Source: Loktanella salsilacus (lineage in GTDB: Bacteria > Pseudomonadota > Alphaproteobacteria > Rhodobacterales > Rhodobacteraceae). From it: a stretch of DNA of 34,827 nucleotides. Positions 1 through 34,827 of the stretch are shown piece by piece. The stretch is taken from the NCBI RefSeq assembly GCF_900114485.1, contig NZ_FOTF01000030.1:1-34827 (forward strand), written 5' to 3'. Every line of letters begins with the position of its first letter. The stretch's first letter is position 1. Both the position numbers and the translations under genes were made by a program. Below the pieces are notes generated by a model. It ran no database searches and was not told the origin of the DNA. It worked only from the letters and a program-made list of their open reading frames with translations.

Positions 1-10
1 CTGTAGAGCG

Positions 11-50
11 TCAACCACCTTGTCCGCGCGCGACAACCATCTTGGCCGGT
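11..50. repeat. IS21 left terminal repeats (two units)
   Basis: Two adjacent 20-bp units at 11-30 and 31-50. The inner one, CGACAACCATCTTGGCCGGT, is an exact inverted copy of 2564-2583. These are the expected transposase binding sites of the element. Confidence 0.85.
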
Positions 51-91
51 TTTCAGGCCGCTGAGGTTGGCGTGTCGTTCAATGTTTCTGG

Positions 92-907
92 TTAGGTGTC
101 TCCTTCGTTTTGGTTGTCGGTGATGGTTGTCGGCGGCGTTTCGGCCTGTGCCCTTTTGTTGGAGGCGGCGGCACGCTGACGGAAGCTTTCGGCGTTCATC
201 TCGAGGATGCTCGCGTGATGGACGAGGCGGTCGATGGCCGCTACGGTCATCGCCTTGTCGGGGAAGATCTGATCCCAGCCGCTGAAGGGTTGGTTGGCGG
301 CAATGGCGATGCTGCGGTATTCGTAGCGCCTGGCAATCAGTTCGAAGAGGACGCCGGTTTCAGCCTGATCCTTGTGGGCATATGTGATGTCGTCGAGAAT
401 GATCAGGTCGAACTTATCAAGTTTGGCCAGGGCTGCCTCAAGAACGAGATCGCGTCTTGCAGCCTGAAGCCGTTGCACCAGGTCGCTGGTTCTGGCGTAG
501 AAGACGCGGTGGCCTGCCTCAATCAGAGCATGGCCGATGGCGCAGAGGATGTGCGTCTTACCGGTCCCGGAATTACCGATTGCAATGAGATTGCCGCCAC
601 CATCCAGCCAGTCGCCTGCTGCCAAGGCCGCGACGCGAGCACGTGGCAAGGTGGGCAAGGCCTTGAAGTCGAAGGTTGCCAATGTCTTTCCCGCGGGGAG
701 TTGCGCCTCGTTCAGATGGCGCCGGATGCGGCGCATGTCCCGCTCTGCCAGTTCAAATTCCGCCAGAACGGCAAGGAAGCGAGCGGCTGGCCAGCCTTCG
801 GTATCGGCGCGGGTGGCAATCTCGGCCCAGAGCTTGTGGAAGCTGGGCAGTCGCAGCGCGGTCAGCATGCTGGGCAGCGTGTGGATGTCGATCTCGCGGG
901 CGCTCAT
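92..907 (-). CDS. istB: IS21 helper ATPase IstB
   Basis: IstB is the AAA+ ATP-binding helper that loads the IstA transposase on target DNA in IS21-family transposition. The 271-residue product shows a Walker A motif GNSGTGKT at residues 111-118 and a Walker B stretch LIILDD near 168-173, followed by the ANQPF region usual before the C-terminal DRLVHH-ILE segment of IstB proteins. Its length fits the family (about 245-270). The start codon overlaps the istA stop by four bases (904-907), so the two are translationally coupled, as is usual in IS21. The gene appears intact. Confidence 0.93.
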   Translation of the reverse strand: MSAREIDIHTLPSMLTALRLPSFHKLWAEIATRADTEGWPAARFLAVLAEFELAERDMRRIRRHLNEAQLPAGKTLATFDFKALPTLPRARVAALAAGDWLDGGGNLIAIGNSGTGKTHILCAIGHALIEAGHRVFYARTSDLVQRLQAARRDLVLEAALAKLDKFDLIILDDITYAHKDQAETGVLFELIARRYEYRSIAIAANQPFSGWDQIFPDKAMTVAAIDRLVHHASILEMNAESFRQRAAASNKRAQAETPPTTITDNQNEGDT

Positions 908-2412
908 GCGCTTGCCCCCAGCAGCGCATCGAAGCTGTCCAGAGAGGGATGGGCGACAGCGACATCCTTCGGCAATGCTGTGGCCTTTGGAGCCAACAGC
1001 AACACCAGGGCCTTGGGATCCGGCACGCGACCAGCGTCGAGGTCTGCTGCCAGCAAATGCGCCAACTCCGCTTCACAGGACTGTTCATGGGCGATGGAGA
1101 GCAGATCGACCATTCGGCGGCAGGCGTCGCGGCGCTGAAGGTCCCGCTGCAGCACCTTCCACGCTTCGGCGTATTCGGTGCGGGGAAACAGGCTGTCACG
1201 GTAGATCGAACTCCACAGGGCTTGTGGCTTGCGCCGCAGAGCATGGATGACGTGGTGGTAATTGATGACATGGACGCGATGCCCATCGCCGCGCCCGCGG
1301 GCCCGGGGATGGTTGACGACGAGGGTGCCGCCGAGAAACGCCTCGATGCGATCATCGTACAGATGGACACGCAGGCGCTGACCGATCAGCTGTGACGGTG
1401 CGCTGTAGAAGATGCTTTTGACCAGGAAGCCACCTGTGCGGGTGACAGGCACCACGATCTCGGTGAAGTCAGTGGTGCGCCGCTGCGGCAAAGGCTTCAG
1501 GTGCGTCTGCTCCGCCTGCACAGGCATCGCCCGCTGCTTGTTGCGCCGGGCAACCAGCATGTCGACGAAGCGCCGGTAGTCTTCGATGGATGCGAAGTCG
1601 CGGCTGCCGCGCAGGATCAACGCCTGATCGATAGCTGTCTTGAGATGCCGGTTCTGGGATTCCACCGCCCCGTTCTCGTGGGCCTCACCCCGGTTGTTAC
1701 GGCTGGCATCCATGCCGTAGTGGCCGACAAAGGCATCATAGCGCTTGGTTATATCCTCGCGCTGATCGATGTTCAGATTGCGGAATGCGGCCGAGAGGCT
1801 GTCGGTTCGGTGGTTTTGCGGCACGCCGCCCAGTGACCAGAGGGCTTGCTGGAGGTTCTCGGCCAGCGCCGTGAAGCTTTCCCCGCCGAGAACCACGCCG
1901 ACATGTTCCCACCGGCTGTAGACCATGACGAAGTGGTAGAGCAGGTGCGGGAACGCTTGTCCCGCGATCATTACCCGCAGTTCATCGGCATGGGTGAAGT
2001 CGGACTGAGCCATGTATCCCGGCTCCGGTGTCTGGCGGAAGATGATGTCGCGCTCAGGACCGTTCAGCGCCCGCCACTGCCGCACCCGCCGCTCCAGGGT
2101 CCGCCGGATACGATCGTCTGGAAACGCCACGGGATGCTCGCCCTGAAGATGACGCAACAGGGTGACAGCCTGCAACGCACTGTCGTTCTCCAACAAAGGA
2201 AGAAGTTCGCTCTTCCAGTAGTCTTCAAGGGGGTCCGGCACCGTGCGTGCGTGAACACTCTTGCGGTTGGAAGGCAGGGTCGGGTCAGCATCGAAACGTC
2301 GGGCGGTCCGTTCACTGAACCCGGCGCGGGCAGCCGCGGTGCGCTGACTGTGATTTTGGAGGTCGGTCATGTATACTCTCAATTGCTGGTCGGTGATGAG
2401 TTGATAGGCCAA
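904..2412 (-). CDS. istA: IS21 transposase IstA
   Basis: IstA is the DDE transposase that cuts and joins the element ends. The product begins with a helix-turn-helix region (TAAARAGFSERTARRF), continues into the RNase H-fold core with an SDFTHAD segment holding the first Asp, an HRTDSLSAAF segment with the second, and a HENGAVESQNRHLK segment with the catalytic Glu, and ends with a DNA-binding C-terminus. I chose the TTG start at 2412 because a GGAGG sits seven bases ahead of it and the protein then opens MAYQLITDQQ, as family members do. This gives 502 residues. An ATG at 2370 and a more upstream frame opening at 2487 are alternatives. No frameshift is seen, so the element may be active. Confidence 0.92.
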   Translation of the reverse strand: MAYQLITDQQLRVYMTDLQNHSQRTAAARAGFSERTARRFDADPTLPSNRKSVHARTVPDPLEDYWKSELLPLLENDSALQAVTLLRHLQGEHPVAFPDDRIRRTLERRVRQWRALNGPERDIIFRQTPEPGYMAQSDFTHADELRVMIAGQAFPHLLYHFVMVYSRWEHVGVVLGGESFTALAENLQQALWSLGGVPQNHRTDSLSAAFRNLNIDQREDITKRYDAFVGHYGMDASRNNRGEAHENGAVESQNRHLKTAIDQALILRGSRDFASIEDYRRFVDMLVARRNKQRAMPVQAEQTHLKPLPQRRTTDFTEIVVPVTRTGGFLVKSIFYSAPSQLIGQRLRVHLYDDRIEAFLGGTLVVNHPRARGRGDGHRVHVINYHHVIHALRRKPQALWSSIYRDSLFPRTEYAEAWKVLQRDLQRRDACRRMVDLLSIAHEQSCEAELAHLLAADLDAGRVPDPKALVLLLAPKATALPKDVAVAHPSLDSFDALLGASA

Positions 2413-2541
2413 TCCTGATCCTCCGTTTGACGGCAGAGGATCCCAGTTTACCAACCCGCAGCGACCAGCACCTATTCCCAAAATCAATCAGGCCGGTGGG
2501 GCTACCCTCCAGACGGGCAAGCCCGTCTTCCGTCCAGCCCC

Positions 2542-2583
2542 ACCGGCCAAGGTGGTTGTCGGCACCGGCCAAGATGGTTGTCG
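2542..2583. repeat. IS21 right terminal repeats (two units)
   Basis: Units at 2542-2561 and 2564-2583 differ from each other at one position (GGTGG against AGATGG context) and are inverted with respect to the left-end units. They lie between the istA start and the element end at 2590. Confidence 0.85.
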
Positions 2584-2590
2584 CTCAACA

Positions 2591-2700
2591 CCGCCTCTTC
2601 GAGATGATGAAGCGCAGCCCGTCTCGTGCATCGCGCAGCATTTGCTCGGCTAAAAGGTCGGTCTGCGGGACAAAGCGCCAATTCGCTGCACTTGCACCAA
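2591..2700. repeat. Dispersed repeat family B, copy 1
   Basis: About 110 bp that align with 9127-9240, including AGCATTT-TCGGC-AAA-GTCGGTCTGCGG-CAAAG, with small indels. It starts exactly at the outer edge of the IS21 element, which suggests the IS landed inside the repeat. The end of this copy (about 2678-2698) also holds the core ATTCGCTGCACTTGCACC seen in the inverted ends of repeat family A. Confidence 0.6.
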
Positions 2701-2754
2701 TGTCCGCAGTGCAGGCACGGCAACGGGCGAAAGAATGCCCGCCGCATCACAAGA

Positions 2755-3549
2755 TCAGTCGCCAGGCGTTGCAGCAGAACCAGCGAGGATGCCGCCGTCA
2801 ATTGTTAGCTCGGAGCCGGTCATGTAGGCTGCTTCGTCTGAAGCGAGCAACACGGCAAGGGCTGCAACCTCTTTCGCCTCGCCAAACCGCCGCATGGGTG
2901 TATCGGCCACCATTGCAGCTCCGCGTTCTGCCCGGTCAGGACCGTTGCCAAGCATCGGTTCCCACATAGGTGTCATGATGGCCGCTGGATGGATAGAGTT
3001 ACACCGGATGTTCAGCCCCTGCGCGGCGCAGTAAAGCGCGACTGACTTCGTGTGGTTGCGGATCGCGGCTTTTGAGGCGGCGTAGGCTGCGGCCATAGGG
3101 ATGCCGACGAGACCCGAACGTGATGAGATGTTCACGATGCTGCCTGCACCGTTCGCGCGCATCGCGCGGATCGCATAACGGCAGCCGAGAAAAGTGCCAT
3201 CGGTGTTTACCGCATGGACGCTCCGCCAGTCAGCCAAAGTAGCATTCTCTGGGTCATGAGCTGGTGGCGCATCATCGAACTGCCCTTCAAACCCGGTGAT
3301 ACCGGCGTTGTTCACCAGCACGTCAAGGGCGGGAAAGCGTTCAGCTATCGTATTCCAATCGGCTTCGGAGGCCACATCGAGGCGAGCAAATGTTGCGCCG
3401 ATCTGGTCGGCCATGGCCTGCCCGTTCTCTGCGTCGATATCTGTCAGGATCACGTCGGCACCTTCATCACGGAAGGCATTTGCGATGGCGGCACCAATGC
3501 CGCGAGCACCCCCGGTTATAAGGGCTGTTTTTTTATTCAATCTGGGCAT
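2755..3549 (-). CDS. SDR-family NAD(P)-dependent oxidoreductase
   Basis: A short-chain dehydrogenase of 264 residues, cytosolic. The Rossmann glycine motif TGGARGIG is at residues 12-19, an Asp ends the second strand (TDID, residue 37; this usually means NAD rather than NADP), NNAG is at 80-83, and the catalytic Asn-Ser-Tyr-Lys set is visible as AVN (115), ISS (141-143), Y156 and K160 in YAASK. The C-terminus has the usual [11 protein letters not shown] motif before the final helix. The ATG at 3549 has GGAG six bases ahead. The substrate cannot be told. It stands alone between the IS21 element and a repeat-rich gap, with no operon partner. Confidence 0.9.
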
Positions 3550-3988
3550 GAAAGCTCCGTAAAGTGTGAATTCAATGGAGTCCGGGCGTTATTCGCTTAA
3601 ACCGCAGTTCCGCCCAGGGGGCGAGTTTCCGGATTACCGGTGCCGTTTGTCCATCGTCGTTCACTCCTCATCGGATCATTGCATAATAGAAAAAGGCATC
3701 CCAATGATCAAGCTCGTCACAGCAGCCGTTAATCTACCTTGCAGCATCGGTTGTATTGGGCTCACTGCCGACTTTCGCCGCGGTGCACACGAAATCAGCG
3801 CGAAATCGTAAGGCGAGCGGCGGCAGAGCGGACAAAGCCGCCTTAGGGTTCGCGGAGGTGCTGGCGTCTGCCTATGAGAGTGGGGCTTCGTAGTGCTCGC
3901 GTGTGAGCCTGACCTCTCATCCATGAATAAATGAGTGCCGTTGCCCGACGCGATAAACAGCGTTGCTGAAACGCTCGTCGGACTAATA
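3550..3988. other. Intergenic gap with a partial family A repeat
   Basis: No convincing gene. The stretch at 3758-3791 (GGGCTCACTGCCGACTTTCG onward) matches the left inverted end of the 124-bp repeat family A, and GCAGCAT plus related bases just before it also match the lead-in of the copy at 8960. The rest of that element (a central part and a right end) is not recognisable here. Open frames crossing this stretch on both strands look like shadows of the repeat. Confidence 0.6.
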
Positions 3989-4159
3989 TCACCGCTGCTT
4001 GAGGTAGGCATCCAACCTCTTGAACGCATCATCTGACGGCTTGTTATTTAAGGCCTTCGAGAACGCTTCAGATATGCCATACTTTGACGCATATTCTACG
4101 GCGGCGGCTTCAAGGGCAATGAAATAGTCGGACATTTTTTTCGGTTCAGAAGTTTGCAC
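3989..4159 (-). CDS. Small hypothetical protein, 56 residues
   Basis: A short frame with plausible coding character that reads MQTSEPKK then MSDYFIALEAAAVEYASKYG and ends AYLKQR. I favour the GTG at 4159 because GAGG lies six bases ahead, whereas the in-frame ATG at 4135 follows an A-run without a ribosome-binding site. The product is charged and helical, has no signal or membrane segment, and matches no family I can name. A short dyad (AAGAGA and TCTCTT, 4216-4231) lies upstream on the same strand. It sits 241 bases beyond the end of the recombinase gene on the same strand, so it could be co-transcribed with it. Confidence 0.55.
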   Translation of the reverse strand: MQTSEPKKMSDYFIALEAAAVEYASKYGISEAFSKALNNKPSDDAFKRLDAYLKQR

Positions 4160-4400
4160 GGTATACCTCGTGTTGACTCCTCAATATTGAAGCAAACATG
4201 TTAAAGAACCGTTAAGAGATGTTTCTCTTTATAGCCCTAGTCAGAAGTAGACCGCGAATAGCAGGTCGTCAGGCAGTCGTTGCGTAGAAGCCGGTCTCCA
4301 ACCCATACAAAAATATCTACGACGATATCGTCCGGTTTTATGTGGATGATGAACACAGCTACGAACAATCCTAGCGGCGATACCAAGTGAAAGCTCAATG

Positions 4401-5399
4401 CTACTTACTGTCGCTTTCCATCGCGACTTGGTTGAAAGCTTCTGACACCTTGGCTGCGGCCGATTGCTGTGCACTAATCTTGCGTCCGTATCGCGCTGGC
4501 ATTTCAGGCGACGTCCAACGGCCGGCGACCATGATGGATGACAGATCGCACCCAATTCGAAACGCGTCATGCACACCTCCGATGCGCGTGCTGTGCGCCG
4601 ATACATCCTTTCGTCCGGTGCAACGTCTTAAAATCCGTGAAATTGTGGCGGGATCAAGAGGAAGATGTTGTGCACCTTTTTGAGACTTAGTCAGGATTGG
4701 ATCGTCTGCCTTCAGCTTAGCTTCTTCAATCCAAGCAAGAACAGCCAAGGTGCCTTTTGCGGAGAGATAGGCGTAGGCACCTTCACCGTATTGATCTGTT
4801 TTTGACCGGCTGACGTAGAGCAGGCTGCTCCCATCGTCTTGCCGCAATAGGTTCTTCACTTTGAAAGCAGAAACTTCCGAAGAACGGCACCAACTGTCAG
4901 TCATAATCCAAAGCATCGCTTTGTCACGCAGCTCCAAGCGACTTGAACCCAGACGATCAATCGCATGTATCACATCCTTTTTGCCAAGAGCAGGCGCTTG
5001 ACGCTGCGTTGTGCCATACTTGCGCTTAACGCCCTTCAAAGCCAAATCGACAAGCCGATGCCGCGTTGGAGACGGCAGGAAACGAGATCGATGTAGCTCT
5101 GCAATACCCCAAAGCCTCGTTTCGATCGTGTTTGAGGCCAGTTTGCCGCCCATATCATCAACCCAAGAGGCCAAAATTTCAGGGCTAACTGGAGGCTCTG
5201 GTGAGTATCCATGATCCGCACACCATTTACCAAAAAGCCGAATAACCATGTGGTAGTTCCGCAAGGTTGCATGAGCAAATGCGTTCTCTGACCGCTGGCG
5301 ATACTCTTCTATGAGTTGATGTCGTCGCGAGGAAGGCAGTCGTGAAATTGCTGATAAGGCTTCGACGCGTTCGTTGTGGCGGTCAAACTCACGTGGCAT
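4401..5399 (-). CDS. Tyrosine-type site-specific recombinase/integrase
   Basis: A 332-residue recombinase. An N-terminal SAM-like core-binding region (about residues 25-125, with ATLRNYHMVIRLFGKWC) is followed by the catalytic domain. Active-site residues visible from the ATG at 5399 are Arg172 in WCRSSEV, Lys200 in SRSKTD, His269-x-x-Arg272 in HSTRIG, Trp302-equivalent (295) in AGRWTS and the nucleophile Tyr304 in ARYGRK. I chose 5399 because GGGAG lies about eight bases ahead; a TTG seven codons earlier lacks one. It is not an integron IntI, since the extra IntI domain is absent. Its start faces a full 124-bp inverted-repeat element beginning 108 bases away, which could be a substrate, but no attachment core could be defined. 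Confidence 0.88.
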   Translation of the reverse strand: MPREFDRHNERVEALSAISRLPSSRRHQLIEEYRQRSENAFAHATLRNYHMVIRLFGKWCADHGYSPEPPVSPEILASWVDDMGGKLASNTIETRLWGIAELHRSRFLPSPTRHRLVDLALKGVKRKYGTTQRQAPALGKKDVIHAIDRLGSSRLELRDKAMLWIMTDSWCRSSEVSAFKVKNLLRQDDGSSLLYVSRSKTDQYGEGAYAYLSAKGTLAVLAWIEEAKLKADDPILTKSQKGAQHLPLDPATISRILRRCTGRKDVSAHSTRIGGVHDAFRIGCDLSSIMVAGRWTSPEMPARYGRKISAQQSAAAKVSEAFNQVAMESDSK

Positions 5400-6152
5400 T
5401 GAATGTCTCCCAATGTTCAAGCGATTTCATGCAGTCGGCAAGTTTATTATACACACCCTTGGCCTTGCTTAATGACAACATGTCCGAATTATTACATTCA
5501 GCGAAGTGGGCTCACTGCCGAACTTCGCTGCAGATGCTCCCCGAAAAAACTGGGTCGTGTCCCTGAGCGTCTGCTTTCTTGGGACGTGCCCATTTAGCTT
5601 GCAGGCGCAGCGAATGTCGGCAAACCGCCCTTTCGAAGCAACATGTGTGCTGTGCAGTATCCAGAAGAATACGCTCGAACCAGACTTTCGCTGAGTAGAG
5701 TATGATCGGTAAATTTAGGAGCCGAGGAAGTCGGTCATGTCGAGAAGCTTGCGCAGCAACCCTGTTGGCTTCCGCTGACAACAAGTGCCGGTGTCCCGGG
5801 ACTGTTTGCTATGGATTCAAGGTGAGTCTGCAGCTTGGGTCCTTCCGGCATGGGTTTGTTATAGGGTCGGCCGTAGCGCAGAAGCGTTGGTTCGTTAATG
5901 AATCGGCAAAGCCTAAACTAATGCAGGTGGCTTTGGGTCTGAAGCGCTACTGCTGTGTTGGAATGGGATGGGGGGCAAAATTTTGAGGACTGTAGCGCTG
6001 ATAGGGTTGAGCCGCGGGAGATGTATATCTGTCCTCCTCTATTGCCGATGATCCACGGAGCACGCAAAAGGTTGGAGGAGGTCTGGGCGCACTTGTAACG
6101 ATGGACGCGTTCCTTTTCGCCTCGAAGACAGATTGATCAAGGAACGTCGCAG
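5400..6152. other. Intergenic gap holding a full family A repeat
   Basis: Contains the repeat 5508-5630. The remaining 520 bases up to the oxidoreductase start show only short open frames with poor coding character on both strands. The 6100-6152 part is probably the promoter and leader of the next gene, with AAGGAA eight bases ahead of its ATG. Confidence 0.6.
5508..5630. repeat. Repeat family A, copy 1 (123 bp, inverted ends)
   Basis: Starts GGGCTCACTGCCGAACTTCG and ends GCGAATGTCGGCAAACCGCCC. The first and last 31 bases are imperfect inverted repeats (about 23 of 31 positions pair, core TGCCGA-TTCGCTGCA-TGCA). The body is close to copy 3 at 14857-14980 (roughly 90 percent by eye), including CCCTGAGCGTCTGCTTT and GTGCCCATTTAG. 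Confidence 0.85.
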
Positions 6153-7115
6153 ATGATCGAAAGAGCAGCAATAATCGGCCTAGGGATCATGGGGCGCAGG
6201 ATGCTTGAACACATGGTGCAACACCCGAGTTATGAACCGGTTGCCCTTTGGGATCCCGATCCGGACGCCTGCCAGAAGGCGCTGGCCCTGGCGCAAGGTG
6301 CCGCGATCACCGGCTCTGCAGAGGAAGCCATCGCTTCTGCGGATATCGTATACCTTGCCTGTCCTCCGGGTCCGCGCAAAGTCTATGCGCTGGCTGCAGC
6401 CGCTGCAGGTAAGGCTGTATTTCTTGAAAAGCCGCTTGGCGTCGATATCGCTGAGAGCGAGGATCTTGTGGTGCGTCTGACCGAAAGCGGCGTTCCCGCT
6501 GCGGTGAATTTTACGCAAGCGGCCGGCGCAGCTTTGACCAGTGTGGCAACAGCCGCGCGTTTGGGTGAATTGGGCGATATTGTTGGGGCGGATATCGTCG
6601 TGACCTATCCGGCCTGGCCACGTGCATGGCAGCAAGCGGCTGACTGGCTTCGGTATCGCAATGAGGGCGGTATGACCCGGGAAGTGATTTCGCACTTTCT
6701 CTTCTTCTGCGAACGCATCCTTGGCCCGCTTACGGTCGTCTGGGCGCACCCCTCCTATCCAGCTGGGTCTACCCTGTGTGAAACCCACATGCTGGCCCGA
6801 CTTGAGACTGCTGATGGGCGGCCCGTGACCATCATGGCTAGCATCGGGGGCGCGCAACCGGATCGACAGGAACTGACAATCAAAGGATTGGTCGTCAGTC
6901 GGCGTATTACAGACTTTTACGTCGATACCGTCTCTGATGGCGGGGACTTCATCGAGACGTCAGAGCGACCAGCGGATCCGCGTGCCTCAAGTCTCAAGGC
7001 TCAGCTGGACGATTTACTTCTGTGCATCGCGGGAAAGCCAAACAGGCTTGCGTCACCAGGCGAAGCCCTCCGGGTGCAGAAGCTGGTCGAAACCATGCTG
7101 GTTGGAAAGTCCTGA
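6153..7115 (+). CDS. Gfo/Idh/MocA-family oxidoreductase
   Basis: A 320-residue dinucleotide-dependent oxidoreductase, cytosolic. The N-terminal Rossmann fold shows GLGIMG at 9-14 and an Asp closing strand two (LWDPD, residue 34), which favours NAD. The family signature EKP is at 92-94 in FLEKPLG. The C-terminal half is the alpha/beta domain that in this family binds sugar or polyol substrates; the segment GGMTREVISHFLFF contains the region of the catalytic His. Family members usually have 320-380 residues, so the gene looks complete. AAGGAA eight bases before the ATG supports the start. It is alone, with a repeat-filled gap on each side, so the substrate cannot be inferred from neighbours. 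Confidence 0.88.
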   Translation: MIERAAIIGLGIMGRRMLEHMVQHPSYEPVALWDPDPDACQKALALAQGAAITGSAEEAIASADIVYLACPPGPRKVYALAAAAAGKAVFLEKPLGVDIAESEDLVVRLTESGVPAAVNFTQAAGAALTSVATAARLGELGDIVGADIVVTYPAWPRAWQQAADWLRYRNEGGMTREVISHFLFFCERILGPLTVVWAHPSYPAGSTLCETHMLARLETADGRPVTIMASIGGAQPDRQELTIKGLVVSRRITDFYVDTVSDGGDFIETSERPADPRASSLKAQLDDLLLCIAGKPNRLASPGEALRVQKLVETMLVGKS

Positions 7116-7241
7116 GCATGTCCCAGCGGGTTGCGCCTTCCTTTTCGGTGGACTGTGCTCTGGACTAAATTAAAGCCGTTGGCAGAAGGACAGGGTGGGC
7201 AATCCGAAAAAAGAGCACTGACGCCCGTTATAATGTATTTC

Positions 7242-7391
7242 TGTTGATTTCCGGTTCGAATTGACCCAATTTTTCAATTAGCGCTGACCCGTCTGGCTTA
7301 TGAAAAGCTCATTCAACGTCGACGGAATTGATGACAGCTGATGGCTCACGACGTTTCGAAAGGCTGGGTCAAATTCTCACATAAATCAACA
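7242..7391. mobile_element. 150-bp IS21-type relic or MITE
   Basis: The two ends match in inverted orientation: the left starts TGTTGATTTC with GAATTGACCCAA at 17-28, and the right, read inward from 7391, starts TGTTGATTTA with GAATTTGACCCAG at 15-27. The match continues, weaker, into a second GACCC/GAGCC unit at about 44-49. TGTTG termini with two tandem sub-repeats are an IS21 layout, but there is no transposase inside, so this is an internally deleted copy. No target duplication is evident. It differs from both IS21 elements at the window edges. The element fills most of the gap between the oxidoreductase (ends 7115) and the response regulator (ends 7405). Confidence 0.7.
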
Positions 7392-7404
7392 GACAGAGTT
7401 GCCC

Positions 7405-8364
7405 CTATGCGCATTTGATTTGTGTCCGCTCGCGCGCACGTAGCAGGGTTTCGTCGATGCTGTCAAAATCGCCGGACGTCTTAAGAAAAACGCGGCCAAC
7501 AGATATCTCTATTGGCTTCAGGTCGCTTGCCGGATGGCGCAAGTCTATGCGCGAGAGCTCTTTCCTTACCAAAAACTCAAGCTCAGTCTGGAAATTGGAC
7601 TTTTCAGTAGCAACTTTCATGACGAGGAAGCATCCGTACCCACCATAAGTGAAGTGACATTGTTCCTGTCTCAACGCGACAGAAAGCGCTTCGCTTATGT
7701 CTGAAAGTAGGCCCAAAAATTCCTGTGGGGTCGAATTTTCGAAAAGTTGGAGAGGGTTCTGGAACTTGACCGAGGCGACCCCGCCAAGGCGGAATTGGCT
7801 GCGCTCCATCCGGTCGATGTAATTTCTGAACGCAGGCTGCTCAAGGTAGCCCGTCGTGCCTTCGAAGCTGACAGCATCCTCAAACTTTAGCCCCGATAGA
7901 ATGCCCTGGCCCTGACATGCCGAAGCGATCTGACGCACAAGCCGATCAGTGGATGTAATTTGGCGGCTCAGACGCGCTGCCGTCTCGATCCTAGCCATCA
8001 GGTCATTGAACTGAAAAGGCTTCACGATGTAATCGTTCGCACCGGCCGAAAAAGACTTCTGGATGTACTCCCGATCAGACATTGCGGTCAGCATTATGAT
8101 CGGCGTGCGCTTGTATGCCTGATCCTGTCGAAGCTCCCTGCACAACTCCATTCCGTCCATACCCGGCATTTGGATATCGATCAGAAAACATTCGTATGGA
8201 TCATTAGCTCTTTTGACCATGGCCAGCGCCTCGTGCGCGTTGTTCGCGGCCTCAAAATTTGCGAACCCCATAGCTTCGAGAGCCATCCCGAGAAGCTCAA
8301 TGATAAAAACATCATCATCTACAATCAAAATTTTCATTTCATGATCGCTTTTGCCACACTCCAT
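7405..8364 (-). CDS. Response regulator with degenerate GGDEF domain
   Basis: A 319-residue PleD-like protein. The receiver domain starts KILIVDDD (11-18), the phosphorylated Asp is D63 in LIDIQMPGMDG, with T93 and K115 (KPF) completing the pocket. After a linker with helices, the second half keeps the outline of a diguanylate cyclase: GYLEQPAFRNYI resembles the usual TGLxNRRAF segment and ISVGRV the SIG segment, but the active-site motif reads GGYGC (241-245) in place of GGDEF, so cyclase activity is unlikely. Starts at 8394 (GTG), 8364 (ATG) and 8337 (ATG) are possible; I prefer 8364 because CGGGAT lies seven bases ahead. No histidine kinase is adjacent. Confidence 0.85.
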   Translation of the reverse strand: MECGKSDHEMKILIVDDDVFIIELLGMALEAMGFANFEAANNAHEALAMVKRANDPYECFLIDIQMPGMDGMELCRELRQDQAYKRTPIIMLTAMSDREYIQKSFSAGANDYIVKPFQFNDLMARIETAARLSRQITSTDRLVRQIASACQGQGILSGLKFEDAVSFEGTTGYLEQPAFRNYIDRMERSQFRLGGVASVKFQNPLQLFENSTPQEFLGLLSDISEALSVALRQEQCHFTYGGYGCFLVMKVATEKSNFQTELEFLVRKELSRIDLRHPASDLKPIEISVGRVFLKTSGDFDSIDETLLRARERTQIKCA

Positions 8365-8559
8365 AACTTGATCCCGAAGAATATCAGTCTCCACTCAGCT
8401 GTATAATCAATGCCCTAATCGTCATGTAGGTGCCGATTATGGCCGGAGTTGGACCAAACTGACAGAACTTTAGTTGCGATGCCTAAATCTCGACCACGTG
8501 TTAAGTCCGCAAACCCAATCGCAGCGAGCTATATGTGCGGCTAGCTCTCTGATTAAACG

Positions 8560-8886
8560 TTGGAAGGGGTGGTGATGGGCTGGATTTGGCCTGAACGATT
8601 AGGTGTGAGCTGTTGTCGAACGGGACTTTCCAAAGCAAGAGCGCGGATAGGCAGGCAGAGACAACCGGATGGTGCCGAACGGAAACTTAAACTGGCACGC
8701 CGTGGCGGAAATCGCCGGGAGCACACGACCCTCACACGACTGTCTAAAACCGCTATGTTCTCTGTGCTGAACGCGGCATTTTGCGAGGAATTGATTGATC
8801 CGAATACCAATGCTGCGAAGTTTATGGACGCCCGCGCGGCTAAAGCTGATGCGTGGATTCGAGCCAACCAGCAAACGCTGGGTTAG
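8560..8886 (+). pseudogene. Unassigned open frame, possible gene relic
   Basis: A 108-residue frame whose last 50 residues (from LSKTAMFSVLNAAFC to WIRANQQTLG) look protein-like, while the first half is Arg-rich and looks like non-coding sequence. There is no good ribosome-binding site at the first ATG. I cannot assign a family. It could be the 3' end of a gene whose front part was lost when repeats moved in, or chance. Confidence 0.25.
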
Positions 8887-8959
8887 AACTGAAGAAAGAT
8901 TTGATTTTAGCTCTGCGTGCATCGCATCAATTCTACCTTTGTGCAGCATGGGGTACTTC

Positions 8960-9083
8960 GGGCTCACTGCCGACCTTCGCTGCGTATGCACACCGAAAAG
9001 TATTGTGGCGCGGCCCTGAGCGTCCGTTTTCTCTAGGTTGCCCATTTTGGTTTGCGGGTGCGGCGAACGGCGGCTTTCCGCCC
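8960..9083. repeat. Repeat family A, copy 2 (124 bp, inverted ends)
   Basis: Starts GGGCTCACTGCCGACCTTCG and ends GCGAACGGCGGCTTTCCGCCC; the two ends pair as imperfect inverted repeats. The middle shares GCCCTGAGCGTCxG and TTGCCCATTT with copies 1 and 3 but is more diverged. A family B copy follows 43 bases later. Confidence 0.8.
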
Positions 9084-9126
9084 TTCGTGGCGAATGTCAC
9101 TTCCGGCCCTTAGCTGCCGTTCATCA

Positions 9127-9240
9127 CCACCTCAAGATGCTCCGGTGCGGCCCGTCGAACCAGCCATTCAAGCATCTGGCAGCATTTTGTCGGCCAAACG
9201 TCGGTCTGCGGTCAAAGTTAGCTTTCGCGGCCGGTGCAAA
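9127..9240. repeat. Dispersed repeat family B, copy 2
   Basis: Aligns with 2591-2700: CCxCCTC-AGATG, GCGGCCCGTC, GGCAGCATTTTGTCGGCC and GTCGGTCTGCGG are shared in order. Its position just after a family A element suggests that A and B form one larger composite unit. Confidence 0.6.
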
Positions 9241-9492
9241 AACTGAATTCGGCAGGGTTGGCATCATCATAGGGGGCGGGGAAGAGACCTTAGCGGGGGT
9301 GATCTTAAATGCGGAAATCATTTGACGCATAGAGACGGTCGGTCTCGCCTATACACCTGAAATCCAACAAGATCTCAAATCAAATACCCCAGCAATCCGC
9401 TTGTCCCTCCTTGCGCTTCGGTCTTTAACGGAGCTGCAACGACACCCGCGCGGCTCCCTGTCTGCGTAGGTCAGGGCCAAAGGGATATCACA

Positions 9493-10398
9493 GTGCTTTT
9501 CTTCACCATCTGGCCCCTTTTCGCGCTGATCTGCCTTGGCTATATCCTTGTAAGACGCGGCTTTCCTGATCCCGGTTTCTGGCCCGCCGCCGAACGGATC
9601 AACTATTTCCTGCTCTTCCCCGCCCTTCTGCTCAGCAGCCTGGCCGATGCACCCGTCCGCGACCCACAGTTGCTACGTCTGGGCTGTGCGGCCGTCATAA
9701 TCATTCTTTTCGCCGCCTTGGCCTTGGCCCTGGCCCGACGCGCTTATCCCCTGCCAGCCGCCCGCTTTGGCCCATTGCTGCAAGGCACAGTGCGCTTCAA
9801 CACCTATCTGGGACTGGCCATCCTTGCGACCTTGGCCGGACCCGTGGGGATCGAACGGGCGGCGCTTTACCTTGCGATCGCAGTGCCCTTGGTCAACGTC
9901 CTGTCGATTATGGCTCTGACCGAGGCGGGGCAGGCCCGCCGCCCCCTTGCCATGCTCCGCACCATGGTGCGCAACCCGCTAATCTTGGCTTGCTTGGGGG
10001 GTATCGCGCTGGCGCTGACCGGGTGGGGCCTACCCTTTGGCACTGGGCGCTTCCTTGACCTTCTGGCGCAAGCCAGCCTGCCGCTTGGACTGCTTTGCGT
10101 AGGTGCTGCCCTGCAACCCGCTGCCTTGCGATGCGACGGTCTAACCCTGGTTGCAAGCGGTGCCCTGCGCCTCCTGCTGATGCCCCTGCTCGCCGCACTC
10201 ATCGCGCGCTCCGTCGGCCTTAGCGGGGTCGAGGCGCTCGTGCTGGTCGTATTCTCAGCCATCCCAACGGCTCCCACTTCCTATGTGTTGACCCGGCAAC
10301 TGAACGGCGATGGCACGCTGATGGCAGGTATCGTCACGTCTCAGACGATTGCCGCCATCGCCACAATTCCGCTGGTTCTGTGGGTCCTCGGCCATTGA
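9493..10398 (+). CDS. AEC-family transporter (auxin efflux carrier type)
   Basis: A 301-residue integral membrane protein with about ten hydrophobic segments and a break between two five-helix halves around residue 150. The N-terminus (FALICLGYILVRRGF) and the C-terminal region with SAIPTAPTSYVLTRQLNGD followed by TSQTIAAI are typical of the AEC / membrane transport protein family, secondary carriers of organic acids, amino acids or amines. The start is a GTG at 9493 with AAAGGG seven bases ahead. Length fits the family (about 300-320). It is co-oriented with the zinc operon but lies 590 bases upstream of it and has no shared promoter in view. Substrate unknown. Confidence 0.87.
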   Translation: MLFFTIWPLFALICLGYILVRRGFPDPGFWPAAERINYFLLFPALLLSSLADAPVRDPQLLRLGCAAVIIILFAALALALARRAYPLPAARFGPLLQGTVRFNTYLGLAILATLAGPVGIERAALYLAIAVPLVNVLSIMALTEAGQARRPLAMLRTMVRNPLILACLGGIALALTGWGLPFGTGRFLDLLAQASLPLGLLCVGAALQPAALRCDGLTLVASGALRLLLMPLLAALIARSVGLSGVEALVLVVFSAIPTAPTSYVLTRQLNGDGTLMAGIVTSQTIAAIATIPLVLWVLGH

Positions 10399-10788
10399 TA
10401 ACCACCCGATGATTCAGAACTCGCGCTGACATGCGCGCCACCACTTACAATCATGCCACCTTCGGATGCCTTGAAGCTGTGCCACCGAATGCAGCGGTTG
10501 ATGGATGACCGGTATTGGCCGTCCTCAACGAGCTGGATTTTCGCACTTACGAGATGCTGCGGGACGGCAAGTAGTAAAGGGGCGCGATCAGGACCTACGT
10601 TGCGCTCGGCCCTGATAACCGCTGAAGGGACTTCCATGCCGTTCGATGCAGACGCCACCAATGTGGCTTTAAGGTTCGCAAACGTCGATAGCTTTAAGCC
10701 AACAATGATGAGGTTCGCCAATTCGCCCAATAGTTGACATGGGACCGACAAGTTCGCGCTGAACCGAGGCATTTTGGTGAAAATGCTA

Positions 10789-10818
10789 TTGCAATCAATC
10801 AGTGGGTAGACGTATGTA
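10789..10818 (+). promoter_or_regulatory. Probable promoter of the zinc-type operon
   Basis: TTGCAA at 10789-10794 and TATGTA at 10813-10818 are spaced 18 bases apart. The -10 box lies inside the palindrome 10811-10838, so a bound repressor would block it. Inference from pattern only. Confidence 0.4.
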
Positions 10819-10838
10819 ATGTTATAACATTACATACG
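10811..10838. promoter_or_regulatory. 28-bp perfect palindrome, predicted Zur box
   Basis: Half-site CGTATGTAATGTTA followed at once by its exact complement. The inner AATGTTATAACATT matches the known Zur operator pattern (GTTATA dyads in the AATGTTATANTATAACATT style) and the downstream genes are of the zinc-regulated Zrg type. Zur is a Fur-family repressor that binds with zinc bound. A zur gene is not in the window. Confidence 0.75.
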
Positions 10839-10988
10839 CGCTGTGGTTGCCTTGGTGTCTGCTTTCATAGGGAAATAATTCCTAACCCGATTAGGAACAA
10901 TATCGAGCATAGGCCTGCTATTCACATCCCCATCAGCCGCCACAGCACACACTTGCGCGAAACGGTCAAACTTCGAAAAGGATACATC

Positions 10989-11618
10989 ATGAAAACTTTG
11001 GCAACCGTCATCTTAGCAAGCTGCATTGCCGTCCCAGCCCATGCGCAGGAGACACGGGAATTGGGCACACACGTCCACGGAGTCAGCACGCTGCAAGTCG
11101 CCGTCGAAGATGGAACACTGTCCCTCGACCTGACGTCGCCAGGTTTGGACATCGTGGGGTTCGAATACGCGGCTTCAACCGATGCCGACAAGGACGCGGT
11201 CGCCATGGCGGTCGGCCGGCTGCTGAAGCCCGACGATATCGTAACGCTGCCTGACGCCGCTGGCTGTCGACTGGCCGCCGCGAGCGCGCACTTGCACTTT
11301 GGCGATGATCACGACGAAGACCATGATGATCACGCCGCCGAGCACAACGACCACGCCGCAGAGCATGATGACCACGACGATCACGCTGATACGGAACATG
11401 CTGAAGATGCGGACCACAAAGACGAAGGTGCTAAACACAGCGCGTTTCATGCAACTTATACCTATTCGTGTGATGCGCCGGATGCGCTGACGTCGCTGTC
11501 TCTTCCGTTTTTCGACCAGTTTGCCAACGCCCAAGAGATCGAGGCTGAGTATGTCACCGCCACTGGGGCAGGCCGCACCGAAATCTCGCGCGATGTCGCG
11601 CAGCTGGACCTGAACTGA
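10989..11618 (+). CDS. zrgA: His-rich periplasmic DUF2796 / ZrgA-type protein
   Basis: A 209-residue exported protein. It opens with a signal peptide (cleavage likely after AHA, residue 19), followed by HVHG at 28-31, a motif typical of DUF2796. A central Asp/Glu/His stretch (residues 101-150) has 13 histidines, a likely metal chelator, and two cysteines (C93 and C169-region YSCDAP) flank it. DUF2796 proteins are known as ZrgA, the periplasmic part of the zinc-regulated zrgABCDE transport cluster of Vibrio; a role in zinc capture is inferred. AAAGGA lies eight bases ahead of this ATG; the frame stays open further upstream but would absorb the palindrome and has no start signal. First gene of a five-gene operon. 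Confidence 0.85.
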   Translation: MKTLATVILASCIAVPAHAQETRELGTHVHGVSTLQVAVEDGTLSLDLTSPGLDIVGFEYAASTDADKDAVAMAVGRLLKPDDIVTLPDAAGCRLAAASAHLHFGDDHDEDHDDHAAEHNDHAAEHDDHDDHADTEHAEDADHKDEGAKHSAFHATYTYSCDAPDALTSLSLPFFDQFANAQEIEAEYVTATGAGRTEISRDVAQLDLN

Positions 11619-11620
11619 CC

Positions 11621-12316
11621 GTGACTGATGCTCCCCTGTCCTTGGTTGATGTGCACTTTGCGTGGCCCGGCAAGGGGGGCTTTGCATTGTCCTGCCCCGC
11701 CTTCGTGCTGGCACCGGGCGAGCGCGTTTTACTACTTGGGTCCAGCGGGTCCGGGAAATCGACATTGCTGTCGCTCATCTGCGGAATCGCAACCCCGCAA
11801 CGCGGGCAGGTCCTCATTGCGGGAACGGATATGGGGGCGCTACGCGCGGGCGCCCGGGACCGATTTCGCGCCGCGCGGATCGGTGTCATCTTTCAGCAGT
11901 TCAACTTGCTGCCCTACGCGAGTGTAGCTGACAATATCCTGCTGCCTCTGCGGTTCGCGCCAGAACGCCGCGCGCGTGCGGCAGATGCGATAGCAGAGGC
12001 GCGCAGGCTTTGCATGGCAATCGGCCTGCCGGACAACTTGCTTTATATGCCGGCCGGAAGGCTCAGTGTGGGGCAACAGCAGCGCGTCGCCGTGGTGCGT
12101 GCCTTGATCGGGGCACCGCCGCTGATCGTCGCGGATGAGCCCACCTCCGCGCTTGATGCGGCGACGCAGGACGCATTTTTGCAATTATTGTTCGATCAAG
12201 TGGCTGATGCGGGTTCTTCCTTGCTGATGGTCAGTCATGACGAGCGGCTGGGCGCGCATTTTGATCGCGTCGTGCGGCTGGACGAAATCGTAACAACAAA
12301 AAGGGTTCCCGCATGA
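11621..12316 (+). CDS. ABC transporter ATP-binding protein, LolD/MacB type
   Basis: A 231-residue ATPase. Walker A is GSSGSGKST at 41-48, the Q-loop is FQQFNLLPY, the signature reads LSVGQQQRV (Val in place of the first Gly after Ser) and Walker B is LIVADEPTSALD, with the H-loop in SHDERLG. The sequence style is that of the LolD/MacB group that works with FtsX-fold permeases, in line with the next gene. GTG start at 11621, two bases after the preceding stop; the end overlaps the next gene by ATGA. Within the zinc-type operon it probably powers metal- or protein-handling at the inner membrane rather than classic import. Confidence 0.9.
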   Translation: MTDAPLSLVDVHFAWPGKGGFALSCPAFVLAPGERVLLLGSSGSGKSTLLSLICGIATPQRGQVLIAGTDMGALRAGARDRFRAARIGVIFQQFNLLPYASVADNILLPLRFAPERRARAADAIAEARRLCMAIGLPDNLLYMPAGRLSVGQQQRVAVVRALIGAPPLIVADEPTSALDAATQDAFLQLLFDQVADAGSSLLMVSHDERLGAHFDRVVRLDEIVTTKRVPA

Positions 12317-13563
12317 TCCTGCGCCTCGCAACCGGGTCGCTGCTTGCGCGGTCGTTAACCGTCGGTATGACCATCCTATCCATCGCCTTGTCAGTTGCGC
12401 TGTTCCTTGGCATCGAGAAGGTTCGCACAGGGGCGCGCGCCAGTTTCGCCGACACAATCTCGGGGACAGATCTGATCGTCGGCGCGCGGTCAGGATCAGT
12501 GCAACTGCTGCTTTATTCAGTGTTTCGCATCGGCAACGCCACGAACAACGTCACATGGCAAAGCTATCAGGATATCGCGGCCCGGTCAGAGGTGGACTGG
12601 ATTGTGCCGATCTCTTTGGGCGACAGTCATCGCCAATTCCGCGTCATGGGAACGTTGAATGCGTTCTTTGAGCGCTACAAATATCGCGGCGACCGGGCGC
12701 TTACATTTGCGCAGGGGCATGGACTGAATGACCTTTATGATGCCGTCATTGGGGCCGACGTGGCGCAGGCGTTGGGGTATGCTGTCGGCGATCCGATTGT
12801 TGTGTCGCATGGGCTGGCATCTTTTACCCAGCACGACGACCAACCCTTCCGCGTGGCCGGAATTGTAACCAAGACAGGCACGCCTGTTGACCGCACTGTC
12901 ATCATTAGTCTGGAAGCGATCGAGGCGATTCATGTCGATTGGCAAGGCGGTGCGCTGGCGGGCGGCCAGACAACACCGGTCGACGCGATCCGCCAAATGG
13001 ACCTGACCCCAACCGCCATCACTGCCGCGATGGTTGGCGTGTCATCGCGTTTGGACATCTTTGGCTTACAGCGCTGGATCAATGAATACCCACAGGAGCC
13101 TTTGTTGGCAGTCCTTCCCGGTGTCGCATTGCAAGAGCTGTGGCAGATTGTCGGGGTTGCTGAAACCGCACTGGTCGCCGTGTCCGGCATGGTCGTGGTG
13201 ACGGCGCTTTTGGGAATGATGGCGATGATATTTTCCAGCCTGAACGAACGCCGCCGCGAAATGGCGATCTGGCGGGCGATGGGGGCCAGCCCCGCCACGA
13301 TCTTGGGTCTGATGGTGCTTGAGGCTGCCCTGATGGCGGCGATAGGTGCGGCTTTGGGCTTTGCGCTGCTTTACGCGGGACTATGGATTGCGCAGCCGAT
13401 GGTCGACGCGGCCTTTGGCCTTTGGTTGCCCATCGATGAGCCAAGCGGGCGAGAGTTTGCCGTTCTTGCTGCCGTCGTGCTGGCAGCTGCGGTTGCCAGC
13501 CTTGTGCCAGCGTTGCGGGCCTATAGGTTGTCGTTGGCCGACGGTATGATAGTAAGGATATAA
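12313..13563 (+). CDS. ABC transporter permease, FtsX/MacB fold
   Basis: A 416-residue inner-membrane protein. One membrane helix near residues 12-35 is followed by a large periplasmic domain (about 40-275) and three C-terminal helices (about 285-315, 335-365, 378-402), the layout of FtsX-type permeases. The RRREMAIWRAMGASPATI loop between helices two and three is the conserved coupling region of this family. The start overlaps the ATPase stop by four bases, so they are translationally coupled. These permeases often act as mechanotransmitters rather than channels, so the pair may drive release or loading of a periplasmic or lipoprotein partner in the zinc system. Confidence 0.9.
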   Translation: MILRLATGSLLARSLTVGMTILSIALSVALFLGIEKVRTGARASFADTISGTDLIVGARSGSVQLLLYSVFRIGNATNNVTWQSYQDIAARSEVDWIVPISLGDSHRQFRVMGTLNAFFERYKYRGDRALTFAQGHGLNDLYDAVIGADVAQALGYAVGDPIVVSHGLASFTQHDDQPFRVAGIVTKTGTPVDRTVIISLEAIEAIHVDWQGGALAGGQTTPVDAIRQMDLTPTAITAAMVGVSSRLDIFGLQRWINEYPQEPLLAVLPGVALQELWQIVGVAETALVAVSGMVVVTALLGMMAMIFSSLNERRREMAIWRAMGASPATILGLMVLEAALMAAIGAALGFALLYAGLWIAQPMVDAAFGLWLPIDEPSGREFAVLAAVVLAAAVASLVPALRAYRLSLADGMIVRI

Positions 13564-13565
13564 CG

Positions 13566-14072
13566 ATGATCACAATGAACCGCCGACAGTTTGGGCTGAG
13601 CGCCACCAGTGGCCTGCTATTGCCCGCCGCTGCCCGTGCCGCATCCTACCAAGAGATAACGTGGGACGATCTTGTGCCGCCGGGTATTCCCTACGCCGAG
13701 GTGATCGGCGAAGGCGATCTGGATGAACAAACTGACACATGGCGGCCCATCTTCGATGAAAACGGCGTCAAGCTGAACGCAGCACTGGACGGACTGCAAA
13801 TCAAGATGCCCGGCTACATTACGCCACTCGAAATCACGTCGGACGGCATGACAGAATTCCTATTGGTCCCCTACCTTGGCGCCTGCATTCACGTGCCACC
13901 GCCGCCGCCCAACCAACTGGTCTTTGTGAACACACAAACGCCTTGGCCCGGCGACGACATCTGGGACGCGATCTGGATTTACGGCACATTGCAGGCGCAG
14001 CTTCAGACGACTGACCTTGCCGAAATCGGTTATGCTCTGACCGCTGACAAGATTGAGGTCTACGAATGGTAA
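13566..14072 (+). CDS. DUF3299 exported protein, Tat signal (first copy)
   Basis: A 168-residue protein with a twin-arginine signal (NRRQFGL at 5-11, then a hydrophobic stretch, cleavage likely after ARA near 25). The DUF3299 core follows, with MPGYITPLE and the strongly conserved GACIHVPPPPPNQLVF (106-120), where Cys107 and His109 are candidate metal ligands. Two bases separate it from the permease stop. DUF3299 proteins regularly accompany ZrgA-type ABC genes, which suggests a periplasmic role with the transporter; the biochemical function is not known. Export in folded form by Tat suggests a cofactor or metal is loaded in the cytoplasm. Confidence 0.85.
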   Translation: MITMNRRQFGLSATSGLLLPAAARAASYQEITWDDLVPPGIPYAEVIGEGDLDEQTDTWRPIFDENGVKLNAALDGLQIKMPGYITPLEITSDGMTEFLLVPYLGACIHVPPPPPNQLVFVNTQTPWPGDDIWDAIWIYGTLQAQLQTTDLAEIGYALTADKIEVYEW

Positions 14073-14572
14073 GCATTGGGCCAAGCCGCCGGACAATGCT
14101 GCTGGCCCTATCGGCTTTCGCGTTTGCGCGTCCAAGCTATGCCGAGACGGTCATTGATCTGGATTGGAAAGATCTGCTGCCTGAAGGCAATCTTGCAATA
14201 CCGAACGAGATGCAGAGCCTTCTGCCGCATGACGAAAGCAACATGGCGTCCCGGCAGCCGGTGTCCACAGGCAGCCGGACCGACTGGAACGGGCAGACCG
14301 TGCGCCTGTCGGGATTTGTTGTGCCACTTGACTATAGCGGCACCGGCCTGACTGCGTTCATGTTGGTGCCTTACGTCGGCGCATGCATCCATGTGCCGCC
14401 CCCGCCAGCAAATCAGCTTGTCTTTGTGACCACCGAAAAGCCCTTTGAGCAAGGCAGCATGTTCGACGCCGTGACCATCACGGGGATGCTTGGAACGGTC
14501 TCGATCGCGACGCATCTGGCAGAGGTCGGCTACGCCCTGTCCGCCGACCGGATTGCACCATACGAAGGCTAA
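14066..14572 (+). CDS. DUF3299 exported protein, Tat-like signal (second copy)
   Basis: Also 168 residues, starting inside the last codons of the first copy (7-base overlap). It has a twin-arginine signal (SRRTMLLAL, 7-15; cleavage likely after SYA at 26) and the same core: LSGFVVPLDYSG and GACIHVPPPPANQLVF (106-120), with Cys107 and His109 at identical positions. A tandem duplication that has diverged outside the core. It closes the operon. The two may act as a heterodimer or serve different partners; this is inference. Confidence 0.85.
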   Translation: MVSIGPSRRTMLLALSAFAFARPSYAETVIDLDWKDLLPEGNLAIPNEMQSLLPHDESNMASRQPVSTGSRTDWNGQTVRLSGFVVPLDYSGTGLTAFMLVPYVGACIHVPPPPANQLVFVTTEKPFEQGSMFDAVTITGMLGTVSIATHLAEVGYALSADRIAPYEG

Positions 14573-15011
14573 CGGCTGGCACCAGCGAAGATGAAGTGTC
14601 CCCCTGCTAAGCACCCATCGTCGCGCTAATCTTTTGGCGTATCCGCGAAAGAACCTGATCGCCGGAGCAATCTCCTTCTGCAGGCTTGGCTGCTACCCAG
14701 TCAGACCAAGCAGCCATGACGCGTGATCACATAGCACCTTTTGCGCATCATCATGTAGGCCACGCCAACAACGAATTTGTTGGGGGCAATCTTGTCCCTT
14801 CCCTGCTAACGGTTTCGAACAGTCGCATTTGAGCGACTTGCCGCACCCGCCTAAATGGGCTCACTGCCGAACTTCGCTGCAGATGCACCCCGAAAAAAAC
14901 TGGGTCATGGCCCTGAGCGTCTGCTTTTTGACAACGTGCCCATTTAGTTTGCAGGTGCAGCGAATGTCGGCAAACCGCCCAAACCTACGGCGTTGATCCG
15001 ATCGCGTGCAT
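14573..15011. other. Intergenic region with a family A repeat
   Basis: A short dyad GCTGG-CACCAGC follows the operon end (14575-14586) without a T-run. The stretch 14704-14790 on the minus strand reads NKFVVGVAYMMMRKRCYVIT in an open frame of about 30 codons, which resembles a decayed transposase end but cannot be assigned. The full repeat copy 14857-14980 follows, and ends 32 bases before the methyltransferase stop. Confidence 0.5.
14857..14980. repeat. Repeat family A, copy 3 (124 bp, inverted ends)
   Basis: Starts GGGCTCACTGCCGAACTTCG and ends GCGAATGTCGGCAAACCGCCC, identical at both ends to copy 1 at 5508-5630. Imperfect inverted ends of 31 bases. About a dozen differences from copy 1 across the whole length. 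Confidence 0.85.
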
Positions 15012-15908
15012 TTACATCGTCTCAAACTTTGCCGGGCCTTTCCAACCTTTCTGTAGCCAAACAGCCGCCAGTTGAAACCCCGACGCTGGCCAGTCGGCAG
15101 GTGTCGGGACCATAACGATGCGCTTGACCGCAAATCCTGCATCGGCAATCAGCTTAACCCGGCTCTTCGTCGTGTAGTGCGTAAGCGGTGCCAAAAACAA
15201 AATGTTGTCAGCGATGCGAAGACTGTGAGTAAGGAAGTCGCGAAAGATGGACCACGGTGGGTTCGTGACGATCCAGTCGACTGGGGTGCTCCAATCGAAA
15301 AAATCTTGGCCTTCGCTCGCCTCGCACCAATGTTTATCGACCCACTCAGGGAAAGCGTTATAAAACGCGCCATCACCGCGCGCTGGATCAAGAACGCTGC
15401 CGCGTATTTCCGACGCAAATGTTTGCTGAATTTTGTATGCGAGATCCCGCGGAGTATAGACAACATCAGCGGCGGCATCATTCTGTCCAGGCACTAAGCG
15501 TTTTGAAGGCACAATCAGAACATCGTTGATGCGCAAAATGCGCAAGTATCGGCGCAGGGTATCTATACGCCCAGCAAAGCGCGTCTCAAGGGTGACGATC
15601 GTTTGTGGGCTGATCTCCAGCCTCGTTGCCATAGCCCGCTGCGAAAGGCCTTTCGCCTGGCGCCGGGCGGCCAGGGCTGCGCCGGGCGCTACGCCCTGAT
15701 CCAAAGGGGTCCAGCTCCACTTCAGCTTCAGCGCAACCCGAAGGCGATCAAGCGATGCGATTGTCCCCTGCCCTTTCAAGACAAGTCGGGTCGTTTTCCA
15801 GGCAAGGCCGCTGTCACGCGCGAGGCTATCTACAGTAGCGTTTGGTATTTTTATGGTGATCGGGAGAATGATGGACTGCATCTGCGATAGTTGGAACAAA
15901 TGGTCCAT
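15012..15908 (-). CDS. HTH - DNA adenine methyltransferase-like fusion protein
   Basis: A 298-residue protein with two helix-turn-helix-like segments in front of a methyltransferase domain. The first is about 25-63 (VDSLARDSGLAWKTTRLVLK), the second, clearly XRE-like, about 78-124 (LAARRQAKGLSQRAMATRLE). The C-terminal domain has a motif I-like DPARGDGAF (174-182) and motif IV NPPW (216-219) in VTNPPWS, the pattern of N6-adenine methyltransferases. At about 150 residues the catalytic part is small, with no separate target-recognition domain; the HTH pair may supply specificity. No restriction enzyme is nearby, so it is an orphan methylase or a DNA-binding regulator derived from one. The start is uncertain, since neither M1 nor M10 has a good ribosome-binding site. 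Confidence 0.75.
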   Translation of the reverse strand: MDHLFQLSQMQSIILPITIKIPNATVDSLARDSGLAWKTTRLVLKGQGTIASLDRLRVALKLKWSWTPLDQGVAPGAALAARRQAKGLSQRAMATRLEISPQTIVTLETRFAGRIDTLRRYLRILRINDVLIVPSKRLVPGQNDAAADVVYTPRDLAYKIQQTFASEIRGSVLDPARGDGAFYNAFPEWVDKHWCEASEGQDFFDWSTPVDWIVTNPPWSIFRDFLTHSLRIADNILFLAPLTHYTTKSRVKLIADAGFAVKRIVMVPTPADWPASGFQLAAVWLQKGWKGPAKFETM

Positions 15909-16008
15909 AAATGCCAGATCATTTCGACGTCAGTAGTGCGACGAAAATTGGAAATGAAGCCAAGTTATGCCACGCCACGACCGATCTGTTCTGAGCACGA
16001 TAAGTAGC

Positions 16009-16182
16009 TCAGTCCTGCGGATTTCTTACAAGCCAATCTTCGATGATCCTTCGAATTTGCTCGGGGCGCGTAGGAGGATCAGTCTCCTTTCGCCTCGCGG
16101 TATCAATTTGATCAATCGTCGCCTGAGAGAGGCGAACGTTTATTGACATGGTGTCCGTTTTTGGGCGGCCCATTTTTCCCAT
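16009..16182 (-). CDS. Small ribbon-helix-helix-type DNA-binding protein
   Basis: A 57-residue protein: MGKMGRPKTDTMSINVRLSQ, then ATIDQIDTARRKETD and a final helix RRIIEDWLV. A basic strand (SINVRLS) followed by two helices is the ribbon-helix-helix layout of plasmid repressors and antitoxins. I chose the ATG at 16182 with AAGGA eight bases ahead; longer frames that start further upstream run through the promoter region of the divergent gene. It diverges from the gene at 16289 across a 106-base gap, and probably binds there and controls both. No toxin partner is recognisable downstream. Confidence 0.75.
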   Translation of the reverse strand: MGKMGRPKTDTMSINVRLSQATIDQIDTARRKETDPPTRPEQIRRIIEDWLVRNPQD

Positions 16183-16192
16183 ACAACAGTCC

Positions 16193-16221
16193 TTGACTAA
16201 ATGGTACCAGTGAACCATATT
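16193..16221 (+). promoter_or_regulatory. Promoter of the gene at 16289, with operator-like dyad
   Basis: TTGACT at 16193-16198 and CATATT at 16216-16221 are 17 bases apart. The spacer contains ATGGT-accagtga-ACCAT (16201-16218), an inverted repeat placed to act as operator for the ribbon-helix-helix protein encoded just upstream on the other strand. Confidence 0.5.
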
Positions 16222-16288
16222 GTTCGCATGGGCAGAGAGTTCCCGCTCTCCGCCCGATGCTAACCACGACAATCCTATGGAGATATTC

Positions 16289-16906
16289 ATGGCTACCAAT
16301 TTCTTTAACACGCCGCCGCGTGGCTTAAAAACCCCTATCGTGCCGATCGAGCTTGCCGAGGCAGCAGCCGCATCGCTTTTGGCCTTCGACGCTGGCCTTG
16401 CGCTGATGCAAAAGTTGCAGCGCGCCGAGGCCAGCCTCGATCCTTCCGGCTTCGATACCGCCCTGCTGGGCTTTGAGGCGGAAGTTGCCGACACTCACGC
16501 GCAGGCCTATGAGGCGCTTGAGGCGTTCTACTACTCCGATAAGGGTGCGCTCTGGCATTTGTCGGATGCCGCTTGGGTGATGTTGCTATTGCTCGAATCC
16601 GATGGTCTTGACCTTTACCCCATCGCGCAGCGGTCAGCAGGTCTGCGTCACGCAGCCGCCGCCTGTGCGCGCTCTCCATTGCCGCTTGAGAATGCTTCAG
16701 CCTCGCGTCTGCTGGCCACGGCTGAGGTGGTCGATCTGATGATCGAGGCCGCCATTGACGATTATGCCGTGATCGATCCTGATAACGTCGATGATCTGCG
16801 CGGTCTGGTGGGACGCGGTCTTGCTGCTGCCATCGAGCAGACCCAGACAAAGCATTCGGCTCCCTACATTGACCCCTGTCTCGATTGGGACTTCGGTCCT
16901 TCCTGA
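16289..16906 (+). CDS. Hypothetical alanine-rich helical protein
   Basis: A 205-residue protein of unknown function. I chose the ATG at 16289 (MATNFFNTPP) because GGAGA lies seven bases ahead; ATGs at 16277 and 16220 lack one. The product is acidic, rich in Ala and Leu, predicted mostly helical, without signal or membrane segments, and carries two Trp-containing clusters (ALWHLSDAAWVML and LDWDFGPS at the end). Base composition and codon use match the downstream plasmid-type genes. It is the first of three genes on the plus strand that lead to the AAA-M41 gene. Confidence 0.7.
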   Translation: MATNFFNTPPRGLKTPIVPIELAEAAAASLLAFDAGLALMQKLQRAEASLDPSGFDTALLGFEAEVADTHAQAYEALEAFYYSDKGALWHLSDAAWVMLLLLESDGLDLYPIAQRSAGLRHAAAACARSPLPLENASASRLLATAEVVDLMIEAAIDDYAVIDPDNVDDLRGLVGRGLAAAIEQTQTKHSAPYIDPCLDWDFGPS

Positions 16907-17035
16907 TCCCGGCCGATCCGATACGGCACATCCTCCATTAAACCTGCATCTGAGCTTAAGGCATCCGCACATCCGGATGCCAACGGCAGCCTTTTGCCTG
17001 GTTCCAACCATATCCTCTTTCTAAGGAACGTTCTT

Positions 17036-18076
17036 ATGAGCGATTACACCCGCCTGCCCTCCGCCTTCTTGATCGCAGGCACCAGCTATCCTGCCGTCGC
17101 ACTACCCCTTGATCCGTCCTGGCTTGCCATCGCCCGGTCGAAGGGTTTCGACATCCTCGGACGCGTCGTCGACCGCTATCGCTGTGTGCTGCGCTGCCAT
17201 GATTGCCGCACGCCAGCCGTCGTGCGCATTAACGTCATGCGCGACCACGCCCCGCTTTGCCATGCCTGCATCCAGCGCCGCCGGGCCGCCGCGGCGAAAG
17301 CCATCGGCGCGGAGCTCATCGCTGCCGATGCACAGCACCGCCACTATGGTCACTTCCGTCTGCCCTGCGACCACGTTGTCCGGCGGCAGTATCTGCGCGT
17401 CGAGAAAGCCGCAGCTGGTGGCCACGCGATTGATTGCCCGGCCTGCCGCGAGACCCGTTATGGCACGGAAGCGCAAGCCTTCGGCTGGAACCTTGCCGGA
17501 AAGGCAAAAGGCCGTCGCCCCGGCTACCGCCGCTACCGCCATCGCTGTGGCCACCGCCAGGATGTCAGCATCGGCAATATGGCCTGGGGCGACACCAGCT
17601 GCGGCGGTTGCGCGGCAAACTGGGCTGGCAAACCAAGCTTCATTTACCTGTTTCGCATTGATCTGCCGGGGCTGCCGGTGGTGAAGCTTGGCTATTCGGC
17701 GCGCCCTGCCAAGCGCCTGCGTCACCAGCTTGGAATTGCACGCGGCATAAAGACCGAGATCCTGCGCGTGATGCTGCTGCCCTCCGGCAACGTGGCGGTG
17801 CGGGAGGAGTCGGCCTGTCACCGCACCATGCGGGAGCGACATGCAGGCCTGATCGTGCCAAAGGCCACCTTTGGGGATGCCATCAACACCCAAGGCGAGA
17901 TCTACCACGCTGCCGCCCTGGAGGTTTTGCATGGCCTTCTGGATGACGTTGCCCTTCGCCTGCCACAGACCGACGTGGATGCAACGAGCTGTGCGACTTC
18001 ATCCACGCCGTCAGGTTCTACAGCGGTGACGAGCCCGCGCAACCTGCGCCGCCGCATGTCGACACATCGCCCGTAA
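17036..18076 (+). CDS. GIY-YIG-type nuclease domain protein with zinc knuckles
   Basis: A 346-residue protein. The first 200 residues carry three Cys/His clusters: C54-x2-C57 with C75-x2-C78; C111-x-H113 with C134-x2-C137; C171-x-H173 with C189-x2-C192. They look like repeated zinc-binding units. A GIY-YIG fold follows: FIYLFRI (202-208), VVKLGYS as the second strand, the Arg-bearing helix PAKRLRHQL, and a Glu in AVREESACH as the probable metal-binding residue. The fold is used by homing endonucleases, UvrC and many phage proteins. The ATG at 17036 has AAGGAA about eight bases ahead. The last 45 residues are low-complexity Ser/Thr/Arg. DNA binding and cutting are inferred from the fold. Confidence 0.75.
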   Translation: MSDYTRLPSAFLIAGTSYPAVALPLDPSWLAIARSKGFDILGRVVDRYRCVLRCHDCRTPAVVRINVMRDHAPLCHACIQRRRAAAAKAIGAELIAADAQHRHYGHFRLPCDHVVRRQYLRVEKAAAGGHAIDCPACRETRYGTEAQAFGWNLAGKAKGRRPGYRRYRHRCGHRQDVSIGNMAWGDTSCGGCAANWAGKPSFIYLFRIDLPGLPVVKLGYSARPAKRLRHQLGIARGIKTEILRVMLLPSGNVAVREESACHRTMRERHAGLIVPKATFGDAINTQGEIYHAAALEVLHGLLDDVALRLPQTDVDATSCATSSTPSGSTAVTSPRNLRRRMSTHRP

Positions 18077-18186
18077 GGCTCAAACGATACCAAAGTAGCA
18101 GATAGGTCGCCGCACCCCGCAAACCGCTTCGACGCGGCCCTTACAAGGCAACGGCAGCATAAACCCGCCCCTTTGCACCCACCTTC

Positions 18187-18211
18187 GCCTGCGCGCCCCT
18201 CGTGCGCAGGC
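18187..18211 (+). terminator. Hairpin ahead of the AAA-M41 gene
   Basis: An 8-bp perfect GC stem, GCCTGCGC and GCGCAGGC, with a 9-base loop, followed by a C-rich stretch with TTTT. It may end or attenuate transcription from the GIY-YIG gene. The lack of a clean T-run makes this tentative. Confidence 0.35.
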
Positions 18212-18237
18212 CCCCTCCCCCTTTTCCTGATCGGATT

Positions 18238-20751
18238 ATGCCCATGTCCCAGTCCCCGCGTATCCCTCATCATCTCTCTCGGCGCTTTGAACCTACAGAT
18301 CCGGCAAAACCACCTTCGACTGCCCCGCGCCCTCAGCCCGCCAAGGGTGCTCCGGACGCAACCTTGGGCGATCGGTTTCACACCTCGGCGCCGCCAGCCG
18401 CTATCGCTGCGTCCCTCGCAGGCGATGTGCCGCAAGATCCTGACAGCCCCGCAGCAGCAGGGCAAACGGGCGGTAACGCCAGCCCTGCTTGGGCGGCACC
18501 AGCGGAGCAAGCTCTCACCCGTATGCTGCCCGACCGTCGCACGCATCTTGGGCGCGGGCTTGGACAGCTTCTGGGGGCCATGGCGCAGCGGCAGGACGCA
18601 ATGACGCAGGAGACCGACGTCTCCTCCTTCGGCGACGATCCCGATCCCGTTGACGATCCTGCCATTCTCGATTGGCTGGCAATGAAAGCCCAGGAAGAGC
18701 CCGCGCGTGTCGGACCGCCCGTCAGCCTCGCCGCGTCGCTTGCGCCAAGCGAGATCGCTCAACAGATCGCCGCCGGGATCGATCCCTTCGCCATTAATGC
18801 CGAGACGGGTCTGTCGCGCCCGCCATACCGCGTCGACGCGCACCAGCTTGTCATGCTGGCGCGGCTTTGCGCCGCTTGCGGCGATCAGGACGGTATTGAT
18901 GACATCATGGGCGATGGATGCACGACGGCAATCCTCTGCGGTGACGAGACCGAGATGACCACCCTGGCCGAGGTCATTCGCACAGCCGTGCGTGCCGCGC
19001 CTATGCAGTTTGGTGACCGCCGCCCGTTGCCACCCCTGCGCCCGCAGATCGTGTCACTTTCCGCAAGCTCGGCCAGCACGCGTGAGAGCAGCCAGGACGC
19101 CGCCATCAAAGCCTTCGGGGCGCAGCATCCCGTAATCGTGCTGGCCACCGACCGGACGCTTCTGACCGGCGTGCTGGCCCATTTGCCAGTGATGACACTG
19201 GCCCCGGTGGATGCCGACATCGTCCTTTTTATCCTGCGCGAGGCCGTCACCGGCACCGGCCAGATGAGCGAGACCGCCGTGCGTGGCGCTCTGCCAGGTA
19301 ACGGTCCTCTGGCGCGCCTCCCCGCAGATACCCTGATGCTGGCCTTACGCAGCTCTGGCCCGATCCAGGCCGCGCGGCGGATCGCGACGCTGGCGCGGGC
19401 CCCTGCCCCGCAACAGGCCGCACCTGCGGGACCCGATCTCGCCGCTTTGCCAGGGCTCGGTTCGGCCCGCCTGCGGCTGACCCGTATTGTGGATGATCTA
19501 CGCGCGTTTTCCACCGGCGACCTGCCGTGGTCCGATGTCAGCAACGGCGTAATCCTCGAAGGCCCTCCGGGCACCGGCAAGACCACGATCGCCGCAGCTT
19601 TCGCGCGGTCCGCAGGGATGAGCTTCGTGCCCTTGACATGCACGGATTGGTTCAAGGCAGGTCGCTTCGAGGTGATGCTGCAGGCAATGCACGCCAGCTT
19701 CGATGCGGCCCATGCGTCAGCTCCGTGTCTGCTCTTCATCGACGAGATCGACAGCCTGCGCGACCGCGGCGGGATCCAGGATCGAAACTCCAGCTGGAAC
19801 AGCGCCGTCGTGAACGCCGTCTTGCCCCTTCTCGACGGCGCTGCCGCGCATGAAGGCGTCTTCGTCGTCGGGGCGACGAACCACCCGGAGCAACTTGATC
19901 CCGCAATCCTGCGCGCGGGACGCCTGGGGCGCCGCATCCATATCGCACCGCCCGTCGAGCGGGAGTTGCCCGCGGTGTTCCGCTATCATCTCGCTGCCGA
20001 TATGCCGCAAGGGGATCTTGCGTCCCTTGCCCGGCAGGGCGCCGGCATGACCCCGGCCGATGTCAAGGCGGCCGTGCAGGAGGCCCGCAGCCTCGCACGT
20101 GCGGCAAAGCGCGCCATGACCATCGACCACCTTGTGGCCGCCATCGGAACGGCGCGCCCGCCCATTCCGACGGCACTGCGCCGCCGGATCGCGATTCACG
20201 AGGCCGGGCATGTTGTCGCCGCCCACGTCACCGGCAACGCCCGCCCGCTGTCGGCAGTGCTGTCAGGCGATACCGGACATGTCGAGATGCTGCCATTGCC
20301 TCATGACGGCAGCACTGCGGTCATTACAGCCACGCTCGTCCGGCACCTCACAGGGCGCGCCGCGGAAGCGGAACTTCTCGGTGAGGTCTCTGGCGGATCC
20401 GGCGGCGGCGTCGCGTCCGACCTCGCGCAAGCTACACGCGCAGCACTTCAGGAGGCGCTGTCGCTGGGGCGCGGCGAGGATCTGATCTGGCACCCCTCGA
20501 CGGACGATCCGGCAGTCCTCTTTGCCCGTCATCGCGGCCTCAAGGACCGCATCGCGCGTCGCCTCGACGGCGCTTACGCCAGCGCGCGCCAGATTATCCG
20601 CACTAATTGCGCCGCCGTCGAGGCGATCGCAGCGCATCTCTTTGTCGATGGATATCTGGAAGAGAACGATCTGCAGGATCTGCTGCTCTATTGCGCAGAC
20701 CAGCCGCCCACCGCGCGCTCAGGTGAGGACGGGCTGACGTTCTTGCGGTAA
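18238..20751 (+). CDS. Soluble FtsH-like AAA ATPase with M41 peptidase domain
   Basis: An 837-residue protein combining a long N-terminal region (about 1-410, Pro/Ala-rich then helical), an AAA+ module and a zinc metallopeptidase. Walker A GPPGTGKTT is at 442-450 and Walker B LLFIDEID near 498-505, followed by GATNHPEQLDPAILRAGRLGR with the sensor and arginine-finger region. The peptidase has HEAGH at 654-658 (two His ligands and the catalytic Glu) and the downstream GRAAEAELLGE ... ASDLAQAT segment whose Asp matches the third FtsH metal ligand. FtsH has two N-terminal membrane helices; I see none here, so this is a cytosolic relative. ATGs at 18238 and 18244 are both possible. It faces the relaxase gene across a hairpin. 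Confidence 0.85.
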   Translation: MPMSQSPRIPHHLSRRFEPTDPAKPPSTAPRPQPAKGAPDATLGDRFHTSAPPAAIAASLAGDVPQDPDSPAAAGQTGGNASPAWAAPAEQALTRMLPDRRTHLGRGLGQLLGAMAQRQDAMTQETDVSSFGDDPDPVDDPAILDWLAMKAQEEPARVGPPVSLAASLAPSEIAQQIAAGIDPFAINAETGLSRPPYRVDAHQLVMLARLCAACGDQDGIDDIMGDGCTTAILCGDETEMTTLAEVIRTAVRAAPMQFGDRRPLPPLRPQIVSLSASSASTRESSQDAAIKAFGAQHPVIVLATDRTLLTGVLAHLPVMTLAPVDADIVLFILREAVTGTGQMSETAVRGALPGNGPLARLPADTLMLALRSSGPIQAARRIATLARAPAPQQAAPAGPDLAALPGLGSARLRLTRIVDDLRAFSTGDLPWSDVSNGVILEGPPGTGKTTIAAAFARSAGMSFVPLTCTDWFKAGRFEVMLQAMHASFDAAHASAPCLLFIDEIDSLRDRGGIQDRNSSWNSAVVNAVLPLLDGAAAHEGVFVVGATNHPEQLDPAILRAGRLGRRIHIAPPVERELPAVFRYHLAADMPQGDLASLARQGAGMTPADVKAAVQEARSLARAAKRAMTIDHLVAAIGTARPPIPTALRRRIAIHEAGHVVAAHVTGNARPLSAVLSGDTGHVEMLPLPHDGSTAVITATLVRHLTGRAAEAELLGEVSGGSGGGVASDLAQATRAALQEALSLGRGEDLIWHPSTDDPAVLFARHRGLKDRIARRLDGAYASARQIIRTNCAAVEAIAAHLFVDGYLEENDLQDLLLYCADQPPTARSGEDGLTFLR

Positions 20752-20843
20752 AGCTGTTTCGGTCATCCCTCATTTGGCAGGACGGCCACCGTATGAGGTC
20801 TGGGCCCATTGAACCCCCGGGGCAAATTTTGACCTACCTTTGC

Positions 20844-20878
20844 CCTCTGCAGCAAGACACTGTGTCCTGCTGCAGAGG
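20844..20878. terminator. Bidirectional hairpin between convergent genes
   Basis: CCTCTGCAGCAAGACA pairs with TGTCCTGCTGCAGAGG with a single mismatch (16-bp arms, 3-base loop). It lies between the AAA-M41 stop (20751) and the relaxase stop (20882) and can serve both strands. No strong T-run on either side. Confidence 0.65.
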
Positions 20879-20881
20879 CTG

Positions 20882-23350
20882 TCACATTCCAAGGTCCAGC
20901 GCATCTTCATCAGAACCGTTGGTCTCAACTTCTTCTTCGTTTGCAATTGCTTCGTCGTTTTCCTGCACCGTGCGATCAGCGCTATCGCGCTCGCTGATGT
21001 CATCATGGATATTATCCCGCACATCCAAATCAGCGCCAAACTTATCATTATTGGTGCCCTCATTGGCATCGGCGTCGACCTCATCTTCATATCGCAGGTC
21101 GTTCTGCCAATTTAGGAGCGTCGTGGATGGGACGCGTGTCATCACATCGCGCGCCAGCGTCTCATCCGCCACGGCGATGACCACCGCACGTCCTGCCGCA
21201 AGACGTTGCAACTGTGCTGCATTACCAGCATCAACTGCGCCGCCAAGGGAGAGATAGAGCGTATCACTTCGGCCTTCCCTTGCTTCCAGCTCCTTGGCAT
21301 CGATGGCCCAAGCCGTGATAACAAGGCGATCCGCGACCGCCGGGTCACCGACAACGATGCCTGTGCGCCGTCCTCCCTGCGCGAATGTCGTCTGCAAGAT
21401 CCCGTCCGCATTCTGTCGCGCAACCTCGAAACCGATAATGTTGTCATCATCGTCGCGGTGCGCAAAGAGGATCGTGCTGTCTGGTAAGACACGCAAATCG
21501 CGCGCCGGATCGTCCTGCTCTGCAAGATCCATCGCACTTTGGTCCATCCCGGCTGCTTGCGCAGCCATCACATCCGCTGCCGTCCAGAGCTGCCGGCATG
21601 CGGTATGGTCAAGGGGCGGCAGCACGTCGGTATTCCTGTCCGGTCCCGCCGCGGCATCGCGCCCTGTCAACACGCGCCAAGCGGCACGGCTTCGCCGGTC
21701 ATGCGCAGACAAGGGCACGGCGTCGACCGGCGCTATGCGCTCTCGGCTATCCCGGTCCTGCTGCCGTTGCTGGCGGTGGTGCTGCTCCAAACCCAGCGTC
21801 ATAACTTTTGCCACAAGGCTGTCATCCTCGTCTAAAAGCGTGGCAAGCTCTTCGCGATCCGCAGCTTGCGCGGCGGCGCGTTCTGCACGGCGGAGGCTTT
21901 CTTCCTGCCGCGCCGCAGCCGCTGCCTCGCGCGCAGCATCCGCTGCGGCATGATCTGGCCTTGGACCTGTCGCAGCAGGATGCGCGGGCTTGTCTATCGC
22001 TGATCCCGCATCCAGCGCAGCCGCTTTTGCAGCCAGCTCTTCCGCCACCTCCGCCACAATGTCCTCCGGCACCCCGCTTATGGCCAAGCCGGCCTCCGCC
22101 GCCGCCAGCGCGGCCGCGCGCAGGAACTCCGGGGGCCCCTCTACCTCGCAACGCGTCCAGCCCTTGGCTTTCCCCATCGCCATCATCAATTGCGCTTGCG
22201 CCGTCACATCGCCGCCTGCTGTAGCCGAGAGTTCCGCTCCCTCATCCACCACGACACTGCCGTCGATCAGCGTGATGTGTGGCGGCACCTCGTCCAGATC
22301 GACGCGCTTGATCGCACGCACGACCGCATCCTGCAGCGTGATCCCGATGTAGCTACGCGCCAGTAGCGTCGCCTTGAACGTCTGCGATTTCGTCAGCTCT
22401 GCCACCTCTTCCACAAGCTGGCCGTATATGCGGCACGGACGATCTTCAGGCAGCGATACCGGTGCCGCATTTACTGTCTCCTGCAAACCTTCAAATGCCC
22501 CAATCCGTGCCTCCATCTTCTTACGCGCAAACCGGCCGCCAAGCTGCGAGGCATTCATCACCGTATCCGATCCGATGATCCGGATTTGCGCACCGGATCC
22601 TTTTTTTACGTAGGCAAGGCCGATCATGCACAGCCCGTCATGCACAGCAGGCCAGTTCGTTGCGCCATCCAGCACCGCGCGGACGCGGATCTTCCAGGCG
22701 TCAGACAGCGCATCGCAGAGTGGCGGCATTCCGGTCTTCCGTTCCGTCTCCACATCACGCTGCGATGGTCCCCGCCCAGCCGTGCGACGCGCTTTTTTTG
22801 CCTCCCAGTGCGTCTGCGGCTTTGTCAGAAGCTGCACCGTTGGACCATCTGCATCTTCGCCGACCTCGATATCGAAGCGTCCCCGATCCTGCGACCAACC
22901 CTGCGCCAGTTCGATCTTGCGGCATGCCAGCTCGATGCGCTCGTAGCTGCGCGACGATCGCCACGCGGCAAATGTGCGCGGATGGATCTTGTTCACGGCA
23001 GCATGGACATGCACGCATCCCGTATTGCGATGCACGCCAATCGCGGCTTGGTGGTCTTCCAGTTCTAATTCTTTCAGCAACGTCTCCATTGCAGCGATCG
23101 CCTGCGCATTTGTCGGGCATTCCGTCTCGGGCCAGGACAGCGCAAAGTGCAGCGTCTTCGTTGCGCACCGCGTATTGCCCGTGGCGATAGCCCACATCTC
23201 GTCTGCAGCATCAGCGCCTTCACCCAAGACGTTCCGCATCTCCACCGCATCGGCCTTCGCGCAGACATAAGTAATGATGCGGATAAAATCGCTGAATGTC
23301 GTTCTGGCAGCCGCGCCAGAGGCCTTGCGCGGGATCTGCTTGCCAATCAC
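20882..23350 (-). CDS. MOBP-type relaxase with LPD7 and Toprim-like domains
   Basis: An 822-residue relaxase. Motif III, H-x-H-x3-N, reads HVHAAVN at 114-120 (metal binding). The candidate nucleophile is Tyr28 in FIRIITYVCAK, placed six residues after Phe22 as in MOBP relaxases. After the nuclease domain an LPD7-like segment is visible (AMGKAKGWTRCEVEGPPEF, then AALAAAEAGLAISG), then an Arg/Ala-rich coiled region, and then a Toprim-like unit of the type found at relaxase C-termini (DTLYLSLGGAVDAGNAAQLQ, VVIAVADE). The tail is acidic (Asp/Glu/Asn-rich), perhaps a secretion signal. The start GTG at 23350 overlaps the mobC stop. It nicks oriT and leads the DNA strand into a conjugation channel supplied by a helper; no type IV secretion genes are in the window. 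Confidence 0.85.
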   Translation of the reverse strand: MIGKQIPRKASGAAARTTFSDFIRIITYVCAKADAVEMRNVLGEGADAADEMWAIATGNTRCATKTLHFALSWPETECPTNAQAIAAMETLLKELELEDHQAAIGVHRNTGCVHVHAAVNKIHPRTFAAWRSSRSYERIELACRKIELAQGWSQDRGRFDIEVGEDADGPTVQLLTKPQTHWEAKKARRTAGRGPSQRDVETERKTGMPPLCDALSDAWKIRVRAVLDGATNWPAVHDGLCMIGLAYVKKGSGAQIRIIGSDTVMNASQLGGRFARKKMEARIGAFEGLQETVNAAPVSLPEDRPCRIYGQLVEEVAELTKSQTFKATLLARSYIGITLQDAVVRAIKRVDLDEVPPHITLIDGSVVVDEGAELSATAGGDVTAQAQLMMAMGKAKGWTRCEVEGPPEFLRAAALAAAEAGLAISGVPEDIVAEVAEELAAKAAALDAGSAIDKPAHPAATGPRPDHAAADAAREAAAAARQEESLRRAERAAAQAADREELATLLDEDDSLVAKVMTLGLEQHHRQQRQQDRDSRERIAPVDAVPLSAHDRRSRAAWRVLTGRDAAAGPDRNTDVLPPLDHTACRQLWTAADVMAAQAAGMDQSAMDLAEQDDPARDLRVLPDSTILFAHRDDDDNIIGFEVARQNADGILQTTFAQGGRRTGIVVGDPAVADRLVITAWAIDAKELEAREGRSDTLYLSLGGAVDAGNAAQLQRLAAGRAVVIAVADETLARDVMTRVPSTTLLNWQNDLRYEDEVDADANEGTNNDKFGADLDVRDNIHDDISERDSADRTVQENDEAIANEEEVETNGSDEDALDLGM

Positions 23351-23703
23351 GACAACTCTCTGACAATCAGTTTTTTAAGCGCAACCAATTCAGTGCGCGT
23401 CTTGTATAGATCCGTGACGAGGTCCACGCGTCCACTGATGTTAGCAACTTTTGCGATCTGGTTGATGTTGGTGCCGATCCTGCCGATCTCGCCAATCAGA
23501 CACTGCAGGTCTTTGCGGCTCAGCTCGGGACGTCCCACAGCCTCGAACGCCACCGCCCGCACCCAGGCATTGGTATTAGCCATGTTAGTATTTGCAGCTT
23601 CTTCGGCCAGTAGCGCGAAGTCTGCCGGCGTCACCCGGAAGATGATCGTTTGCGTGCGGCGGCGGCGGTCGGACCGCGGCTTTTTGCGATCTACGTCGGG
23701 CAT
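23347..23703 (-). CDS. mobC: MobC-type relaxosome protein
   Basis: A 118-residue protein with a basic N-terminus (KKPRSDRRRRTQTI), a ribbon-helix-helix-like strand IIFRVTPADF, and the MobC signature EIGRIGTNINQIAKVAN (about 81-97). MobC proteins bind oriT next to the nick and help strand opening for the relaxase. Starts within the stop of the upstream accessory gene (TGATG) and overlaps the relaxase start by four bases, so the three genes are one translationally coupled operon. Confidence 0.88.
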   Translation of the reverse strand: MPDVDRKKPRSDRRRRTQTIIFRVTPADFALLAEEAANTNMANTNAWVRAVAFEAVGRPELSRKDLQCLIGEIGRIGTNINQIAKVANISGRVDLVTDLYKTRTELVALKKLIVRELS

Positions 23704-24293
23704 CAGCTGCGGTCCCCAATGTTGTTGTCCAATTTATCCATAAGGCAATCGAGAGCATCTTCGTCGAGATCACTGACGCCTTCACCATCATTCACGTTGT
23801 CGTCGCTCGCGCTATCTGACTGGATATCATCACAGCTTGCGGTCTGCTCCGCGGCTTTGTCATCGGGCGCTGACTGCAGGTATGGCACTGCTACATCAAG
23901 TAGTTCATCGTCCGAAGCAGTCACGTCCATTTTGGTGGCGTCAAGATTGGCGGTTGGTTCAGTCCCAGCGTCTTGGATCTGTTTTTTGGGACCGCGGCGC
24001 ATTGTCGTCTTCTTCGGCGTAGCCGCAGCATTCGCGGCCTTTACCTCCCGCAGGTAGCTGCGCACCGTCCCAACGGGGAGCGTCAGGCCGAAAGCGTCAT
24101 TCATCTTCGCGACAACTTCGGCGAGGCTGTAATTCATCGCCAGCATATGCTGCACGGCGCCTGCTGCCTCCTCAATGGCCTCACGCTGCGTGAACGCGAC
24201 CTTCTCCTTCGGCTTAACCGCCATCATCTCGGCAATACCGGCATCCAGTTTTGCGCGGTAGATCATTTGGTGCTTTTTGTTTGTCTGGGTCAT
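23703..24293 (-). CDS. Probable relaxosome accessory / DNA-binding protein
   Basis: A 196-residue protein, first gene of the mob operon. The N-terminal half has a helix-turn-helix-like segment (YSLAEVVAKMNDAFG then LPVGTVRSYLREVK), comparable to small plasmid proteins that recognise oriT or regulate mobilization. A basic linker (KKTTMRRGPKK) is followed by a strongly acidic tail rich in Asp and Ser. AGGAG lies seven bases ahead of the ATG. I do not recognise the family; the oriT role is inferred from position. Confidence 0.65.
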   Translation of the reverse strand: MTQTNKKHQMIYRAKLDAGIAEMMAVKPKEKVAFTQREAIEEAAGAVQHMLAMNYSLAEVVAKMNDAFGLTLPVGTVRSYLREVKAANAAATPKKTTMRRGPKKQIQDAGTEPTANLDATKMDVTASDDELLDVAVPYLQSAPDDKAAEQTASCDDIQSDSASDDNVNDGEGVSDLDEDALDCLMDKLDNNIGDRS

Positions 24294-24952
24294 ATCAGTG
24301 CTCCTGTGTTAACCATGCGTCACATATGCGGCGCTGCGTCCCGGACAGACTGCAGATCAAACTTGTAATGGTCAGGGCAACATTGTGTATCAAATGGGAG
24401 CTGCAGAAGAGATTGAGGAAAGTATCTGGATATCAAGAAGCCCTCAGGCGCCGCGATGTCACGCTTCCTGCGCGCCAAGAAGGACCCTCAGGGCCGCCGC
24501 CGCGCGCAACAGGGGCAAACGGTTTACCGTTTGCATACCCTGCTTTCGGAAAGGTTGGGCTTTTGAAAGAAAAAAGGGATGCAACCTGTGACGACTACAC
24601 ACGGAACAATGATGGCCCAAGATTCACTATGCACAGCATTTGCGACGATTTCTCGCCTCTGCAGTTACAACAACGCGGTTGCAGTGGCAGGCAAAAGGGC
24701 GACCATCAGTAGCGCGAGCAGTATGACACCGTTGACGAGAAAAGGTCGCGGTTAAGATTTGCTCTACCGTCACGTTGGGGTCGTTCAGCGTATTATGCAC
24801 TATGAATAAAAAAGCTTGGCGCAAGAAAGTCAATCTCGATCGCCAGCACGTTGGTGACGTTCAATGCCATCATGACGTCTATTCCGGCCACCATGTAGTA
24901 GCCTGTTGGACGTAAACATATAACAATGGCTTATATGGGAGCGAAGCCTTAT
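24294..24952. other. Mob operon leader, oriT region and uncoded stretch
   Basis: The part next to the mob operon (24294-24560) holds its promoter region and the oriT candidate. Beyond it, to 24952, I see no confident gene. A 33-codon minus-strand frame at 24793-24894 (MVAGIDVMMALNVTNVLAIE onward) is hydrophobic and protein-like with CAGG ahead of its ATG, but is too short to call. Confidence 0.45.
24515..24549 (+). other. Candidate origin of transfer (oriT)
   Basis: A perfect inverted repeat, GCAAACGG-ttta-CCGTTTGC (24515-24534), is followed directly by ATACCCTGC (24535-24543). In MOBP plasmids an inverted repeat lies just before a nic site of the form TATCCTG/C, so the nick would be expected after the G at about 24542. 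It lies 222 bases upstream of the first mob gene, a usual place. Two CCCTCAGG-type repeats (about 24444 and 24484) lie nearby. By pattern only. Confidence 0.55.
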
Positions 24953-25633
24953 TTAGTGGGCTCCACAGCATCGCTTGTATTTGCGCCCAGACCCGCATGA
25001 ACAGGGATCATTTCGACCCACCTTCTTGCCAGCCGCCGGCATCTGGTTTGCGTTTGCGGACATCCCCGACGATAAGCTGCGTCCCTTCGCCCAATTGTTG
25101 AGGGCCATCACAAGATCCGGGATCAGATCAGTTGCCTTTTCGGTCAACGCGTCGACCGATGCTTGAGGCAGTTCACTTCGGCCTTCGGCAATATTGTGAA
25201 GCGCCAGCATCATGTTGACCGAGGCAGACGCCTCGGCATCTCCACTGACGACGATTTTCTCCCAAGCCTCCGGCCGCAGCCGCATCGCTTGTTCGAACCC
25301 CCAGACCCAAGGCTCCCACAGGATTTCATTCGAAACCGTGTCTTCATCGTAGAGCGGCGCGTAGTCGGACCGCGGGGGTGTAAGCATGCGCGCCACATCA
25401 TTGTAATGGTGCATGATCAGGTTCGTCGCCGACCGCACGTCAGACAGCTCGTCGAATGGAGCATCGCCAGCCCCCCAGACCAGCGGCAGCCATTCGCTCG
25501 GCATGATCATGTCTGGCGAGACGATCAAGCCTGCGCAAAAGCCGTCAAACTCGCTGAGTAGCATGCCGTCCCGATCCGTCGGGATCGCCAGTAGCAAGGC
25601 GTCGAGTTGATCAAGTTCGTCGTCTGTCAGCAT
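24953..25633 (-). CDS. UPF0149 (YecA-like) protein with SEC-C zinc motif
   Basis: A 226-residue cytosolic protein. Residues 1-180 form the helical UPF0149 domain, with the typical [20 protein letters not shown] and [14 protein letters not shown] segments. The C-terminus is a SEC-C metal-binding motif, [19 protein letters not shown], as at the end of SecA and YecA. YecA-type proteins associate with ribosomes or the Sec machinery, so a role in protein targeting or quality control is possible. The ATG at 25633 has GAGG five bases ahead. The gene is intact and reads like core genome rather than mobile DNA. Confidence 0.88.
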
Positions 25634-25748
25634 CGCGACCTCGCACTGTAAATTCGATGCTCAAATACATCGGCAACGACCGGATCAGGTCGACCGAGCG
25701 CTGTCAATATTGGCTCAGCCTCTCACTGGCACTCTGACTTTGGGACAC

Positions 25749-26069
25749 TCAGATGTTCATATCACCGAGGTCGGCAGTGGATGTTGAACCTTCCGGGCGG
25801 CGCGGATCGCTTGTGGCCTCCCGGACGGCTTCCTCCAGCATCAGAAAGGTTCCCCAAACCGTTGGACGATCCGTCGGAAATTGAAGGCACCTGACAACCC
25901 ACGCCCCGTCGCGGCCAACGACATACGGTCTGCCACGCCAGAGTGTGATCTCTGCAGCGGATCGTCTGATGGGATCGCAGACACCCGGTGGATCGACCGG
26001 ATTGATGGCGATGCCCTCAATGACCCGCTCGCACGTGATGATGCCGTGTTCCGTTTTCAAGAACTGCAT
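25749..26069 (-). CDS. Hypothetical protein, 106 residues
   Basis: Opens MQFLKTEHGIITCERVIEGI and contains ITLWRGRPYVVGRDGAWVV, a beta-rich pattern with alternating hydrophobic residues, and an acidic C-terminus. I do not recognise the family. The ATG at 26069 has AAGGGA just ahead; the frame opens further upstream without a ribosome-binding site. It sits 61 bases downstream of the exonuclease gene on the same strand and may be in one transcript with it. Confidence 0.6.
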   Translation of the reverse strand: MQFLKTEHGIITCERVIEGIAINPVDPPGVCDPIRRSAAEITLWRGRPYVVGRDGAWVVRCLQFPTDRPTVWGTFLMLEEAVREATSDPRRPEGSTSTADLGDMNI

Positions 26070-26130
26070 TGCATCCCTTATCCCATTCTCTAAGCAAAGC
26101 ACTGCCGCTGACTGACACATCCCGCCATAC

Positions 26131-26652
26131 TCAGTTTTCAGCCCTCAACTTCATTGCAAGTAAAATTGCCTCCGCTAATCGGGCCGCGTCAGGGCCGGCC
26201 CGGTGTGGTCGAGGCGTCCCATTAAGTTGCGCATGGACATGGTGGATCAGCGCTGAATTGCCTTTGCATGCCGCCGTGATGACCTTTTCGATGCTGGCAA
26301 AAGGCGGCGGCTGGAAACCCAGCGGCTCAAGTAATAATTCCGCCCACCAGTGATCGTGCGCTACGGCGTCACTGACAACGTGTTTTCCGTGAATCCGATG
26401 AAGAAGGTCACTGGCGACGTTAGCCGCGCTTGGTGCGGATCGAAGCTCTTCTCGTTGGATTTTGTGAATGCTGGCTGATTGCGATGACCACGCATTTTCG
26501 TTCCAGTTCGGCTCGGGGCAGATCAAAGAGGACCATTTTTCAACAGTGTCATTCTCAATCCATGCCAAACCGACCTCAATCGGCCACGAATCCGGACCAA
26601 GACCAGATGCCTCGAAGTCAATGAAGATGAGGTGCTGCGGTATCAACGTCAT
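26131..26652 (-). CDS. DnaQ-like DEDDh 3'-5' exonuclease
   Basis: A 173-residue exonuclease of the DnaQ / RNase T superfamily. Exo I is D-x-E in FIDFEASGLG (11-13), Exo II has Asp in VVSDAVAHDHWW, and Exo III is H-x4-D in HRAGPD, so the full DEDDh set is present. SIHKIQREEL after Exo I is typical. Family members act on single-stranded DNA or RNA ends; the substrate is not known. No polymerase domain is attached. It is the middle gene of a probable three-gene unit with the small CxxC membrane protein upstream and the 106-residue hypothetical downstream. Confidence 0.85.
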   Translation of the reverse strand: MTLIPQHLIFIDFEASGLGPDSWPIEVGLAWIENDTVEKWSSLICPEPNWNENAWSSQSASIHKIQREELRSAPSAANVASDLLHRIHGKHVVSDAVAHDHWWAELLLEPLGFQPPPFASIEKVITAACKGNSALIHHVHAQLNGTPRPHRAGPDAARLAEAILLAMKLRAEN

Positions 26653-26664
26653 ATGCGGCAGTCG

Positions 26665-26877
26665 CTACGCACCTTCGGTGTCGCGACTTTCAGGTTCGGC
26701 TTTGGCCATATCCCAACCACACTGCGGGCAAAGCGGTGGCCGCCTCTTGGAAATCCGATTTTGCATGAAGGCACTATGCCGCTCCTTGCTCTCCTTACGC
26801 CATTCCAAGTTTGACCAAAACATTATGGCCGCCGCAAAGGTGAGAAAGGCCACGATCGCACTGTCGACGTATGACAT
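26665..26877 (-). CDS. Small membrane protein with CPxC motif
   Basis: Seventy residues: one membrane helix (AIVAFLTFAAAIMFW, about 8-22), a charged loop (EWRKESKERH) and a CPQCGWDM motif near the C-terminus that could bind zinc or act as a redox pair. It ends 12 bases before the exonuclease start. Function unknown. Coding character is fair, but the small size keeps confidence moderate. Confidence 0.5.
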   Translation of the reverse strand: MSYVDSAIVAFLTFAAAIMFWSNLEWRKESKERHSAFMQNRISKRRPPLCPQCGWDMAKAEPESRDTEGA

Positions 26878-26968
26878 TTTCTATCTCCCCGCTCTGCTCC
26901 CTGAACACATTCGGATGTCGGAAAATACCAAGGAAGCCTTACATCTGCAAGAAACAATTTTAATTAAG

Positions 26969-27169
26969 TCACTGTTTATAATTGATAATTTTTCGCAACT
27001 CTAAAATCGACGAAATCGCCATGAAAAGAAGAAGAACCGTTGTCTTAAGGAGTCTCGGGACGGCCTTTTTCGCAAATTCGTTCGCGCAGCTCATGCCCGC
27101 CCAGACCGACAAGGCCGTTTGATAGCTATAGGAATGACGAGGCGCGGCCGTAGGTAAATGATCACTCAT
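26969..27169 (-). CDS. Small hydrophobic hypothetical protein, 66 residues
   Basis: Reads MSDHLPTAAPRHSYSYQTAL, continues VWAGMSCANEFAKKAVP and ends in a hydrophobic helix LLKTTVLLLFMAISSILELR. The ATG at 27169 was chosen over longer in-frame extensions that would overlap the divergent esterase gene. No family recognised; a single C-terminal membrane anchor is likely. It diverges from the esterase gene with a 171-base gap. Confidence 0.4.
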   Translation of the reverse strand: MSDHLPTAAPRHSYSYQTALSVWAGMSCANEFAKKAVPRLLKTTVLLLFMAISSILELRKIINYKQ

Positions 27170-27340
27170 TGCAGAGCATCCTCTCACCTTGACCTCAGCG
27201 CATAGCCGGTTTGCGCCGGGCAGGCCGTTTCTAACGAAACCCACCACGTGCAAATTGGTTGTGCTATGTCTGCGCTGACTTGTGCAGCACGATTGGGAAG
27301 CCGCTACGGCGGCTCTGTCCGAATTCAGCTGGTGAGGCGC

Positions 27341-28480
27341 ATGTTTAACCCATTTCAGAAAGTGCAGGCTCGTAGCCGTAAGAAGGCCCGCAATGCCACC
27401 GCAACGGCATTTGGACAGATGGTTGGTGTAATGCTGCCCAAACCCGCCAAAGCAAAGGCCCGGCCAAAACCCACATCGAAGGGTGCCGGCCAAGCGCTGA
27501 GCCGGATCAAAGTTCATAAAACACTAACTGTAAAACCTGCGGCTAAAGCCAAGCCGGTAACGGCAACCGCACGGGCGCAAATGTCGATACCGCGCGGAGC
27601 AACCTTCAGGTCGCTGACCCACGACAGTCCGTTTGGCAGCCTAGACTACAAACTGTATCTGCCCGCTAGCGCCACAAGTGCAGAGCGCCCCCTACCACTC
27701 CTCGTCATGCTTCACGGCTGCGGACAAACGCCCGATGATTTCGCGACCGGCACGAGAATGAACGCATTGGCCGAGGAGTTGGGCGTCATCGTCGTCTACC
27801 CTGCCCAGAACCGGCAAGCGCAGAAGAACCGCTGTTGGAATTGGTATCGCCGGGGGGATCAAAGCCGGGTCGCCGGTGAACCTGCCCTTCTTGCAGACCT
27901 GACGCGCATGGTCCTCAGCACCACACCCGTCGATCCAGCGCGGGTCTACGTCGCTGGTCTGTCTGCAGGGGCCTCAATGGCACTGATCCTGGCTGCAGCA
28001 TATCCGGATATTTTTGCTGCCGTCGGTGCCCACTCAGGCCTCGCTGTGGGGTCAGCACACGATGCGTCCACGGCAATGATTGCCATGAAGCATGGCGCGC
28101 CGGGTAGCCGCTCGCCCGCGCCGATACCCACGATCAATTTCCACGGCGAGAACGACAAGGTCGTTCATGTCCGGAACGGACGCTATGTTGCCGCGCGCGC
28201 CGCCGACGCTTACCCGGACTTGGTCGGCATTGAACGCAAGGGGCGCACCCCCGACGGGCATACATTCGTGCGGCAATCGCTTCGCAAGGGGAAAGGCAAG
28301 TCCTTCACTGAATTTTGGAGCATCCAGGGTGCCGGTCACGCATGGTCCGGCGGCAGCCCAGCCGGAAGGTTCACCGATCCGGCCGGCCCGGACGCGTCTC
28401 GTGAGATGCTGCGCTTTATGTTGCAGCACCGGACGACGATGAAACAACGTAAAGATGCGGCATTTGCCACCGCGACCTGA
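27341..28480 (+). CDS. PHB-depolymerase-family esterase with Lys/Ala-rich N-terminus
   Basis: A 379-residue alpha/beta hydrolase. The catalytic domain (about 85-370) has the oxyanion segment LHGCGQ (124-129), the nucleophile Ser208 in GLSAGAS, an Asp in HGENDKVVH and the His in GAGHAWSGG, the pattern of the PHB depolymerase / feruloyl esterase family. No signal peptide is visible, so it may act inside the cell on polyhydroxybutyrate granules. The first 85 residues are rich in Lys, Ala and Pro (KPAKAKARPKP), like the histone-like tails of some phasins, which could anchor it on granules or DNA. The ATG at 27341 has GGTGAGG just ahead; the frame is open further upstream but lacks a start signal. 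Confidence 0.85.
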   Translation: MFNPFQKVQARSRKKARNATATAFGQMVGVMLPKPAKAKARPKPTSKGAGQALSRIKVHKTLTVKPAAKAKPVTATARAQMSIPRGATFRSLTHDSPFGSLDYKLYLPASATSAERPLPLLVMLHGCGQTPDDFATGTRMNALAEELGVIVVYPAQNRQAQKNRCWNWYRRGDQSRVAGEPALLADLTRMVLSTTPVDPARVYVAGLSAGASMALILAAAYPDIFAAVGAHSGLAVGSAHDASTAMIAMKHGAPGSRSPAPIPTINFHGENDKVVHVRNGRYVAARAADAYPDLVGIERKGRTPDGHTFVRQSLRKGKGKSFTEFWSIQGAGHAWSGGSPAGRFTDPAGPDASREMLRFMLQHRTTMKQRKDAAFATAT

Positions 28481-28790
28481 CATCTGGGATCGGAAGTTGA
28501 AGATGTCTTCCCGATAAACGGCACGCCGGGCTTTGGCGACAGGCCCAGTGTAGGTCCAGTTCGAACTCAAGTCTCTAAATGTTGCGCAGCACACATGCCG
28601 CGACGAAGGGCGGGAAGCCGACCTTCGCCGCAGCCGAGAAAGCGGGACTTGGTTTACAAGAAAGCGGACAACCGCTCGCTCACACGTGCGCAAATTATTT
28701 ATTTTATCAAACGCCTATCGGCACGCCTGCGTAGACGATGTGTCACGCAGGGTTGTTATACGGCAAAAGGTGGACTGGGTATCAGAAGAA
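28481..28790. other. Intergenic region with a family A repeat fragment
   Basis: Between convergent genes. The stretch 28601-28637, read on the minus strand, matches 9059-9095: GCTGCGGCGAAGGTCGGCTT then CCCGCCCTTCGT. This is the right end of the family A element in inverted orientation, with the rest missing. No gene and no clear terminator. Confidence 0.5.
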
Positions 28791-30776
28791 TTAGGTCGCG
28801 GTTGTTGAAGGTGCCAAGGTCCAGCCAAGGTCGATTTCCGTTTGGCACGTTGGTTCGGAAAAGAGACTTTTTAATCGCGCTTTTTCAAGCCTGTCGTCGA
28901 CCAGTCTTTCAATTCCTTTTATCAAATCAAGCAGTTGAGATTTTCTCGGCATGATCGGCTCATCATCGATCTTGATTAAAAGTCTATTTGCGATGCTATG
29001 CCACCAAGGGCCCTCGGTCAAAATCAACTCCGGTACTTGATCATAACGATCTTCAAAATAACCCGTAAGCAAGCGCTCTTCTTGCCTGCCTAATGACAAC
29101 CAAGCATTCACGAAGTCATCTTCGTCAATAGTTTGAAGAATTGGTTCTCGAAGAAATCTTTGGGTGCCCTTTCCATTGACGATTTTCAGGTCGCCAAGAA
29201 AAGCGAAATAATCTGATTTCAAAGTCTCAATCAGGTGTTTAGCAACTGGTTCCGCCTTCCAATCGGAGTACCAATCACGTGCTGCTTGCTGCAGATGAGA
29301 AAGCACCTCCACAAAATCATCGTTCTCGCGGTGGGCATAGCCGAGACCTTCATAGCCTGAGTCAAAACTCCACCGTGTCGCACCAAAACTGTCGAGATCA
29401 AGCGAAGGGATTACTATCTCATCAATATAGCGCTTGAACCTTTGAACCCAGCCGCTCTCGACGTCTTCGATTAACCCCTCGTCAAGTAGCATTAAAATGA
29501 CCCCAACAACGTACATCACAACGAGAGGATTCTCATAACGACCCTCTTCAATTCCGTCGCAGATGTCGCCTATGTCGGAATCAAATTCCGTCGCCGAACC
29601 GTCAGAAAAATCCCAGCTCCAAATATGCCAGAGCCGTTTCCAAGAAGGCCAGCTATCCGGGCCGTTGACTTCTGGGGCGCCAGCCAGTTCAGCGTTGAAA
29701 CGCTTTGCATCGACTGTTCCGCTATTGAGGATGTCAATCCATTGACGGAGTGTAATTGCTGTCTCGATGCCATTGATGAGGTTGTATTTCAGAATTACTT
29801 TCCGCTTGGGAGTGTCAGGGTCGTCTTTTTCTATCCTGAAGGCATAGAAGCTTCGTTGTGCAGGGTCGTCGTCTCCGTATTCTGGCAATAAATCTAAAAT
29901 GGCCAGCGAATTTTCTGGGCCGCCAAGGTTCAGCCTGAATTCCATGAAGAAAATGAAAGCCTGAGTGATGAGGCTATCTATCAGTCCATTATTTTCCCGA
30001 AATTTTTGGTCTGTGGCTTCGAGCATGCCTATCAGGAACCATAGGAACTGACGGATGGCCCGGAGATTGTTAAACCCAGAGAGAAGATAGAGTTCTTCAA
30101 TCCTATCGGTTCGAGCAACGATTAATGTTCTTGCAACACTCTCCGATATCTCTGCGATGAACGCAGCAACCGCAGCCTTAGGATCAGGTGGAATTTCGAA
30201 AGTTTGGCCGATAACCTTCTCCCGAAATTCTTCAAACTTCTTGTCGTCAATCCGTTGTGTGTTTGCCACCAGAATGACGCGAGAGTTGCCATGTTCGATA
30301 TAGCGGTTAAGGACGCCGAGTAATTCAGATTGATCAAAGCCGCACCGTTCAAGGTCGTCAATTATGACCAAAGCCTCATTGATTGCATCAGCGGCTTTGG
30401 TCACTTGGCCCAAAGTGCTTTCGACAGCTTTTCCGATGTCTGCCGATCCTGAAAACACACCTCCAGACCCAACCGAGATGGCACCAGAAAAAAGGGAGGA
30501 GGCAAATCCAACCCCCTGATGCATAATCTTGATGGCTTTGGACGATGCGGCATAAAACAGCTGTCGTTCAAAATCTTGCAAACTGCTGACACCGAACAAC
30601 GACAGATATATAGTCTTTCGCTTTGTGAAGTCTGGTTGACTAACGAGGCTCTGAATGAAGTGCGTCTTGCCGCATCCCCATCGACCTTCAATCATCACCG
30701 CGAATTTTGGGTTGTCAGGGGAATTGACCCAACTTGATAGGTATTGTCGAATTTGATTTCGGGCTGCGTCATACAT
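28791..30776 (-). CDS. KAP-family P-loop NTPase
   Basis: A 661-residue protein. Walker A is GRWGCGKT (31-38), Walker B is ALVIIDD (135-141) followed by LERC, and VILVANTQRI fits sensor 1; this is the STAND/KAP NTPase pattern. The segment 88-110 (GFASSLFSGAISVGSGG) lies between the Walker motifs and is glycine/hydrophobic, in the place where KAP proteins carry inserted membrane helices. The C-terminal 400 residues are helical and acidic with several Trp residues and no recognised domain. Lower GC and more AT-rich codons than its neighbours suggest transfer. KAP NTPases occur in phage-defence loci; a lone gene here could be such a system, but no effector domain is seen. Confidence 0.82.
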   Translation of the reverse strand: MYDAARNQIRQYLSSWVNSPDNPKFAVMIEGRWGCGKTHFIQSLVSQPDFTKRKTIYLSLFGVSSLQDFERQLFYAASSKAIKIMHQGVGFASSLFSGAISVGSGGVFSGSADIGKAVESTLGQVTKAADAINEALVIIDDLERCGFDQSELLGVLNRYIEHGNSRVILVANTQRIDDKKFEEFREKVIGQTFEIPPDPKAAVAAFIAEISESVARTLIVARTDRIEELYLLSGFNNLRAIRQFLWFLIGMLEATDQKFRENNGLIDSLITQAFIFFMEFRLNLGGPENSLAILDLLPEYGDDDPAQRSFYAFRIEKDDPDTPKRKVILKYNLINGIETAITLRQWIDILNSGTVDAKRFNAELAGAPEVNGPDSWPSWKRLWHIWSWDFSDGSATEFDSDIGDICDGIEEGRYENPLVVMYVVGVILMLLDEGLIEDVESGWVQRFKRYIDEIVIPSLDLDSFGATRWSFDSGYEGLGYAHRENDDFVEVLSHLQQAARDWYSDWKAEPVAKHLIETLKSDYFAFLGDLKIVNGKGTQRFLREPILQTIDEDDFVNAWLSLGRQEERLLTGYFEDRYDQVPELILTEGPWWHSIANRLLIKIDDEPIMPRKSQLLDLIKGIERLVDDRLEKARLKSLFSEPTCQTEIDLGWTLAPSTTAT

Positions 30777-31401
30777 GAAAAAGTTCCGCCTAAATGCTCT
30801 TCGTTGCGACCATAGTTGATAGGGTGGTATCGTCCATCCGATTGTCGAGAATGTCTGACCCCCGCAAAGCGCATCATACAGGCGGGGTGGCCGCTTATCG
30901 GCGTGGTGTTGGTTCGAAGCGAAGTAACGCGACTACGTGATGGCTGGAGACTTTGCACACGCAGCGAATGGCGGGTTTGACGGGAAGCACTGCAGCATCC
31001 AGAACACCGATAAATGGCCGCAACGGGCCGTGAATGACGTTTTGCGCGATGGGCGGATAGTGTGCATTCGCCGCACGTGCGCGGTAAGATTGGGTGAAAG
31101 GCGGCAGCCGACATTCAAACGGTAACGAATTGGAGATCCTTTCTGCGGTGCGTAAGGCAGCTCCGAGCCCAAACCTACCGCGGCAGTGGTTCGCGCATGC
31201 AGCAAAGGGCGTCACGTCACTCGCGGCCAAAAGCTAACGTTTATCGGCCGGACTGACCCCATACCGCAATTACTTCAAAGCGACCCTTTATGCGCCATGC
31301 AGCATCGTTCGAGCAAGGATAGGCAATGCCGGACGGTGCTACGCTTAGTGGATAAGGTCGAATTTCAACTCAGCTTCGGGAATATTGCGGAATTTTTTAA
31401 T
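30777..31401. other. Intergenic region with decayed repeats
   Basis: About 625 bases without a convincing gene. Several stretches carry the core of the family A ends (ATTCGC-GC-C-TGC): TGCATTCGCCGCACGTGC near 31063-31080 and, on the minus strand, CCATTCGCTGCGTGTGC near 30957-30973. They look like old, diverged copies. The KAP gene promoter should lie just upstream of 30776. Confidence 0.45.
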
Positions 31402-32334
31402 TTATTCGAGGGTCACGGTATCGGAAAAATTAGCCCTGATGGCCGATCTAAGCGCTTCCGCGATATGATCGATTGCAGCATTTTTTCCCGATGACTTCCG
31501 TCTCACGAGTCCGATGGATCGAACGAGCTTCCCCTTGCGGAATGGCCGCACTTCAATCGAGCCATCCCGGCCACTCACCTCGGACCGGATATACAGCATC
31601 GGTAGAAAGGTGACACCCATCCCCATTCCGACCATTTGCCTAAGGGCGTCGAGACTGGTGCCCTCGTAGTCTCGTCGTAAATCCGCGCCCGCGTTGCGAC
31701 AGACTTCACTGATTTGCTCATGCAGGACGTAGCCCGGGCCCAGACTTAGAACGACCAGATCCGCGAGGTCTGCATCCATGATGTCCTTGCGATTTGCGAG
31801 TGGACTGTCGGGCGCGATGGCCAGTGCAAGTCGCTCCCGGAAAAGCCGTTCGGTCACAAATCCCGGACCGGCCACGGGGAGCTGTGTCAGGATGACATCG
31901 TGCCGTCCGCGTTCCAGTTCGGATACCAAGTCCCGCGGGGCTGCATCCCTGATGTATAACTTCAATCCGGGATGGGTCTTGTGCAGTTCGCCGATCGCAT
32001 AGGGTAACAGGTAGGGGCCGATGGTGGGCGTCGTACCCAGCCGTATAGTGCCGACATCGCCCGTCTGCAGTGTGACTGACAGGTCCACGATGTCCTGCAC
32101 CTGTGCGACGACCGCGCGGGCGCGCTCTGTGATTTCGCGACCTTCGGGTGTCAACCGGAACGGCCCGCGGCCGCGCTCTAAAAGGCGCAGTTTCAACACC
32201 TCCTCCAGATTGGAGATCTGAAGGCTCAGCGAAGGTTGCGCAATGCCAACCCGTTGGGCCGCCTTGCCAAAATGCCCCGTATCGGCAAGCACCACAAGGT
32301 ATCTCAGCTGCCTCATGCTAGGAAGAACCGCCAC
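31402..32334 (-). CDS. OxyR-like LysR-family regulator without the sensing cysteine
   Basis: A 310-residue LysR-type regulator. The winged HTH is at about 7-65 (HFGKAAQRVGIAQPSLSLQI) and the effector domain from about 95, with GTTPTIGPYLLPYAIGELH and TSLDALRQMVGMGMGVTFLP, both closely OxyR-like. In E. coli OxyR peroxide is sensed by Cys199 and Cys208 in GHCLRDQAMGFC. The aligned segment here is GYVLHEQISEVC: Val203 replaces Cys199 while Cys212 keeps the Cys208 position. So disulfide-based sensing as in OxyR is not possible. The GTG at 32334 has GGAGG seven bases ahead. It diverges from the DUF465 gene, with an OxyR-type operator in the gap. Confidence 0.88.
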   Translation of the reverse strand: MAVLPSMRQLRYLVVLADTGHFGKAAQRVGIAQPSLSLQISNLEEVLKLRLLERGRGPFRLTPEGREITERARAVVAQVQDIVDLSVTLQTGDVGTIRLGTTPTIGPYLLPYAIGELHKTHPGLKLYIRDAAPRDLVSELERGRHDVILTQLPVAGPGFVTERLFRERLALAIAPDSPLANRKDIMDADLADLVVLSLGPGYVLHEQISEVCRNAGADLRRDYEGTSLDALRQMVGMGMGVTFLPMLYIRSEVSGRDGSIEVRPFRKGKLVRSIGLVRRKSSGKNAAIDHIAEALRSAIRANFSDTVTLE

Positions 32335-32360
32335 GCCATGGCCTCCGTTGGTTGCATTGC

Positions 32361-32377
32361 GATAGGTAAAACCTATC
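32361..32377. promoter_or_regulatory. OxyR/LysR-type operator, ATAG-N7-CTAT
   Basis: GATAGGT-aaa-ACCTATC, a perfect dyad containing ATAG-N7-CTAT, which is the half-element of the known OxyR recognition pattern. It lies 27 bases ahead of the regulator start, as expected for autoregulation. A second ATAG follows at 32388 but not in the 7-base spacing needed for a full OxyR tetramer site. Confidence 0.65.
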
Positions 32378-32560
32378 ATAATTTCAAATAGCTTTGCCTT
32401 TTTCCCGCTCGCTTTCAACCCCACGTGTTTGTCACGAAGGCGGGTCCTTGTCCGTATATCCAGGGTCGCATCCGTCTTCGATGGGTCAGGGGCCGAACCT
32501 TGACCGTCTGCAAACCGGTCGCGTTGGCGGCCATATCGATCACTTGAAAGGGAGCCTTGC

Positions 32561-32797
32561 ATGAATAGCCGTCTCACCACCCGCGCCACTTCGCTGGACG
32601 CCCGCGCCAATGCCTTGGCCAGCCGCAAGCAGCGCCTCGATGCCGAAATCGATGCCGAGATGATCCGGCCCGCGCCCTGCCATCTTCAGCTTGGGAAGCT
32701 GAAACGATCCAAGCTGCGGCTGAAGGACGAAATCGCCGAGATTGAGGGCGTTCTGTCGACTGTGCAGCGCGCCAGGCTCGAACGGCGTGCGAGTTGA
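32561..32797 (+). CDS. DUF465 (YdcH-like) small protein
   Basis: Seventy-eight residues, a charged helical hairpin. The segment RLDAEIDAEMIRPAP, then KLKRSKLRLKDEIAEIE, is the DUF465 pattern (a first helix, a proline turn, and a second helix with LKRxKLxLKDEI). AGGGAG lies six bases ahead of the ATG. Function of the family is not established. It diverges from the OxyR-like regulator gene and could be its target. Confidence 0.8.
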   Translation: MNSRLTTRATSLDARANALASRKQRLDAEIDAEMIRPAPCHLQLGKLKRSKLRLKDEIAEIEGVLSTVQRARLERRAS

Positions 32798-32954
32798 AAG
32801 AAAAAAGACCGCAGGCGGCAGGGTTGCGAAACCAGACGCGCGTGCCGTGCAGTCGCACAACACTTCGTCTTTGGCCTGCACCTGCCCGCGCGGTTTTGGC
32901 TCTTCGATCCAGCCGTCAAAACACCACAACGCTTTACTTTATCGGGAGTCTGAC

Positions 32955-33143
32955 ATGATCACTTTTGCACTGGGCGAAATGCCTACCACACGCGAGCGCG
33001 ACGTCACTGTGGCAAACATCAAGGACCAACGATCGATGACAGAGCCGTCGCGTGACCATGCAGCCGGTGGCCCACGCCGTTCCGTCTGTCGCGCATCTGT
33101 CGACGAAGAGGATGATCTGCTTTTCGACAACGTGCCGGTCTGA
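32955..33143 (+). CDS. Small hypothetical protein, 62 residues
   Basis: Opens MITFALGEMPTTRERDVTVA and ends DEEDDLLFDNVPV. Polar, with an acidic tail. GGGAG about seven bases ahead of the ATG is a good ribosome-binding site. It follows the DUF465 gene by 157 bases on the same strand. No family recognised. Confidence 0.4.
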   Translation: MITFALGEMPTTRERDVTVANIKDQRSMTEPSRDHAAGGPRRSVCRASVDEEDDLLFDNVPV

Positions 33144-33222
33144 AAGCCGAATGAACGTCTGATCTGCCGGACGTGCGAAGAACGGCCGGCAGAATCCTGG
33201 CCTGACGCTACAGGTCCCGACT

Positions 33223-33615
33223 TTATTTCTGCAAACGCACCATCAACACGACCCCTGCCCACGCGCTTGATCCCGTGAGGATCGCACGCCAAATTGCATC
33301 CCTCGCGACCATCTGCCGTCACCACGCCTTCATGATCGACATGGAGGTGAACTTGTCTGCGCCATACGCCATCGCCCCGATGATCGCGCCGTGCAGTGCC
33401 GCACGTCCTGTTGCGGCATCCCGCAAGACCGGTATCAAAACCAGAAAAACAAGACCCGCCACATAGGCGAGATAGAACAGGCCAGCAGGTGCCAGCATCT
33501 GACTGTCCTGCATGGCGTCACTAAGATGACGTGTAAAGATCGGCTTCATCACCAAAGTCAGCATGACACAATCAATGGTGAGGAACATGACTGCGGTGAT
33601 GGCGTATAGTATCAA
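33223..33615 (-). pseudogene. DUF2177 membrane protein, broken by an in-frame stop
   Basis: The frame from the ATG at 33615 gives 98 residues with three hydrophobic segments (MILYAITAVMFLTIDCVML, LFYLAYVAGLVFLVLIPVL and GAIIGAMAYGA), the DUF2177 pattern, and stops at a TGA at 33319-33321 directly after SIMKAW. The same frame then continues without a break for 31 codons (RQMVARDAIWRAILTGSSAW and on) to a TAA at 33223, which supplies exactly the fourth helix missing from the first part. DUF2177 proteins are about 130 residues, so the TGA is probably a recent nonsense mutation (perhaps TGG to TGA). A sequencing error is the main alternative. Confidence 0.75.
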
Positions 33616-33783
33616 TTCGCGCGAAAATTTAATTTCACGACCGTGGCAAACTTTCGTAATCCGCCCCTAATGCCGTTCGGCCTCGCAGATGCAGCATTGA
33701 TTGAGCGGCTGCGGCGAACGGCAGGAAGGTCCGCTCACCAGACCTTTTTGCGCCCCGCGTCGAAGATCAACTTTCCAGCGCGA

Positions 33784-34509
33784 TCACCTTACAACTGGTA
33801 GGTCGCTCAGCCTTGTCGTATAGCGCGGGCTGCGGTGATCCGCGCGCAGCTGCCAGGATCGCAACATTCCCTCGCTCGCCAAGACCATGGTCTTCTTGCC
33901 GAACCGCCCGTTGACCTCGTCTAAGGCCTGCATCAGTGCTGGCGATCCCTCCCGAGAGGCTTCGAATAAGGTCAGCGGCCGTTGCTCAAAGGGCAGCAAA
34001 TCGTCGAGCAGGATGCCGGCCTTGGTGAACCCGTAAGACACACCACCCATCTTCGGCCATGCGGCCAACGCGCAGCGCTTAGCCGCCCCCACAAGATCGA
34101 ACGTATCCGATGACATCGGCGTTAATCGTGTCGATCGCGAGCCAGCATACTGCGGACGATCCTGACGGTGGCGGTTTGTGTGAAAGAACACCGTCAGCGT
34201 CCCTGCCACCAACCCGTGTTGCCGCAGCTTTTCCGCTGCACGTGTCGCATGGGAAGTGATTGCTTGGAACAACGTGTCGAAGTCCTTCATCGGTGTGCCG
34301 GAGGAGCGTGTGACTGCCATGCCCTTGCGCTGGGGCTCAACGTCGTCAAACGCAATACAAGGCTCTCCCTGTAATTCCAGTACAGTCCGCTCCAGCACGA
34401 CGGTGCCGAGGGCGCGGGCCTGGCGCAGCGGCATCTCTCGCAGATCGGCCGCCGTGCCAATGCCGATCCCTTTCAACTTAGCCTGCGTCTTCCTCCCGAT
34501 CCCCCAGAT
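33784..34509 (-). pseudogene. umuC: umuC (DNA polymerase V) 3' part, cut by an IS21-family element
   Basis: The frame covers the C-terminal half of a Y-family polymerase UmuC: the helix-hairpin-helix region IWGIGRKTQAKLKGIG, the little-finger domain (ITSHATRAAEKLRQHGLVAG, TLTVFFHTN) and the C-terminal domain (VNGRFGKKTMVLASEGM, then WQLRADHRSPRYTTRLSDLP). An internal ATG at 34476 opens the frame but is not the gene start: the reading frame continues to 34509, where it runs into the end of an insertion sequence. The N-terminal catalytic palm must lie beyond that IS, outside the window. About 240 of the usual 420 residues remain, so translesion polymerase activity is lost here. umuD is not seen. 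Confidence 0.88.
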
Positions 34510-34827
34510 TGTAGATTTCCACGCGGAAGTGAGCCGGGTTTTCCATCGAGAAGTGAGCCACCTTTAAGTTATGTTTCGGGTGTCAGGCTTTGGTCAATGC
34601 ATGATTGTCCTCCCTCTTTTTCTGCGCCGCTACGGCTGCACTGGCTTTGAAGCGGAAGCTGTCGTTTCCGGTCTCCAAGATGTGGCAACGGTGGGTTAGG
34701 CGGTCGAGGAGTGCGGTCGTCATCTTAGGATCGCCAAAGACGGTGGCCCATTCGCTGAAGCTCAGGTTCGTGGTGATGACGACGCTGGTGCGCTCGTAGA
34801 GTTTGCTGAGCAGATGGAAGAGCAGCG
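34510..34827 (-). mobile_element. IS21-family element, left end only (runs off the window)
   Basis: The end begins TGTAGATTTCCACGCGGAAG at 34510 and carries two copies of the sub-repeat GAAGTGAGCC (34526 and 34550 regions), the tandem terminal-repeat layout of IS21. An istB fragment follows. It differs in terminal sequence and in IstB sequence from the element at 2-2590. It interrupts umuC. The other end and any target duplication lie outside the window. Confidence 0.85.
34583..34827 (-). CDS. istB: IstB, C-terminal part (partial at window edge)
   Basis: Eighty-one codons in an open frame: [20 protein letters not shown], then [39 protein letters not shown] and a Lys/Arg-rich end [12 protein letters not shown]. 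The TTNL-F-EW and DRLTHRC-ILE segments are the C-terminal sensor region of IS21-type IstB ATPases. The Walker motifs lie beyond the right edge. The stop is at 34583-34585. Confidence 0.9.

Follow-up and report, generated by a model that had tools for sequence, protein, structure and literature searches.

The window analysed here, a stretch of 34,827 nucleotides from Loktanella salsilacus, carries several copies of a 124-bp unit with inverted ends, one of them beside a gene for a tyrosine recombinase, and the locus raises the question of what such units are and which enzyme might act on them. The initial annotation of the DNA had offered three options: a miniature transposable element (MITE), a folded RNA unit, or a recombination site. 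The present analysis favours the recombination site, at least for the second full copy (8954-9194) and for another place at 31176-30945; the unit is, at least sometimes, probably the left arm of a site-specific, integron-like cassette-exchange site. No published description of this site, or of the recombinase proposed below (TR2) with such a site, was found in the literature searched.

The 124-bp unit and its relatives

Three full copies had been reported, and all three are recovered on the + strand by a model of the unit (R1), with 137-140 bits and E values of ~1e-35, the copies having themselves been part of the building set of this model. The first features to be considered are as follows.

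5502-5635, + strand: 124-bp unit, copy 1, a putative left arm (R1 137.2 bits)
8954-9088, + strand: 124-bp unit, copy 2, the putative left arm of a complete site (R1 137.4 bits)
14851-14985, + strand: 124-bp unit, copy 3, a putative left arm (R1 139.5 bits)
3752-3838, + strand: related shorter unit, with a shared 5' module and a different 3' half (R1 21.1 bits, E 7e-4)
4401-5420, - strand: tyrosine recombinase P0001, 339 aa (Pfam Phage_integrase, E 8.4e-6)

Two of the copies had been called near-identical, which is fair, since BLAST against copy 3 gives 91% identity to copy 1, compared with 78% to copy 2. The ends are inverted, as had been described (GGGCTCACTGCCGACCTTCGCTGC ... GCAGCGAATGTCNGCNNTCCGCCC), the centre (GAGCGTCYGCTTTCTT) is conserved, and the left arm as a whole is an imperfect palindrome with three related M motifs. 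Unit lengths range from 114 to 145 bp, a size that excludes an internal transposase gene. The partial copy proposed at 3758 proved real, though of another subtype: ~74 bases of the unit at 3752-3838 are 94.7% identical to a stretch of a Loktanella salsilacus plasmid, and units like it are also present at two other loci (L056 and L065). The partial copy proposed at 28601 corresponds to a weak R1 match (11.9 bits, E 0.22), and R1 gives no match in the window for the core proposed at 2678; the segment 2600-2690 is similar to other contigs.

The unit also occurs outside the window. The same genome holds it in seven places at E<=1e-4 on three small contigs, in one orientation per contig once weaker matches of these palindromes on the opposite strand are disregarded, and a search of the family found it in 16 of 295 sampled genomes, this one among them, its relatives being scattered across this family of largely marine bacteria and sporadic. 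An exact-pattern scan of 84,980 species genomes returned only three stretches, the pattern being too strict. Three weak matches (L009-L011) were excluded from the alignments.

Such dispersed copies, inverted ends and sporadic distribution would suit a MITE or ERIC-like non-autonomous element inserted whole, perhaps an internally deleted TR2 element, and in 2 of 35 TR2 loci (L177 and L178) TR2 is indeed followed by the unit's centre and 3' half. On the other hand, no target-site duplication was found in 22 copies over offsets of -8 to +8 and lengths of 3-9 (the best result being 4 of 22 at length 3), and simple MITEs are for this reason disfavoured. The ends, moreover, are not sharp, further modules being common to the flanks, and no clean empty site was found for the unit: the downstream side of the copy in genome G003 differs in all four genomes compared, with G003, G004, G006 and G005 each different past the neighbouring gene. 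A MITE-like origin is thus rated unlikely. By eye, G004 and G006 show possible remnants of an M motif at this place.

A transcribed RNA, or a hairpin resembling a terminator and retained at the ends of genes for a regulatory role, would account for the strong hairpin predicted on both strands and for the position of 28 of 34 copies outside mechanically called open reading frames (ORFs) of at least 120 aa, six lying inside one. Compensatory changes in the folded unit affect 11 of 32 pairs, slightly above the 7.1 of shuffled alignments, but the same structure slid by one column reaches 10 pairs, so that the covariation is weak. The orientation of copies relative to genes shows no significant bias (p 0.16 and 0.28), there are no Rfam matches in the window, and a role as RNA is considered very improbable. 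Some copies overlap short ORFs, and 'intergenic' is too strong as a general label.

A right arm and its junctions

The case for a recombination site begins with a second conserved segment, the right arm, whose consensus of ~90 bp reads CGGCCC nnnn CGGACnTTCG ... TGCTGC ... CGGnCATTCGC. The right-arm (att) profile was built without sequence from the window, and has two matches there (9104-9194 and 31030-30945), which give the following features.

9084-9103, + strand: spacer from the left-arm end (CCGCCC) to the putative crossover core, 20 nt, the usual gap
9104-9194, + strand: right arm of the copy 2 site, starting with CGGCCC (att profile E 5.7e-9)
31046-31176, - strand: diverged left arm belonging to a second site (weak R1 match, 11.2 bits, E 0.33)
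30945-31030, - strand: right arm belonging to the same second site, its CGGCCC beginning at 31030 (att profile E 2.6e-10)

Because right arms lie at 9104 and 31030, the first of them 20 nt after copy 2, the unit appears sometimes to be a left arm. The two diverged cores noticed earlier at 30957 and 31063 jointly look like a second site on the - strand; its left arm is weak by R1 (E 0.33), and the 3' motif of this arm (31176-31046), with a score of 22.9, stops 20 nt short of CGGCCC. Ten right arms are preceded, within 90 nt, by an M+ motif of >8 bits, and nine of them show the gap of 20 nt, two of the nine being counted after correction of the model start. Downstream of copies 1 and 3 the right-arm profile detects no right arm, and among 35 elements it detects one in only eight, of which two have E values of 0.3-0.6 and one is spaced differently; copies 1 and 3 may be left arms whose right arm was lost or never existed.

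Crossover would take place at the 5' edge of the right arm at 9104-9194. BLAST similarity to the window begins at 9104 for G003 and at 9100 for G004, and both have the right arm, not the left side, in common with the copy 2 site. The full copies had been said to border separate gene blocks; within the window this is suggested for copy 2 only, because relatives share sequence only from about the start of CGGCCC on, while in Phaeobacter plasmids sites do border gene blocks.

In complete plasmids, identical modules join different neighbours exactly at the 5' edge of CGGCCC. One right module, found in 16 plasmid records at >=95%, has seven left contexts in the nine records in which the junction was read; another has three left contexts in three records. 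A block of a hydrolase and TR2 has four left contexts in six records, one of which (L214) has the hydrolase part only, and the TR2 end has four right neighbours in five records. At the point where the neighbours diverge, identity drops from 0.99-1.0 to no more than 0.49. This exchange of gene blocks at a fixed base was observed in plasmids of genera other than that of the window's own species. A canonical 124-bp left arm is absent from all the junctions read, where right arms adjoin the TR2 terminator or the ends of genes, so that what ties the 124-bp unit to the site is the constant distance between it and right arms.

A filled and an empty version of one site are available in Phaeobacter inhibens. 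Strain M635 (L210) has a 1,775-bp hydrolase-TR2 block, and in M634 (L223) the same site is empty, the last 100 nt of the left flank being 100% identical between the two and the right flank 98.8% identical over 500 nt. The block starts with CGGCCC and is followed by another CGGCCC, only this core being repeated. A complete site would thus be composed of a left arm, a 20-nt spacer and CGGCCC opening a right arm of ~90 bp, with strand exchange falling within CGGCCC or at its edge, as the plasmid junctions show. A cassette with one site, presumably circular, would integrate in such a way that the left side of the host is joined to the right arm of the cassette, and the end of the cassette to the right arm of the host; L210 and L223 have the arrangement expected from this scheme.

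Homologous recombination, or insertion of insertion sequences (IS) beside the repeats, could also produce junctions, and IS are indeed near some sites (IS630 in L147, IS110 in L219, IS3 in L209), and in L063 and L065 a small repeat has been inserted at the ends of elements. However, the right arms exchanged are about half identical at the break, too little for homologous exchange, the breaks hit the same base in many records, and there is no IS at the join of the clean filled/empty pair, so that such an origin seems remote.

The candidate recombinase

Copy 1 starts ~90 bp from the start of the P0001 ORF, on the side away from the gene, and this recombinase had been considered as a partner of the repeats. 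P0001 scores 26.1 bits on Phage_integrase, slightly short of the curated cutoff (27.1). Searches of 27 other loci by tblastn, and of 32 with a two-sequence profile, detected no close relative of P0001, and its single homologue in the same genome is distant and lies on contig C18, where no unit copy was found. That the repeats are sites of P0001 is hence scarcely credible. Weak cross-matches of the two-sequence profile pointed to TR2.

The enzyme of the proposed cassette-exchange site is likely to be TR2, a tyrosine recombinase of 210 residues with a catalytic domain only, present in 132 of 394 sampled family genomes, whose activity is presumed. Plasmids of Rhizobiales and Gammaproteobacteria also carry relatives of TR2. 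Tyrosine recombinases have the catalytic residues R, HxxR, H and Y; in TR2 the motifs LRG.DL and RYL are each present in 32 of 34 loci, and HSxRR and LLGH in all 34; in the TR2 protein WP_102855953.1 the tyrosine is Y193. The N-terminal core-binding domain is absent, as Xer-type models align from model position 106 at the earliest, at TR2 residues 40-44 onward, and PDB chains from 110 and 159.

The surroundings of TR2 resemble parts of the site. The TR2 gene occupies the 3' end of the cassette that carries it, with the stop codon ~23 nt before CGGCCC; GGCC[CT] occurs 18-32 nt past the stop in 32 of 38 loci, and of the 18 TR2 loci kept out of profile building, 10 have a right arm at E<=1e-5. 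Upstream, the leader is 0.86-0.91 identical, compared with 0.50 at third codon positions, and in 23 of 36 loci the best match to the 5' module of the element is placed 103-106 nt ahead of the ATG. Six of these 23 matches score <8 bits, only 15 of the 36 loci beat all 100 shuffles, and some genomes in this test also supplied training elements. A whole element was not found by R1 at any of 41 TR2 loci (best E 0.05). The loci kept numbered 20 of 30 for the leader, 36 of 43 for the 5' module, 35 of 44 for element parts after TR2 and 38 of 47 for the segment after the stop, those dropped being partial, less alike or short of flank.

In the genome of the window both strong TR2 copies, each incomplete in the assembly, are near an element (1.4 and 2.5 kb); the distance is 4.4 kb in G003 and 1.8 kb in G291, and one fragment in G020 is 125 bp off. 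No element lies close to three of the four strong TR2 matches of G020, nor to those of G086, G172 and G289. With elements in 16 of 295 and TR2 in 132 of 394 sampled genomes, there is no simple co-occurrence. A Rhodobacteraceae-wide, self-spreading system, in which TR2 travels on its own cassette and plasmid and chromosome modules are reshuffled at the 5' edge of CGGCCC, the full site having the 124-bp palindromic left arm, has about an even chance of being correct.

Relation to known systems

Integrons are formed by the integrase IntI, an attI site and attC gene cassettes, and the attC crossover is at GTTRRRY. The proposed system resembles them in its tyrosine recombinase, in the exchange of gene blocks at one defined base, in its inverted repeats and in the new combinations of modules. 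It differs in that crossover would be at CGGCCC, the recombinase travels on the cassette and no fixed platform was seen; on the integron-integrase model TIGR02249 TR2 scores 23.3 bits against a cutoff of 265, and P0001 has no listed match. Bacteria of the Roseobacter group are abundant marine microbes with many plasmids, and a precise and widespread site for exchanging cassettes, together with a candidate recombinase, would account for module swaps between their replicons. Gene cassettes would then be moved without an integron integrase, by a tyrosine recombinase that has only the catalytic domain, and, if true, this would be a lineage of cassette exchange separate from integrons, in which the scattered M repeats of these genomes are active and dead sites; an unexplained class of intergenic repeats would become directly testable.

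Xer/pdif modules have short sites at the borders of exchangeable gene modules, a placement shared by the present site, which is, however, longer and of different sequence, TR2 scoring far under the XerC and XerD cutoffs. Bru-RS and RIME elements have lengths within ~100-130 bp. They and ERIC, for which one report gives a length of 127 (PMC2267715), are imperfect palindromes of ~100-130 bp like the unit; the difference here is the crossover core and right arm that follow some copies. Bru-RS is an IS711 hot spot according to another report (PMC2266754). RIT elements are alike in their simple tyrosine recombinases and inverted or palindromic ends (PMC3414803), whereas they have three overlapping recombinase genes and each of six annotated plasmid loci has one, with unrelated genes as neighbours.

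REP/BIME repeats, and REPINs with their RAYT transposases, are also mosaic extragenic repeats of alternating orientation, and REPs are described as IS targets (PMC1525189). Alphaproteobacterial CGTC-type REPs are hairpins with stems of 8-9 bp (PMC3733652), from which the M motif differs. In contrast to RAYT systems, the candidate partner here is a tyrosine recombinase; the Y1 transposase domain (PF01797) is missing from the genome of the window and from G020, and is present in two of 16 genomes, G086 and G172, both of which carry the element.

Copies and anatomy of the 124-bp unit

The three full copies of the 124-bp unit reported for the window by the initial annotation were recovered by a model of nine aligned copies, the window's three among them, each matching at E about 1e-35:

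5502-5635, + strand, unit copy 1
8954-9088, + strand, unit copy 2
14851-14985, + strand, unit copy 3

The unit is not confined to the window, since the same model (E≤1e-4) finds seven places in the source genome (4.13 Mb in 76 contigs), spread over three small contigs with a single orientation per contig and a spacing of 3-6 kb, and matches 16 of 295 family genomes. BLAST matches at E≤0.01 occur in 7 of 61 genomes, the source genome included, two of them outside the family and near that limit. The source genome is close to Loktanella salsilacus, as a 6.7-kb part of its contig C48 shares 97.7% identity with plasmid NZ_CP072995.

Alignment of twenty copies confirmed the inverted ends and conserved middle: one motif, M (GCAGCGAANGTCNGCNNTCCGCCC), stands at the two ends in opposite orientations, and the middle, GAGCGTCNGCTTTCTT, is M-like. 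M (≤2 mismatches in 19 bases) is present in 23 of 61 genomes (20/37 family, 3/24 outside), and a reversed-M control pattern in 0/37 and 2/24, respectively. M-like sites (score threshold 8) number 0.96 per kb in the flanks of 32 copies versus 0.20 per kb in the rest of those loci, and therefore the unit ends are not sharp. A proposed search for target duplications at the units found none; of the proposed folding evidence, covariation is weak, and Rfam had no match in the window. No REP-associated Y1 transposase (RAYT) was found in the source genome.

A second subtype, with the 5' module in common and a different 3' half, lies at 3752-3838, L056:8060-8160 and L065:4059-4153. Another small repeat, with GAGTTTTTCAACAGAAT ends, abuts the GGGC/GCCC edges of units as if these were insertion targets; by eye, a 4-bp NGCC duplication is suggested. 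It was seen abutting unit edges at four places in compared loci:

L063:9784-9958, GAGTTTTTCAACAGAAT-ended repeat
L065:3873-4047, GAGTTTTTCAACAGAAT-ended repeat
L065:9393-9567, GAGTTTTTCAACAGAAT-ended repeat
L058 near 9300, GAGTTTTTCAACAGAAT-ended repeat

Right arms and plasmid junctions at CGGCCC

A stretch of about 90 bp opening with CGGCCC, here called the right arm, was profiled from 27 sites of Phaeobacter, Tritonibacter and loci linked to TR2 (a tyrosine recombinase, below), none from the window, although one (L207) is from L. salsilacus and another (L164) is the same locus as a searched source, L064. Two right arms were found in the window:

9104-9194, + strand, right arm, E 5.7e-9
31030-30945, - strand, right arm, E 2.6e-10

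Copy 2 thus reads as a complete site and 31176-30945 as a diverged one, and copies 1 and 3 are probably left arms alone. The profile (E≤1e-4, model start ≤8) gave 32 right arms in 33 sources, L064:12218 by construction. An M+ end above 8 bits lies ≤90 nt upstream of ten; the gap from it to CGGCCC is 20 nt in nine of these (two after model-start correction; L053 and L147 represent a single site in two closely related strains). The remaining 22 have other left neighbours, as would be expected after exchange at CGGCCC. Among 35 elements tested, eight are accompanied by a right arm, which is weak in two cases and differently spaced in one. The right arm of copy 2 is shared from the junction on with G003 and G004 (four bases earlier in G004), the left sides being unrelated. 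For G006 the BLAST match begins inside the arm, and by eye the left side there ends CCGCCC, 21 nt before the core. The copy 2 right arm also matches right arms on plasmids of Phaeobacter and Ruegeria, where the left sides are unlike the window's.

Complete plasmids of Phaeobacter, plus one of Tritonibacter, settle the geometry of the site. A 99% identical block, comprising an alpha/beta hydrolase and TR2, is common to L205, L206 and L210 in different surroundings. Its left edge, opening with CGGCCCAAAACCGACC, is preceded by four left contexts among six records (the hydrolase part alone follows the edge in L214, and in L219 an IS110 lies inside the block); its right edge, CACTGG followed by CGGCCC, meets four right neighbours in five records. 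The right module adjoining the block in L206 and L210 has seven left contexts in the nine records whose junction was read, and that of L205 three in three. M631 (L222) carries the LysR left context known from L205 and L214, joined there to a different right arm. Right arms swapped at the break agree at about half of their positions.

The cleanest filled and empty case is a pair of P. inhibens strains. In M634 (L223) the left context runs directly into the CGGCCC right module; in M635 (L210) 1,775 bp of block lie between them. The flanks agree at 100/100 nt on the left and at 98.8% over 500 nt on the right, and CGGCCC is the sole repeated sequence at the filled site. L211 and L212, with the right module of L206/L210 and no block, form a looser case because their T4SS genes are just 77% identical to those of L206. 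Filled and empty sites and junctions match the prediction for conservative site-specific integration of a circle, and cassette exchange would pass through a circular intermediate.

We consider it probable that the 124-bp unit is the left arm of a site at which cassettes exchange at CGGCCC, a reading which the M634/M635 pair strengthens, slightly weakening its rivals; the evidence of exchange comes from plasmids of other genera, at sites without the canonical 124-bp left arm. The left arm would have a part in the reaction.

The recombinase and known systems

The tyrosine recombinase beside copy 1 (P0001), pointed out by the initial annotation, is not supported as a partner of the units, as no close relative occurs in the other loci scanned around copies. 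The putative enzyme of exchange is TR2, first met as weak matches of a two-sequence recombinase profile. It has about 210 residues, aligns with Xer recombinases across the catalytic domain only and keeps the catalytic pattern at 32-34 of 34 loci. It occurs at E≤1e-30 in 132 of 394 family genomes and at E≤1e-15 in 443 plasmid records, and also outside the family with lower identity. Both strong copies in the source genome lie ≤2.5 kb from an element, as does the only one in G291; the only one in G003 is 4.4 kb away, one of four strong matches in G020 is near an element, and those in G086, G172 and G289 are not near any.

Unit modules also lie beside TR2 at part of its loci. With a 42-mer matrix of the 5' module, trained on 21 elements (a few test genomes also supplied training elements), 23 of 36 loci have their best match 103-106 nt upstream of the TR2 ATG, and 17 of the 23 score ≥8 bits there. 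Overall, 21/36 loci reach ≥8 bits versus 5.7% of 2000 random windows, and only 15/36 score above all 100 shuffles. Reversed M occurs at +23/24 or +70/71 past the TR2 stop in 12 of 35 loci, and the unit centre plus 3' half follows TR2 in two (L177, L178). In 20 loci with protein identity ≥92%, third codon positions are 0.50 identical, yet the leader is 0.86-0.91 identical, which marks TR2 as an old gene whose leader is under constraint.

The tests made speak against reading the system as a plain MITE, a RIT element or a RAYT-REP. The system would work in the cassette manner of integrons but fails two tests that define them, integrase and crossover motif. No account of the site turned up in the open papers searched, which include few subscription journals, so priority is not proven.

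Other features near the sites

Two neighbouring features of the window are:

92-2487, istB and istA-like pair, IS21-type
13566-14572, two tandem DUF3299 genes ending a ZrgA/ABC-transporter operon

Inverted repeats of 49 bases (2-50 and 2542-2590, 82% complementary) surround the istB/istA-like pair. A second dispersed repeat (7242-7391; 150 bp, TGTTGA...TCAACA ends), presumably an IS21-type MITE, has nine further places in the source genome at 79-91% identity and occurs in G008 (80%) and G001 (68%). The ZrgA/ABC-transporter operon recurs in G069, with a chain of M-like motifs behind it. The cassettes may include defence genes, because a window-type right arm is directly followed by the gene at L222:601-1291 (NZ_CP081236), whose annotation is retron St85 family effector. 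At L054 near 9567 (G003:C6:85566), four related genomes diverge just beyond the terminator downstream of a dehydrogenase gene, a possible hot spot.
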